Positions 1-64,000 of a stretch of DNA of 64,000 nt are shown in pieces. The stretch lies in NCBI GenBank assembly GCA_937138495.1, contig CAKZPE010000006.1:104624-168623 (forward strand). The letters are read 5' to 3'. This stretch comes from an uncultured Oceanospirillaceae bacterium (GTDB taxonomy: Bacteria; Pseudomonadota; Gammaproteobacteria; Pseudomonadales; Balneatricaceae). Positions within the stretch are counted from its first letter, which is position 1, and every line of letters starts with the position of its first letter. Under the pieces are notes generated by a model. The model saw only the letters and a program-made list of their open reading frames with translations. It made no database searches and was not told where the DNA came from. The position numbers were made by a program, and so were the translations under genes.

Positions 1-169
1 GTCTTAATTGTTCCCTTTTTTGCTGGATGAGCGGGTATGGATATGTACTCTGTGCCTGTTATTTTTCATTTTTGTGTGTCTGTTCTTGTCTGGTTTTTAT
101 CCCTACTCTGCTGCGATACCGGACCTGCCGGGCAGAACCGGTCTGCAGTTAATCAGAGAGTATCCGACG

Positions 170-1819
170 ATGTATCAATACGACGAACTTGATCGCCAGG
201 TGGTGAATAACCGAGTGCAGCAGTTCAGGGGGCAAATGAACCGTTATTTGTCCGGTGAGTTGAGTGAGGAAGCTTTTTTACCCTTGCGCTTGCAAAATGG
301 CCTGTATATCCAGAAGCATGCCCCTATGCTGCGTGTTGCCGTGCCATACGGCATGATGTCAGCACAGCAGTTACGGCGAATGGCTGAGGTGTGTGACCGT
401 TATGACAAGGGATACTGTCACATTACTACCCGGCAGAATATTCAGTTCAACTGGGTAAAAATGGAGGATGTTGCCGATATTCTCGATACCCTGGCGGACG
501 TTGAAATGCATGCCATCCAGACCAGCGGTAACTGTATCCGGAATACCACCTCAGACCCGCTGGCCGGTGTGGCGGCGGATGAACAGACTGACCCGCGGCC
601 GTATTGCGAAATTATCCGCCAGTGGTCGTCCTTACATCCGGAATTCGCATTCCTGCCCCGTAAGTTCAAGATAGCGGTTATTGGTGCAGCCGAGGACCGG
701 GCTTCCATTCAGCTTCATGATGTTGGTTTGCAACTGGTCAGAAATGCCGCCGGTGAAACCGGCTTCAAAGTCTGGGTTGGTGGCGGACTGGGACGGACCC
801 CGATGCTGGCGACTCTGATTTGGGATTTTTTGCCGCAGGCACATCTGTTGGGGTATCTGAAAGCCGTATTACGGGTGTATAACCGGTATGGCCGGCGTGA
901 CAACAAATATAAAGCACGGATTAAAATTCTGGTTAACAGCCTGGGAGCTGCAGACTTTTCAGCTCAGGTTGAGACGGAGTTTCAGCGGACGAATACGGAA
1001 GAGTTTCAGTTAACGGGTGCGGAGCTGGAGCATGCCCGCAGTTTCTTCACCGAACCTGCCTACGAACAATTGGACGCTGATGCTTGCAGCGATGAAGATG
1101 CCCCGCCGGCTTATCACCACTGGCTGCGCCGTAACGTCCGTGCGCACCGGGTAGCAGGCTATGCCATTGTCACCCTGTCACTGAAGTATCAGGGAACCGC
1201 GCCGGGAGATATCAGCAGTGAACAGCTTCGCCGGGCCGCCGATCTGGCAGAGCGTTTCTCTTTTGCGGAGGTGCGTAATACTCAGCAGCAGAATATTGTA
1301 CTCGCCGATGTGAAACGCAGTGACCTGTTTGCCCTCTGGCAGGAGGCCAGCCGGATGGAGCTGGCTGCCCCGACCATCGGCACACTGTCGGATGTCGTGT
1401 GCTGTCCGGGCGGTGATTTCTGTGGGTTGGCCAATGCCCGTTCTTTGCCGATTAATACCGCTATTCAGCAGCGTTTTGATGATCTGGATTACCTCTATGA
1501 CCTCGGGGATCTCAGCCTGCGCATTTCCGGTTGTATTAACGCCTGTGCACATCACCACATTGCCAATATCGGCATTCTGGGGGTGGATAAAAAAGGCGAA
1601 GAGTTTTATCAGCTGACGCTGGGCGGTGAGACCGGAAAGCGGTCGCAGATCGGTAAGGTGCTGGGGCCGTCAATTCCACTGGACGCTGTACCGGATGCGC
1701 TGGAAGCCATCGTGGATGTTTTCGTTGAGCAACGCCATGAGGATGAACCTTTTATATCAACCTATCAGCGAATCGGTAAAGACAGATTTAAGGAGCGGGT
1801 CTATGCAACGGGTCATTAA
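170..1819 (+). CDS. cysI: nitrite/sulfite reductase hemoprotein beta-component (CysI-like)
   Basis: ORF with siroheme/4Fe-4S motifs (CCPGGDFCGLANARS, SGCINACAHHH). ORF opens at 8, but the natural start is probably MYQYDELDRQVV at 170. Confidence 0.88.
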   Translation: MYQYDELDRQVVNNRVQQFRGQMNRYLSGELSEEAFLPLRLQNGLYIQKHAPMLRVAVPYGMMSAQQLRRMAEVCDRYDKGYCHITTRQNIQFNWVKMEDVADILDTLADVEMHAIQTSGNCIRNTTSDPLAGVAADEQTDPRPYCEIIRQWSSLHPEFAFLPRKFKIAVIGAAEDRASIQLHDVGLQLVRNAAGETGFKVWVGGGLGRTPMLATLIWDFLPQAHLLGYLKAVLRVYNRYGRRDNKYKARIKILVNSLGAADFSAQVETEFQRTNTEEFQLTGAELEHARSFFTEPAYEQLDADACSDEDAPPAYHHWLRRNVRAHRVAGYAIVTLSLKYQGTAPGDISSEQLRRAADLAERFSFAEVRNTQQQNIVLADVKRSDLFALWQEASRMELAAPTIGTLSDVVCCPGGDFCGLANARSLPINTAIQQRFDDLDYLYDLGDLSLRISGCINACAHHHIANIGILGVDKKGEEFYQLTLGGETGKRSQIGKVLGPSIPLDAVPDALEAIVDVFVEQRHEDEPFISTYQRIGKDRFKERVYATGH

Positions 1820-2315
1820 GCAGCAAGAAAAGGATGGTCAGCATGACCCGTGGCAGTTACTGACGGACGTGTCGGCAGACTTTGTGCCTGCCGGGGATAC
1901 GGATTATATTTTGCCGCTTAGCGCCTGGCAGTTGCTGGCACCTGAATTTAAAGGCTTTCAGCGGATACCGGGGGTCTGGCTGGAGGCGGATATTGAACTG
2001 GAACCACTGGCAGAGGTCTTTACGGCAGCTCCGCTGGTGGCGGTGGCCTTTCCGGCCTTTGTGGATGGCAGCGGCTTTTCCACCGGCTCGCTGATCCGTG
2101 AAATGTTCAGCTATAAAGGAGAGTTGCGGGCATTCGGCAGCCTGCTGAGTGACCAGCTAGGGTATCTGCGCCGCTGTGGATATGACAGCGTGGTTCTGCC
2201 GGATGATCAGGATATGGATATCGCTATACAGCAGTTTAACGCGGATATGGTTAGCTATCAGGGGGATGTTTTACAGCCATATACCCCGTTCAGACGCCGG
2301 ATATCGGCAGACTGA
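1803..2315 (+). CDS. DUF934 family protein
   Basis: Start MQRVIKQQEKDG overlaps the cysI-like 3' end. Content (FVDGSGFSTGSLIREMFSYKGELRAFGSLLSDQLGYLRRCGYDSVVL) matches the DUF934 family usually found next to cysI. Confidence 0.85.
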   Translation: MQRVIKQQEKDGQHDPWQLLTDVSADFVPAGDTDYILPLSAWQLLAPEFKGFQRIPGVWLEADIELEPLAEVFTAAPLVAVAFPAFVDGSGFSTGSLIREMFSYKGELRAFGSLLSDQLGYLRRCGYDSVVLPDDQDMDIAIQQFNADMVSYQGDVLQPYTPFRRRISAD

Positions 2316-2322
2316 TGTGGAT

Positions 2323-2352
2323 AAAAAAACGGCAAGGGCTTGCCGTTTTTTG
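2323..2352 (+). terminator. Rho-independent terminator
   Basis: AAAAAACGGCAAG gg CTTGCCGTTTTTT directly after the DUF934 stop. Confidence 0.85.
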
Positions 2353-2482
2353 CTTTCTGCCGTCAGGAAAAGAAATATGTCACTGTTTATTTGTACGTAA
2401 AATCAGTGGTTTAACACTGAAAACTCAACTCGGGAATATATCTTGCTTGGTATCTCCTCCCTGATATAAAGGAGGCAGTAGC

Positions 2483-2935
2483 ATGAATGTCGGAGCGATA
2501 GGCAATGCCGTTGTAGATTTTTTTGGCGGTGCTCAGGCACGTCCGCAGCCGAAGGATATCGCCACGGATTTGGCCAACCGTGTAGAGCGGGGTGAAATTG
2601 ATGCGGCAAAGTTCGCAGAACGTCTGGAAGGCCGGTACGGAGAGCGTGCTGTTGGCATTATCCGGGATGATGGCAGTGTGGATGTAAAAAGGCTCAGTGC
2701 ATTACTGGAAACGTCGGCACCGGCGCCCAGACGACAACCCGGTGCAGTACCGTCCGGTCCTGCGCTTAACGGCCAGGAAACCCTTCAGACTCAGCTGATA
2801 AATGAGTTTGGCAATGACGCCGCCGCAAAAGTAATTGATACCGACGGTAAAGTGGATTTTGGTGCTCTGGTAGATCTGGTGAAAGATGCGCCGCCAACGC
2901 GGGTTGGGCCCGGATATCTGAACGAAAAAGTCTGA
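2483..2935 (+). CDS. hypothetical protein with two internal repeats
   Basis: 150 aa ORF preceded by AAAGGAGG. Internal repeat RYGERAVGIIRDDGSVDVKRLSALLE / EFGNDAAAKVIDTDGKVDFGALVDLV. Confidence 0.7.
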   Translation: MNVGAIGNAVVDFFGGAQARPQPKDIATDLANRVERGEIDAAKFAERLEGRYGERAVGIIRDDGSVDVKRLSALLETSAPAPRRQPGAVPSGPALNGQETLQTQLINEFGNDAAAKVIDTDGKVDFGALVDLVKDAPPTRVGPGYLNEKV

Positions 2936-3088
2936 CCTGACTCTGCAGCAGCGAACCTTTCGCCAGCCGGTCGGTAAGGCTGGCGAATTGTCAGGTTTAT
3001 CGGCTGTGTGATGTGTTTTCAGCTGTTTAGGCAGAGGTACGCACAGATGACTGCATCTGTTGTGATCAGGCTGGCCTGTGTTCTGGCC

Positions 3089-4312
3089 CTAGGGGTGCGT
3101 CGATGAGCCTGCCGCGGATTGAACAGGGTTGTTGCGTCTGATAAACGCCCCTGTGGCCATCAGTGCCAGCACAACCGCGTTTGCGGTTAATACCCAGTAA
3201 GCGATATCCAGCGCGCCGGTAGACTCCCGCACCCAGCCGACCATCAGGTTGCCGGATGCACCGCCCAGACCGGCTGTAATCATACAGACACTGCTGATCT
3301 GCATCGTCACCGTGGAGCTGTAGACCTTACTCAGCCAGCCGGAAACGATACCCCAGATCGGGAAGTACATAATGCCGTAGCTGATGCCGGCAAGCAGCGC
3401 AAAGCTGTGCTGATCAAACAGAAACGCCATCAGCCCCAGCGCAAAGGCAGAACAGATGAGCAACAGGGCAAAGTGATGCCCGAAGCGGTCTGCCAGGCGG
3501 CCTATTGTGAGGCCGGCGATCATGCCGGAAATGCCGATGGCGCTCCAGGTATAGCCCCCCAGATCCCCCGGTAAACCGAGTTCAGCCAGATAAATATTCA
3601 GCCAGTTGGCGAAGGGAATAGTGGAAAAGCACACGGCAAAACAGATCAGGCAGGCAAAGCGTGCAAGCGGTTCAAAGAGTACCGTTTTCAGTAATGCCGG
3701 AATGCTCAGGCTGTTTCTGACCGCCGGAGTATCGGAGTCTGTCTGTCGGGCTGCGGCACCGATAAGCCCCAGCTTTTTGAGCAAAAACCAGTTCGCGATG
3801 ATCACGCAGATTCCGAAAGCCGCCGCAATTTGCCAGCCCGCCCGCCAGCCCAGCTGAGGCACAATAAACAGCAGTAGCAGACCGTTAAAACTGCAGCACC
3901 AGGCAGTACCGCTGGCGGCGGCTGACAGATAAGTCGCACACTTTTCAATGGGCCCGCAGCGGCTGATGACTTCAACAATGGTGCTCCAGCTGATGGATGC
4001 GCTGGCGGACAGCAACGCCAGCGCGATCAGGATCAGCAACGGATCTGAGAGGACTGAAATGGCAAACAGCATGACAGTGATGTTGGTGGCAGTAAACATT
4101 GCCAGCCGGGCAGAGCCAATGCGTTCCCCCAGGGTACTGATCAGCAACGCACCACCAAGATAGGCCAGTTGTGAAAGCGCACCGATGGCTGCGATATGCC
4201 AGTTAGTGAAGGCAATATCTTCACGCATCAGCGGGGCAAGGCTGGCAAACAGGAAGATGCCAAATCCGTGACTGATGAACTGGTTCATACCAAAAACGAA
4301 TGCCATGTGCAT
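3089..4312 (-). CDS. MFS transporter
   Basis: 407 aa polytopic protein with MFS-like motif GLTIGRLADRFGHH. Confidence 0.82.
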   Translation of the reverse strand: MHMAFVFGMNQFISHGFGIFLFASLAPLMREDIAFTNWHIAAIGALSQLAYLGGALLISTLGERIGSARLAMFTATNITVMLFAISVLSDPLLILIALALLSASASISWSTIVEVISRCGPIEKCATYLSAAASGTAWCCSFNGLLLLFIVPQLGWRAGWQIAAAFGICVIIANWFLLKKLGLIGAAARQTDSDTPAVRNSLSIPALLKTVLFEPLARFACLICFAVCFSTIPFANWLNIYLAELGLPGDLGGYTWSAIGISGMIAGLTIGRLADRFGHHFALLLICSAFALGLMAFLFDQHSFALLAGISYGIMYFPIWGIVSGWLSKVYSSTVTMQISSVCMITAGLGGASGNLMVGWVRESTGALDIAYWVLTANAVVLALMATGAFIRRNNPVQSAAGSSTHP

Positions 4313-4419
4313 TGGGGTAAAATCTCTTAACAGGCCTGATTGTGAAGCGATCTGGCTATAAAAGTGGGCATCGTAGTCCCGTAAGGAGGCAATGGCAAAA
4401 TAAATTTCAGAAATAATTC

Positions 4420-4432
4420 TTATCGTTGATAA
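4420..4432. promoter_or_regulatory. short inverted repeat TTATC-gtt-GATAA in the divergent MFS/response-regulator intergenic region
   Basis: Perfect 5-3-5 inverted repeat; regulator unknown. Confidence 0.3.
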
Positions 4433-4589
4433 AGGCCCCTGTTTATAAGGAATTCCGGGCAGAAAGCAGATGGTTTAACGCGTATTAACAGCACCGACTG
4501 TCAGGTTAATTTACTTAACTTTTTTGCAAATGGTTTTTATTTGCATTTCTATCCGATAAGCTTGCGGCCCTCAGACGGAGGGGGATCAT

Positions 4590-5300
4590 TTGATGCAAGC
4601 TTCAGTGGCGCAGCGGCCGAATATACTAATTATTGAAGATGACCGTGGGCTGAGTGATGAGCTGGCCATGCAGTTGGGGGAGTCCGGCTATCAGGCACGG
4701 CAGTGTTATGACGGCGACAGTGGTCTGGATACGGCACTGAACGATCAGTTCAGTCTGATCTTACTGGATGTTCTGTTGCCCGGGCTGGACGGCTTTGCCC
4801 TGCTTAACCGGTTACGTCAGTTTTGCTCAACACCGGTGATAATGCTGACCGCCCGGGGGGCCGAAGAAGACCGTATCAGCGGTTTTAAGTGCGGTGCTGA
4901 CGATTACCTGCCCAAACCTTTCAGCATTACTGAACTGATGTTACGGATTGACGCGGTGATCCGGCGCTCTGCCGGCCAGCGTGCGCTTCAGGCCGGTGCG
5001 GCTCAGCAGCTGCGGTTTGATGCTTTAATTCTGGATAAAACCGAACAGCAGGTGGCGTATCAGGATCAGCAACTGGTGCTGACAGATATGGAATTTCGCC
5101 TGCTATGGATGCTGATTGAATGCCGGGGGGAGGTGCAGAGTAAATCTCATCTTTATCAGCAACTGATGCAGCGACCGTTCAGCCGTTATGACCGCAGTAT
5201 TGATATGCATATCAGTAACCTGCGCCGTAAGCTTAAAAAAGCCGGGTTTGCTGCCAGTCGCCTGGTGACCATGCACGGTCAGGGGTACTGTCTGAAATGA
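4590..5300 (+). CDS. OmpR-family response regulator
   Basis: Receiver domain (IIEDDRGL, LLDVLLPGLDGF, MLTARGAEEDRI, KPF) plus winged-helix output domain (DMHISNLRRKLKKAG). Confidence 0.93.
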   Translation: MMQASVAQRPNILIIEDDRGLSDELAMQLGESGYQARQCYDGDSGLDTALNDQFSLILLDVLLPGLDGFALLNRLRQFCSTPVIMLTARGAEEDRISGFKCGADDYLPKPFSITELMLRIDAVIRRSAGQRALQAGAAQQLRFDALILDKTEQQVAYQDQQLVLTDMEFRLLWMLIECRGEVQSKSHLYQQLMQRPFSRYDRSIDMHISNLRRKLKKAGFAASRLVTMHGQGYCLK

Positions 5301-6670
5301 GCCGTAAGCTATTCTGGAAACAGAGTCTGATCTTGTCGCTGGGCAGTATTGTGCTGGTCTGGCTGGTATCCGCGCTGAGTCTGAAAATTGAAAATAATGT
5401 CAGCAAGCTTGCAGCGGAGCATAAAGCAGAGCTGCGGGCCTGGGGGCAAGAAGCAGAAAACCTGATACAACAGGGTGACCGGGCAGCCGCGAGCCGCTGG
5501 GTGAATGCACTCAGGGCTGAAGAAGGCGTGTTTGTCAGCATTGTCCGGGTCAGTGAAGAGACACTGGTCGATTTTGACGTTGAGATGCACCGTAGCCAGA
5601 GTATGGAGCTGGGACGTAGCGTTGACTGGGGCATTCACCTGTATCACGACAATCCGCTGATGGAGCTGCCATTCAGGGATGACGACAGTATTTCACTGGT
5701 GGTTGAATTACCGCAGCGGATGCGGCCGGGCCAGTGGTGGCCATATATACATTTCGCCCTGCATACGCTGGCACCGCTGTTACTGATGATTGTGATCAGC
5801 GTGCTGCTTTACCGGCACTTTATGCGGCCCCTGCAGCAACTGGAACATGCTACCCGCCAGTTTATGGCCGGCGATTTTGCGATCAGGGTCGGGCCGCAGT
5901 TAAAGGGCCGCAGTGATGAGCTGGCAAAACTGGCAGCAACCTTTGATGCCATGGCTGCCCGCATTGGCTCGCTGATTCAGACCCAGCGACATCTGATTAA
6001 TGACTTATCCCATGAATTGCGCACACCGTTACAGCGGTTGAGCCTGGCGCTCAGTTCCGGACGGGCGGATAAAGAACAGCGGATTTACCGTGAAGCCGGG
6101 CTGATGCAGAAACTGGTGGAAGATACCCTGTCGCTGGCCTGGCTGGACAATGCCGCCTATAAGCCGGAGCCCGTGCCGGTGGATATCCGTGCGCTGCTCG
6201 AAGTGATTGTTGACGATGCCCGGTTTGAATACCCCGACCGGGACATTCAGTTGCAGGTGCCCGATCAGCAAATATGGATTGCCGGCAGTGAACGCAGCCT
6301 TGGGCAGGCCTGTGAAAATATTATCCGTAACGCTGTACGCCATTCACCGGACGGTCCGGTCACCGTCAGGCTTATCTGGCAGGCGGGAGCGGTTGAAATA
6401 TCGGTGCGTGATCAGGGGCCGGGTGTGCCTGAGGCGATGCTGGATGCGATCTTTAAACCTTTCTTCCGTGTGGATAAGTCCCGTGAGCGGGAAGCCGGTG
6501 GCTTTGGGCTGGGCCTTGCACTGGCCCGGCGCCAGCTGGAGAGCATTGCTGCAGGGGTTAAGGCGCAGAACTGTGAGGGCGGGCTGGAAATCATTATTGA
6601 CCGGTTAGTGACCGTGCCTCCGGATCCGCAGCAAGCACCAGCAATAACCGCCAGTAACAACTGCCAGTAA
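5297..6670 (+). CDS. HAMP-domain sensor histidine kinase
   Basis: ATGA overlap with the response regulator; H-box LINDLSHELRTPLQRL; N-box ENIIRNAVRHSP; G-box GGFGLGLALARR. Confidence 0.93.
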   Translation: MSRKLFWKQSLILSLGSIVLVWLVSALSLKIENNVSKLAAEHKAELRAWGQEAENLIQQGDRAAASRWVNALRAEEGVFVSIVRVSEETLVDFDVEMHRSQSMELGRSVDWGIHLYHDNPLMELPFRDDDSISLVVELPQRMRPGQWWPYIHFALHTLAPLLLMIVISVLLYRHFMRPLQQLEHATRQFMAGDFAIRVGPQLKGRSDELAKLAATFDAMAARIGSLIQTQRHLINDLSHELRTPLQRLSLALSSGRADKEQRIYREAGLMQKLVEDTLSLAWLDNAAYKPEPVPVDIRALLEVIVDDARFEYPDRDIQLQVPDQQIWIAGSERSLGQACENIIRNAVRHSPDGPVTVRLIWQAGAVEISVRDQGPGVPEAMLDAIFKPFFRVDKSREREAGGFGLGLALARRQLESIAAGVKAQNCEGGLEIIIDRLVTVPPDPQQAPAITASNNCQ

Positions 6671-6771
6671 CAAATAGCTAAGATGTAAAACATGTAAAGC
6701 TACTGTCAATTTAACTCCAGTTAACAATAATCGTTCGCATTCGTTTTCAAGTTAACCGGAGTACACCTATC

Positions 6772-8697
6772 ATGTCCCTCAGATTGCCTGTGAACCGGCT
6801 GGCGTCGGCGGTTGCAATAGCAACGGCCATGCAGGCCGGCGCTGTCTTTGCGCAGGAAACTATCCTGATCACCGGAAAGCCCGTCGATCCCAATCAGACC
6901 ACTATCACTCAGGAACAGCTGGAGCAGTATCAGGCCACTAATCTGGAAGATATTTTCAGTCAGGACCCTGACGTCCGGGTTGGTGGCAGCTTTGGTGTTG
7001 CCCAGAAGGTCTATGTGCGCGGCATAGAAGATACCATGCTGAATGTGACGGTAGACGGCGCAACCCAGGCAGGCTACCTTTTTCACCATCAGGGACGTTT
7101 GTCCGTGGAGCCTGAACTGCTGAAACAGGTGGAAGTGAATGCCGGTGCAGGCCTTGCGACAGACGGGCCGGGCGCACTGGGCGGCGCTATCCGCTTTATC
7201 ACCAAAGACCCTGAAGACCTGCTGCGTGAAGGTGAAGATGTTGGCGCACTGGTTAAGCTGAGTTACTTTGATAACACTGGCGGTGGTAAAGCCAGTACCA
7301 GTATTTTTGGCCGCCTGAGTGATGATGTATCTGTACTGACCTCATTCTCCAAGACCGATACCGGTGAAATTGTCGACGGTGACGGCAACACGCTGGATAA
7401 CACCAAAACAGAGCAGGACAATGCCTATCTGAAGCTGGTGGCAAAACTGGATGAGAGCCAGACCCTGCGTTTCAGCCATGAAGCCCGCTATGACGATGGC
7501 CGCCGCAATGTACGGCCACATTTTGTGGCTGCTGGCTGGAACCAGGCGAATGAGCAGCAGAGCCGCCGGAATACCACCAATGTGCAGTACAACCTGAATA
7601 CTGACAATCCGCTGGTGGACCTTCAGACCAACGTTTATTACACCAAAAGCTACCTGACTCAGACGCCGGACAGCGGTGCCAAAGACGGCGCGGGTGTTAA
7701 GAGCATGGGTCTTAATGCGCACAATACCTTCGATCTGGGTGAGCATAAGCTGGTGGTGGGCACCGACCTGCGCCGCGATACCGGCTATTACATTAACAAC
7801 ACCAGCACCACCGGCCCAAGTCAGGATGAAGTGCTGGATCTGGTTGGCCTCTATGTTCAGGATCACTACCAGCTCAGCGATGCGACCTTGCTGACTGCCG
7901 GATTGCGTTACGATAGCTATCAGCTGAACGACAGTACCGGTCAGGATATTGATTCTGACGGTTTTAGCCCGAATGTCGGGGTACGTTACAGCGTCAGCGA
8001 AAACCTGGATCTGCATGCCAGTTATGCACAGGCCTACCGGGGTGTCGGGATCAAAGAGGCTTATCTGCTGAACTTTGCGACCTATGGAGACAATGTTAAA
8101 GCGGAAGAAGCGGAAAACATTGAGTTCGGTTTCGACTATGAAAAGGATGACCTGACCTTCAGCGCCACGGCGTTCTACAGTGAAATTGACAACCCGCTAC
8201 GCCGTACCAGCCGCAGCGTGATTACCAATGATGGCAAGGTGAAGAACAAGGGTATTACTGCCCGTGTGGGGTATGACTGGGACCGTACCCGGGCCAGTGT
8301 GGGTTACAGTCATATTCGTCCGACCCTTAACGGTGAACCGCTGAGTGACGGCACCATGTCGGTGGGCACCGCGGTTGGTGATACGCTCAGCCTGAATCTG
8401 GAACATGATCTGCCAAACTATGATCTGCAGCTGGGCTGGTCGTCCCGTCTGGTACAGCGTCTGGAACGGGTTGCATCAGGCCGAACCGACAAGCCGGGTT
8501 ACGGTGTGCATGATGCTTTCGCCAAATGGTTACCGACCGGCACTGAAGACCTTGCCCTGACCGTCACGGTGAAGAACCTGTTCGATAAGCAATATCTGGA
8601 TCATGCCAGCTACGGTGTCGATACCGACGATGGCAGCATCATCGGCTTGCCGGAACCGGGCCGGGACGTTCGCCTGACACTGGCTATGCGTTTCTGA
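6772..8697 (+). CDS. TonB-dependent outer membrane receptor
   Basis: Signal peptide, plug domain (LEDIFSQDPDVRVGG...VYVRGIEDTMLNVTVDG), beta-barrel and C-terminal F (DVRLTLAMRF). Confidence 0.93.
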   Translation: MSLRLPVNRLASAVAIATAMQAGAVFAQETILITGKPVDPNQTTITQEQLEQYQATNLEDIFSQDPDVRVGGSFGVAQKVYVRGIEDTMLNVTVDGATQAGYLFHHQGRLSVEPELLKQVEVNAGAGLATDGPGALGGAIRFITKDPEDLLREGEDVGALVKLSYFDNTGGGKASTSIFGRLSDDVSVLTSFSKTDTGEIVDGDGNTLDNTKTEQDNAYLKLVAKLDESQTLRFSHEARYDDGRRNVRPHFVAAGWNQANEQQSRRNTTNVQYNLNTDNPLVDLQTNVYYTKSYLTQTPDSGAKDGAGVKSMGLNAHNTFDLGEHKLVVGTDLRRDTGYYINNTSTTGPSQDEVLDLVGLYVQDHYQLSDATLLTAGLRYDSYQLNDSTGQDIDSDGFSPNVGVRYSVSENLDLHASYAQAYRGVGIKEAYLLNFATYGDNVKAEEAENIEFGFDYEKDDLTFSATAFYSEIDNPLRRTSRSVITNDGKVKNKGITARVGYDWDRTRASVGYSHIRPTLNGEPLSDGTMSVGTAVGDTLSLNLEHDLPNYDLQLGWSSRLVQRLERVASGRTDKPGYGVHDAFAKWLPTGTEDLALTVTVKNLFDKQYLDHASYGVDTDDGSIIGLPEPGRDVRLTLAMRF

Positions 8698-8765
8698 ATC
8701 GTTTTTAGCGGCTGCCAGCCCGTCTGGCAGCCCGCTTCATCCATCATGTATCCGGCCATTTCACG

Positions 8766-9362
8766 ATGAACTACCGACTGTTACGTACTGTGCATGTGTA
8801 TAGCTCCGTTGTGGTGCTGGCGCTGGTGCTGTTTTTTGCTGTGACCGGTATCACCCTGAATCACAGGGACTGGTTTACCGACCGCGGCAGCGCAGTGGAA
8901 GTGTATCTGCAGGTGCCGGATACCGTTATGCAGGCCACGGACTGGCAAGCCCGTCCGCTGGATGGCGCCGATACCCTGCGTCGCTGGCTGTCAGATCAGC
9001 ATGATCTGACAGGCGGTACCGTCATCTATGAGTGGGATCAGGAAGAGCAATTGCTGATGATCGACATAAAGCGTCCCGGCAGTTACAGCTCAGTTGAGTT
9101 TTCCCCTTTCTCGGCTGAAGTAGCTGTATTTCATCAGCGTAACGGACTGGTCGCGGTTATGAATGATCTGCACATGGGCCGTTACTCCGGTGTCTGGTGG
9201 CGTCTGTTACTGGATATCACAGCACTCATCATGCTGGTGTTTATTGTGACCGGCTTATGGTTGGTGGTCCCGCAGAAAAAGCGCCGGGGTACCTTGTTCA
9301 AAGTGGCCGCTGCCGGTACCGGAATACTGGCAGCCGGTTACTGGATTGCTCTGCTTCCCTGA
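8766..9362 (+). CDS. PepSY-associated TM helix protein
   Basis: N-terminal HVYSSVVVLALVLFFAVTGITLNHRDWF and ENDLHMGR-like segment (NDLHMGRYSGVWWRLLLDITALIMLVFIVTGLWL). Confidence 0.85.
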   Translation: MNYRLLRTVHVYSSVVVLALVLFFAVTGITLNHRDWFTDRGSAVEVYLQVPDTVMQATDWQARPLDGADTLRRWLSDQHDLTGGTVIYEWDQEEQLLMIDIKRPGSYSSVEFSPFSAEVAVFHQRNGLVAVMNDLHMGRYSGVWWRLLLDITALIMLVFIVTGLWLVVPQKKRRGTLFKVAAAGTGILAAGYWIALLP

Positions 9363-9382
9363 GTGATTTGTAAGGAATAACA

Positions 9383-9874
9383 ATGAGAATAATCCCTTTT
9401 TTGGGGCTGTTGCTGTGCTTCAGTCAGCCGCTTTCGGCCGCATCACAGGTCGAAATAAATTTCAGTTTGCCGCAGCAAACCAGCCATGAATACCGCCGTC
9501 CGTATGTGGTGATCTGGGTGGAGTCCGGGGGTAAAACTGTCCGCAATCTGGCGTTATGGATCGACGAAGAAGACTGGCTGAAAGACCTGCGCCGCTGGTG
9601 GCGTAAGAGTGGCCGCTATCTGGATTCGGTCGATGCCTTCAGCGGGGCAACCCGCAAGCCGGGTCACTACCGGGTTTACTGGGACGGTCTGGATGATCAG
9701 GGTCAGCCACTGGCTGACGGTGAGTATCTGATCGTGCTGGAAGCTGCCCGGGAGCATGGTAACCGCAGCCTGCAAAAACAACGGATTCAGTTAGGCGGCG
9801 AGCCGCAGATTTATCACTTAACCCCCGGTGCAGAGCTGGGAGAAGGTTCAGTTAAAACAGGAGTCAGTCGATGA
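9383..9874 (+). CDS. DUF2271 domain-containing secreted protein
   Basis: Signal peptide; RRPYVVIWVESGGKTVRNLALW...RYLDSVDAFSGATRKPGHYRVYWDGLDDQG. Confidence 0.82.
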   Translation: MRIIPFLGLLLCFSQPLSAASQVEINFSLPQQTSHEYRRPYVVIWVESGGKTVRNLALWIDEEDWLKDLRRWWRKSGRYLDSVDAFSGATRKPGHYRVYWDGLDDQGQPLADGEYLIVLEAAREHGNRSLQKQRIQLGGEPQIYHLTPGAELGEGSVKTGVSR

Positions 9875-10704
9875 CTGCAGGAAAAAAATTATGCACCCTG
9901 GCAATGGCTGCCGGTGCACTTTACGGATCGTTAGCAACTCATCTGGTACAGGCGCATGACTATTGGCTGTTACCCAACGAATATGTGGCGTCGTCCGATA
10001 CTGCCAAGTGGATTACGGTGGATGTAACCGCCTCAAATACTGTCTTTGTCGCCGATAAGGGATTCAGCCTTGATGATCTGACAATCTCAGCCCCACAGGG
10101 CGAGAGTGAGCGGTTAGCACATTACTTTAAAGGGAAGCGTAAGAGCGTTTTTGACCTTAAGCTGGCAGAAGAAGGCACCTACCGTTTACGCCTTCAGGAT
10201 ACGCGGTTCTTAACGTTTTACAGAATGCCGGGCAGTGACAGAATGCACCGTATGGAAGCGGATAAGTTGCAACGGCATTTGCTACTGCCAGAAGGGGCTG
10301 AAAATGTAGAAACTCTGGAAATACAGGGTAAAAGCACTACGTATGTAACCCGTCGTGCACCTTCATCTGAAAATATTAAACTGCAGAATAAAGGCCTGGA
10401 GCTGGACTTCGGCGTGCATCCGAATGATGTTGTCAGCGGCGAAGCCTTTCACTTTAAAGTGCTGCTCAACGGCAAACCGGTGACGGATGAGATGCTGCTG
10501 GAAATCATTCCGGATGGCACTCTGTACCGGGATCAGCGCGGTGACATTCAACTGCAGCCGGACAACACCGGTGCTGTCAGCTTTACGCCCCCTCAGGCGG
10601 GCCGTTATCTGCTGAAAGCGGAACTGATGCAGGACACGGATTCAGAGCGGGCAGACGGTCAGGAGCATGCCCTGTTCCTGACATTTGAAGCTCAGCCAGG
10701 CTGA
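9871..10704 (+). CDS. DUF4198 domain-containing periplasmic protein
   Basis: Start overlaps the previous stop; signal peptide followed by AHDYWLLPNEY, typical of DUF4198. Confidence 0.85.
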   Translation: MTAGKKLCTLAMAAGALYGSLATHLVQAHDYWLLPNEYVASSDTAKWITVDVTASNTVFVADKGFSLDDLTISAPQGESERLAHYFKGKRKSVFDLKLAEEGTYRLRLQDTRFLTFYRMPGSDRMHRMEADKLQRHLLLPEGAENVETLEIQGKSTTYVTRRAPSSENIKLQNKGLELDFGVHPNDVVSGEAFHFKVLLNGKPVTDEMLLEIIPDGTLYRDQRGDIQLQPDNTGAVSFTPPQAGRYLLKAELMQDTDSERADGQEHALFLTFEAQPG

Positions 10705-10720
10705 ATAACGTTCCGTCATA

Positions 10721-10748
10721 AAACACCGGCTGATGCCGGTGTTTTTTT
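10721..10748. terminator. terminator between convergent genes
   Basis: AACACCGGC tgat GCCGGTGTTTTTTT. Confidence 0.8.
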
Positions 10749-11676
10749 ATTTAAGGTCGATATCTTCATGGCTGATTATCTGTAAATCGGTGATGCTCTC
10801 TGCCAGTTGTTCAAAGCTGTGGACAAACTCTTCTGCCAGCGCGGAGATCTGCTTATGCATGGGTGTAATGAATGCAAAGTAGAAGGGAATATCAGGCTGA
10901 AAACGGAGGCTCTTACCGCCTCCTTCAGTAAATATACTGGCGGTGAACGGATCAATAACCGAGACACCCAAGCCTTCTTTAACCAGTGCCTGTACGGTAA
11001 TAAACATAGGGGTTTCAATCGATTGCCGGGGGCGGATATGTCTTGCGTGCAGTGCTGCATCTATCCGGTAGCGGGTCAGTGGGTTTTGCTCTCCAATCGC
11101 CACAAAATCCTGTTCATGCAGGTCTTCAGCTACAATTTCCTGCCGCGCTGCGTAAGGGTGATCAGCGTTACAGATAAACCGGCAGTCGGTGCGATAACAA
11201 CGGTGAAATGCCAGTTCGCGGGTATCCACCGGGAGCATGACGATGCCCAGATCAAACTGTTGTGACCCCACCATTTTCGCGACGTTCACTGAAGATCCCG
11301 GTGTGAGCGACAGGGAAACGTCTTTCCGGGTGTGCATAAAGTTGCTGACTACCCGGGGTAAAACACTGTACGCCAGTGCTGGCATAGCGGCTATCCTTAA
11401 CCGGCCGGTGCGCAGGGTTTTTATCTGCTCAACGCTCTGGGATAGCTGGTCCATGCCCATAAAATGCCGCTTCACTTCCTGATAAAGCGATTCAGCTTCG
11501 GCGGTGGGAAATAACCTGCTGCTGCGGCGTTCAAACAGGGCAAAACCACAGCGTTCTTCCAGATCCTTAATCAGCCGGGTGACCGCGGGCTGAGAGATAT
11601 AGAGCATTTTTGCTGCCCCCACTGTACTGCCTGAAATCATGACGGCGCGAAATGCAGCTATTTGCCTGGCATTCAT
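10747..11676 (-). CDS. LysR-family transcriptional regulator
   Basis: N-terminal HTH MNARQIAAFRAVMISGSTVGAAKMLYISQPAVTRLIKDLEE; divergent from ridA-like gene. Confidence 0.92.
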   Translation of the reverse strand: MNARQIAAFRAVMISGSTVGAAKMLYISQPAVTRLIKDLEERCGFALFERRSSRLFPTAEAESLYQEVKRHFMGMDQLSQSVEQIKTLRTGRLRIAAMPALAYSVLPRVVSNFMHTRKDVSLSLTPGSSVNVAKMVGSQQFDLGIVMLPVDTRELAFHRCYRTDCRFICNADHPYAARQEIVAEDLHEQDFVAIGEQNPLTRYRIDAALHARHIRPRQSIETPMFITVQALVKEGLGVSVIDPFTASIFTEGGGKSLRFQPDIPFYFAFITPMHKQISALAEEFVHSFEQLAESITDLQIISHEDIDLK

Positions 11677-11710
11677 AAGCTGAAAATACCTTCCTATAAC
11701 ATTTGTTGAT

Positions 11711-11720
11711 AGATCGATCT
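11711..11720. promoter_or_regulatory. palindrome AGATCGATCT in LysR/RidA divergent promoter region
   Basis: Perfect 10-nt palindrome between the divergent genes; LysR-site assignment is an inference. Confidence 0.3.
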
Positions 11721-11816
11721 CTAGATTGTATTGGAAATTATTGACTGTGATTTAAATAATAGCAACGTCACATCGCTGTTCAGTATTTGCACAGCGGTGT
11801 ATCCACGAGATCAGCG

Positions 11817-12185
11817 ATGAAGAGGAATATCAGGGTGTTACAGCGAATTGGAGTAGGTGAGCGCATGAGCCGGGCAGTTATTCACCAGGGAACGGCGTAT
11901 TTCTGTGGTCAGGTGCCAAAAGATGAAACTCTGGATATGCAGGGGCAGACCCGCAGCCTGCTGGAAAAAGTGGATGCGTTGCTGGCCGAAGCCGGCAGTG
12001 ATAAACGGCATATCCTCTCAGTCACCATCTACATCAATGATATGGCGGAGTTCGCTGCCATGAATGCTGTCTGGGACGCCTGGGTTGCCGAAGGGCATGC
12101 TCCGGCCCGCGCCTGTGTTGAAGCACAGATGGCCCGTCCCTCCCTGAAGGTTGAAATGTCGGTGGTTGCTGCCGTCATAGCCTGA
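11817..12185 (+). CDS. RidA/YjgF-family enamine/imine deaminase
   Basis: [66 protein letters not shown]; start MKRNIRVLQ at 11817. Confidence 0.88.
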
Positions 12186-12246
12186 TGTTTCCACAACCCG
12201 GGAAACAGGTTCCTGATTTCAAAATAAAAACAACTGAGGACATACC

Positions 12247-13253
12247 ATGCGATATTCAATGGCAAAATTAACCCAGGCAGTGGCTCTGACGACGCTGACG
12301 CTGGCCGGCAGCCTGACAATGGCGGCGGAGAAATGGGATATGCCAATGGCGTATACCGATTCAAACTTCCACACCCAGAACGGTAAATCATTTGCCGAGG
12401 CGATCGAAGTTGCCACCCAGGGACAGCTGGACGTAAAGGTACACGGGGGCGGTTCGCTCTTTAAGGGGAGCGAGATTAAGCGTGCCGTACAAACGGTCAG
12501 GCACAGATTGGTGAACGTATCCTGTCCAGCCATGCCAATGAAGACGCCGTTTTCGGATTTGATTCTGTTCCATTTCTGGCGACCTCTTTTGCGGATTCAG
12601 AAACCCTCTGGAAAGCAGCCCGTCCGCATTTTGAAAAACTGTTAGATAAGCATAATCTGGTTTTACTCTATTCGGTGCCATGGCCACCACAGGGTATCTA
12701 TGCGAAAAAACCACTGAACAGCATCGCCGATATGGAAGGGCTGAAATTCCGTTCTTACAGCAATGCAACGGCCCGTCTGGCAGAGCTGGCGAAGGCCATT
12801 CCGGTACAGGTGGAAGCATCTGAACTGAGCCAGGCCCTCTCAACCGGCGTTGCAGAATCCTTTATATCATCCGGTGCGACCGGCTATGACCGTAAGGTTT
12901 GGGAACAACTGACCCACCACTATGTAGTGAATGCCTGGTTGCCCCGCAACTACATTTTTGTGAATAAACAGGCATGGAACGAGCTGGATGAAGCCACGCA
13001 GAATGTGGTGCGCGGCATTTCCCTGATGGCTGAAAAAGCCGGTACAGCACGTTCTGAACAGCTGACTGGCTGGTATCTGGAACAACTGGCGTCCAATGGA
13101 ATGACCGTCACTGAAGCCGGCCCGCAACTGAAGGCTGATTTTGAAGCCATCGGTGCCACTATGACAGCTGAGTGGCTGAAAGAAGCGGGTGAAGTGGGTC
13201 AGGCGATTATTGATGATTACCGTGCCGCTCAGCAGAAGCTGGCACACAACTGA
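12247..13253 (+). pseudogene. TRAP transporter substrate-binding protein (DctP), interrupted by a single-base frameshift
   Basis: Frame 12247.. encodes signal peptide plus ...GGGSLFKGSEIKRAVQT; the other half of the protein (GQAQIGERILSSHANEDAVFGFDSVPFLATSF...NSIADMEGLKFRSYS...) is in the -1 frame from 12495 to 13253. Confidence 0.85.
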
Positions 13254-13397
13254 TCCCGTGGGATATTCCAGATTCACTTCACCGTGAATGTTTACCGGTG
13301 CAGGGCACTTGCCTGAGCACCGGTCTTTTTCCCGCGTCTTTTTGTCGCCCGTGCCGGACAGTCAGCCCGGGCGGCGCTTCTCCCTGAAGGTTCAGTT

Positions 13398-13976
13398 ATG
13401 AATACTCAAACCCATACACAGGCCCCGGAGTTTTGTCCGTCGCCAGCGGTGGCTGCTACGCCGCTCAGGCGTTTTCTGGACGGTCTGTATAACCTGTGTG
13501 GCGGCATAGCAGCCGCATTTCTGCTCGCGATTCTGAGCATCATTGTGCTGCAGATGGCAGCCCGCTGGAGCGGTGTTCAGTTTCCGGGATCAGCTAACTA
13601 TGCCGGTTACTGCATGGCGGCCGCGTCGTTTTTTGCTCTCGCATACACCCTTAATCATGATGCGCATATCCGCGTGACACTATTCCTTTCCCGCCTGACC
13701 GGCTGGCCCAGGCGGCTGGCGGATCTGTGGTGTCTGGGCGTGGCAACCTTCTTTGCTGCGTACATGAGCTGGTTTGCGGTGAAGAATGTGTATATCTCGC
13801 ACCTGATTCATGACATTTCACAGGGGCAGGATGCTATGCCGCTGTGGATTCCGCAGTTACCGGTCGCCATCGGCAGCTGCATTTTTACACTGGCGCTGGT
13901 GGATCATCTGGTGCGCACTATTCGCGGTGCAGATGACACCTTCAAAGAACAGTTGCCGGTGATAATGGAGGATTAA
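13398..13976 (+). CDS. TRAP transporter small permease (DctQ)
   Basis: 192 aa four-TM protein between DctP and DctM. Confidence 0.88.
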   Translation: MNTQTHTQAPEFCPSPAVAATPLRRFLDGLYNLCGGIAAAFLLAILSIIVLQMAARWSGVQFPGSANYAGYCMAAASFFALAYTLNHDAHIRVTLFLSRLTGWPRRLADLWCLGVATFFAAYMSWFAVKNVYISHLIHDISQGQDAMPLWIPQLPVAIGSCIFTLALVDHLVRTIRGADDTFKEQLPVIMED

Positions 13977-13979
13977 CTG

Positions 13980-15290
13980 ATGAATGAAGTACTTGCTACA
14001 GGCATCTTCCTGTTTACCTTATTTTTCCTGTTAGGCAGTGGCGTCTGGATTGGCCTTGCCTTACTGGGTGTTGCCTATGTCGGGATGGAGCTGTTTACGA
14101 CCCGTCCGGTAGGTGACGCCATGATTACCGCCATCTGGTCCAGTGCGTCGGGCTGGTCACTGACGGCCTTACCCCTGTTTATCTGGATGGGGGAAATACT
14201 CTACCGAACCCGGTTGTCTGAAGATATGTTCCGCGGGCTGGCCCCCTGGATGTCGCCCTTGCCGGGGCGTTTGCTGCATACCAATGTGGTCGGTTCTACC
14301 ATTTTTGCGGCGGTTTCCGGCTCTTCAGCCGCGACCCTGACAACTGTGGGTAAGATGTCTATTCCGGAGCTCGATAAGCGCGGTTATCCGGAGTTTATGG
14401 TCTTCGGTACCCTGGTCGGTTCTGCCACGCTGGGACTGATGATACCGCCTTCTCTGACGCTGATTGTCTACGGTGTGACGATTAACGAATCTATCTCCAA
14501 ACTCTTTATGGCGGGGATTCTGCCGGGGTTAACCCTGGCTCTTTTGTTTATGGGATATGTGGCTGCCTGGTCGTTCTTTAAACCGTCTCAGGTACCGCCG
14601 GCGGAGCCGGGTATGAGCTTTGCTGAACGGGTAAAGGAATCCCGTTTTCTGATCCCGGTGATCATTCTGATCGGTGTGGTGATCGGTTCGATTTATACCG
14701 GTACAGCCACGGCGACTGAATCGGCGGCGTTCGGTGTGGTTGGTGCGTTATCGCTGGCGTTTTTTCAGGGGTCGCTGACCCGGGATACCTTTGTTAAAAG
14801 TCTGATGGGGGCAACCCGTACATCCTGCATGATTGCACTGATTTTATCCGGGGCTGCGTTTCTTGCGCTGGCAATGGGTTTTACCGGTTTGCCGTCGCTG
14901 GCCGCTGAGTTTATAGCTGGCCTGGAACTGTCGCCGCTGACGCTGATTCTGGCGCTGATGGTGTTCTACATCATTCTCGGTTGTTTCCTGGACGGTATAT
15001 CGTCGGTGGTACTGACCATGGCAGTGGTTGAACCCATGATCCGTCAGGCGGGAATTGACCTGCTCTGGTTCGGTATTTTTATTGTTGTGGTCGTCGAAAT
15101 GGCGCAGATCACACCGCCTATCGGCTTCAACCTGTTTGTGTTGCAGGGCATGACGAAGAAGTCCATCGGCTATATCGCCCGCTGTGCCTTCCCGATGTTC
15201 CTGATCATGGTGCTGATGGTCGGCATACTGATTATGTTCCCGGAGCTGGCCACTTTCCTGCCTGAGAACATGCGTCAGGGGCCGGGCTAA
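13980..15290 (+). CDS. TRAP transporter large permease (DctM)
   Basis: 436 aa polytopic protein with DctM motifs (GSSAATLTTVGKMSIPELDKRGYPE, GLMIPPSLTLIVYGV). Confidence 0.93.
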   Translation: MNEVLATGIFLFTLFFLLGSGVWIGLALLGVAYVGMELFTTRPVGDAMITAIWSSASGWSLTALPLFIWMGEILYRTRLSEDMFRGLAPWMSPLPGRLLHTNVVGSTIFAAVSGSSAATLTTVGKMSIPELDKRGYPEFMVFGTLVGSATLGLMIPPSLTLIVYGVTINESISKLFMAGILPGLTLALLFMGYVAAWSFFKPSQVPPAEPGMSFAERVKESRFLIPVIILIGVVIGSIYTGTATATESAAFGVVGALSLAFFQGSLTRDTFVKSLMGATRTSCMIALILSGAAFLALAMGFTGLPSLAAEFIAGLELSPLTLILALMVFYIILGCFLDGISSVVLTMAVVEPMIRQAGIDLLWFGIFIVVVVEMAQITPPIGFNLFVLQGMTKKSIGYIARCAFPMFLIMVLMVGILIMFPELATFLPENMRQGPG

Positions 15291-15391
15291 CCCCGCGCTG
15301 ATCAGCTATCTGCCGGTCTGTTCAGAGTGAGCCTGTTTTGCAGGCATCTGAGCCGGCCGGCTTTTCCGATTTACAGTAGAGAACAGAGATT

Positions 15392-16645
15392 ATGGATGCT
15401 TTACATACTGCACCGCAGGTGACTGTTATCGGCGCCGGCATCGTAGGCATTTGCTGTGCGCTGGCACTACAGAAGAAAGGTTTTCAGGTCCGGGTAGTGG
15501 ATAAGTTCGCCCCCGGTGAAGCCACGTCTTTTGGCAATGCGGGGGTGTTGGCCGAATGCGGATGTGTGCCCGTGAACCTGCCTGGATTTGTTCAGAAAGT
15601 GCCGCAGCTGATGCTGGACCCTCATGGGCCTTTATCGATCGCGGCGAGCTACATGCACCGCATCGCGCCATGGGGGGTATCGTTTATGCTTAACAGCCGT
15701 CGCACTAAGTTTGAACAGGTTGCTGATGCCATGAGCAGCCTGTTGAACGGGGCTACTCAGCGCCATGTGTCGCTGGCGGCGGAACACGGTGCGTCTGACT
15801 GGGTAAGCGCATCGCCGTATTACTATTTATACCGGGATGAAGCGGACTTTATAGCTGACCGTACCGCCTGGCAGGCCCGTGAACAGCGGGGTATTACCTA
15901 CGATATTCTGCAGGGTGATGTGCTGGCGGAGGCCGAGCCTGCGATCGCTGACGAATATCGCTATGCGGTGTCATTACACCGTCATGGCTTTAGCCGTAAT
16001 CCGGAGAAGTTGGTGAAAGCTCTGGCTGCCAGCTTTGTGGATAAAGGGGGGGAATTCATTCAGGCGGATATCCGCGATGTCGTTACAGAAGATAACCGGC
16101 CAGTGGGATTGCTAACCCATAAAGGCGTATTGCCGGTCAGCAAACTGGTGGTGGCGGCCGGGGTCTGGTCCCGCACGCTGGCGGCCCGTCTGGACCGGGA
16201 TATTCCGCTACAGTCGGAGCGGGGATATCACATTGAAGTCCGTAATCCGGGCATCTCATTGCAGCAGCCTATTATGTATGCCGCGGGTAAGCTGGTGGCC
16301 ACGCCGGTGGAAAACGGTATCCGTTTTGCCGGGCTGGTGGAGTTTGCGGAGTTGGATAGCTTGCCGAACAGCGAGTTTTGCCACCGTTTGCTGTATCACG
16401 CCAGACATTTGTTCCCGAAAATCTGTCTGGATGATTTCACTGAGTGGATGGGTAACCGGCCTTCAATGCCGGACAGTCTGCCGGTGATTAGCCCGTCGGA
16501 TAATTGCTCAGACGTGTTTTATGCCTTTGGTCATCAGCATATGGGGTTAACACTGGGGCCGCATACCGGTGAGCTGATTGCTGATCTGGTGAGCGGCGTT
16601 CAGCCCGGTATCGATATGCAACCGTTCAGTATCAGACGGTTTTAA
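15392..16645 (+). CDS. DadA-like FAD-dependent D-amino acid/glycine oxidoreductase
   Basis: Dinucleotide-binding VTVIGAGIVGICCALALQKKGFQVRVVD; C-terminal WMGNRPSMPDSLPVISPS...AFGHQHMGLTLGPHTGELIADLV. Confidence 0.9.
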   Translation: MDALHTAPQVTVIGAGIVGICCALALQKKGFQVRVVDKFAPGEATSFGNAGVLAECGCVPVNLPGFVQKVPQLMLDPHGPLSIAASYMHRIAPWGVSFMLNSRRTKFEQVADAMSSLLNGATQRHVSLAAEHGASDWVSASPYYYLYRDEADFIADRTAWQAREQRGITYDILQGDVLAEAEPAIADEYRYAVSLHRHGFSRNPEKLVKALAASFVDKGGEFIQADIRDVVTEDNRPVGLLTHKGVLPVSKLVVAAGVWSRTLAARLDRDIPLQSERGYHIEVRNPGISLQQPIMYAAGKLVATPVENGIRFAGLVEFAELDSLPNSEFCHRLLYHARHLFPKICLDDFTEWMGNRPSMPDSLPVISPSDNCSDVFYAFGHQHMGLTLGPHTGELIADLVSGVQPGIDMQPFSIRRF

Positions 16646-16650
16646 GCGTT

Positions 16651-17403
16651 TTACAGCGTGTCGTGGCCGGCGGCAAAGAAGTCCTGTGGATTATTGCTGA
16701 TGACGGCATCGACGCCCCAGTTCCAGAGGGATTCGAATGCTTTAGGGTCGTTGGCTGTCCAGCAGAAGATCGGATAGCCGGCCTCTTTCACTTCCCGTGT
16801 CTGGTTATAGCTGAGATTCTGCCAGTCCAGATGGATACTGAAAGCGTTCAGTGCCCGGGCCTGTTTCTGCCAGTTTTCCGGCAGGTTGTCATATAACAGG
16901 CCCACCGGAATCTGTGGTGCAAGCCGGTGGAAGCATTCCAGTAATTCATAACTGAAGCTGGAAACAACCAGCCGTGACCAGTCATTAAAATTGGCTTCAA
17001 GCTCGGCAATGATCGGACGGACGATTGCTTCCGCGGGCACCCCGTGATCTTTGATTTCAAGGTTCATGCCCAGATCCAGTTCATTGAACAGATCCAGTAC
17101 CTGACGCAGGGTGGGCACCGGTTCTGCGGGCCATTCCGGAAACAGTGCGGCGTTGTTAATGCCGCTCAGTTCAGACGTGGTGAGGTTCTCCAGCGTGGCT
17201 TTGGTGTCGCTGCAGCGGTTGGTGCTGTTGTCGTGGTGAACGACGGTTGTGCCATCACCGAGAAGAGATACATCCAGTTCGATCCAACGGGCGCCAAGTT
17301 CAGCGGCTTTGCGAAAGCCTCCCAGGGTGTTTTCCGGTGCGACACTCGGGGCGCCCCGGTGGCCCATGATTTTACTGAAGTTAACGGTGGCTGGCGCTGG
17401 CAT
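16651..17403 (-). CDS. ugpQ: glycerophosphodiester phosphodiesterase
   Basis: IMGHRGAPSVAPENTLGGFRKAAELGARWIELDV; likely start MPAPATVNFSK at 17403. Confidence 0.9.
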   Translation of the reverse strand: MPAPATVNFSKIMGHRGAPSVAPENTLGGFRKAAELGARWIELDVSLLGDGTTVVHHDNSTNRCSDTKATLENLTTSELSGINNAALFPEWPAEPVPTLRQVLDLFNELDLGMNLEIKDHGVPAEAIVRPIIAELEANFNDWSRLVVSSFSYELLECFHRLAPQIPVGLLYDNLPENWQKQARALNAFSIHLDWQNLSYNQTREVKEAGYPIFCWTANDPKAFESLWNWGVDAVISNNPQDFFAAGHDTL

Positions 17404-17536
17404 TGTTATTGTCCTGAGGGGGAATTGAAAGATGAATAATCCGGCTATAGTTGTCTGAAACCGGATACGAATCAAGACCCTTAATACGCTCATGCGTATT
17501 TGGAAAGGACGTGCCGTTTAAATCTGCCGGATAACC

Positions 17537-18334
17537 TTAAGGGCCAGTGTCCGTTAGGCACTGGCCGTTCAGTGGCAAAGCGGGTGCGCGGGGATGTACT
17601 TCGATGGCCGTAAAGGTGGTGTCGTCGTGGCTGAAGTTTGACTGGCAGGTGTGCCGGCGTAACGCTTCGAGGACTGCCTGTTTGAGAACCTGCGGGCTGG
17701 CATCTGAATGCCGGTCGAGCAAATTCATCAGGCGCTCGATGCCAAAGCACTCGCCGTCCGGAGAGGGCGCTTCAATCAGGCCGTCGGTATACAGGAATAC
17801 CTTGTCGCCGGTATCAAAGGGAATATCGCACTGGCTGTATTCCGCATCTTCATCAATGGCCAGCGGGCAGTCGGCGATGCGTTCAACCAGTGGCAGTTGC
17901 AGCTCATGCCAGTTCAGGTCACTTGCCCGTTTGATCAGTACCGGATGGTGTCCGGCGTAACTGAAATACAGCCGGTCGGTGTTGAGGTAGTAGGCGATTA
18001 TGGCGGCGGTTGTCATGGCTTCATAGCCGATTCCATTGGCTTGCCGGTTGAGTTGTCTGAGGATATGGCTGCCGTCGACCATGTTCATGTTGTCATGCAG
18101 CGCCTGATACAGCCAGGCACTGGTGTCACGGGCGGCCTTACCATGCCCCATCACGTCTGCGACGACGATGCGGGTCAGTTTATCGGTGGAACAGACGCTG
18201 AAGTAATAGATATCCCCGCCACTGTCGCCGTCGGCGGCGCAGCTGTAAACACTGGCTTCTACGCCACAGGTACGGATATCTTCGTCGATATTACGGATGC
18301 CACCCCAGACTTCCTTACATTTGATGTCATGCAT
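17537..18334 (-). CDS. PP2C/SpoIIE-type serine phosphatase
   Basis: GGDIYYFSVCSTDKLTRIVVADVMGHGKAA...FLYTDGLIEAPSPDGECFG...DDTTFTAIEV. Confidence 0.85.
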   Translation of the reverse strand: MHDIKCKEVWGGIRNIDEDIRTCGVEASVYSCAADGDSGGDIYYFSVCSTDKLTRIVVADVMGHGKAARDTSAWLYQALHDNMNMVDGSHILRQLNRQANGIGYEAMTTAAIIAYYLNTDRLYFSYAGHHPVLIKRASDLNWHELQLPLVERIADCPLAIDEDAEYSQCDIPFDTGDKVFLYTDGLIEAPSPDGECFGIERLMNLLDRHSDASPQVLKQAVLEALRRHTCQSNFSHDDTTFTAIEVHPRAPALPLNGQCLTDTGP

Positions 18335-18594
18335 GCTGTGTTCTCAGCTGATCAGTGGTACATACTGCAATCAATATCCTTCATGATTCTCACCGGGTAT
18401 ACAACCGGTGAGGGTCTCATTATGAACAGAGCAGCACCGAAAACGCTCTACCTTGCAGTGTAGACGGCCATTGCGCGTTGATGCAGATCAGCCCGGTGGG
18501 GATTACCGCATTTTAGTGACTCAGGTTTCATCACTTTTGTGAGCCCTTGTTGTATCCGCTTCGCCTGCCCTGATAGTTTGAAGGTAACTGTCTG

Positions 18595-21492
18595 CTATAT
18601 CTGTGGACCTGCATCCGGGCTGGCAGGTTGTGCTGTCGGAGCGTCCTTTTCGGATGTTTCTTTCGACGGCTGTTTCGGCGGTGCCGGTGAGAAATAGCCG
18701 ACAACCAGTAACAGCAGGCCCACCACGATGAAGGATACGATGCGTTCTACCGTGCCCCGGTCAGAAAGGTCAAAAATAAACAGCTTGGCAACCACCACGC
18801 CCATCAGTGCGGCACCGATAATCCAGATCTGGCGCTTCATAAGTCGTGAGGCGATGACCATCAGGCTCAGGCCGATAACGGTCCAGCTGATTGAAAAGGC
18901 CATCTGAGCCCGGGCGGATGAAAGCAGTGCATCAGGACGGTAGGGTACGCCGCTGTATGCATACAACGCTTTACAGAGCACCACGTTAAACCAGATGAAG
19001 CAGAATCCTCCCAGCAGGTAACTGGCTGCGGAAGGCTCTATGTTCAGAGCTGTTGTATGCCGGCCGTTGCAGTACCAGTGCAGGCATGCCAGTACTGCCG
19101 TTAACTGGGCCAGGTCGATCGGGTTCAGCAGGGGCAGATACGGCAGCGGATCTGGCAGGTTTACCTGGAAGAAGTTACCCAGAACGGACCACCAGATCAG
19201 TGTCAGCATCAGGCCGCCGGCAGCAACGGTGTTGTAAGCCTGTGGCCATTGGATGAAGGGCCAGCGGGGGCGGAAGTTAATCAACACCAGTGCCAGGCTG
19301 AGAATGACAGGTGTCAGGCTTAGCTTCCAGCTACTGCTCATGTCCCGGTCATTCAGTAGCCAGTAAACTTCAAAGGTAAGAATCAGACAGGCCAGCAGGT
19401 AACTCACACTGTGCAGCCCATTGGGCCAGCGCAGGGCATAGCCTCTGTGCTCACTAAGCCGCAGGCCGGTATAGATGACGGTAAATGCCAGCAGCCAGGC
19501 GTCGAAATTATTCAGGCTGAGGAAATGGTAGGCTGGGCTGTTCCACAGGTAGGATATCAGTGTGATGCCCGCGCAGAATAACAGGGGTATAACCAGTAAC
19601 CAGAGGGCAAAGCTGAACAGTTGCCAGCGTAGCCAGAGGCTCATCCCTAACCAGAGCAATGCTGACAGGCTGAAAAACAGCACCGCAATGCGGATTTCAT
19701 CAAAACTGCCGAAGGTTTCGGTTTCAATCATCCCGCCGCTGTACCACCAGAGTAAGCCCCACACCAGATAGCCCACTGCCGCCGGTTGTCGGATTTTGTT
19801 GGAAATACCCGACGCTTTGAGCGATGTTTGGCTGAGCAGCCAGGCGGAGAGAATGCCCGGCAGGGCGACCATGATAATGCTCAGGAAGTGGCCGTTCAGG
19901 AACGGCGTATCGGCATAGTTATAGTGGTAGTCGTCCAGCAGCAGTGCGCCACCGGCCAGTTGGATAATGCAGCCAAACAGTACCGGTGCACGGCGGTGCT
20001 GACGCAGGCCAATCCAGATCAGTCCACAGCCTTCAACCGCCCAAATTGCGGCACTCCAGCGGCCGTTCAGTTCGAATGCAACGGCCAGGGTGGCGAAGAT
20101 CACGCCGATTGCAAGAAAGGCTTCTGCCAGCAGGCGCATGTGCGGCCGTTGCCACAAGAGTTTTGCCAGTGCCAGGTAGATGGCTGTCAGTGCCAGGGCG
20201 CTGAGGCTGAGGCCATGGTTAAAGTCACTGACAATGCTGACCTGCAGGCTGAATGCGGCAACTGGCAGGCCGAATACCAGGCTACCATCAATCAGGCCTT
20301 TGAGTTTAGGCGGTTGTTTTGTCGCGAATAACACCGCAATGGTCAGATAAATCAGGAAGAAAATGATCAGAAAGGGTTCGACACTGGAGAACATCTCCGG
20401 GCGATAACGGTCCACGCCCCACAGCAAACTGATCGCAAAGGTAAAGTAAAAACCGGTGACGTTGAGTAAGCGCCAGGATTTTAGCCAGGCAACGGCAAAT
20501 ATCGCCAGATTCAGGACGCTGTAGTAACTGAACAGCGCGACATAGTTTCCGCTGCCGGTTGACGCCAGTATGGGGGCTGCAAAGCCGCCGGTGATGGCGG
20601 TCACCGCCAGGGATTTAGAGTTCTGAATCACCGCCAGTGACATGCCCAGAATGCTGAGCAGAATCAACAGGGGGAAGGCCAGCCCGGCACCGATGATGGC
20701 GTACATTTTGAAACTGGCAAAACTCAGTAAATACAGAATAGCGATGGCGCCGCCCTGCATGACCAGGCCGTAATCCGGACGCTTCAGGCGTAACCGCCAG
20801 CCAATGGCTAACATGATCAGCGCACCGGCCGCGGCGGCAGTCAGGCGGACCTCGATGGGCAGAAGGGCATTGTCGATGGAGTACTTAACCAGAAAAGAGA
20901 TGCCGAAAAACAGCACGATAATGCCGATCCGGATACTCAGGTTGCCCTGCGTGAAATAGTTGATGACGCCCTGTTGCAGCTGCGTAAATATATTCCCCTG
21001 TTGCGGCGTTTTTGTGGCGGTATTTGTCGCAGCAACAGTGGTGCCTTCAACCGGTGGCCGGGGTTGTCCGGTCCAGGGATCTGCGGGTGTTTCTGTTGTT
21101 TCTGTCTCTGAGAGAGGCGCTGCAGTGGGCTGTACAGGTGTGGGTTCTGTCACGATAACCGGAGTGGTATCCGGTATTTTGGGTGTGACAGTAATGTTAT
21201 GCGCAGGTGCGGGGGCCGACTCATCCAGAACAACCGGTGCCGGGGGCGGTTCAGCGTGAGTGGCAGGCTCGTCGGTTTCTGCCTGATCAGCGGTGTGCTG
21301 AGCAGATTGCGGATGGGGTTTCTGTTGCTCGGCTTCCAGCCGTACGACGTGCTGTTCCAGTGTTTTGATACGCCTGCTTTGCTGCAACAGGCTGGCAAAC
21401 AGATAGCCGATGAGTGCGCCGATGACCGCACCGGGAATTTCCAGCATTAACAGCCCCAGTACAGCGCCGCTGATCAGCAGTATCCATAGCAT
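18595..21492 (-). CDS. DUF2339 domain-containing multi-pass membrane protein
   Basis: 965 aa, many TM segments; GIIVLFFGISFLVKYSIDNALLPIEVRLTAAAAGALIMLAIGWRLR is typical of DUF2339. Confidence 0.85.
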   Translation of the reverse strand: MLWILLISGAVLGLLMLEIPGAVIGALIGYLFASLLQQSRRIKTLEQHVVRLEAEQQKPHPQSAQHTADQAETDEPATHAEPPPAPVVLDESAPAPAHNITVTPKIPDTTPVIVTEPTPVQPTAAPLSETETTETPADPWTGQPRPPVEGTTVAATNTATKTPQQGNIFTQLQQGVINYFTQGNLSIRIGIIVLFFGISFLVKYSIDNALLPIEVRLTAAAAGALIMLAIGWRLRLKRPDYGLVMQGGAIAILYLLSFASFKMYAIIGAGLAFPLLILLSILGMSLAVIQNSKSLAVTAITGGFAAPILASTGSGNYVALFSYYSVLNLAIFAVAWLKSWRLLNVTGFYFTFAISLLWGVDRYRPEMFSSVEPFLIIFFLIYLTIAVLFATKQPPKLKGLIDGSLVFGLPVAAFSLQVSIVSDFNHGLSLSALALTAIYLALAKLLWQRPHMRLLAEAFLAIGVIFATLAVAFELNGRWSAAIWAVEGCGLIWIGLRQHRRAPVLFGCIIQLAGGALLLDDYHYNYADTPFLNGHFLSIIMVALPGILSAWLLSQTSLKASGISNKIRQPAAVGYLVWGLLWWYSGGMIETETFGSFDEIRIAVLFFSLSALLWLGMSLWLRWQLFSFALWLLVIPLLFCAGITLISYLWNSPAYHFLSLNNFDAWLLAFTVIYTGLRLSEHRGYALRWPNGLHSVSYLLACLILTFEVYWLLNDRDMSSSWKLSLTPVILSLALVLINFRPRWPFIQWPQAYNTVAAGGLMLTLIWWSVLGNFFQVNLPDPLPYLPLLNPIDLAQLTAVLACLHWYCNGRHTTALNIEPSAASYLLGGFCFIWFNVVLCKALYAYSGVPYRPDALLSSARAQMAFSISWTVIGLSLMVIASRLMKRQIWIIGAALMGVVVAKLFIFDLSDRGTVERIVSFIVVGLLLLVVGYFSPAPPKQPSKETSEKDAPTAQPASPDAGPQI

Positions 21493-21674
21493 CGTTATTC
21501 ATCCTGTGTAACGGTTTTATCCGGCATTCGCGAATCAATATACCATTTCTGTTGCGGGCAGGGGTATTGTCGGTGGGCAAGTCCTTGTTATGTCGATTGA
21601 ATCTACTCATGTTATCCGGGGAAATATTCATACATTAAGGATGGTTTTTTGCGTATTTTCCTGATGGCAGCGGC

Positions 21675-21680
21675 TATAAT
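21675..21680 (+). promoter_or_regulatory. candidate -10 box TATAAT upstream of the structured glyA leader
   Basis: Exact TATAAT about 7 nt before a run of hairpins; no strong -35 seen. Confidence 0.45.
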
Positions 21681-21687
21681 TGTACCG

Positions 21688-21764
21688 CGCTGTGTGTAGG
21701 GGCACAGCGTATACCTGAATGGTCAGGTTCAGAGCGTTTACGGTGACTGCTTAATTACCGTAAA
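21688..21764 (+). ncRNA. candidate structured leader RNA of three consecutive perfect hairpins
   Basis: CGCTGTG-8-CACAGCG (21688-21709), ACCTGA-4-TCAGGT (21713-21728), TTTACGGT-12-ACCGTAAA (21737-21764), directly after TATAAT. Confidence 0.5.
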
Positions 21765-22217
21765 GCGGTTCTTTTAGGATCTTTGTGTGGTGAAAACTGG
21801 CAATTTTGCTCCGATTAATTGTCGTATTTTATCCATACCGGAGATTCAGCCACTAAGGCCATTTGCTTCGGAACTGTCCCTGAATATGTCTTTGCCGTGT
21901 TATGTCCGGTGCTGCCGGCCCTTCGTTTCGCCCCGTTTTAGTGGGGGTTACGGCGGGTGTCGTAAATTCGCACCCGGGCGACGTGTACAAGCATATGTTG
22001 AGGCGTGAGGGCGTTAATATTGGCAGCATTGGGAGTTGTCTTCGATGTCCTACCACTGATGCTACGCAGATTATGCTGTGTTTATCTCCCGAAAGTCGCC
22101 GAATTGCTCAGCCATGAGCAGGGGACAATAAGAATAAATTAAAATTTGAGACGTATTCATTTCGCTGAAGCGGAAGGTGCTCTCACTGTTACTCGGCTGT
22201 AAGGCTAGGAGACTTCA

Positions 22218-23483
22218 ATGTTTACAAAAGATGACCAGATCCAGGGTTATGATGATGTTGTTTGGGCGGCGATTGAGAAAGAAACTCAGCGTCAGGAAAA
22301 CCACATCGAACTGATTGCTTCAGAAAACTACACCAGCCCTCGCGTAATGCAGGCTCAGGGTTCTTCTCTGACAAACAAATACGCTGAAGGTTACCCTGAG
22401 AAGCGTTATTACGGCGGTTGTGAGTACGTTGACGTTGTTGAACAGGCAGCGATCGAACGTGCTAAAGAGCTGTTTGGTGCTGACTACGCGAACGTTCAGC
22501 CACACTCCGGTTCTCAGGCGAACGCGGCTGTTTACATGGCGCTGTGTGAGCCGGGCGACACTGTACTGGGTATGAGCCTGGCACACGGTGGTCACCTGAC
22601 CCACGGTTCTCACGTAAACTTCTCCGGTAAGATCTACAAAGCGGTTCAGTACGGCCTGAACGAGCAGACTGGCGAAATCGATTACGATGAAGTTGAAGCG
22701 CTGGCAATGGAACACAAGCCTAAGATGATCGTGGCGGGTTTCTCTGCTTACTCCGGTGTTGTTGACTGGGCGCGTTTCCGCGAAATCGCTGATAAGTCTG
22801 GCGCTTACCTGTTTGTTGATATGGCACACGTTGCCGGTCTGGTTGCTGCTGGCGAATACCCTAACCCGGTTCCTTACGCTGACGTTGCTACTACCACGAC
22901 TCACAAAACTCTGCGTGGCCCACGTGGCGGTCTGATCGTTGCCAAGTCTAACCCTGACCTTGAGAAGAAGCTGAACGGTGCTGTCTTCCCGGGTGGCCAG
23001 GGTGGTCCTCTGATGCACATCATCGCGGCGAAAGCAGTTGCTTTCAAAGAAGCACTGGAACCAGGCTTCAAAGACTACCAGCAGCAAGTTAAGAAGAATG
23101 CGTCTGCCATGGCTGAAGTATTCATCGAGCGTGGCTATGAAGTTGTTTCCGGCGGTACGCAGAACCACCTGTTCCTGCTGAGCCTGATCAAACAGGGTCT
23201 GACCGGTAAAGATGCAGATGCTGCTCTGGGCCGTGCTCACATCACTGTGAACAAGAACGCTGTTCCTAACGACCCACAGTCTCCTTTCGTGACTTCTGGT
23301 CTGCGTATCGGTTCTCCGGTAGTGACTACCCGTGGTTTCGGTGAAGCTGAATGTCGTGAACTGACTGGCTGGATCGCTGATCTGCTGGACGTTCTGAACC
23401 AGCCTGAAGCACTGGAAAAAGAAATTGTTGAAGTTCAGGGTAAAGTAGAAGCTCTGTGCGCTAAATTCCCAGCGTACAAGTAA
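22218..23483 (+). CDS. glyA: serine hydroxymethyltransferase, copy 1
   Basis: 421 aa; [58 protein letters not shown]. Confidence 0.97.
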
Positions 23484-23502
23484 GCACTCCTTACTCTTCA
23501 TG

Positions 23503-23528
23503 CCGGCTCCTTTTCTGGAGCCGGTTTT
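23503..23528 (+). terminator. hairpin/terminator between glyA and soxB
   Basis: CCGGCTCC ttttct GGAGCCGG TTTTG. Confidence 0.6.
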
Positions 23529-23591
23529 GTAATCTAAGAGGCCTGGCGCAGATCCCTGCGGCCGACCAGGCAAAAAATCGGAGCTGATGAT

Positions 23592-24845
23592 ATGCAGCAT
23601 TATTCAGGTTTCGGGCTGTTTAAGCACAGCTTGAGTCACCACGAGAATTGGCAGCGCGCCTGGCGCAACCCTACGCCAAAGAAGAAGTATGACGTCATCA
23701 TTATCGGTGGTGGTGGTCATGGTCTGGCGACGGCTTATTACCTGGCGAAGAACCACAATGTGACCAACGTAGCGGTTATCGAGAAGGGGTATCTGGGCGG
23801 TGGTAACACGGCACGTAACACCACTATCGTACGTTCTAACTACTTGTGGGACGAAGCCGCTCACCTGTATGAGCACGCCATGAAGTTGTGGGAAGGTCTG
23901 TCACAGGATCTGAACTACAACGTTATGTTCTCTCAGCGTGGTGTACTGAACCTGGGCCATACCCTGCAGGATATGCGTGATATTGAACGCCGGGTAAATG
24001 CTAACCGTCTGAACGGTATTGATGGCGAAGTGGTTGATCCACAGACGATTAAAGAAATCGTGCCACACATGGACTGCTCCGATAATGCCCGTTACCCGAT
24101 CATGGGTGCATCCTGGCAGCCACGCGGCGGTGTTGCCCGTCACGATGCTGTTGCCTGGGGCTTTGCCCGTGGTGCGGATTCCTTCGGTGTTGATCTGATT
24201 CAGCAGACCGAAGTGCAGGACCTGATTATTGAAGATGGCACCATCGTTGGCGTGAAGACCAACCGCTACGGTGACATCATGGCAGACCGTGTAGGCTCTG
24301 TTGTAGCCGGTAACTCCGGTGTGGTTGCCAAGATGGCTGGCTTCGAGCTGCCTTTGGAATCTCACCCGTTGCAGGCAATGGTTTCCGAACCGATCAAGCC
24401 GATCCTGGATACCGTTGTAATGTCTAACCACGTACACGGTTACCTGAGCCAGTCTGATAAGGGCGATCTGGTAATCGGTGCCGGTATCGACGGCTATGTT
24501 GGTTACGGCCAGCGCGGTTCTTTCCCAACTGTTGAGCACACCATGCAGGCGATTGTTGAGATGTTCCCAATCTTCAGCCGGGTCCGTCTGAACCGTCAGT
24601 GGGGCGGTATCGTAGATACCTGTCCGGATGCCTGTCCGCTGATTACACCGACACCGGTTAAGAACCTGTTCTTCAACTGCGGTTGGGGTACCGGTGGCTT
24701 TAAAGCGACGCCGGGTGCAGGCCATGTCTTTGCTGACATGCTGGCCACGGGTGAAGCAAACGAAATGTCTAAGCCGTTTGATATGCGTCGTTTCCATAAC
24801 GGTGCACTGATCGATGAGCACGGCGCTGCCGGCGTAGCACACTAA
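23592..24845 (+). CDS. soxB: sarcosine oxidase subunit beta
   Basis: 417 aa; NWQRAWRNPTPKKKYDVIIIGGGGHGLATAYYLAKNH; CGWGTGGFKATPGAGHVFADMLA. Confidence 0.95.
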   Translation: MQHYSGFGLFKHSLSHHENWQRAWRNPTPKKKYDVIIIGGGGHGLATAYYLAKNHNVTNVAVIEKGYLGGGNTARNTTIVRSNYLWDEAAHLYEHAMKLWEGLSQDLNYNVMFSQRGVLNLGHTLQDMRDIERRVNANRLNGIDGEVVDPQTIKEIVPHMDCSDNARYPIMGASWQPRGGVARHDAVAWGFARGADSFGVDLIQQTEVQDLIIEDGTIVGVKTNRYGDIMADRVGSVVAGNSGVVAKMAGFELPLESHPLQAMVSEPIKPILDTVVMSNHVHGYLSQSDKGDLVIGAGIDGYVGYGQRGSFPTVEHTMQAIVEMFPIFSRVRLNRQWGGIVDTCPDACPLITPTPVKNLFFNCGWGTGGFKATPGAGHVFADMLATGEANEMSKPFDMRRFHNGALIDEHGAAGVAH

Positions 24846-24860
24846 GGGGAGAGAGCTGAC

Positions 24861-25148
24861 ATGTTTTATATCTACTGCCCGCATTGTGGCGAGCACCGTG
24901 AAGAAGAAGAGTTTCACCCGAAAGGTCAGGCACACATTGTGCGTCCGTTAGATCCGGATAACTGCACCGATAAAGAATGGGGTGAGTACCTGTATTTCCG
25001 TAAGAACCCACGTGGTCTGCACCACGAGCTGTGGGTACACGCTGCCGGTTGTCGTAAGTTTTTCAACATGACCCGCGACACCGTGACTTACGAAATCAAA
25101 GAAATTTATAAGATCGGCGAACAGCCGTCTGTTGTTGCTGACAGCTAA
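24861..25148 (+). CDS. soxD: sarcosine oxidase subunit delta
   Basis: 95 aa; IYCPHCGEHREEEEFHPKGQAHIVRP...WVHAAGCRKFFNMTRDTVTYEI. Confidence 0.95.
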   Translation: MFYIYCPHCGEHREEEEFHPKGQAHIVRPLDPDNCTDKEWGEYLYFRKNPRGLHHELWVHAAGCRKFFNMTRDTVTYEIKEIYKIGEQPSVVADS

Positions 25149-25161
25149 CAGGAGCGGATTC

Positions 25162-28100
25162 ATGACACAGAAAAACCGCCTCCAGTCCGGAGGCCGCATC
25201 GACCGTTCCAAGTCCTTAACCTTTTCCTACAATGGTCAGGAATTCAAAGGTTTCCAGGGCGATACACTGGCATCTGCGATGCTGGCGAACGGCATCGACG
25301 TAATTGGTCGTAGTTTTAAATACAGCCGCCCGCGCGGTATCGTAGCCGCCGGTGCTGAAGAGCCGAATGCGGTAATGCAGCTGGGCGCCACTGAAGCGAC
25401 TCAGGTACCTAACGTACGGGCAACTCAGCAAGAGCTGTTCCACGGTCTGGTGAGCAAGGCGACTAACGGCTGGCCAAACGTAGACACCGACATCATGAGC
25501 CTGCTGGGCAAAGTCGGTGGCAAGATGATGCCTCCTGGCTTCTACTACAAGACCTTCATGTACCCGCAGTCTATGTGGGATACCTATGAAAGCATGATCC
25601 GTAAGGCTGCCGGTTTAGGCCGTTCGCCGCTGGAAACAGATCCGGATACATACGACAAAGTTAACCAGCACTGCGATATCCTGGTTGTCGGCGCTGGCCC
25701 TGCGGGTCTGGCAGCTGCGCAAACCGCTGCACGCAGTGGCGCCCGTGTCATCATCGCTGATGAGCAGAGCGAATTCGGTGGCAGCCTGCTGAGCAGCAAA
25801 GAAATGCTGAACGGCAAGCCAGCAGCTGACTGGGTTGCAGAAGTCACTGCTGAACTGGAAGCGGCTGATAACGTAATGGTTCTGCCACGTTCTACTGTGA
25901 ACGGCTACCACGATCAGAACTTCCTGACGATCCACGAACGCCGCACCGATCACATTGCTGATCTGGCGCCAGCCGGTCAGGTGCGTCAGCGTCTGCACCG
26001 TGTCCGTGCCAAGTGGGTTGTTCTGGCGACTGGCGCACACGAACGTCCGCTGGTATTCGCGAACAACGATGTACCGGGTTGCATGGTTGCAAACGCAGTT
26101 TCTACCTACATCAACCGTTACGGTGTAGTACCGGGTAACGAACTGGTACTGATGACCACCAACGATAACGCCTATCAGGCGGCGATCGACTGGGCTGAAG
26201 CAGGCCGTAAAGTGGTTGCGATTGTTGATACCCGTCAGTCGCCTGCCGGTGACCGTATTGATGCTGCCCGTAAGTTGGGCATCAACATCATTACCGGTTC
26301 TGCAGTGATTGAAGTTCAGGGCAGCAAGCGTGTGTCCGGCGTCAGCGTTGCACCTATCAGCAGCGACGGCAGCACTATTTCCGGTTCTGTGCAGCGTCTG
26401 AGTGCAGACACTGTTGCAAGCTCCGGTGGCTGGAGCCCGGTTATTCACCTGTCCTGCCACACGGGCAGCCGTCCGGTCTGGAACGAAGACGTTGTTGGCT
26501 TCCTGCCTGGCCCGACTGTACAGAAGCAACTGATTGCCGGTGCAATTAATGGTAGCTACAGCACAGCGAAAGCGCTGGGTGAAGGTGTTGAAGCCGCGAA
26601 CAGCGCGATTGCTTCCCTGAATCTGGATGCGGTAGCTGTAGAAGTACCTGCGACTGAAGACGTGGCTGAAGGCCCTGTTCAGACGCTGTTCCACATCCCG
26701 CACACCAAGCCGACAGCCGCTGCGCCTAAGCAGTTCGTTGATTACCAGAACGACGTAACAGCGTCCGGTATCGAGCTGGCGTGCCGTGAAGGTTACGAGT
26801 CTATCGAGCACGTGAAGCGTTACACCGCGATGGGCTTCGGTACTGACCAGGGTAAGCTGGGTAATATCAACGGTATGGCGATTGCCGCGAAGACTCTGAA
26901 CAAGAGCATTCCGGAAACCGGTACGACCATTTTCCGTCCTAACTACACGCCGGTTACTTTCGGTGCGATGGTTGGCCGTGACTGTGGTGAGCTGTTTGAT
27001 CCAGAGCGTTACACCGCGATGCACAAGTGGCATCTGGAAAACGGCGCTAAGTTTGAGGACGTAGGCCAGTGGAAACGTCCATGGTACTTCCCGAAAGCGG
27101 GTGAGACCATGCAGGAAGCGCTGAACCGTGAGTGTGTAGCCACCCGTGAAAGCGTCGGTATTCTGGATGCATCCACTCTGGGTAAAATTGATATTCAGGG
27201 TAAAGATGCCCGTGAATTCCTGGGCCGTGTATACACCAACCCATGGGCCAAGTTGCCGGTCGGTAAGTGCCGTTACGGTCTGATGTGTGGTGAAGACGGT
27301 ATGGTCTTCGATGACGGTGTAACGACTTGTCTGGGTGAGAACCACTTCCTGATGACGACCACTTCCGGTGGCGCGGCACGGGTATACGAGTGGCTGGAAC
27401 TGTGGCACCAGACTGAATGGCCTGAGCTGGAAGTTTACTTCAACACAGTGACCGATCACTGGGCGACCATGACAATTTCCGGTCCGAACAGCCGTAAGCT
27501 GCTGGAAGAAGTCTGCACCGATATCGACCTGTCCAACGAAGCATTTGCCTTCATGGACTGGAAAGCCGGTACTGTTGCAGGCGTACCTGCACGGGTATTC
27601 CGGATTTCCTTCACCGGTGAACTGTCTTACGAGATTAACGTTCAGGCGAACTATGGTTTGCAGGTTTGGGAAAAGCTGTTCGAACACGGTGAGAAGTACA
27701 ACCTGACACCTTACGGTACTGAAACCATGCACGTGCTGCGTGCTGAGAAAGGTTTCATCATCGCCGGTCAGGATACTGACGGTTCCGTTCACCCGCACGA
27801 CCTGGGTATGAGCTGGTGTGTGTCTGACAAGAAGCCGTTCAGCTATATCGGTAAGCGCGGTATGAAGCGTGAAGACTGTGTCCGTGAAAACCGTAAGCAA
27901 CTGGTCGGTCTGAAGACTAAAGATCCGATGGTTGTGATTCCGGAAGGTTCGCAGGGTGTATTCGATAAGAATGCGCCAATCCCGATGCCAATGGTTGGTC
28001 ACGTTACATCCAGCTATTACAGTGCCGTTCTGGGTCACAGCATTGCCATGGGCTTTGTGAAAGGTGGTCTGAACCGTATGGGCGAAACCGTTTACTATCC

Positions 28101-28182
28101 ACAGGCGGATGGTAGTTTTATTGAGGCTGAAATTTGCAGCCCGATCTTCCTTGATCCTAAAGGGGAGCGTCAGAATGTCTGA
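25162..28182 (+). CDS. soxA: sarcosine oxidase subunit alpha
   Basis: Start MTQKNRLQSGGRIDRSKSLTFSYNGQEFKGFQGDTLASAML; C-terminal GcvT-like aminomethyltransferase domain. Confidence 0.95.
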   Translation: MTQKNRLQSGGRIDRSKSLTFSYNGQEFKGFQGDTLASAMLANGIDVIGRSFKYSRPRGIVAAGAEEPNAVMQLGATEATQVPNVRATQQELFHGLVSKATNGWPNVDTDIMSLLGKVGGKMMPPGFYYKTFMYPQSMWDTYESMIRKAAGLGRSPLETDPDTYDKVNQHCDILVVGAGPAGLAAAQTAARSGARVIIADEQSEFGGSLLSSKEMLNGKPAADWVAEVTAELEAADNVMVLPRSTVNGYHDQNFLTIHERRTDHIADLAPAGQVRQRLHRVRAKWVVLATGAHERPLVFANNDVPGCMVANAVSTYINRYGVVPGNELVLMTTNDNAYQAAIDWAEAGRKVVAIVDTRQSPAGDRIDAARKLGINIITGSAVIEVQGSKRVSGVSVAPISSDGSTISGSVQRLSADTVASSGGWSPVIHLSCHTGSRPVWNEDVVGFLPGPTVQKQLIAGAINGSYSTAKALGEGVEAANSAIASLNLDAVAVEVPATEDVAEGPVQTLFHIPHTKPTAAAPKQFVDYQNDVTASGIELACREGYESIEHVKRYTAMGFGTDQGKLGNINGMAIAAKTLNKSIPETGTTIFRPNYTPVTFGAMVGRDCGELFDPERYTAMHKWHLENGAKFEDVGQWKRPWYFPKAGETMQEALNRECVATRESVGILDASTLGKIDIQGKDAREFLGRVYTNPWAKLPVGKCRYGLMCGEDGMVFDDGVTTCLGENHFLMTTTSGGAARVYEWLELWHQTEWPELEVYFNTVTDHWATMTISGPNSRKLLEEVCTDIDLSNEAFAFMDWKAGTVAGVPARVFRISFTGELSYEINVQANYGLQVWEKLFEHGEKYNLTPYGTETMHVLRAEKGFIIAGQDTDGSVHPHDLGMSWCVSDKKPFSYIGKRGMKREDCVRENRKQLVGLKTKDPMVVIPEGSQGVFDKNAPIPMPMVGHVTSSYYSAVLGHSIAMGFVKGGLNRMGETVYYPQADGSFIEAEICSPIFLDPKGERQNV

Positions 28183-28819
28183 TAACGAAGTATTTGCAGC
28201 GGTTATGAATCAGCTGCCGGATGCCAGCATCCCGGGTTACTCGCCGCTACATCACGCGGATCTGGAAACACTGGCTAAGCAGGGACCACAGCAGGGCGGT
28301 GTACACCTGCGTGAACACAAGCTGTTAGGTCATCTGGTATTACGTTGCAACCCGGAGAACCCGGAGCATCTGGCAGGCGCTGAGCGTGTGCTGGGCGTTG
28401 CACTGCCTCTGAAGCCAATGTCTTCTGTGACTGAAGGTAACGTATCTGTACTGTGGACCTCACCGGATGAGTGGGTAATCATGGTTCCGGGTCTGGAAGC
28501 GTTTGATTACGAAACCAAATTCCGTGCGGAAATGTCCGGTCACTACTCGCTGGTTAACGTCAGCGGCGGCCAGACACTGGTTGAAGTATCCGGCGCTAAC
28601 GTTGTGGAGATGCTGAAGAAATCTTCACCACTGGATTTCGATCTGAGCGTATTCCCGGTCGGTAAGGTTGCCGGTACTGTGTTTGCTAAAGCAGGTGCTG
28701 TGATCCGTCGTACCGGTGAAGACCGTTTCGAGCTGATTATTCGCCGTAGCTTTGCTGACTATCTGTGGCTGTGGCTGCAGGACGCCAGCCGCGAGTACGG
28801 ACTGGTGATTGAAGCGTAA
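28175..28819 (+). CDS. soxG: sarcosine oxidase subunit gamma
   Basis: Start MSDNEVFAAVMNQLPDAS overlaps the soxA end; GcvT-like fold region (DEWVIMVPG...SGGQTLVEVSGANVVEMLKKSSPLDFDLSVFP). Confidence 0.93.
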   Translation: MSDNEVFAAVMNQLPDASIPGYSPLHHADLETLAKQGPQQGGVHLREHKLLGHLVLRCNPENPEHLAGAERVLGVALPLKPMSSVTEGNVSVLWTSPDEWVIMVPGLEAFDYETKFRAEMSGHYSLVNVSGGQTLVEVSGANVVEMLKKSSPLDFDLSVFPVGKVAGTVFAKAGAVIRRTGEDRFELIIRRSFADYLWLWLQDASREYGLVIEA

Positions 28820-28843
28820 TACTCTTCAGTTTCGCTGCTAAAG

Positions 28844-28886
28844 AAATGCCGGGCTGCTTATTTTGATATAAGTGCCCGGCATTTTT
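28844..28886 (+). terminator. terminator after soxG
   Basis: AAATGCCGGGC ... GCCCGGCATTTTT. Confidence 0.8.
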
Positions 28887-28926
28887 GTTTGTGGCGGATT
28901 ATCCGCCGTCGCTTTGCACTTTTTAA

Positions 28927-28962
28927 CAGAGCTTTTCAGCAGAGCTTTTCAGCAGAGCTTTG
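28927..28962. repeat. 13-bp tandem repeat (CAGAGCTTTTCAG), about 2.8 copies
   Basis: CAGAGCTTTTCAG CAGAGCTTTTCAG CAGAGCTTTG. Confidence 0.9.
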
Positions 28963-29057
28963 CCTGTGGCTGTGATTGCAAGACGCTGGCCGCGAGTACG
29001 GACAGGTCATATTAAAAAGAGTATCGAAGCGTAACAGGCTTTAGTTGCTGTTAAATA

Positions 29058-29096
29058 AATGCCGGACTCATGATTACTGATGAGCCCGGCATTTTT
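29058..29096 (+). terminator. second terminator-like hairpin
   Basis: AATGCCGGaCTCAT gattactg ATGAGcCCGGCATTTTT. Confidence 0.75.
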
Positions 29097-29359
29097 GTGT
29101 GTGATACCCGTCAGGTCCGCGACTAAGGTATGAATACCGGGCTTTTGCTCCTCAATCTGAGATCAAAGGGATGTATGTGTGCTTGATAACGCTTTTGTCT
29201 CTGGGGTAGCGTTATTCCGGGCTGCCAGAAACGGTGATTAACAACCGTGGCTTATAGCGTGTCAGACGTTTCATTCATTTTCTGAATTGCGTTGGATCAT
29301 TGATGAGTGTGAAGCCCGCCACATAATAAACCTTCGCGAATAAAGGGGTCAGACTAAGA

Positions 29360-30961
29360 ATGTATAGTCATTTAGCAGGTGGAATTGACAGGGTGCTGCG
29401 GATGCTGGGGGCTAAAACCCTGAATGCTCAGTTTATGTTGTCCTATGCGTTAATTTTTTTATTGGCAGCAACCGCTGCTGTTTCTCTGTACCTGAGTATG
29501 GCAATTAATCCTGAAACGATTAATGATGCCGGCCGGCAGCGTATGCTGAGCCAGCGCATTGCAAAAGAAGCGATGCTGGTCGCCGCCGGAGCTGAACAGC
29601 AGGCCGCGCTGGCAACCACGATTCAGTTATTTGAAAGTTCTCACCGCACGATTCTGGACGGGGATAAAGCCCGTGGTATGAATCCTATTTCTGACCCGGC
29701 CATCGTTGCGCAGATGCAACACGTTGAAGGCTTGTGGAAAAGTTATAAAGCAGTCATCAATCAACATGTGGCAAATCCTACAGATCAGACACTGGTGCAG
29801 ATAAAGCAACAGTCGCCGGTGGTACTGAAAGAAATGAATAAAGCGGTGGGCATGATGACCACCGCAGCGAATGAAACGGTTAAAACTCAGTTACTGATCG
29901 CCTTTGTCTGCATCATCGTAATTCTGGTGTTGGTGGTGCTTGGCCGTCAGTTTGGTCTGACTATGCTGATGCATAATATTGAGCGTTTGCGTAAACGGAT
30001 GTCCGAAGTGGGGAAAGGGGATTTCTCACACCGTTTTAATGTTGACCATGTGGATAACGAAGTCGGCCAGCTGTTTAACTCTTATAACGAGATGCTGGAG
30101 CACGCCAGTGAGTTGCTGGATGTGGTGCAGCGGGTATCGGCGAATACCGAAAATCATATGGGTGAAATGATCCGGCTGACGAATGCGGCGGATGAAGGTG
30201 TGGCCCGTCAGTATGAAGATATCGAGCTGGTTGCGACTGCGATGACCGAAATGGCGGCCACGGTGCAGGAAGTCGCCAGCAATACCAATGAAGCGGAAAA
30301 AGCCGCCAGTACAACCGGTGAGCAGGCCAAACATGGCGGCGATGTCGTTAGTCAGGCGGATGCGCAGGTTCAGCAGATGCTGCAGAGTATTCAGCGCACC
30401 TCTGAACAGATTCAGCAACTGAAAGACGAAACCATTGAGGTGGGTAAAGTCACCTCAGTTATCGATGACATTGCTGAACAGACTAACTTACTGGCGCTGA
30501 ATGCGGCGATTGAGGCAGCCCGTGCCGGCGATCAGGGCCGGGGTTTTGCGGTTGTGGCGGATGAAGTCCGTACGCTGGCACAGCGTACTCAGGAGTCCAC
30601 TACGCAGATCCAGAACATTGTGGGTGAGCTGCAGCGAATGGCTGAACAGTCGGTAACCACGATGGAAGAGAACAACCAGTTGGCTCAGCGCAGCAGCGAA
30701 CTGTCGGTTGCTGCAGCGGATTCCCTGCGGGAGATTATTTCGTCTACCGATACGATTTCATCCATGAACGTGATGATTTCCAGCGCCACAGATCAGCAGA
30801 GCAGTGTGGCAAATGACATTGATCAGCGGGTGGTAAATATTACCAACGTTGCCGCGGAAACTAAGAACGAAACCCAGATGGTGGTGACGGCGATTCAGGA
30901 AGTGCGGGAAAATCTGCAGGAACTGAATCATCTGACGCAGCGGTTCAAACTGCGTAACTGA
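29360..30961 (+). CDS. methyl-accepting chemotaxis protein with PilJ/NarX-like N-terminal sensor
   Basis: N-terminal [26 protein letters not shown]; signalling hairpin [38 protein letters not shown]. Confidence 0.92.
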
Positions 30962-30982
30962 CCCTTACTTGCTGTTATAGTG

Positions 30983-31009
30983 AAAGCCGGACTCTGCTCC
31001 GGCTTTTTG
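30983..31009 (+). terminator. Rho-independent terminator
   Basis: AAAGCCGGA ctctgc TCCGGCTTTTTGC. Confidence 0.8.
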
Positions 31010-31035
31010 CTTTTCGGGCTGCCGGAGTTTTGCAG

Positions 31036-31422
31036 ATGACAGATAAACAGGTAAGGCAGTGTTTTGTTCGCCAGAGTAACTTTACTGAGCTGCTGGACGA
31101 TCTGAGCCCTGCACAGCAGGCGTTATGCACAGCGCTACGTCAGCAAGTGCTGGCATTACCGGAACCCCTCAGCGAAGTGGTCTGGCGGGCGCAAAAACGC
31201 GTAATCTATGGTGTGATCCGGGAGGATGCCGCGGTGGCGGACAATTTCGTCTGTATCAGTATTGATCATGCGGTACGGCTGGGCTTTTTTTATGCCGGGG
31301 CGCTGGACGATCCGGAGGGGCTGCTCAACGGCGATGGAGCTGTAGCGGTATCTGCCGGGACGCGGCCGGACGCTCTGGGTGATCTGCTGATGGCCGCCCT
31401 GTTGCAGAGGAAATCTGGGTGA
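31036..31422 (+). CDS. DUF1801-like small protein
   Basis: 128 aa; LPEPLSEVVWRAQKRVIYGVIREDAAVADNFVCISIDHAVRLGFFYAGALDDPEGLLNG resembles DUF1801; family call tentative. Confidence 0.6.
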   Translation: MTDKQVRQCFVRQSNFTELLDDLSPAQQALCTALRQQVLALPEPLSEVVWRAQKRVIYGVIREDAAVADNFVCISIDHAVRLGFFYAGALDDPEGLLNGDGAVAVSAGTRPDALGDLLMAALLQRKSG

Positions 31423-31432
31423 GGAGATATTT

Positions 31433-31858
31433 GTGAGCACTGCTTTATTACCGGACTTATCAGCGGCTTGCGACTGTGTTGTGTTTTTACTGGTGCGGGA
31501 TGGTCAGATACTGCTGGAGAAGCGTTCCATGCAGAAGGTATCCGGGCCAGGATTGCTCAGTATTCCCGGTGGTCATGTTGATCCCGGGGAAAGCAATGAG
31601 CAGGCGCTGTTACGGGAGATACAGGAAGAGCTGGGGGTGCAGCCTTTACGCTGGCAGCATTTCTGTACCCTGTATTACCAGACTGCTGAGTTACAGCGTA
31701 ACCATTATTATCTGGTGGATGACTGGGAAGGGGAGATTCAGTGCTTTGAGGCAGAGTCTCTGCACTGGGTCGGAATAAATGATACTGAACAGCTGGATGT
31801 GCAGGAAGACCGGATGGCACTGCAGGCCTGCCGTCAGCTGATGGACACTGTCTGTTAA
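31433..31858 (+). CDS. NUDIX hydrolase
   Basis: Nudix box GGHVDPGESNEQALLREIQEELGV; GTG start. Confidence 0.9.
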   Translation: MSTALLPDLSAACDCVVFLLVRDGQILLEKRSMQKVSGPGLLSIPGGHVDPGESNEQALLREIQEELGVQPLRWQHFCTLYYQTAELQRNHYYLVDDWEGEIQCFEAESLHWVGINDTEQLDVQEDRMALQACRQLMDTVC

Positions 31859-31883
31859 TACCGATTTTTTAAAGGAAGAAAAA

Positions 31884-32519
31884 ATGGAACTGATGATTGC
31901 GCTGTTACTGATTGTTGGAGCGCTGCTGTTAGGGGCAATGAGCCCCGGGCCGAGCTTTCTTGTGGTTGCCCGTGCAGCGGTTAGCCGTAGCCGTCAGGCG
32001 GCATTGGCGACTGCACTGGGTGTTGGGCTGGGCGGTCTGGTGTTTGCGGTGCTTGCGTTGCTGGGTTTGCAGGCGCTACTGCAGAGTGTGCCGCAGCTGT
32101 ACTTGCTGATGAAGCTGCTTGGCGGGGGGTATCTGTTATATCTGGGCTGGAATATCTGGCGGGGGGCGTCCCGGCCTCTGCCGGTACAGGCGGACGAAGG
32201 AAGCCAGCCTGATGGTCGCTCATGGCTGAAGGCATTCACCACGGGTTTACTGACCCAGTTAAGTAATCCGAAAACGGCGCTGGTGTTCAGCAGTATTTTT
32301 GCTGCGCTGTTGCCCGCAGAACAGCCTCTGTGGTTTCTGATAACGCTGTTAGTGCTGATCGGCTCACTGGAAACCGGCTGGTATTGTCTGGTGGCGCTGG
32401 TGTTGTCTTCACCGGTATCACAGAAGGGCTATCTGCGGGGCAAGCGGTATTTTGACCGGATTGCCGCCGCAATGATGGGTGCGCTGGGCGTCAGGCTGCT
32501 GACGCACAGCGGGAGTTGA
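31884..32519 (+). CDS. LysE/RhtB-family exporter
   Basis: LLLGAMSPGPSFLVVARAAVSRSRQAALATALGVGLGGLVFA...GLLTQLSNPKTALVFSSIFA. Confidence 0.9.
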   Translation: MELMIALLLIVGALLLGAMSPGPSFLVVARAAVSRSRQAALATALGVGLGGLVFAVLALLGLQALLQSVPQLYLLMKLLGGGYLLYLGWNIWRGASRPLPVQADEGSQPDGRSWLKAFTTGLLTQLSNPKTALVFSSIFAALLPAEQPLWFLITLLVLIGSLETGWYCLVALVLSSPVSQKGYLRGKRYFDRIAAAMMGALGVRLLTHSGS

Positions 32520-32520
32520 G

Positions 32521-33522
32521 TTAAGCCGCCGTCTGAGGTTTGGCAGGTTTCGGCAGATAGTGAAGCACGTAGCGCAGTGCTACATAACTGACCACTGCAG
32601 TGGCAATCCACAATTCCCCCTGAGCAATCATTTCTACCTGTCGGGTCAGTGTCGCATCGATATTCCGTTCCGCCAGAAAACCTGCTGTTTTGAACAGTGC
32701 GGTTGCGCCAATCACCACCGGAAAGGTGAAGGCTGCGTAAGCCGGGCTGAAGGGCAATCTCAGCAGTACGAAGAAGGCGATATAGACGACGGCTGTCATC
32801 AGCAGGGCAATGCCCAGCATAAACAGCACGAACAGCATCGAGGGTTCCGGTGTCAGGGCCAGGTAGCCGGCCAGGCAGAGGTTAGGCGGCGCAGCCAGAA
32901 TGGCGATTGTTGGCTTGGCTGTGTCCATTACCGCTTCACTGAAGATCAGCCGGAACAGCATCAGCGGTACCATAATCAGATAGGTGATGATGCCGAACTG
33001 CAGCAATAAATCTGCGGTGAACATACAGCTTTCACCGGGGCAGGTGAGGGCACCCACTACCAGACCTACAGGCGGTACAAACCAGCTGGGAAGCATATGA
33101 GAAATATGAAACCGTCTGGCCCGGTTGACGATAAATATCAGTAAGAAGCCGATGTGCATGGCAATGGCGGAGTACCAGATAAAGATTCCCAGTGTCTCAT
33201 CCAGCATCCCCAGGGTTTTACTGATGACCATCCAGGTCATTGCCAGCGTCGGGATGACCGAGCCGACAACCGGATGCGCCAGTTCATTCCACAGTACCGC
33301 AGGGTTGAGCAGGAACTTTGCCAGCAGAGTCAGGGCGATCAGCATCGCGATATAGGCAGCGCCGGTCTGTACCAGACCACCGGCGGGCATCATGGAGCTT
33401 TCCCAGCACCAGCCAAGGCTGGCGATACCGAGCGCGAGGCCGGCAGCGGGGGTTGGGAAGCTGGCCAGGCGGTGACGTGTAGCAGTAACCATGGAAAATG
33501 TCCGGGTAAATTTAAGTTGCAC
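32521..33522 (-). CDS. SLAC1/TDT (TehA-like) anion/dicarboxylate transporter
   Basis: 333 aa, about ten TM; FPTPAAGLALGIASLGWCWES... typical of the TDT/SLAC1 family. Confidence 0.82.
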   Translation of the reverse strand: MQLKFTRTFSMVTATRHRLASFPTPAAGLALGIASLGWCWESSMMPAGGLVQTGAAYIAMLIALTLLAKFLLNPAVLWNELAHPVVGSVIPTLAMTWMVISKTLGMLDETLGIFIWYSAIAMHIGFLLIFIVNRARRFHISHMLPSWFVPPVGLVVGALTCPGESCMFTADLLLQFGIITYLIMVPLMLFRLIFSEAVMDTAKPTIAILAAPPNLCLAGYLALTPEPSMLFVLFMLGIALLMTAVVYIAFFVLLRLPFSPAYAAFTFPVVIGATALFKTAGFLAERNIDATLTRQVEMIAQGELWIATAVVSYVALRYVLHYLPKPAKPQTAA

Positions 33523-33586
33523 CCATCATATCCTGCTGGCTAAGATTAATAATATCTAAACATTTTCTACCTTAGGTTTTAATATT

Positions 33587-34489
33587 TTGAACATTAACGC
33601 ACTGACGCTTAAGCAGTTACGGGCCTTTACCAGCGTTGCCCGGCTCGGAACCCTGACCGCGGCTGCAGATGAACTGTCGCTGACGAAAGGGGCGTTATCG
33701 GTTTCATTGCATGAGTTGGAAAAGCAGTTGGGCCATCCGTTATTTGACCGGGTTAAAAACCGTCTGGTGATGAATACCTACGGGCAACAGTTGCGGCCGC
33801 TGGCGGATGAGCTGTTACAGCGCACTATGACCATAGAGAGCCTGTTCGGACAGGGGAGTCTGGCAGGGACCTTGCACATTGGTGCCAGCTACACGGTGGG
33901 TGAGCACTTACTGCCAATGCTGGTGGGGAATTTTATGCAACGTCATGAATGTCAGCGCCCTCATCTGATCGTAGAGAATACGTCACATCTGTGTCAGCTG
34001 CTGGAGAGTTACGAGCTGGATCTGGCGCTGGTAGAAGGGCAAATTAATTCTCAGCGGCTAATGACCCGGCCCTGGCTGCAGGATCAGATGCTGGTGGTGG
34101 CAGCACCGGGCCATCCGCTGGCGCAACAGACGGATTTGCCGCTCAGCGCGCTGGAGGGAGAGAACTGGGTGGTGCGTGAGGCATTTTCCGGTACCCGGGA
34201 GCAATTTGACCGGCGTCTGGCCCCGTTGCTGGAGAACTGGCAGCTGGGGCTTGAGTTTAATACCAATACAGCGGTGATCAGTGCGGTTGCCAGTGGCATC
34301 GGGCTGGGGTTTATCTCTGATCTGGCAGCGGCTGACGCCCTGTGTTGTGGCCGGATTGTGCGGTTGGATCTGCAGCAGAACTGGACCCGGCAGTTGCAGC
34401 TGGTATGTGCCGCCGATAAGTATCAGACACCGCTGATGAGTACGTTTATGGAGTATGCCTTGCAATGGCAGGGGTTACAGAGCGGCTGA
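33587..34489 (+). CDS. LysR-family transcriptional regulator
   Basis: HTH LTLKQLRAFTSVARLGTLTAAADELSLTKGALSVSLHELEKQLGHPLFDR; divergent from the TDT transporter. Confidence 0.92.
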   Translation: MNINALTLKQLRAFTSVARLGTLTAAADELSLTKGALSVSLHELEKQLGHPLFDRVKNRLVMNTYGQQLRPLADELLQRTMTIESLFGQGSLAGTLHIGASYTVGEHLLPMLVGNFMQRHECQRPHLIVENTSHLCQLLESYELDLALVEGQINSQRLMTRPWLQDQMLVVAAPGHPLAQQTDLPLSALEGENWVVREAFSGTREQFDRRLAPLLENWQLGLEFNTNTAVISAVASGIGLGFISDLAAADALCCGRIVRLDLQQNWTRQLQLVCAADKYQTPLMSTFMEYALQWQGLQSG

Positions 34490-34925
34490 TCCGCTAATTG
34501 AAGGCCGCCTGAACCGGCAGGCGCCGTTGTGTTGTTCTGAAACGGTTCTGTTTATGTCTGTTTGGCCCATTATTTGTCTGATTGCGACGCATACACAAAG
34601 TAAGTAGTAAAGCCCTGCGAATTGCTTGTATTGATTGGGTTGCGACTTTAGGCTGATTTGCAGCGTGTAGTCAGTATTTCAATCGAAATAGTTCTCTGCT
34701 ACGCCCTGAGGTAAAGGAAAGACGCAGTGCAATACAACAGGAAATAAACTCGCAGATCCCGTTACAGGTGGATTCTGAGGTGCCCCCGTCCAAAGTGTCA
34801 GCAGGATGGAATTCAGATCACTCCGGTATAGGTTCAGGTAGGTTAAAGCACGCTCAAGGTACTGATTTTTTTAGAGGGAAAAGATCAGGTATTTAACCCC
34901 GTCATGAGTCTGACAGGAGAGAAGA

Positions 34926-36926
34926 ATGTTTTTTATTCGTAATCTGCCGATACGCGTCAAGATGACCCTGCTGGTGCTGATACCACTGTTGCTGAGCATC
35001 AGTTATATTGCCCGGGATCTGTACGGCAACTATGAAATTTACAAAGTTTTAGAGCAGGCCGAAGAAGTTTCCGACGTGGCTTTTGTCGGCGCTCAGCTGG
35101 TACATGAGTTACAGAAAGAACGTGGTTTAACCACGGTATATGTCGATACAAAAGGCAAAACTGACAGCGCGCCGATTCAGGCACAGCGTCAGGCCGTCGA
35201 TCAGAAAATTTCCGAATTTCAGGCCATTATCCGGGCCGATGAAGCGTCTCTTATCAGTAACGGACTGAAACCCAAAACTGATCTGGTGCTTGAACAGCTG
35301 GCTGCTCTGGGTGAGTTCCGCAGCCGTGTTGATCAGGTAGCGTCCGTCAAAATGAAGCTCAAAGAGCCGTTCAGTTTTTACAATGAGCTGATCAGAGGAC
35401 TTCTGGGGGTGACTGCCAGCCTGTCTAACTCTGTTAATGATACTAAGATCAGCCGCCTGGCTTCTGCCTATTACTACCTACTGCAGTACAAAGAAGCGGG
35501 TGGTCAGGAACGGGCAATGCTGACGATTACTTTCGGTAAAGATAAGTTCAAACCGTCATCGATCCGTAAATCGTTTAATCAGAATCTGGTCGCTCAGCAA
35601 TTTTACCGTTCAACCTTCGGTGAGTTTGCAACCGAAAGCGATATAGCATTGCTGGACGAAATGCTGGTGGGGCCGGGCGTGGATAAGGTGGCTGAATTGC
35701 GCGAGCTGGCGACCTATCAGAGCCGCAGTTTTGGTGTTGATCCTAAGGTGTGGGTGGATGCTTCCACCGACCGGATTAATATCCTCTATAAGGTCGAGCA
35801 GCAGGTGGAAGCAAATCTGCATGCTGATATTGAAGCAAAAATTAATGAACAGGTTGCCTGGCTGAGCACGCTTGTTGGTATCGCGGCCGTTGCGCTGTTG
35901 CTGACCATTTTGCTCAGTGTTTATCTGGTGCGCCTGATCATTAAGCAGATTAATCTGATCTCATTTGCAGTTAACCGCATCAGTGAGCATTCCGATCTGA
36001 CCCATGTCTGTGAAGCAATCAGTACAGATGAGCTGGGTGGGCTGGCTAATGAGTTTAACCAGATGACCTCGCATCTGGGCCAGCTGACACGCAGTGTCAG
36101 CGGTGCGACTGAGCAGATCACTACTGCCGTGGGCGGTATGCAGTCTATTTCCACACAGGTGGATGACCGGGTCAGTGAAGGTATGCGTGAAACGGACAGC
36201 ATTGCTGTATCGGTGCAGGAGATGTCATCTTCGGTGATGGAAGTGTCTGAAAATTGTAATCAGGCAGCGGAACAGTCTAAGCATGCGGTACAAGCGGCCA
36301 ATGAAGGCAGTACCCGCGTGAATGATGCCAATCAGGCGATGGGTGATCTGAATGCGCATATCAACCGTGCTGTCACAGTTATCAATCAGGTAGCGGATGA
36401 CAGCAGCGAGATTGGCGGCATTCTGGATGTGATTAAGAGCATCGCTCAGCAGACGAACCTGCTGGCCCTTAATGCGGCGATTGAGGCTGCGCGTGCCGGT
36501 GAGCAGGGCCGTGGCTTTGCGGTGGTAGCGGATGAAGTGCGAAACCTTGCGCAGAAGACTCAGCAATCCACTGAGCAGATCGAAACCATGATCGAGCAAT
36601 TGCAAACAGGCAGCACTGAAGCAGTTAAAACCATGGAACAGAGCCATCAGCGCACGACGGCAACCATGGAAACGGTCACGTCGATTCAGGATCAGCTGGA
36701 AAATATCATTAAGCAGGTAACACTGGTGAACGATATGAACCTGCAGAATGCTGCCGCAACTGAAGAGCAGAGCGCCACGGTTAATGAGATTAACCGCAAT
36801 ATCGGTATGATTCAGGAGCAGTATAACAACACCAATGCATCGGTCAGTGACCTGCGGGAGACGACTGAGTCTATGCACAGCCTGTCTGATCAGCTGAACG
36901 GTGAGGTAAGCCGCTTTAAGATCTGA
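34926..36926 (+). CDS. methyl-accepting chemotaxis protein with NIT (nitrate/nitrite-sensing-type) domain
   Basis: [26 protein letters not shown] is NIT-like; HAMP; signalling hairpin [38 protein letters not shown]. Confidence 0.9.
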
Positions 36927-36943
36927 TCGCTGTCTGAGGTATT

Positions 36944-36972
36944 AAAAAACCGCGCCCTGGCGCGGTTTTTTT
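36944..36972 (+). terminator. Rho-independent terminator
   Basis: AAAAAACCGCGCC ct GGCGCGGTTTTTTT. Confidence 0.85.
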
Positions 36973-36987
36973 GTGGTTTTATCCGGT

Positions 36988-37029
36988 GCTCTCAGTTAAG
37001 GGCTCTCAGTTAAGGGCTCTCAGTTAAGG
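36988..37029. repeat. 14-bp tandem repeat, 3 perfect copies
   Basis: (GCTCTCAGTTAAGG)x3 followed by partial GCTATCAG; overlaps the ABC gene stop codon. Confidence 0.9.
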
Positions 37030-39587
37030 GCTATCAGTCCGTCGTGATCGATGCGGAAGTTGCGGCTTTGCAACGGAGTAAATACGGTGCCGCTGCGCAG
37101 CAGGATAATGGTCAGTTCCGGCATCAGGCGGCGGATGCCTTCCAGCATTTCCAGCTGTTCATCCGGTGTTTTATGCTCGAGGGCATCGTGCAGGATCAGG
37201 ATCTTTGGCCGTTTCACCAGACAGCGTAGCAGCTGTATGTTCAGTTTAGCGGCCAGCGGAATACGTTCGCCCCGGATGCCCACCGGAGACAAGCCGATGG
37301 TGACCAGCACCAGAGACTCGGCATCGTTGGCGATCAGCGCCTGTTCGACGATCTCTACCAGTTCTTCGTGGTCGCCGTTATTATTCGGCGCGACCTCTAT
37401 GCCCCAGATGAGATTTTCCATAACACTGAGCCGGGCATTGATGCGGGCATCGTTCAGCGGTTCCAGCTCGGTGAGCAGGCTTTGTTTGTCCTGTTCAATC
37501 AGCCAGTGGCGTAATTCGATGATCTGCCGTTGCAGCTCGGCATGAATATCGTCATCCCCGGAGTCGACAATGCGTACTTTCAGCGCCATTTCCAGCAAGA
37601 ACTCACAGGCCGGCAGATAATCCGGACGGCCAATGCATTTGGTCAGCTGTTCCCGGATGCATTCGCTGTCATACTGGCTCAGGTGCGGTTGCAGCTGGCC
37701 TTCAGGGCCGACTTCACAGAGTTCTTCGATGATGTGTTTAGAGACCTGCTCGCCGGCATCCCGCAGAGGCTGGTAAAGATTATGCTGGCGCAGGATACGA
37801 ATGAATTCTTCATTGCCGGTCAGGCTGCGGATCAGCGGTACTTCATCTTCTTCCCGGATGAGCCCGTAGCCAATGTTCTCCAGTACAGACAGATGTGGGT
37901 GGTAGCCGTTGATATCAAAGCGTTTAACGTAACGGTCCAGCTGCTGGCTGTGCCACTGGTGGGTTAAATCGTTACGGGTATCAATAAATTTCTCTTCGAT
38001 AACCGTCGGCATGTCTTTAGGATCGAAGTGATCTTTCAGGCCCAGTTCGAACACCATGCGCCGGGAGCCGATGGCGACCATCATTTCCTGCAGCCAGTTG
38101 CGCATCTGCCCCCAGTTTTCTACGCCGGCCATGTCAAAGTCTGTCCAGACGTCATGGGCGCTGGAAGGGTTGTTGCCGGATGCTTCAGCTTCTTCAATTT
38201 CGGTCAGCCGTGCGGAGGTCAGATCGTCCGTGTCTTCTTCCGGCGGTTTACGGCGCAGGCCATAGTTAATGTTCTGCAAAATCGTTCCGTCGAACAGAAT
38301 CGGTTCCGGCCCGGCATAGCTGACGTTGCGGGTCAGACGCTCGGTGGAAATCTGATTGATTTCTTCATCGCCATAGCTGATGTATCCTGCCGCAGGCTGA
38401 TCCGTGCGCATCAGGTTCTGGGCCATTTTACGTAACAGGAACGGGCTGTTCGAATGAATGTTGACCAGCTCACCCTGCTGAATATTCAGGCTGATATTCT
38501 GGGCGATATATTCTCCACGGTCATTTTTCAGGTACATATTATTCAGGCTGACAGCCCCACTGAGGTTTTTGGGCTCATCTTCAATGGCGGGCACCGGGTG
38601 AATAATATCCGGCGGATCAAAGTTTTCCAGAATCTGTTCATAGCGGATTTTGGCATCCTGATATTGCTGATAGTACGCCAGCAGTTCTTTCCAGGGGGCG
38701 ACCAGGTCTTTATATGCAGTTAATGCCGCGACCAGTGCGCCCATGCTCAGGTGGCCCTGAATAACCAGGATTCCACCCACCGCATAAAACATAATAGGCG
38801 GTAACTGGTTGAGGAAGTTGTTAATGAACTTCATCAGGAATTTTTGCTGAAAAATATTCAGCCGGATCGTAAACAGCTTGCCCAGGATCTGTGAGAAATG
38901 GGCCAGATGATAGTTGTGAGTGCCGTAAATCCGGACTTCACGGTTGCCATCCACGCTTTCACCAATCTGGCTGGCGAGTACCCGTACCTGACGAACCCGC
39001 TCTTTTTTAAGCACGTTCAGTTTTTTCTGCATGCGGGGAATGATGTAGGCCTGCAGCGGAATCATGGAAATCGCCACAATGCCCAGAATCGGATCCTGAA
39101 CGAACATGAAAGTCAGGATTGTGATCATGGTGCCGCCCTGGAACAGGGGTTGGGCCAGGCTGTCGCCTATAAAGCCTGCCAGAGGCTCGGTTTCAGAGGT
39201 GACTGTGGCGATGATCTCACCCTGGGACACCCGCTGAAACTGCCCGGGCGGAAAGCGCAGCACCCGTTCCAGCAGCAGATAGCGCAGGCGGCGCACCATC
39301 CGTTCACCGATCACACCTTTGTAGGTGTTAATCCGCATTTTAAAGGCACCGCTGACCAGCACGGTCAGCAGTAACATACCGCTGAGCAGCAGTAAAAATT
39401 CTATGGGTTGCCATTCCATGCCCAGGAATGTGCTGGTTTCCGCGCCGTCGATTGCGCCGTTAATAATGGTCTTAGGCAGTTCGAGGGAGAGATACAGAAT
39501 CGGGAAAAATAACAGGGTTAGCAACAGGACGCGCACCTGATCGCGCAGGCTGTAGCGGTAGATAAACTGACTTATGCGACGATCCAT
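37020..39587 (-). CDS. ABC-exporter-like protein: TM domain plus degenerate nucleotide-binding domain
   Basis: N-terminal ABC exporter TMD-like region (GERMVRRLRYLLLERVLRFPPGQFQRVSQGEIIATVTSETEPL). Walker A position reads GELVNIHSNSPFLLRKM; no LSGGQ; Walker-B-like KRPKILILHDALEHKTPDEQ. Start MDRRISQF at 39587. Confidence 0.85.
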   Translation of the reverse strand: MDRRISQFIYRYSLRDQVRVLLLTLLFFPILYLSLELPKTIINGAIDGAETSTFLGMEWQPIEFLLLLSGMLLLTVLVSGAFKMRINTYKGVIGERMVRRLRYLLLERVLRFPPGQFQRVSQGEIIATVTSETEPLAGFIGDSLAQPLFQGGTMITILTFMFVQDPILGIVAISMIPLQAYIIPRMQKKLNVLKKERVRQVRVLASQIGESVDGNREVRIYGTHNYHLAHFSQILGKLFTIRLNIFQQKFLMKFINNFLNQLPPIMFYAVGGILVIQGHLSMGALVAALTAYKDLVAPWKELLAYYQQYQDAKIRYEQILENFDPPDIIHPVPAIEDEPKNLSGAVSLNNMYLKNDRGEYIAQNISLNIQQGELVNIHSNSPFLLRKMAQNLMRTDQPAAGYISYGDEEINQISTERLTRNVSYAGPEPILFDGTILQNINYGLRRKPPEEDTDDLTSARLTEIEEAEASGNNPSSAHDVWTDFDMAGVENWGQMRNWLQEMMVAIGSRRMVFELGLKDHFDPKDMPTVIEEKFIDTRNDLTHQWHSQQLDRYVKRFDINGYHPHLSVLENIGYGLIREEDEVPLIRSLTGNEEFIRILRQHNLYQPLRDAGEQVSKHIIEELCEVGPEGQLQPHLSQYDSECIREQLTKCIGRPDYLPACEFLLEMALKVRIVDSGDDDIHAELQRQIIELRHWLIEQDKQSLLTELEPLNDARINARLSVMENLIWGIEVAPNNNGDHEELVEIVEQALIANDAESLVLVTIGLSPVGIRGERIPLAAKLNIQLLRCLVKRPKILILHDALEHKTPDEQLEMLEGIRRLMPELTIILLRSGTVFTPLQSRNFRIDHDGLIALN

Positions 39588-39801
39588 AATGATTTCCCGG
39601 TGGCTTCGGCCCATAGATGGGGGCTAAACAGTCAGCCTTCAATGGCAGGCTGGAAAAATAACAATCAGTTTCAGGGATACGTCCATATAGCCTAGCAGTC
39701 ACAGCCCGTGAAATGGACTGCTCTTTTAAGTTGTGACACGAAAAATTTTAATTTGTGCCTTTGTCAGACCCTGTTGAAGGAGTGGGGAAGCCAGCGTTGG
39801 C

Positions 39802-41556
39802 TCAGTTTATGCAAAAACGCTGGCTGTTGGTTTGCAACTGGCTTGCCAGTGCAGAGAGCTCTTCACTGGCGTGGCTGGTTTGCTGAGTGGAGGCAGACGT
39901 TTCTTCTGCGATGCGCCGGATGCTGGTGATGTTACGGCTGATTTCTTCAGTAACGGCACTCTGCTCTTCAGCGGCGCTGGAGATCTGAATATTGTAACTG
40001 CTGATTTCCCGGACAGCCCGGGCAATCATAGTCAGCGATTCGCTGGCAGCATCGCTCTGGTTCAGCACTTCGCTGCTTTGTTGCTGGCTGGCGGTCATGG
40101 CTTGCATGGCGGCATCTGAACCCTGTTGCAGGTTATCAATCAGGGTACGGATCTGGTCGGTCAGGTTTTGTGTACGTGAGGCCAGCTCCCGTACTTCATC
40201 GGCAACCACGGCGAATCCCCGGCCAGCTTCACCGGCCCGGGCGGCTTCAATCGCGGCATTGAGGGCCAGCAGGTTAGTCTGGGCGGCCACTGACTGAATG
40301 ATGTCCAGTGCCGCTGAAATATCCAGAGAACTTTGATTGACCCCGGAAATAATATTGGCAGCCTGATCCACCTGCTGTTCAAGGGCCTGCATGCCGCTGA
40401 GATTATGGCTGACAACCCGGATACCTTCGTCAACGGCGCCGGAAGCGGTTTCGGCGGCCTGGCTGGCATGTTCAGTCACCCCTGCTACATCACTGGCGGC
40501 AGTGGCAAGCTGATTGATAGCGGTGGCGATCTGGTCCGTCTCATTATACTGTTCTGCGACGGCTGTATTGCTCTGGCAGGAAATGGCGGAGAGTTCTTCT
40601 GATGCAGAGGCTAGCTGGCCGGATGCCTGGCTGACTTCGCAAATGCTGTCGCGTAAAATGCTGAACATTTTATCCAGATCCTGGGACAGATGTCCCAGTT
40701 CAGTGTTACCGGTGAGGTTGATTCTGCGGGTCAGGTCCAGATTGTTGGTTATCTCGTCAATGGTATGGCGGACATGGTTGATATTGCGGATGATCTGTCG
40801 TCCGATCATATAACTGATCAGCAGGATGAGAGCTGTGGCAATGCTGCCAACCACCAGAACCAGCACAATCGCCTGTTCTTCATGGGCTTCTGCCCGTTTG
40901 CCTGCGGCTTCTGTAAATGCTCCCAGGTCCTGTAATACTGTTTCCACCTTTTGATTCAGTGTGTCTTCTTCAGTCCCAACATTGCGGCTTAATTGTTCAG
41001 CTTCTGTGAGTTTATTGTTTTTCAGCGCGGTAAATACTTCATGAGCATGGTTTTCATAGAGGCTGTGCATCTCAGTAATGCTGGCGAATTCAGCTTCAAA
41101 CTGATGCAGCTTTTGCAGGTCGGCTGCATCAGTGGTGTGTGCTTCTACCTGTAGAATGAAGTTTTGTGCCTGTTGCAGGTTCGTTTCTACTTCCTGGCTG
41201 AGGCTGTCGAAGTGCTGGTTAGCTTTGTCAAAGGCCGCTTTTGCATGGCTGTCGTTTTGCAGTGCCATTAATGTGCCGTAATGGAGGCTTCGTTCAAATT
41301 CCACGGATTGTTCGAGTTGCTTAAGGGCCATTTCGGTGACCATGGCAGTCATGGGAATATCTTCTTCGGCAACCGCCACCAGTTCATCTCTGATATTGAT
41401 AAGTTGGTAGGTGGTGCTGCTGATAACAACCAGTAAGGCGATGATCGCCAGTGAGGACAGGGTGATGAGCTGTTGCCTGATAGAGATATTGCTTATCAGG
41501 TTTGGCTGTGTGGCTTTTGGTTGCGTTGCTTCTGGTTGCATGACTTTTTGTTGCAT
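39802..41556 (-). CDS. methyl-accepting chemotaxis protein
   Basis: Two TM, HAMP, signalling hairpin [38 protein letters not shown]. Confidence 0.92.
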
Positions 41557-41778
41557 GACTATAGTCCCTTACGGTCAGATACAGTGCCTCGGGAAGGCGC
41601 AGGCTGTAATAGGTTTAAACTACAGCGTAGTTGGGATTTTACGGGCGTCAAAGAAAAGCAGGCTTTATTAAAGTAATCGATACTCAGTTTGTGCAAAACA
41701 GGTATTCGACTTTTAAAATCAGATGTTTATACGGGCTTCTGAGGCGGTGCTGACAGGCTGCCTGCACCGGTTGTTGCG

Positions 41779-42693
41779 TTAACGCATTTCTTTCAGCAGC
41801 CAGTCGAGCAGGGCTTTGGCATTGGCGTTAAGCGGTTTGTTTTCCGGTGCAATGATATGGAACGGCTGGTTGGTGGCAATTTGCTGTTCAAACGGGGGAA
41901 CCAGCTTACCCTGCTGAATCAGTGGCCCGACAATATGTTGCCAGCCCAGTGCCAGCCCCTGACCTTCCATGGCGGCCTGCAGGACGATGGAGTAATCGTT
42001 GTAGGTTTCATCACCCCGCGGGCTTTCCCGGGTGAGCTGGCACTCGTCCAGAAAGTGCTGCCAGTTGTAGCGGGAGTTGTAGCGTTCTTCGAGGTGAATC
42101 AGAGGAATGTCATTGATGGCGGACAGATCTTTAAGCTGGTGCCTGAAAGCAAACTCAGGGCTGCAGACCGGGGTCAGTACTTCTTCAGCGAACTGCCAGC
42201 GCTGAAAACCCTTTTTAGGGGCCAGCCCCAGTGGAATGCACAGGTCGAAGCGGTTGTCCTGCAGACCCTGATCCGTATCCTGAGTGATGCAGTGCAGCTG
42301 GACATCCGGGTAAAGATGCTTGAAACGGGCAATCCGGGGCATCAGCCAGTGACTGGCCACTGAGGTGGAAACCAGCAGTGTAATTTTATCCGGAACGGTA
42401 TGGCTGAGGGCTTCTTCAAGGCCTTGCTGAATTTCTGCCAGCCCACGCTGAATCCGGCGGGCAAGCTTCTCTCCCATTTCTGTGAGTACAACCCCCTGGG
42501 GATTACGTTCAAACAACTCTACGCCAAGCCGTTCTTCTAACTGGCGAACACCGTGGCTGATGGCAGGCTGGCTGACATTCAGGGTGTCTGCTGCTTTGGT
42601 AAAACTGTTTTCCTGGGCGGCCAGATGGAAGGCGAGAATGGATCTGCTGGTGAGCAGGTGCATATTAATTTTTTTCATATCAGGCATTATCAC
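41779..42693 (-). CDS. LysR-family regulator (GcvA-like)
   Basis: HTH SRSILAFHLAAQENSFTKAADTLNVSQPAISHGVRQLEERLGVELFER; divergent from the mttB-like gene. Confidence 0.92.
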   Translation of the reverse strand: MIMPDMKKINMHLLTSRSILAFHLAAQENSFTKAADTLNVSQPAISHGVRQLEERLGVELFERNPQGVVLTEMGEKLARRIQRGLAEIQQGLEEALSHTVPDKITLLVSTSVASHWLMPRIARFKHLYPDVQLHCITQDTDQGLQDNRFDLCIPLGLAPKKGFQRWQFAEEVLTPVCSPEFAFRHQLKDLSAINDIPLIHLEERYNSRYNWQHFLDECQLTRESPRGDETYNDYSIVLQAAMEGQGLALGWQHIVGPLIQQGKLVPPFEQQIATNQPFHIIAPENKPLNANAKALLDWLLKEMR

Positions 42694-42763
42694 AAGGGTA
42701 GTGGCTCGCCCAGTCTAGCGCTGATAAATTGGTTTCACAAATCAAGTGTTAGCGGTCAGTGCC

Positions 42764-44308
42764 ATGAATTCAAATAATAATATACGCCCCTCTCGCAACC
42801 GTCGCCGGGGCCGTCAGGCCCGTCAAACAGCAGCGCCTCAGCCAGCGGCTGCCTACATTCAGCGAAAGATCCCCCATTACAATCTGTTAAGTGATGAAGG
42901 CCTGGAAGCAATCGAACACCATGCGGAAGTGATTCTGCATGAGTTTGGTATTCAGTTCCGGGATGATCCGGATACCGTGCAGTTGTTTGTAGACGCCGGT
43001 GCGGAAGCAAAAGGGGATATTGTGCACTTTCCGCCGGGCCTGATCCGGAAGCTGATTGCCACCGCACCGGCGGAATTTACCCAGCATGCCCGTAATCCCG
43101 CCCGCACGGTTCAGATTGGCGGTAACAATACCGTGCTGGTGCCGGCGTACGGCTCGCCATTTGTGTATGACCTGGAAAAAGGCCGACGCTATGGCGCGCT
43201 GGAAGACTTTCAGAATCTGGTGAAGCTTGCCTATATGAACCCGTATCTGAATCACAGTGGCGGGACGATCTGTGAACCGGTGGACGTGCCGGTGAATAAG
43301 CGCCATCTGGACATGTTGTACAGTCACATGCGTTATTCGGATAAGGCGTACCTGGGTTCGATTACGTCTCCGGAGCGGGCGGCGGATTCGATTGAGATGT
43401 CGAAGATTCTGTTTGGCGATGAGTTTGTGGATAACAACTGTGTGGTGATGGGGAATATAAATGCGACCTCGCCACTGGTGTTTGACGGAGATGTGACCCG
43501 GGTTATCCGTACTTATGCAGCCGCCGGACAGGGGATGATAATTTGCCCGTTTGTACTGGGGGGCGCTATGGGGCCGGTGACGCCTGCCGGTGCGGTTGCG
43601 CAGGCGCATGCGGAGTCGTTAATCGGGGTGGCGCTGACCCAGTTAGTCCGGCCGGGTGCGCCGGTGATCTACGGTAACTTCCTGACGACGATGTCATTAC
43701 GAAACGGTTCGCCTACCTTTGGCCAGCCGGAGGCCAGTCTGGCGTATTTTGCTATAGGTCAGCTGGCCCGGCGCGCCGGTTTGCCGCTGCGCTGCGGCGG
43801 TTCGTTTACCTCGTCAAAAGTGTCGGATTTCCAGGCCGGGCAGGAAAGTGCTGATGCCTTAATGCCAGCGTTACTGTCCGGTGCTAATTTTGTGCTTCAC
43901 TCGGCGGGATGGCTTGAGGGCGGCCTGACCATGGGCTTTGAGAAGTTTATGCTTGATGCGAACCGTCTGGGGATGATGACGAAGATGATGGGCGGCATGG
44001 CGCTGGATGATAATGCCTTTGCGCTGGATTCGTACCGCCAGCGGTCGACGCATAATGAGCACTTTCTGGGCACGGCCCATACTATGGCGAATTACACGGA
44101 TGTGTTCTACGAATCAAATACGGCGGATGCCAATTCATTTGAACAGTGGGAAATTGAAGGCAGTAAAACCGCCGAGCAGCGTGCCCATGAGTTGTTTAAG
44201 AAACAGCTGAGCGAGTATCAGGCGCCGGAGATTGATCCGGCGGTGGATGAGGCGCTTCAGGCCTATATAGCCACGAAGAAAGAATCGATGCCGGACCGCT
44301 GGTACTGA
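42764..44308 (+). CDS. trimethylamine methyltransferase (MttB)-superfamily protein without pyrrolysine
   Basis: 514 aa uninterrupted; Arg-rich N terminus RPSRNRRRGRQARQ; LLSDEGLEAIEHHAEVILHEFGIQFRDDPD; FGQPEASLAYFAIGQLARRAGLPLRCGGSFTSSKVSDFQAGQESADALMPALLSGANFVLHSAGWLEGGLTMGFEKFMLD. Confidence 0.92.
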   Translation: MNSNNNIRPSRNRRRGRQARQTAAPQPAAAYIQRKIPHYNLLSDEGLEAIEHHAEVILHEFGIQFRDDPDTVQLFVDAGAEAKGDIVHFPPGLIRKLIATAPAEFTQHARNPARTVQIGGNNTVLVPAYGSPFVYDLEKGRRYGALEDFQNLVKLAYMNPYLNHSGGTICEPVDVPVNKRHLDMLYSHMRYSDKAYLGSITSPERAADSIEMSKILFGDEFVDNNCVVMGNINATSPLVFDGDVTRVIRTYAAAGQGMIICPFVLGGAMGPVTPAGAVAQAHAESLIGVALTQLVRPGAPVIYGNFLTTMSLRNGSPTFGQPEASLAYFAIGQLARRAGLPLRCGGSFTSSKVSDFQAGQESADALMPALLSGANFVLHSAGWLEGGLTMGFEKFMLDANRLGMMTKMMGGMALDDNAFALDSYRQRSTHNEHFLGTAHTMANYTDVFYESNTADANSFEQWEIEGSKTAEQRAHELFKKQLSEYQAPEIDPAVDEALQAYIATKKESMPDRWY

Positions 44309-44336
44309 GCAGACTCCGGCGGTAATAAACAGATAC

Positions 44337-44370
44337 AAAAAAGGCTGATCCGGTAACGGGTCAGCCTTTT
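44337..44370. terminator. terminator between convergent genes
   Basis: AAAAGGCTGAtcCggtaacGggTCAGCCTTTT. Confidence 0.75.
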
Positions 44371-44391
44371 CTAATACCGCTGTCGCGGAGA

Positions 44392-44958
44392 TTACATGCC
44401 GTATTCTTCGTAGATCTCTTTCAGACCAGGCTTGTTGGTAATCGCCTCTTCGCGGGTCAGACCCTGAAGTTCGTGCGGGAATACCAGCCATTCGGAAGAT
44501 TCGTGAATGAAGTAATCCGGAACCAGACCTTCGGTCTTGTTGTTCGCAGGCTTATACCATGGGGTAGCGATGCGGATATCGTGTGGCGTGTTCAGACGGG
44601 CTTTTTCTTTCAGTGTCTTAATAACCGCTTCTACACTCAGACCGGTATCGAATACATCATCAACAATCAGCAGTGAGTCCGGTGCATTGACGTTACGGAT
44701 CAGGTAATCCAGGCCGTGTACGCGCACTTCTTTTGCACGGGAATCAATGCCGGTGTAAGAGGAGGTACGGATCGAAATATGGTCAGTTTTAACATCCAGC
44801 GTTTCCAGCAGTTCCTGTACGGCGATGCCGACGGGTGTACCTCCACGCCAGACGCCTACGATGAAGTCAGGACGGAAACCGCTGTTGTACACCTCAATTG
44901 CCAGCCGGAAAGAGTCTTCCAGCAGCTCCTGAGCGCTTAAATATACTTTGTTAACCAT
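44392..44958 (-). CDS. purine (hypoxanthine/xanthine-type) phosphoribosyltransferase
   Basis: FIVGVWRGGTPVGIAVQELL and PRPP loop SLLIVDDVFDTGLSVEAVI. Confidence 0.85.
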   Translation of the reverse strand: MVNKVYLSAQELLEDSFRLAIEVYNSGFRPDFIVGVWRGGTPVGIAVQELLETLDVKTDHISIRTSSYTGIDSRAKEVRVHGLDYLIRNVNAPDSLLIVDDVFDTGLSVEAVIKTLKEKARLNTPHDIRIATPWYKPANNKTEGLVPDYFIHESSEWLVFPHELQGLTREEAITNKPGLKEIYEEYGM

Positions 44959-45387
44959 AATCGGGCCTATCTTCTGCTGACCGGGGATCGTCCCGGAGCC
45001 GCTGAATTTTTAAGTGGGGGTTCTGCCGGCGTCAACTCTGCCCGACGTCTGCTTATTAACAGATGCCGTTACTGGTGCCGCTAAGGAAGGCCAGTCAGGA
45101 GAGTGCTTCAGGCGTGAACGAATACGACATTATAGTGAATAACCTTTGCGCTGTAAGCTTGATGTGATCAGTTTTTATAATTTTTTACCATCTGGTATGA
45201 CCAACAGTCTTGTATCTGTTCAGTACTCGCTATAGCCTTAGCCGCTTTTTTCGGGCAGTGCTTTTGGGGCGGGTAATAATAACCATAAAACCGGCTGCAA
45301 ACTGACGGCAATAACAATAATCAGCCTTAAGCGACACCATTCACCGCGACGATAAAATTTTCCGTTTCTGAGAAAGGATAACCGAGC

Positions 45388-46686
45388 ATGCAAGCTCTGA
45401 TGAGTTACTTCAAAATCGCTGAACGTGGCAGCGATATTAAAACCGAGATCCGGGCGGGTATTACCACCTTCCTGACGATGTCGTACATTCTGTTTGTAAA
45501 CCCGCAGATCCTCAGTCTGGCGGGCATGCCGGCGAATGATGTGGCGATTGCCACGGCGCTGGCAGCGGCGATTGCGACCATGATTATGGGGGTTTTTGCT
45601 AACTTCCCGTTTGCACTGGCACCGGGCATGGGCCTGAATGCTTACTTTACCTTTGGCGTGGTCAAAGGCATGGGAGTGGACTGGCAGATCGCGCTGGTGG
45701 CGGTTTTCCTGGAAGGTCTGATCTTCATGGCGCTGGCGATGACCGGCGTACGCACCAAGCTGATTAATGCGATTCCGCAGTGTATTAAGATTGCCACGAT
45801 GACCGGTATCGGTCTGTTTCTGGCGATTATCGGTTTTCAGGGCGCACAGCTGACCGTTGATCATCCGGCAACGCTGGTGACCCTGGGTAACCTGCATGAT
45901 CCGGGTGTGTTACTGGCGCTGGCGGGCATTGTACTGATTTCTGCGCTGATGATCCGTGAGGTAAAAGGTGCGATTCTGATCGGTATCGTAACGGTGACGC
46001 TGATTGCCTGGTTCACCGGACTGGCGCCGGCACCTGAGAGCATTGTGGCGATGCCTTCACTGCCGAAGGAAACCTTTATGGCGCTGGATTTCTCCCAAAT
46101 CTTTAATGCCACACTGATTACGGTAGTGATTGCGTTCCTGTTTGTGGATATCTTCGACACTGCCGGTACCCTGATGGGGGTTGGCCGCTTAGGTGGATTC
46201 CTGAACATGAAAGGCGAGCTGCCGGGTGCTGACCGTGCCTTCATGGCCGATGCTACCGGTACCACGGCGGGGGCGCTGGTAGGGACCAGTACGGTGACGA
46301 CTTACATTGAGTCAGCCACCGGTATTGAGGAAGGTGGCCGCACCGGTCTGACGGCGGTCGTGGTATCGATTCTGTTCCTGCTGTCACTGTTTTTCACGCC
46401 GCTGTTCACTGCGGTTCCGGCACTGGCAACAGCGCCTGCGCTTATTGTGGTAGGGGCGATGATGATGTCTGCAGCCCGTGAAATGGACTGGACGAAACTG
46501 GAAGACGGGGTACCGGCTTTCCTGACCATCATTGCGATGCCATTCACCTATTCCATTGCTCACGGTATTACGCTGGGTGTGATTTCATTTGTACTGATCC
46601 GGATTTTGACCGGTAAACTGAATGAAATCCATCCGCTGATGTGGGGGCTGGCGGTTGCGCTGGTGGCCTACCACGGCTTTATGTAA
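45388..46686 (+). CDS. NCS2-family (AzgA-like) guanine/hypoxanthine permease
   Basis: EIRAGITTFLTMSYILFVNPQILSLAGMP...VDIFDTAGTLMGVGR...GALVGTSTVTTYIESATGIEEGGRTGLTAV. Confidence 0.92.
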   Translation: MQALMSYFKIAERGSDIKTEIRAGITTFLTMSYILFVNPQILSLAGMPANDVAIATALAAAIATMIMGVFANFPFALAPGMGLNAYFTFGVVKGMGVDWQIALVAVFLEGLIFMALAMTGVRTKLINAIPQCIKIATMTGIGLFLAIIGFQGAQLTVDHPATLVTLGNLHDPGVLLALAGIVLISALMIREVKGAILIGIVTVTLIAWFTGLAPAPESIVAMPSLPKETFMALDFSQIFNATLITVVIAFLFVDIFDTAGTLMGVGRLGGFLNMKGELPGADRAFMADATGTTAGALVGTSTVTTYIESATGIEEGGRTGLTAVVVSILFLLSLFFTPLFTAVPALATAPALIVVGAMMMSAAREMDWTKLEDGVPAFLTIIAMPFTYSIAHGITLGVISFVLIRILTGKLNEIHPLMWGLAVALVAYHGFM

Positions 46687-46701
46687 GCCGGTGAGGTTAT
46701 A

Positions 46702-46732
46702 AAAAAATCCCCGCGTGTATGCGGGGATTTTT
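46702..46732. terminator. Rho-independent terminator
   Basis: AAAAAATCCCCGC gtgtat GCGGGGATTTTT. Confidence 0.85.
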
Positions 46733-46745
46733 GTATCTGACAGCT

Positions 46746-46979
46746 TTAATATGGCAGCGTGGAAGTAATCATATCGAGGCGAATCCGGCGTTGTTCGCCG
46801 TTTGCGGTAACCGCAATCAGGTGTTCTTCACCGTTGCTGATTTCTATGTCCATAAACTGCAGGGTTTCGCTGTGCTGCCCGGCAGCATCCTGCCAGCTGA
46901 CGGCATGTTCTGCCCGGCGCATGCAGGCCAGTTCATAGCCGTCGTGCAGTTCGCACTGAATAGGTTGATAGTCTTTCAT
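46746..46979 (-). CDS. rof: Rho-binding antiterminator (Rof/YaeO family)
   Basis: MKDYQPIQCELHDGYELACMRRAEHAVSWQDAAGQ...GEQRRIRLDMITSTLPY resembles Rof. Confidence 0.8.
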   Translation of the reverse strand: MKDYQPIQCELHDGYELACMRRAEHAVSWQDAAGQHSETLQFMDIEISNGEEHLIAVTANGEQRRIRLDMITSTLPY

Positions 46980-47001
46980 ACGGTTCCTTTGTATGCCGGG
47001 A

Positions 47002-47205
47002 TCAGAGTCGGTAGCCCACTTTAAGCGTGACCTGATAGTGGCCAACTTTCCCGTCGACGATATGACCGCGGGTTTCGGTGACTTCGAACCAGTCAAGGTT
47101 GCTGAGGGTTTTGTTGCATTCGGTCAGTGCGTTTTCAATTGCATCTTCAATGCTGGTTGTAGACGAGCCGACAACTTCTACTTTCTTATAAACATGATCA
47201 GACAT
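47002..47205 (-). CDS. dodecin family flavin-binding protein
   Basis: 67 aa: MSDHVYKKVEVVGSSTTSIEDAIENALTECNKTLSNLDWFEVTETRGHIVDGKVGHYQVTLKVGYRL. Confidence 0.92.
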   Translation of the reverse strand: MSDHVYKKVEVVGSSTTSIEDAIENALTECNKTLSNLDWFEVTETRGHIVDGKVGHYQVTLKVGYRL

Positions 47206-47343
47206 CAGTGTCTCCCTGGGCAGGTGATTTCGGAAAGCCTGATATCAGTGTACGCAGAATCTGGCCGTATAGGCAATTAGCGGTCGTAAAGCCGGCACCT
47301 GCTGTCTGGCTGGGGGACATGCGCAGCAGGTGCCGAAGACAGG

Positions 47344-48453
47344 TCAGACGACCATGTCTACCTGTTGAACCGAGCCGGAATCGCCCGATTCAGTCAGATA
47401 AAAGCCGGTTGCCCGCACCCGGCCGTTGGTTTGGTTGTCACTGCCTTTAATATCGAAAGGGGTTTCGGCAGAGCCAAGATAGATGGCGCCGATGCCGCGG
47501 TCAGCCAGTGATTCGAGTTTGTCTTCAGTGGTGGTTTTGGTCCACAGCTGCAGGCTGTCAAAGATGCTGTCGTTTTCATCGATGTAGCCGTTGCCGTCTT
47601 CGTCATACTGGGCCAGGTCGGCAAAACCGTCGCCGCTGCGGGCGCCGAACAGCTCGGTACCGTCGTTGATCACGCCGTCGTTATTCTTATCCAGTGCCAG
47701 CATGGCGCTGTTGCCGTTCAGGTAGCTGATGAGTTCAGCATCCCCGTCAGTATCCAGATCAAAGCTGAATTTTTCATCGCTCAGGTCGGCAGCTTCCCCC
47801 TGAAAGTTGATGATCAGCGGATCTGCAAAGGTGACTTCCTGAGTCATCTCATATTCCCGCGTTTCGGTGTAGCTGCGTTCCATCTTCAGTTGCATGGAAA
47901 GGTCGAATTCACGGCCGTCAGCGGTTTTGACGATGCCGCAGCTGGAGAATTCCGTGCATTCGTATTCGGAAACGGTTTCTTTCATCTTAACCGTTACTTC
48001 CAGTTTGGCGGGTTGCAAGTCAGGCATGTCAGGCATGTCGCTGGCATTCGCCTGCTTGGCCTGGCTGATCAGGGCCATGATGTTGCTGTTATCTGTCGTG
48101 GCAGTGACCCGCTGGCCGCTGACGGCCTGTAGCAGCCCCTGAAACAGTCTGTCCTTCGCTAACTGTTGCTGGTTGGTAACCTGCTGTTGTTCCGCCGGGT
48201 CACGAAAGCGAAAGCCTTCGTCGGTCATAATCAGAATCGAGGGGGCCGTATTCTGGTCGGCATCATCTGCCTGGCTGTCATCTGTAGTGGTCGGTGGACT
48301 GGCCTGATTAACAGACTCGAGAAAGTCTTTTGCATCGAGAAATAGTTTGCCGAACTGCAGATCACTGTTCAGCGATGCACTGAAACTGTGGGATTCGGTC
48401 TTTTCATGACTTGCACTCAGGTTGATGTAACTGGTGTCGATGATCATTGTCAT
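47344..48453 (-). CDS. hypothetical protein with EF-hand-like calcium-binding loops
   Basis: C-terminal DTDGDAELISYL, DKNNDGVINDGTELF, DEDGNGYIDENDSIF; start probably MTMIIDTSYINL. Confidence 0.75.
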   Translation of the reverse strand: MTMIIDTSYINLSASHEKTESHSFSASLNSDLQFGKLFLDAKDFLESVNQASPPTTTDDSQADDADQNTAPSILIMTDEGFRFRDPAEQQQVTNQQQLAKDRLFQGLLQAVSGQRVTATTDNSNIMALISQAKQANASDMPDMPDLQPAKLEVTVKMKETVSEYECTEFSSCGIVKTADGREFDLSMQLKMERSYTETREYEMTQEVTFADPLIINFQGEAADLSDEKFSFDLDTDGDAELISYLNGNSAMLALDKNNDGVINDGTELFGARSGDGFADLAQYDEDGNGYIDENDSIFDSLQLWTKTTTEDKLESLADRGIGAIYLGSAETPFDIKGSDNQTNGRVRATGFYLTESGDSGSVQQVDMVV

Positions 48454-49321
48454 ACTCCGTGTCGTACTGAAAATAGTACCCGCCCTGACGGTCTCCGTTG
48501 GCCTGTTGCAGGTCACCTTTACTCCCTGGTTACCTTATTTAATGCGTAAGTCCCCCTGTGCCATCAGCGATTACTGATAGCGGAAAACTGCCTGCAGGCC
48601 AGGCGCCGGACGAGCATACCCCTGGGAAGCGGAATATTTGCCGGCTGTTTGCCGTCAGATTCATCTGCTCCCATATCTTCGGGCAAAAAGGTTCTGTGAC
48701 ATCTGAAAACGCAGATACCCTGGCTCGAAACTGTGCATTGAAAGTAACAACCGGCACTGGCGTACTGCTGCAGTCAGTTTTCTGGCTGCAAAGGCGTGCC
48801 TGCCTGATTAATCAGTAAGTTTTATAACCCTACTGATAATGGCCTAATATGTTGATTTTCAATGTTATTTACTCAATTTTATGTATATCTCCGATATACC
48901 TTCTCCTGTATGGGTAACCTGTTACTGGCTGATAGCCCAACTGTCGGCGTCGCCTGTGGCTGCCGTTAGTTCGTTCATTTCAACCGTTTTTCAGGTTGGT
49001 GTTAAAACTGGCAAGAGGAATAAAGCAAAAAGCGGGCCTAAAACGAAAATTCTGTTATGCAAGAAAAATTTCTTATCGTGAAAACGATAGTCAGGGGGAG
49101 GGAATGGAAGGAGTTGGATCTAATTAAGTCGATAAGTTGGCCTTATCTGTGTCGATATTTGTCTAAAATGCGGCGATATTACGCATATTTGCCAATGCGT
49201 ATTCCGTTAGTCTGTAGGCTGGCGCTATCGGGTATATGATGATTGGTATTAGTCGCGCCGGTACAAAAAATATACATTTTTTGTTTACGACGCTTGCCTT
49301 TTAAAAAGTGTTAAGGCAGCA

Positions 49322-49350
49322 TCGTGAAAAAATAATTACAAATTTCACGA
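49322..49350. promoter_or_regulatory. 8-bp inverted repeat just upstream of the class-V aminotransferase start
   Basis: TCGTGAAA-13-TTTCACGA ending 12 nt before ATG at 49362. Confidence 0.45.
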
Positions 49351-49361
49351 AGAGCATAATA

Positions 49362-50489
49362 ATGACTAATATTTCATCTCCTGTGGATCCTAACGGTCTG
49401 CTTGAATATTCCGTGGTTTATACCGACCGTTCCCTGAACCACATGTCCAAATCTTTCCAGAGCGTGATGAATGATATTTCCCGCACTCTGAAATCTGTTT
49501 ATCAGGCAGACGCTGTTGCTGTCGTACCCGGCAGTGGTACGTTTGGTATGGAAGCGGTTGCCCGCCAGTTTGCTAATAACAAAAAAGCGCTGGTTATCCG
49601 TAACGGCTGGTTCAGTTTCCGCTGGACGCAAATTTTTGAAATGGCAGACCTGTCATCCAGCTGCACAGTGATGAAGGCCCGTCAGACTGAAGAGGGTAGC
49701 CAGGCACCTTTCGCGCCAGCGCCAATCGATGAAGTTGTGGCCGCTATTCACGCTGAAAAGCCGGACGTTGTTTTCGCACCGCATGTCGAAACCTCTTCTG
49801 GCATGATTTTGCCGTCTGATTACATTCAGGCCGTTGCTGAAGCAGTACATGCTGTAGGTGGCCTGTTTGTACTGGATTGCATTGCATCCGGCGCAATCTG
49901 GGTAGATATGAAAGCCCACGGCGTGGATGTGCTGATCAGTGCACCACAAAAAGGCTGGAGCGGTTCGCCGTGCTGCGGTCTGGTGATGATGAACCAGCGC
50001 GCGCTGGCAGTTCTGGAAACCACTGAAAGCAACAGCTTCGCCTGTGACCTGAAAAAGTGGCTGCAAATTATGAATGCCTACGAAGGCGGTGCACACGCGT
50101 ACCACGCCACGATGCCGACTGATTCGCTGGCCAGCTTTGCTCAAGTGATGAAGGAAACGGAAGAATACGGTTTCGATAAAGTCTGTGCAGCTCAGCAGGC
50201 GCTGGGTGACAAGGTCCGTGCGCTGCTGGTCAGCAAAGGCATTAAGAGTGTTGCTGCTGAAGGCTTCCAGGCGCCGGGTGTTGTGGTGAGCTATACCGGT
50301 GATGCCGGATTCCAGAATGGCAGCAAGTTTGCTGCTGAAGGTATGCAGATCGCTGCGGGCGTACCCCTGCAGTGTGATGAGCCAGCCGATTTCCAGACCT
50401 TCCGTCTGGGTCTGTTTGGTCTGGATAAGCTGTACGATGTTGATGCAGCTGTTGCCAGGTTTGAGCAAACTCTGGAGAGAGTTCTGTAA
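49362..50489 (+). CDS. class-V PLP-dependent aminotransferase (alanine/serine-glyoxylate aminotransferase-like)
   Basis: VPGSGTFGMEAVARQFANNKKALVIRNGWFSFRW; PLP-Lys motif DVLISAPQKGWSGSPCCGLVMM. Confidence 0.88.
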   Translation: MTNISSPVDPNGLLEYSVVYTDRSLNHMSKSFQSVMNDISRTLKSVYQADAVAVVPGSGTFGMEAVARQFANNKKALVIRNGWFSFRWTQIFEMADLSSSCTVMKARQTEEGSQAPFAPAPIDEVVAAIHAEKPDVVFAPHVETSSGMILPSDYIQAVAEAVHAVGGLFVLDCIASGAIWVDMKAHGVDVLISAPQKGWSGSPCCGLVMMNQRALAVLETTESNSFACDLKKWLQIMNAYEGGAHAYHATMPTDSLASFAQVMKETEEYGFDKVCAAQQALGDKVRALLVSKGIKSVAAEGFQAPGVVVSYTGDAGFQNGSKFAAEGMQIAAGVPLQCDEPADFQTFRLGLFGLDKLYDVDAAVARFEQTLERVL

Positions 50490-50492
50490 GCA

Positions 50493-50572
50493 GAACTGGA
50501 GTTTGTTCTACCGTCGCGGCGCTCTTAGCTGAGCGCTCCGGGCACCTGCGGTGATCCCGCAGGTTGGCCCGG
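50493..50572 (+). other. cluster of three consecutive hairpins in the intergenic region
   Basis: AGAAC/GTTCT; GCGCTC-ttagct-GAGCGC (50519-50536); CCGGGC-ACCTGCGG-tgatc-CCGCAGGT-tg-GCCCGG (50538-50572). Confidence 0.65.
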
Positions 50573-50724
50573 GAATCAGCGTTTTGTCACGCATTGCGGA
50601 ATCTGCCGGTAGGTTACAACTGGTACGCAGATTTCATATTAGGGCACCGAAAAAATAACAAATGTAGTGAAAAACGATACCGGACGTCAAAACCCGGTTA
50701 TGATGTTTTTCAAACAAACTTAAT

Positions 50725-51162
50725 ATGGTGAATCAAATGAGAATGATGCCGAAGCTGACGTTGCAAGATGCGCAACTGATCATGCAAGCCTGCGTTGCAA
50801 AAGCAGAAGAAATTAACGTGGATATGGACATTGCCATTACCGATGACAGTGGCAACCTGCTGATGTTCCAGCGCATGGATAATGCCCGCATTACCAGTAT
50901 CGATATCTCTATGGGTAAATCTTTTACCGCCTCCGCCGCCCGTAAATCGACCCGTGAATACGGGGAAGTGAGTGTGCCGGGTAAGCCTGCGTTTGGTATT
51001 AACACCAGTAACCAGGGCCGTTTTTCCATTGTTGCCGGCGGTGTTCCGATTTTTGCCGGTGAACACATTGTGGGTGGTGTGGGCTGCAGTTCCGGTACGC
51101 CGGATCAGGACGAAGTGGTCTCTCAGGCCGGTGTTGACGCGTTTCTTGCGTCACTGAAGTAA
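50725..51162 (+). CDS. GlcG/HbpS-family heme-binding protein
   Basis: 145 aa; LTLQDAQLIMQACVAKAEEINVDMDIAITDDSGNLLMFQRMDNARITSIDISMGKSFTAS...GGVPIFAGEHIVGGVGCSSGTPDQDEVVSQAG. Confidence 0.88.
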   Translation: MVNQMRMMPKLTLQDAQLIMQACVAKAEEINVDMDIAITDDSGNLLMFQRMDNARITSIDISMGKSFTASAARKSTREYGEVSVPGKPAFGINTSNQGRFSIVAGGVPIFAGEHIVGGVGCSSGTPDQDEVVSQAGVDAFLASLK

Positions 51163-51191
51163 TCCTTAAATCCCTTTTATGAATTTATACC

Positions 51192-51213
51192 GGGCCCGGT
51201 TTTAACCGGGCCT
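51192..51213 (+). terminator. GC-rich perfect hairpin downstream of the GlcG/HbpS-like gene
   Basis: GGCCCGGTT tt AACCGGGCC followed by TGTTT. Confidence 0.5.
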
Positions 51214-51257
51214 GTTTAGTTGCCGGTGTCTGTTTGCCGGCAAGAGGTAAGAAAAAT

Positions 51258-52508
51258 ATGTTTAATAAACAAGACCGTATAGACGCGTTTGATGCTGAGC
51301 TGTGGACCGCAATGCAGGCTGAAGAAGCCCGTCAGGAAGAGCATGTTGAGCTGATTGCTTCAGAAAACTATACCAGCCCGCTGGTGATGCAGGCTCAGGG
51401 TTCAGGCCTGACCAATAAGTATGCGGAAGGTTATCCTGGCAAGCGTTATTACGGTGGCTGCGAACACGTTGATGTGGTTGAACAACTGGCCATTGACCGT
51501 GCCAAAGCGCTGTTTGGTGCGGATTATGCCAACGTGCAGCCACACTCCGGTTCCCAAGCTAACTCTGCTGTATATATGGCGCTGTGCGAGCCGGGTGATA
51601 CGGTTCTGGGCATGAGCCTGGCCCACGGTGGCCACCTGACTCATGGTTCCAAGGTTAGCTTTTCGGGCAAGATCTATAACGCGGTTCAGTACGGTCTGAA
51701 TGATGCGGGTGAAATTGATTACGCCGAAGTTGAACGTCTGGCGAAAGAGCATCAGCCAAAGATGATCGTTGCCGGTTTCTCTGCGTACTCCCGGATCATC
51801 GACTGGCAGAAGTTCCGCGACATCGCGGATATGGTTGGCGCGTATCTGTTTGTGGATATGGCACACGTTGCCGGTCTGGTGGCCGCTGGCCTGTACCCGA
51901 ATCCGGTACCGGTGGCGGATGTGGTTACCACCACTACCCATAAGACCCTGCGGGGCCCCCGTGGTGGTCTGATCATTGCCCGCGCGAATGCGGAGATTGA
52001 GAAGAAGCTGAACGGTGCGGTATTCCCGGGCGGCCAGGGTGGCCCACTGATGCACATTATCGCGGCTAAAGCTGTCGCATTCAAAGAAGCGCTGGCGCCT
52101 GATTTTAAGGATTATCAGCAGCAGGTGTTGGATAACGCCCGTGCCATGGCAGAGGTTTTCATTGAGCGTGGTTACGATGTTGTCTCCGGTGGTACCGATG
52201 ATCATCTATTCTTATTAAGTCTGATCAAACAGGGCATTACCGGTAAAGATGCTGATGCGGCGCTGGGCCGGGCAAACATTACCGTGAATAAAAACTCGGT
52301 ACCGAATGATCCGCAGTCACCGTTCGTGACCAGTGGTCTGCGGATTGGTACCCCGGCGGTGACCAGCCGTGGTTTCAATGTGGATGACTGCCGTCAGCTG
52401 ACCGGCTGGATCTGCGATGTACTGGAAGACATGGATAACCAGACGGTTATTGATGACGTGAAAAACAAAGTTCTGGCGCTGTGCGCAGAGCATCCGGTTT
52501 ACCGCTAA
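51258..52508 (+). CDS. glyA: serine hydroxymethyltransferase, copy 2
   Basis: Start [16 protein letters not shown] at 51258; highly similar to the 22218-23483 product along its length. Confidence 0.96.
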
Positions 52509-52572
52509 GCGATAAACCACTTACGGGCAGGGTATTCAGGCGGTGAGGGCCTGAATACCGGAGGGCTAAAAG

Positions 52573-53958
52573 ATGAATATCAGTGTTTTTGATCTGTTTA
52601 AAATTGGTATCGGACCGTCCAGTTCACATACTGTGGGACCGATGCGTGCCGCGCTGGACTTTGTTGCCAGACTGCGTGAACGTGGCTGCCTGCAGCAGGT
52701 GAGCGGTGTAAAGATTGAGCTGTTCGGTTCACTCGGTGCGACCGGTGTGGGCCACGGTTCCGGACCCGCCGTTATTCTGGGCCTGGAAGGTCAGGCACCT
52801 GAAACCATTGACCCTGCGTATATGCAGCCCCGGCTGGATGAGATTAAACAGCAGGCGAAGCTGTCGCTGGACGGTGAGCACGAGATCAGTTTTGTTGAAG
52901 AAGATGACCTGTTATACATCTTTGCCCCTTTGCCGCAGCACCCGAACGGTATGCGTTTCAGTGCCCGTGACGCAGCCGGTATCGGCCTGTTTACCCGGGA
53001 GTATTTCTCGGTGGGCGGTGGTTTCGTGGTGGATGAAGATGAAATTGATTCTGCGGAACAGGCGGTCCATGACGATGATGATACGGTGCTGCCGTATCCG
53101 TTCGAGACCATGGAGCAGCTGTTAGGCCACTGCAAGTCCAGTGGTTTGTCTATCAGCGAGATCATGATGGCGAACGAAACAGTTCATCGCAGTGCTGATG
53201 AGGTGCGTCAGGGCTTGCTGGATATCTGGCATGTGATGCAGGCCTGTGTACAGCGTGGCTGCGATATTGAGGGGACGTTGCCCGGTGGCCTGGATGTTAA
53301 GCGCCGTGCCCCTGAACTGTTTAAAAAACTGATGGGCCGTCCTGAAGCGGCGTTGCGTGATCCGCTGTCCGCACTGGACTGGGTGAACCTCTACGCGCTG
53401 GCGGTGAATGAAGAGAACGCGGCCGGTGGCCGGGTGGTCACAGCCCCTACCAACGGTGCAGCAGGTATCGTGCCTGCAGTGCTGCATTATTATATGCGTT
53501 TCTATTATTCCGGCAGCGAGAGCGGTGTGGTGCGTTTCATGCTGACAGCTGCAGCTGTGGGCATGTTATGTAAACGTAATGCTTCGATCTCCGGCGCTGA
53601 GGTGGGTTGTCAGGGTGAGGTCGGTTCGGCCTGTGCCATGGCGGCAGCCGGTCTGGCAGCGGTTTCTGGCGGTACGCCTGAGCAGATTGAGAATGCGGCT
53701 GAAATCGGTATGGAGCATAACCTGGGTCTGACCTGTGACCCGATTGCCGGTCTGGTGCAGGTGCCATGTATTGAACGTAATGCGATGGCATCCATTAAGG
53801 CGATCAATGCCAGCCGTATAGCCCTGAATGGTGATGGTGATCACTTCGTGAGTCTTGATAAAGTAATTAAGACCATGCGGGATACCGGCGCCGATATGCA
53901 GAGTAAATATAAAGAAACTTCGCAGGGTGGTCTGGCGGTTAACGTAATCGAGTGTTAA
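52573..53958 (+). CDS. sdaA: L-serine ammonia-lyase
   Basis: [76 protein letters not shown]. Confidence 0.96.
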
Positions 53959-54168
53959 AACGCGACCTTTGACGACGCATTTGGCTAAATATTGGACACT
54001 GGTCTTATTGCGGCTACGATGTGTCGTTTTTAGTATGTACCTGAGAGTGAAAAGTCGTAAATAATACCGCTTTCCCGAATACGGGCTTTATCCCTGTGGA
54101 TAAGGCTGTTTTCGGGCAGCAATAATAAACAATAAAAGAGCCAACCAGCTTAATAGAGGTAGTGAGTA

Positions 54169-55812
54169 ATGGAACGCGAATCCATGGAATTTGACGTCGT
54201 CATCGTCGGTGCCGGACCTGCAGGTCTGTCCACCGCATGCCGACTGATGCAACTGGCCAATGAGAAAGATCAGGAACTGACTGTTTGTGTGGTCGAGAAA
54301 GGTTCCGAAGTCGGTGCTCATATCCTGTCCGGTGCGGTGGTTGAACCCCGTGCACTGAACGAACTGTTCCCGGACTGGAAAGAACAGGGCGCACCGCTGA
54401 ACACTGCGGTAACCGAAGACCAGATTTTCATGCTGAAAGATGCTGAAAACGCTAAGAAAATTCCAAACGCACTGGTTCCTAAAACCATGCACAACGAAGG
54501 CAACTACATTGCCAGCGTTGGTAACCTTTGCCGCTGGTTGGGTGAGCAGGCTGAGCAACTGGGTGTTGAAGTATTTCCGGGCTTCCCTGCTGCAAACGTT
54601 ATTTATGGCGATGATGGCCGCGTTGCGGGTATCGGTACCGGTGATATGGGTCTGGATGAAGAAGGTAACCAGAAAGACTCTTACATGCCGGGTATGGACC
54701 TGCTGGCCAAGTACACTATCTTCACCGAAGGTTGCCGCGGTCACCTGGGCAAAGAGCTGATTGCCAAGTTCAACCTGAACGAAGGTAAAGATGCTCAGCA
54801 TTACGGTATCGGTATTAAAGAACTGTGGGACATTGATCCGGCTAAACACCAGCCAGGTCTGGTTGTTCACGGTGCTGGCTGGCCTCTGACGGATGCCAGC
54901 GGCGGTTTCTTCCTGTACCACACGGATAACAATCAGGTGGTTGTCGGTCTGATTACCGACCTGAACTACTCTAACCCGCACCTGAGCCCGTTCGACGAGT
55001 TCCAGCGCATGAAGCACCATCCGGAGCTGAAGCAGTATCTGGAAGGCGGTACCCGTGTGTCTTACGGTGCCCGTGCCATTGCGAAAGGCGGCCTGAATTC
55101 GCTGCCGAAAATGACCATGCCAGGTGCACTGCTGTTAGGCTGCGATGCCGGTACCCTGAACTTCTCCAAGATCAAAGGTACTCACACAGCAATGAAGTCC
55201 GGCATGATTGCTGCTGAAACGCTGTTTGATGCCCTGAGCGCCGGTGATGAAGGCGGTCGTGACCTGACGGCTTATGCAGAAAACTTCAATGATTCCTGGT
55301 TGTACGAAGAACTGTACAAGAGCCGTAACTTCGGCCCTGCTATGCACAAGTTTGGCACGATTCTGGGCGGTGCGTTCAACTTCATCGATCAGAACCTGTT
55401 CAGCATTCCGGTTACCCTGCACGACAACAAGCCTGACTATGCTGAAATGAAGCTGGCCAGCGAGTGCCCGGTAATTGAATATCCTAAGCCGGACGGTGTG
55501 ATCAGCTTTGATAAGTCTTCTTCTGTGTTCCTGTCGTTCACGAACCACGAAGAAAATCAGCCATGTCACCTGCAGCTGACGGATGCGTCAATTCCGATGA
55601 CGTCGAACCTGCAGAAGTTTGCAGAACCTGCGCAGCGTTTCTGCCCGGCGGGCGTTTATGAAATCGTTGAAGATGATGACGGTTCACAGCGCTTCCAGAT
55701 CAACTCACAGAACTGCGTTCACTGTAAGACCTGTGACATTAAGGATCCTGCCCAGAACATTACCTGGGTTACCCCTGAAGGGGGCGGCGGTCCTAACTAT
55801 CCAAACATGTAA
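54169..55812 (+). CDS. electron transfer flavoprotein-ubiquinone oxidoreductase
   Basis: FAD motif VVIVGAGPAGLSTACRL; C-terminal 4Fe-4S CVHCKTCDIKDPAQNITWVTPEGGGGPNYPNM. Confidence 0.96.
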   Translation: MERESMEFDVVIVGAGPAGLSTACRLMQLANEKDQELTVCVVEKGSEVGAHILSGAVVEPRALNELFPDWKEQGAPLNTAVTEDQIFMLKDAENAKKIPNALVPKTMHNEGNYIASVGNLCRWLGEQAEQLGVEVFPGFPAANVIYGDDGRVAGIGTGDMGLDEEGNQKDSYMPGMDLLAKYTIFTEGCRGHLGKELIAKFNLNEGKDAQHYGIGIKELWDIDPAKHQPGLVVHGAGWPLTDASGGFFLYHTDNNQVVVGLITDLNYSNPHLSPFDEFQRMKHHPELKQYLEGGTRVSYGARAIAKGGLNSLPKMTMPGALLLGCDAGTLNFSKIKGTHTAMKSGMIAAETLFDALSAGDEGGRDLTAYAENFNDSWLYEELYKSRNFGPAMHKFGTILGGAFNFIDQNLFSIPVTLHDNKPDYAEMKLASECPVIEYPKPDGVISFDKSSSVFLSFTNHEENQPCHLQLTDASIPMTSNLQKFAEPAQRFCPAGVYEIVEDDDGSQRFQINSQNCVHCKTCDIKDPAQNITWVTPEGGGGPNYPNM

Positions 55813-55832
55813 GCTTTTAGAAAGCTTATTAA

Positions 55833-55869
55833 GGAAAGCGTGATGCTGCCCATTGGCCACGCTTTCTTT
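55833..55869 (+). terminator. terminator-like hairpin after ETF-QO
   Basis: GAAAGCGTG ... CACGCTTTCTTT. Confidence 0.6.
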
Positions 55870-55957
55870 GAGCTTATCTGGTCAAGACCCGTTTTGGCTC
55901 AGGTGGCGTAGGGATACGTCACCAACTTTTTTACCTTGTGTATTAACATGTGTAATA

Positions 55958-55990
55958 AACCTCTCCCGGTTTGGGCAGAGGTTTTTTTTT
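55958..55990 (+). terminator. Rho-independent terminator
   Basis: ACCTCTcCC ggttt GGGcAGAGGTTTTTTTTT. Confidence 0.75.
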
Positions 55991-55993
55991 GCC

Positions 55994-56022
55994 AAAAAAA
56001 AGAGCAGCTGAGACTGCTCTTA
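55994..56022 (-). terminator. terminator for the minus-strand racemase-like gene
   Basis: Minus strand: AAGAGCAG tctcag CTGCTCTTTTTTTTGG. Confidence 0.8.
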
Positions 56023-56048
56023 AGGGTTGAAGCATAGAGGGGCTGCGG

Positions 56049-56765
56049 TCAGGCGATGGTGCGGTTAACGGTTGCTGCGACCATCCGGGTCAGGCTGGTT
56101 AAGTCGAATACCGGAAGGGCAAAGCGCTTCTGCAGTGCCGGTGCGAAATGCGACAGGTCGGTACATTCCAGAACAATTGAGCCTACGTCCGGGTTTGCTC
56201 TCAACATATCTTCGACGACGGTGCACAGTTCCTGTTCGAACAGTGCCATATCCAGATCATTGTATTTTGCCTGCAGGATGACGTCGCTGAACTGCTTCTG
56301 TTCCTGCATGCCGGCGACCACAATCGGTTCGTCACCGATACCGACGCCGGTTAAATGATCGGTTGTCAGTGCTTCGCTGTTGGCAACCACTACGCCGACT
56401 TTCTGATCGGATCTGAGCATGCGTGATACCAGAGGTACCTGAATCAGGCTGGACATGAATACCGGAATGTTGACCGCATCCGCCAGTGCTTTCTGGTGCA
56501 ATGCTAAAAAGCCACAGCTGCCGGTAATCGCTTTAACACCTTCGCGCTCAAGTTCCTGAGCTGCTTCGATAAAAGGCTTCAGGAGTTCCGGATCCCGTTC
56601 GCGGATTAAACGGTCAATGGTTGCGCCCTTAACCGTTTTATACAGAATCGGAAAGTCAAAACAGGCCGGGTGTTTAATGTGTCCGTTGGGTTTCGGGAAG
56701 TAGGATTCCAGGGAGATAACTCCGATTGGAACGTCGCAGATGTTAAAGCCACCCTGTAAAATCAT
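56049..56765 (-). CDS. aspartate/glutamate racemase-family protein
   Basis: AITGSCGFLALHQ and IVLECTDLSHFAPALQKRFALPVFDLTSL: conserved Cys positions. Confidence 0.85.
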   Translation of the reverse strand: MILQGGFNICDVPIGVISLESYFPKPNGHIKHPACFDFPILYKTVKGATIDRLIRERDPELLKPFIEAAQELEREGVKAITGSCGFLALHQKALADAVNIPVFMSSLIQVPLVSRMLRSDQKVGVVVANSEALTTDHLTGVGIGDEPIVVAGMQEQKQFSDVILQAKYNDLDMALFEQELCTVVEDMLRANPDVGSIVLECTDLSHFAPALQKRFALPVFDLTSLTRMVAATVNRTIA

Positions 56766-56853
56766 GTCGTTACCTTTTTGTTATAGGGTTTTATGCGGGA
56801 TAAAAGTTTTTGTAATCTTAGCGGTGCCTGGCTGAAAACGGGCTGTTAATGTT

Positions 56854-58101
56854 TCAGCTGAAACGCTCGGGCGCAAAAGGTGCAAGGTCGACGGTGTCGC
56901 TTTCACCCTGAATAGCCCGGGTAATGAGCTGCCCGGTCACTGCGCCGAATGTCAGCCCTAAGTGTCCGTGGCCAAATCCCAGGCTGATCTGTGGATAACG
57001 TTTCAGAGGCCCGATAACCGGTAATGAGTCCGGTGTTGACGGCCGGCTGCCGACCCAGGTGGAAGTTATTTCGGGGGCTTCGCCCAGCATCACTTTGGCG
57101 TGTTCCAGCATGGTGTGTGCTTTGGATTCATCCAGTGGTGCATCGGCTTCAGCAAATTCGGCGGTGCCTGCCAGACGGACCCCATCGTTCATCGGTGTCA
57201 GGAATACAGATTTGTCCAGCCAGCCAACCGGGCGCTGCAGTTTTTTATTCGCCAGGTCGAGGGTTAAGTGATAGCCCCGTTCACTGACCATCGGCATCTT
57301 AACGCCCAGTGGTGTGAGCAATGCTTTCGAGGCAACGCCGGCACAGATAACCAGATGGTCGAAATCAAGGGTTTCATCCGTCAGCTTTACACTGACTCCC
57401 GGCAGTTTTGGTGTAATGGATAACGCATGATCCCGGATGATTTTTCCGCCGTTCTCCGTGAAAAAGTCTGCGTAACGGCGGCACAGGCCGACCGGGCTGA
57501 CGGTAAACCGGGTATCGGGATAGAACACGCCGCCGGCATGAAAGGCTGCCAGATCAGGTTCCAGATCGGCGACCTGCCCGGCATTTAAAAACTCAAGATT
57601 TACACCTTGTTGTTGGCGTTCCAGAAGGTCTCCCTGCTGGGCGCTCAAAAAGTCCTGCTGGCTGGCGAACAGACCCAGACAGCCCTCCGCTCTGATCAGG
57701 TCCTGAGCGTTGCTCATCCTGAGCAGGGTTTCATCGGCCGGTACGGTATGCTGGTGTAATTGCGATAAGGCTGCTTTTCCTTTGGCATAATTGTCAGCAA
57801 AGCATGCTTTGAAAAAACGCCAGCCATAAGGCAGTAAGCTTGGAATGTAGCTGCTATGCATGGACAGTGGGCTGGAGTTATCCATCAGTAACCCCGGCAT
57901 TTTCCGCATCATGGAAAAGCGTGCGAAAGGCAGGCGTGCATAGTCGGCAAATAAGCCTGCGTTACCAAATGAGGTACCCATCCCCGGTAATTCTTTGTCG
58001 ATAAGGGTGACCTGATAACCTGCTTTTTGCAGCCATAATGCCGTTGATAACCCAACGACCCCGGCACCAATAATGCCAATCTGAGAATCTTGCATAATCA
58101 C
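56854..58101 (-). CDS. DadA-like FAD-dependent D-amino acid dehydrogenase
   Basis: IGIIGAGVVGLSTALWLQKAGYQVTLID; WVGSRPSTPDSLPVIGPLKRYPQISLGFGHGHLGLTFGAVTGQLI. Confidence 0.9.
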   Translation of the reverse strand: MIMQDSQIGIIGAGVVGLSTALWLQKAGYQVTLIDKELPGMGTSFGNAGLFADYARLPFARFSMMRKMPGLLMDNSSPLSMHSSYIPSLLPYGWRFFKACFADNYAKGKAALSQLHQHTVPADETLLRMSNAQDLIRAEGCLGLFASQQDFLSAQQGDLLERQQQGVNLEFLNAGQVADLEPDLAAFHAGGVFYPDTRFTVSPVGLCRRYADFFTENGGKIIRDHALSITPKLPGVSVKLTDETLDFDHLVICAGVASKALLTPLGVKMPMVSERGYHLTLDLANKKLQRPVGWLDKSVFLTPMNDGVRLAGTAEFAEADAPLDESKAHTMLEHAKVMLGEAPEITSTWVGSRPSTPDSLPVIGPLKRYPQISLGFGHGHLGLTFGAVTGQLITRAIQGESDTVDLAPFAPERFS

Positions 58102-58905
58102 GTAACCTGCTGATTCAGCAGGCCCTAAATTGTCTTATCGTCTCTGGAATGAACCCGCTGCAGTGTATGCATAAACATAACTGATGGTCTGCAACGGACA
58201 TTGATGGCGATCACCCGTGAGCAACGGATACGTTATACCCGGCCCGGGTGGCACCTAAGGTCCTAACATGACAAGAGCAAGAGAAATCACGGCTTAAATT
58301 AAAGTGGGAATGGATATACCGGCATCTGAAATTTAGCGTGTTGGTTTTGCACTTATTGTTATTTTCGGCCTGCTTACACTCAGGCTCAAACCTTCACGAA
58401 CTTATTATTTGCGGCAATCTTTATAATCGCAAATCGTATTTTTTTAAGATTTCATCAGTTTTATTTATGATTTTAAAATACGAGCGAATCAGTGCTAAGC
58501 AGGCTTTGTCGGGAAATCCGACTGATGAATCTGTGCCCCCGGGCTACCGGATTATCGTCGTATATGAGTTGAAATCTATAAGGGCAGGGCCGTTACGCGA
58601 GGTGTTTTATAGCTGAATTTCAGACGAAACTTAGTGGTTAAGTGTGAAGCAAAAAAACATAAGCATAACTTATATAATCAAATATATTTTCGATTTGTAT
58701 CTATGTTCAGTTGAATTAGACTGGTTAATAATCGCGCATTGTTACGAGGGAATGCACAAGGTAAGACTCAGGGAATTATTCCCCTTAAGTCCGCTGTTAT
58801 CGGGAAACTGACAACAAAACAGCAGATGCCTGAAACGCGTCAACATTTATAAAAATGCCCGTCCTTAAATACCGAGGCATATAACAATAAAAATTCGGAG
58901 GACCA

Positions 58906-59370
58906 ATGGACAGACGTAAAGTCGATGTCGTTCTGACGACTGTACTCATTATTATTTCCCTGATCATACTCACCAGCGATCAGCTGGTAGAAGGTGGTGC
59001 AGAAACGGATCTGGGTTCAATGTTCCTGCCCCGCATTGTTGCGGTACTGATGATCATTTTCTCCGCGACCATCGGTATTCAGTCTCTGAAGAAGCTGCTT
59101 CAGCAAAAAGAGCTGGAAGATAAAGAGCTCATCGTAACCAACGGTTATGGCGGCATCTTTATCTATATCGGTATCTTCATTGCCTATTGGTTACTGGTAC
59201 CTGTATTTGGATTTATAGTTACTACCCCCTTTGTGATGTTCAGCGTTGCGCTGCTGTTAGGTGGCCGTAACTGGGTGCCAATCACGGCGGTGTCGGTGAT
59301 TACGCCGATCCTGATTTTTTACGGTTCCAGTCAGTTCCTGCGGGTGTTTCTGCCCACCTGGTCACTGTAA
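58906..59370 (+). CDS. tripartite tricarboxylate transporter TctB-family protein
   Basis: 154 aa four-TM protein immediately upstream of tctA. Confidence 0.85.
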   Translation: MDRRKVDVVLTTVLIIISLIILTSDQLVEGGAETDLGSMFLPRIVAVLMIIFSATIGIQSLKKLLQQKELEDKELIVTNGYGGIFIYIGIFIAYWLLVPVFGFIVTTPFVMFSVALLLGGRNWVPITAVSVITPILIFYGSSQFLRVFLPTWSL

Positions 59371-59385
59371 ATAAGGGGTGTTGTA

Positions 59386-60897
59386 ATGTTTGATAATCTT
59401 TTAAGTGGCTTCAGTGCAATTCTTGCCGTCGGTCCGATCCTCGGTATTATTGCGGGCGTCATCATTGGCATTATTTTCGGGGCGATTCCCGGTATTTCCG
59501 GGATCATGGCAATCGCCATTATTCTGCCACTGACCTTCTATGTGGACCCTATCATCGGTATCACCATGTTATTGGCAGTGTATAAGGCCGGTATCTATGG
59601 CGGCTCTATTTCAGCCATTCTGATCAACACGCCCGGCGCAGCGGCATCCTTTTTAACAGCCGTTGACGGTAATGCGCTGACGAAGGCGGGTAAGGCCGGT
59701 AAAGCGCTGGATATCTCGCTGTTTTCATCGGTGTCGGGCGAAATGCTGGCTACTCTGGTGCTGATCCTGGTAGCGGCGCCAATTTCGGCGATTTCTTTAC
59801 AGGCCGGCCCGATCGAAAAAGTATTTCTGCTGTTATTTGCCTTCACGGTTATTGGCACGCTGGCCGGTGAGTCTATTCCCCGCGGTTTGCTGTCCTGCTG
59901 CTTAGGTATGCTGTTTGCGATGGTGGGTATGTCCACTATTACCGGCGCTTCCCGCTTTACTTTTGGCTACACCGAGCTGATGGCGGGCTTTACTTTCACG
60001 CCGATGCTGATTGGTATTCTGGTGATGCCGGAAGTCATCAATGTGATTCGCCGGCGTAAGGTACCTCATCATGAAATGATGATTACCCATTCACCTAAGC
60101 CTGCGGATAACCGCATCAGCTTTAAAGAGTACCGTTCTGTATTTGCGACTATTGTGAAGTCCAGCGGTATCGGTACATTCATTGGTGCGTTACCGGGGCT
60201 GGGTTCCAGTACGGCTGCTTTCATTGCATACGGGGAAGCTAAGCGGACGTCGAAAAAACCGGAAGAATACGGTAAAGGTTCAGTTGAAGGGATCGCTGCT
60301 GCTGAGTCTGCAAATAACGCTGTCTGTGGCTCCAGTATGATTCCGATGCTGACCCTGAGTATTCCCGGCGATGATGTGGCGGCTCTGCTGATGGGAGCAT
60401 TCCTGATCCACGGTTTAACGCCGGGGCCGTTAATCTTCTTTGAGCACACAGAAACCATTTACGCGATCTTTGCCGGTTTCCTGATTACCGATCTGTTCCT
60501 GCTGGGGATTGCCAAGTCCGGTTTCCGCTTCTTTGTTAAGGTTGCCTCGTTGCGCCGGTATTACATATTCCCTTGTGTGACGGTATTTGCCTTCACCGGA
60601 GCCTTCACGGCTGGCCAGAACATGAATGACATTCTGGTCCTGATTGCTTTCACCATCATGGGGTATTCGATGCGGGTATTCGGGCTGAATCCGGCGGTGT
60701 TCATTATCGGCTTTATTCTGACGCCGTTTCTTGAGCAGAACCTGGATCAGGCGCTGGCGATTGTCGGCACCGATTATCACTTATTCTTCGCTTCACCTTT
60801 CTCCTGGGTCTTTATAGCGCTGTCAGCTTTCTTCATTTATTCGAGCCTTCGGATGCGGAAAAAAGCAACCAGCACGCCTCAGGAAAAAGCTGTTTAG
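59386..60897 (+). CDS. tripartite tricarboxylate transporter TctA-family permease
   Basis: GAIPGISGIMAIAIILPLTFYVDPIIGITMLLAVYKAGIYGGSISAILINTPGAAAS. Confidence 0.95.
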   Translation: MFDNLLSGFSAILAVGPILGIIAGVIIGIIFGAIPGISGIMAIAIILPLTFYVDPIIGITMLLAVYKAGIYGGSISAILINTPGAAASFLTAVDGNALTKAGKAGKALDISLFSSVSGEMLATLVLILVAAPISAISLQAGPIEKVFLLLFAFTVIGTLAGESIPRGLLSCCLGMLFAMVGMSTITGASRFTFGYTELMAGFTFTPMLIGILVMPEVINVIRRRKVPHHEMMITHSPKPADNRISFKEYRSVFATIVKSSGIGTFIGALPGLGSSTAAFIAYGEAKRTSKKPEEYGKGSVEGIAAAESANNAVCGSSMIPMLTLSIPGDDVAALLMGAFLIHGLTPGPLIFFEHTETIYAIFAGFLITDLFLLGIAKSGFRFFVKVASLRRYYIFPCVTVFAFTGAFTAGQNMNDILVLIAFTIMGYSMRVFGLNPAVFIIGFILTPFLEQNLDQALAIVGTDYHLFFASPFSWVFIALSAFFIYSSLRMRKKATSTPQEKAV

Positions 60898-60996
60898 ACA
60901 GAACAATGAACCACCCAACTTCACACCGGCTAAAGCTCAGTGCAGTCCGGTGCGGATAAACACTACTTAAATAAAAATAATGCTAGGAAATAAAGT

Positions 60997-61941
60997 ATGA
61001 AAAATACCCAAAAAACCTTATTAGCCTTGGCCGGTGCTTTAGCGGTTTCCTTCTCTGCAGGCGCGTTGGCTGAGTATCCTGAAAAGCCAATTAACGTGAT
61101 TGTCCCTTACGGTGCAGGTGGTGATTCCGACCTGACAACCCGTATCTGGGCGGATGCGGTTGAGAAAGAGCTGGGCGTACCTGTTGTTGTTATCAACAAA
61201 GCTGGTGGCGGTGGTGTGGTTGGTACGTCTTTCGTTGCTAACTCTAAGAACGACGGTTATACCCTGATCAATGCCGGTCTGGGTAACATGCTGGTAACGC
61301 CTAACTTCAGTAAGACGCCGTATGACTTTGACAGCTTCGAGCCAATCGTGAAAATGACGGCGGTACCTCTGGCGGTTGTGGTTGCAAAAGATAGCCCGTA
61401 CACCAACTTTGATGAGTTTGTTGCCGGTGCGAAGGCGAACAAACTGACTCAGGGTTCATGGGGCGCATCATCTTCCGGTACTATTCTGGCGAACATTATC
61501 GCGGATCAGGCGGGCTACAGTGTTAAGTATGTACACGCGAAAGGTGCAGCAGCATCTATGGTATCTGTCATCGGTGGTCACATTGATTCTGCGGTTTCTT
61601 TCCCACCTGCGTTTGGCCCTCATGTTAAGGCAGACCGTGCCCGTGCATTGGTTATGAACCAGAAGATGGATGCTTTCCCGAATGTGCCTACTTTCGCTGA
61701 CTACGGTATTAAGGGCAGCTTCGAAGGTTGGTCCGGTGTATTTGCTCCAAAAGGTGTGCCTGAGGAAGTGATTACAAAACTGAAAGCGGCGACCGCTAAA
61801 GTGATGACGGATCCTAAAGTACTTAAGAGTTACGAAAACATTGGCGCTGTTGTCGATTTTCGATACGGTCCTGAGTGGGTATCCGATATGAAAGTTACTT
61901 ACGACATCATGAAAGATGCCGCCGCTAAGGTGAAGAAATAA
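60997..61941 (+). CDS. tripartite tricarboxylate transporter substrate-binding protein (TctC/Bug family)
   Basis: Signal peptide; YPEKPINVIVPYGAGGDSDLTTRIWADAVEKELGVPVVVINKAGGGGVVGTSFVAN. Confidence 0.95.
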   Translation: MKNTQKTLLALAGALAVSFSAGALAEYPEKPINVIVPYGAGGDSDLTTRIWADAVEKELGVPVVVINKAGGGGVVGTSFVANSKNDGYTLINAGLGNMLVTPNFSKTPYDFDSFEPIVKMTAVPLAVVVAKDSPYTNFDEFVAGAKANKLTQGSWGASSSGTILANIIADQAGYSVKYVHAKGAAASMVSVIGGHIDSAVSFPPAFGPHVKADRARALVMNQKMDAFPNVPTFADYGIKGSFEGWSGVFAPKGVPEEVITKLKAATAKVMTDPKVLKSYENIGAVVDFRYGPEWVSDMKVTYDIMKDAAAKVKK

Positions 61942-62225
61942 GCGATAGCGTTTATTCCGGCAGCCCCTCCTGGCTGCCGGAGCTTTCCTGCAAAACTCCC
62001 ATTGATAACATCCTGCTCTGTTTCTTTTTCTTTCCTGTACTGACATTTCTGTTCTGGCTGCGCTGTTCTGAGCATCTGTAAAAGGTGTCTTGCCGGGCAT
62101 GAAACCGTGAATTTTTAATCATCATTTTCAGGCTGTTTTTAAGTATATTCATCAGATAGACTGATGTTTTCAGAAGTCGCTTGCCTGTTGCGTAAGTGCT
62201 TTACTAACCGATTACCGGGTGAATT

Positions 62226-62237
62226 CAACGCGCGTTG
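62226..62237. promoter_or_regulatory. perfect 12-nt palindrome CAACGCGCGTTG upstream of LysR gene
   Basis: Self-complementary 12-mer ending 10 nt before ATG at 62248. Confidence 0.4.
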
Positions 62238-62247
62238 AGGAGACAGT

Positions 62248-63183
62248 ATGAATCTTAATCAGATGGAATCATTTCGTGCGGTGATGCTCACCGGCTCCGT
62301 CTCTCAGGCGGCTAAACAGTTGTACCGGACCCAGCCGGCGGTAAGTATGGTGATCAGTTCGCTGGAAAAGCAGATTGGCTTTCAGCTATTTGAGCGTCGT
62401 AAGAAACGCCTGTATCCGACACCGGAAGCGAATTACCTGTACGCTGAGATTGAAGCGATTTTCTCGCGCATTAATGATGTCAGTCAAACCCTGCAGGATA
62501 TTCAGAATAAGCAATATGGTTTTCTCCGGATCGGTTGTATGCCGGGGCCGTCTAACTTTTTTGTACCGGATCTGGTGGCCGATTTTCTTGAAGAGCATCC
62601 TAAGATTCAGGCGTCCCTGCAAACCCGGACGTCAGACGGGGTGCGTGAGTGGGTTGCTTCCGACCAGTATGATATTGGTCTGACGGAACTGACGGAACGT
62701 GATTCCGCCATTGATAAAGAAGTGTTTTCGCTGTCTTGCCTGTGTGCGTTGCCGGCTGAGCATCCACTGGCGGTTCATGAGGTGATTACGCCGGAACATC
62801 TGGATGATGAGCCGATGATTACGCTGCATCCGGATCACTCAATTTTTTATGCGCTGCAGCAGCTATTTGAATCGTCCGGTTATCGGATGAATGTTCGCCT
62901 GCAAACGCGTTTCTTTATTCCTGCGTTGCGGTTTATTGAGCGGGGGCTGGGGGTCTGTATTCTGGATCCTATTTCCGCCGCCAGTTATTGTTCCTATGCC
63001 CAGCCCGGTAAGGTTGTGTTCCGCCGTTTTGATTCAGATGTCTGCTTAAAACTGGGCATTATTTATCCGGCGAATAAACCCCGGTCTTTAATTACTCAGG
63101 ATTTTGCCTCTCAGTTACGTGAGCGCATTCAGGCGCTTGATGAACAGCCTGAGCGGTTGTTTGCCTGGGGTGCAGAGGACTAG
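62248..63183 (+). CDS. LysR-family transcriptional regulator
   Basis: HTH MNLNQMESFRAVMLTGSVSQAAKQLYRTQPAVSMVISSLEKQIGFQLFERR. Confidence 0.92.
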   Translation: MNLNQMESFRAVMLTGSVSQAAKQLYRTQPAVSMVISSLEKQIGFQLFERRKKRLYPTPEANYLYAEIEAIFSRINDVSQTLQDIQNKQYGFLRIGCMPGPSNFFVPDLVADFLEEHPKIQASLQTRTSDGVREWVASDQYDIGLTELTERDSAIDKEVFSLSCLCALPAEHPLAVHEVITPEHLDDEPMITLHPDHSIFYALQQLFESSGYRMNVRLQTRFFIPALRFIERGLGVCILDPISAASYCSYAQPGKVVFRRFDSDVCLKLGIIYPANKPRSLITQDFASQLRERIQALDEQPERLFAWGAED

Positions 63184-63376
63184 AGATGGGAAGTGTTCTC
63201 CGGGTTATCGCCGGTAGCGGCCGATGGTAACGGGCTTAGCCTGCGCGCTCATTATTTCTTAAATGCAGCACGGGCCTGTTCGTTATGCGGGACGCCTGTT
63301 GTGTACATTTTCATGAACATGTCCGGTTGCTGTATCTATCTCTGAAACGGATACATCAGCAACCGGACAATCCTGC

Positions 63377-64000
63377 TTAGTTACCAGGCTTATAAAGCCG
63401 TAGCCGGTTAGCGTTACTGATGACGCTGATGGATGAAAGCGCCATGGCTGCACCGGCGACCACCGGGCTGAGCAGAATGCCTGTGAACGGGAACAGAACG
63501 CCCGCTGCCACCGGAATTCCCAGAGTGTTATACATAAATGCAGCAAACAGGTTTTGTTTGATGTTGCGTAAGGTTGCCCGGGAAATATCTACCGCATCAC
63601 CAATGCTCTGCACGGAATTATGCAGTAACACCATGTCGGCACTTTCGATGGCGATATCGGTTCCCTGGCCGATGGCCAGACCTACATCTGCACGGGCCAG
63701 TGCCGGCGCGTCATTAATACCGTCGCCGGCCATGGCAACTTTACAGCCCATTTTCTGGAAAGCAGTTACCTGATCGGCTTTATCGCCGGGCATCAGGTTG
63801 GCGTAGAAATCATCCAGCTTCAGTGCCGACGCAACCGCCTGAGCCGTATGGGGGTTATCGCCGGTCAGCATAATGATCCGCAGGCCGTTGCGGCGCAGCG
63901 CCGCCAGCGCATCCGGTGTGGTCTCGCGGATCGGATCGGCGACGGCCAGCAAGCCGACCACAGCATCGCCCAGCGCCAGATACATCACCGTTGCGCCGCC
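63377..64000 (-). CDS. heavy-metal (copper-type) P-type ATPase, C-terminal part; gene continues past the window
   Basis: IIMLTGDNPHTAQAVASAL; VAMAGDGINDAPALARADVGLAIGQGTDIAIESADMVLL. Confidence 0.9.
   Translation of the reverse strand, partial: GGATVMYLALGDAVVGLLAVADPIRETTPDALAALRRNGLRIIMLTGDNPHTAQAVASALKLDDFYANLMPGDKADQVTAFQKMGCKVAMAGDGINDAPALARADVGLAIGQGTDIAIESADMVLLHNSVQSIGDAVDISRATLRNIKQNLFAAFMYNTLGIPVAAGVLFPFTGILLSPVVAGAAMALSSISVISNANRLRLYKPGN

What the first reader, a model, noticed from the sequence alone, without database searches (positions are those of the whole stretch)
21675..22217. Long hairpin-rich leader upstream of glyA-soxBDAG: possible new cis-regulatory RNA
The sequence shows an exact TATAAT (21675-21680), followed about 7 nt later by three back-to-back perfect hairpins: CGCTGTG-8-CACAGCG, ACCTGA-4-TCAGGT and TTTACGGT-12-ACCGTAAA. 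Further IRs lie downstream (CGGGTG/CACCCG near 21955-21977; GCTCA-GCCA-TGAGC near 22107-22120). glyA starts only at 22218, giving a leader of about 530 nt with no convincing ORF. I do not recognise the glycine, THF, SAM or SAH riboswitch consensus. A ligand in the sarcosine/glycine/one-carbon pathway is plausible but is inference.
Basis: partly seen in the sequence, partly recalled or inferred. Interest (0 to 1): 0.72.

Follow-up and report, generated by a model that had tools for sequence, protein, structure and literature searches.

The report
Hairpin RNA upstream of activator-controlled glyA-sox
The supposed 530-base riboswitch leader is two separate things: a small lineage-specific structured RNA with its own promoter, and further on a DNA switch, shared by many marine bacteria, where an activator protein of a known kind probably turns on sarcosine breakdown.

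Summary
The sequence features are real: conserved TATAAT, three perfect hairpins, no coding ORF, no Rfam match. The hairpins are more than chance. In four Aliamphritea genomes they show compensatory changes (7 of 25 pairs), and a fourth, G·U-rich hairpin (21777-21847) follows that folds well only as plus-strand RNA. But the "530-nt glyA leader/riboswitch" reading fails on its main point. Inside the proposed leader, at 21958-21984, lies TGTCGT-15 bp-CGACGT with a -10 box TAATAT at 22015-22020. A matrix trained only on other genera's glyA-sox promoters (Amphritea, Neptunomonas, Marinobacterium, Halomonas, enterics) finds it as the single outstanding site in 64 kb. Hexamer-15-hexamer is the footprinted layout of the AraC/GATR activator CdhR, which resembles the sites of GbdR, SouR and ArgR. 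So glyA-soxBDAG is most likely transcribed from about 22027 under a GbdR/SouR-type activator, with a 190-nt, unremarkably folding 5'UTR; the sarcosine/betaine signal is sensed by protein. The hairpin cluster (21687 to about 21850) is best read as a separate Aliamphritea-specific small RNA, or less likely the start of a second, longer leader. Its function is untested. The promoter is a known kind; the RNA is a modest new candidate.

The parts
21675..21680 (+). TATAAT, candidate -10 of upstream promoter P1 (no canonical -35)
   Evidence: Exact match; GCTATAATT invariant in 4 Aliamphritea genomes; promoter scan finds no full sigma-70 match.
21687..21710 (+). Hairpin 1, begins at the predicted +1 of P1
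   Evidence: Two pairs with compensatory changes plus one GC/GU change in 4 species.
21713..21728 (+). Hairpin 2
   Evidence: 6 bp, 95.8% of cells paired; one-sided G-U changes only.
21737..21764 (+). Hairpin 3, followed by GCGGTTCTTTT (weak terminator-like tail)
   Evidence: 5 of 10 pairs with compensatory changes; listed as terminator-like; tail GGTTCTTTT conserved except one T lost in G002.
21777..21847 (+).
   Evidence: z=-2.8, and -2.4 in G003; 106/108 cells pair on + strand but only 76/108 on - strand: plus-strand RNA, not a DNA palindrome.
21901..21949 (+). Variable spacer between the structured element and the operator
   Evidence: 9, 14 and 10 of 49 columns differ from G001, G002, G003, against 0, 0 and 6 of 83 in the next segment.
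21958..21984 (+). GATR-type activator operator: TGTCGT-15 bp-CGACGT direct repeat
   Evidence: Matrix from 20 loci of other genera scores 31.4 bits; next in window -3.1; best of 5 Mb Markov sequence 10.8; layout as CdhR footprint (PMC5806209).
22015..22020 (+). -10 box TAATAT of the main promoter P2
   Evidence: 57 bp after the operator start; aligned with TACTAT/TAATAT/TAGTAT at 58 bp in relatives.
22027..22217 (+). Predicted 5'UTR of glyA-soxBDAG mRNA from P2 (TSS about 22026-22028, inferred)
   Evidence: Folds no better than shuffles, z=-0.75; nearly invariant within Aliamphritea; not coding.
22218..23483 (+). glyA, serine hydroxymethyltransferase
   Evidence: NF000586, 650.8 bits.
23592..28819 (+). 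soxB, soxD, soxA, soxG (heterotetrameric sarcosine oxidase)
   Evidence: TIGR01373, 01374 and 01372 over cut-off; TIGR01375 (soxG) 139.3 bits, just under its cut-off of 143.95.

Best explanation
The 725-bp divergent intergenic region holds two independent units. (1) Main promoter P2: an AraC/GATR-family activator (GbdR- or SouR-like, sensing betaine-derived metabolites or sarcosine as protein ligands) binds the direct repeat TGTCGT-N15-CGACGT at 21958-21984 and recruits RNA polymerase to the -10 at 22015-22020. glyA-soxBDAG mRNA starts near 22027 with a 190-nt UTR. The operator and its conservation are shown; binding, regulator identity and TSS are inferred. (2) Upstream, a TATAAT promoter P1 starts a structured RNA of four hairpins (21687 to about 21850), found only in Aliamphritea and preserved by compensatory changes. 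It most likely acts as a separate small RNA rather than as the operon's sensor. The structure is supported; its transcription, 3' end and function are inferred.
For: Operator: conserved upstream of glyA-sox in Amphritea, Neptunomonas, Marinobacterium, Halomonas and Enterobacterales, with a similar first half-site in Vibrio. The matrix built without Aliamphritea gives 31.4 bits here, next best in the window -3.1, and 0 of 5 Mb random positions reach it. Fixed 57-58 bp to a -10. GATR precedent: CdhR half-sites GGTCGC, 15-bp spacer, similar to GbdR, SouR and ArgR (PMC5806209); soxBDAG needs GbdR and SouR in P. aeruginosa (PMC12093977). The genome holds a GbdR equivalog, 625 bits against cut-off 480. 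A near match (1 mismatch) lies upstream of sda-fdhA-fghA, the serine deaminase and formaldehyde genes of the same pathway. RNA: z=-3.2, covariation 7/25 pairs, hairpin 4 that pairs well on the plus strand only, single copy in four Aliamphritea genomes and not found in other genera.
Against: No TSS data. P1 lacks a -35. No good terminator closes the RNA: the tail after hairpin 3 is a weak U-run and hairpin 4 has none. P1 transcripts could run on into glyA. The near-invariance of the P2 UTR within the genus is not explained by a promoter alone. The pattern search for further operator sites in the genome shows no excess over its control (11 against 36).
Confidence: 0.7

Rival explanations
1. P1 makes a long second leader: some glyA-sox mRNA starts at about 21687 and carries the four hairpins, which control read-through (attenuation) or stability, in addition to P2.
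For: Same strand, no strong terminator between P1 and glyA; hairpin 3 followed by UUCUUUU; conservation of 21765-21900.
Against: The stretch 21901-21949 between the hairpins and P2 is poorly conserved; the element is not found at the same operon in other genera.
Confidence: 0.22
2. The hairpin cluster is a riboswitch for sarcosine, glycine or another one-carbon ligand that controls glyA-sox.
For: Covarying structure upstream of a one-carbon operon; no known family.
Against: 370 nt from the gene with a conserved activator promoter in between; hairpins 1-3 diverge as fast as or faster than their surroundings (24/79 columns in G003), with no invariant multi-helix ligand core; lineage-restricted.
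Confidence: 0.04
3. The inverted repeats are DNA operator palindromes for a repressor or activator, not RNA.
For: Hairpins 1 and 3 are perfect dyads in G000.
Against: Compensatory changes keep pairing while altering sequence, not what a sequence-specific protein site would show; hairpin 4 pairs well only on the plus strand through G-U pairs (106 against 76 of 108 cells).
Confidence: 0.06

Closest known systems
GATR/AraC-family activator sites (CdhR; also GbdR, SouR, ArgR) of Pseudomonas
   Same: Direct-repeat hexamers (GGTCGC/TGTCGY type) with a 15-bp spacer, upstream of a betaine/sarcosine/carnitine catabolic promoter (PMC5806209, PMC12093977).
   Different: Downstream half-site here is CGACGT; the regulator that binds in Aliamphritea is not shown; GbdR and SouR cannot be told apart from the site.
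Glycine, THF, SAM and SAH riboswitches (Rfam)
   Same: Would sit in leaders of one-carbon or glycine genes.
   Different: No match at gathering threshold or at E<=10; a promoter separates the RNA from the gene.
Lineage-restricted bacterial small RNAs in intergenic regions
   Same: TATAAT just upstream, 5'-terminal hairpin, series of hairpins, last of the first three followed by a U-rich tail.
   Different: No clear intrinsic terminator, no expression data, no target known.

Membership tests
GATR-type activator operator/promoter (CdhR, GbdR, SouR, ArgR sites) | Two direct-repeat hexamers of T/GGTCGC type separated by 15 bp | tested here: met
   TGTCGT-N15-CGACGT at 21958-21984; definition from PMC5806209. 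The second hexamer is degenerate, as reported for ArgR (PMC10963909).
GATR-type activator operator/promoter (CdhR, GbdR, SouR, ArgR sites) | Conserved at orthologous operons and fixed distance to a -10 | tested here: met
   20 loci of other genera, -10 at 57-58 bp from the operator start.
GATR-type activator operator/promoter (CdhR, GbdR, SouR, ArgR sites) | Cognate regulator encoded in the genome | tested here: met
   GbdR equivalog L127, 625 bits; several other GATR paralogues, so which one binds is open.
GATR-type activator operator/promoter (CdhR, GbdR, SouR, ArgR sites) | Binding and sarcosine/betaine-dependent activation | not testable with these tools
   Needs EMSA or reporter.
Known riboswitch of Rfam | Match to a covariance model | tested here: not met
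   none.
New riboswitch for glyA-sox | Structure in the mRNA leader next to the expression platform of the gene | tested here: not met
   A conserved promoter lies between; UTR z=-0.75.
New riboswitch for glyA-sox | Structure conserved with the operon across genera | tested here: not met
   R1 model finds it in 4 Aliamphritea genomes only.
New riboswitch for glyA-sox | Ligand binding | not testable with these tools
   Needs in-line probing.
Small RNA gene | Covarying plus-strand RNA structure | tested here: met
   (only four sequences).
Small RNA gene | Own promoter and terminator | tested here: inconclusive
   Conserved TATAAT without -35; only a weak U-tail after hairpin 3.
Small RNA gene | Discrete transcript | not testable with these tools
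   No RNA-seq held.

The most novel reading that the evidence does not exclude
The four-hairpin element at 21687 to about 21850 is an undescribed, Aliamphritea-specific regulatory RNA, either a small RNA born next to the sarcosine operon or a second-promoter leader that tunes glyA-sox.
Probability: 0.6. Interest if true: 0.4.

Novelty: new member of a known kind. Interest (0 to 1): 0.33.

Why it matters
It replaces a riboswitch hypothesis with a testable protein-switch model shared by the glyA-sox operons of many marine bacteria, and gives a matrix with which that regulon can be mapped. It also leaves one small structured RNA with covariation support that is in no Rfam family.

Tried and rejected
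Rfam at gathering threshold and E<=10: nothing. Coding reading of the leader: no Pfam or NCBIfam match; changes mostly nonsynonymous, also in a 27-codon uORF at 22059. Second operator at 21820 (TGTCGTATTT): matrix score -14, rejected; it is part of hairpin 4. Structured 190-nt UTR: z=-0.75, rejected. Homologues of the leader in other genera by DNA or covariance model: none at convincing E; a weak blastn hit in Amphritea balenae at 21958 is what led to the operator. Plasmid search: none. More operator sites by pattern in the own genome: no excess over the control pattern, but one of the 11 hits is upstream of sda-fdhA-fghA. The SouR and GbdR regulon papers were not held.

Full report
Setting. 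The window lies in a genome of the Amphritea/Aliamphritea group; the nearest named record is Aliamphritea spongicola. glyA (22218-23483) is followed by soxB, soxD, soxA and soxG. The gene to the left (18595-21492) is on the minus strand, so 21493-22217 is a divergent intergenic region of 725 bp.

Observation. No Rfam family matches, even at E<=10. There is no convincing ORF. As one 531-nt RNA the region folds at z=-2.96, but a sliding analysis shows that the clearest excess structure lies at 21680-21860; a single window at 21940-22039, over the operator/promoter, also reaches z=-2.2.

The hairpins are real RNA structure. Four genomes (G000-G003) carry the region. On their alignment 7 of 25 pairs of hairpins 1-3 have compensatory changes and 95.9% of cells pair, against 0 or 1 such pairs when partners are slid. 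Re-dealing the same substitutions over the columns gives a mean of 0.8 and never 7 in 5000 trials. Five of the seven are in hairpin 3 and two in hairpin 1; hairpin 2 has only one-sided changes. A fourth hairpin, 21777-21847, was not in the finding: z=-2.8, and -2.4 in G003. It relies on G-U pairs, so it forms well on the plus strand only (106 of 108 cells, against 76 on the minus strand). That argues for transcribed RNA and against DNA palindromes. Limit: four sequences, three of them close. A covariance model of hairpins 1-3 finds no convincing copy outside these four genomes, and one convincing copy in each.

The leader contains a promoter. Comparing 650 bp upstream of glyA across the glyA-sox loci collected by SoxD similarity shows a short element conserved between genera whose leaders are otherwise unrelated: TGTCGY-AAAT...-15 bp spacer-NGRCGY-...AGCAT-...-TANTAT. 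Its position varies from -97 to -449 relative to glyA, but its distance to the -10-like box is nearly constant at 58 bp. A weight matrix trained on 20 loci, none of them Aliamphritea, was then run over the window. It gives 31.4 bits at 21958(+); the next best of all positions on both strands is -3.1, and the best of 5 million Markov positions is 10.8. The site is TGTCGT-AAATTCGCACCCGGG-CGACGT, with TAATAT 57 bp from its start.

What binds it. DNase footprinting of CdhR in P. aeruginosa defined half-sites GGTCGC with a 15-bp spacer, very similar to the sites of GbdR, SouR and ArgR (PMC5806209); the ArgR consensus begins TGTCGC (PMC10963909). In P. aeruginosa soxBDAG needs GbdR and SouR, and SouR responds to sarcosine (PMC12093977). 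The genome encodes a GbdR equivalog (625 bits, cut-off 480) and several relatives. A site one mismatch from the pattern lies upstream of sda-fdhA-fghA, i.e. serine deaminase plus formaldehyde detoxification, the next steps of the same pathway. That pattern has no genome-wide excess over its control, so this is suggestive only. A GbdR/SouR-type activator is therefore the likely sensor; which one is unknown.

Consequences. The predicted TSS is near 22027 and the UTR about 190 nt (inferred). The UTR folds like shuffles (z=-0.75). It is strikingly conserved within the genus: 0 of 187 columns differ from G001, where fourfold sites of glyA differ by 14%. This is unexplained. Between the hairpins and the operator, 21901-21949 is poorly conserved, which suggests two separate units.

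Verdict. The regulation of glyA-sox is most likely a known kind: an activator-controlled promoter. The hairpin cluster is a genuine but lineage-restricted structured RNA, best guessed to be a small RNA starting at about 21687 (TATAAT conserved, no -35, weak terminator), less likely the head of a second long leader. A metabolite riboswitch for glyA-sox is unlikely.

Noticed in passing
22033-22217: The 5'UTR of the predicted P2 transcript is nearly invariant between Aliamphritea species (0/187, 3/187 and 13/187 columns), more so than fourfold sites of glyA, without special folding or coding signal.
   Followed up: partly
22129-22139: AATAAGAATAA in the UTR resembles the A-rich Hfq/Crc target motif (AANAANAA) of Pseudomonas catabolic mRNAs, though it is some 80 nt from the start codon; recalled from memory, not tested.
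   Followed up: no
L167:2676-2702 (G000:C6:84675-84701): GATR-like site TGTCGTAAATTGGCACATGGCTGCCGT upstream of sda-fdhA-fghA (serine deaminase, formaldehyde dehydrogenase, S-formylglutathione hydrolase), possibly the same regulon.
   Followed up: partly
L170:about 2375-2412 (-): TGTCGT-15-GGGCGT direct repeat just upstream of the likely start of the gbdR homologue, possible autoregulation.
   Followed up: no
18595-21492: 965-aa minus-strand gene divergent from glyA, a multi-pass membrane protein with no NCBIfam match at E<=1e-30; evolves fast (37-48% change at fourfold sites in relatives).
   Followed up: no
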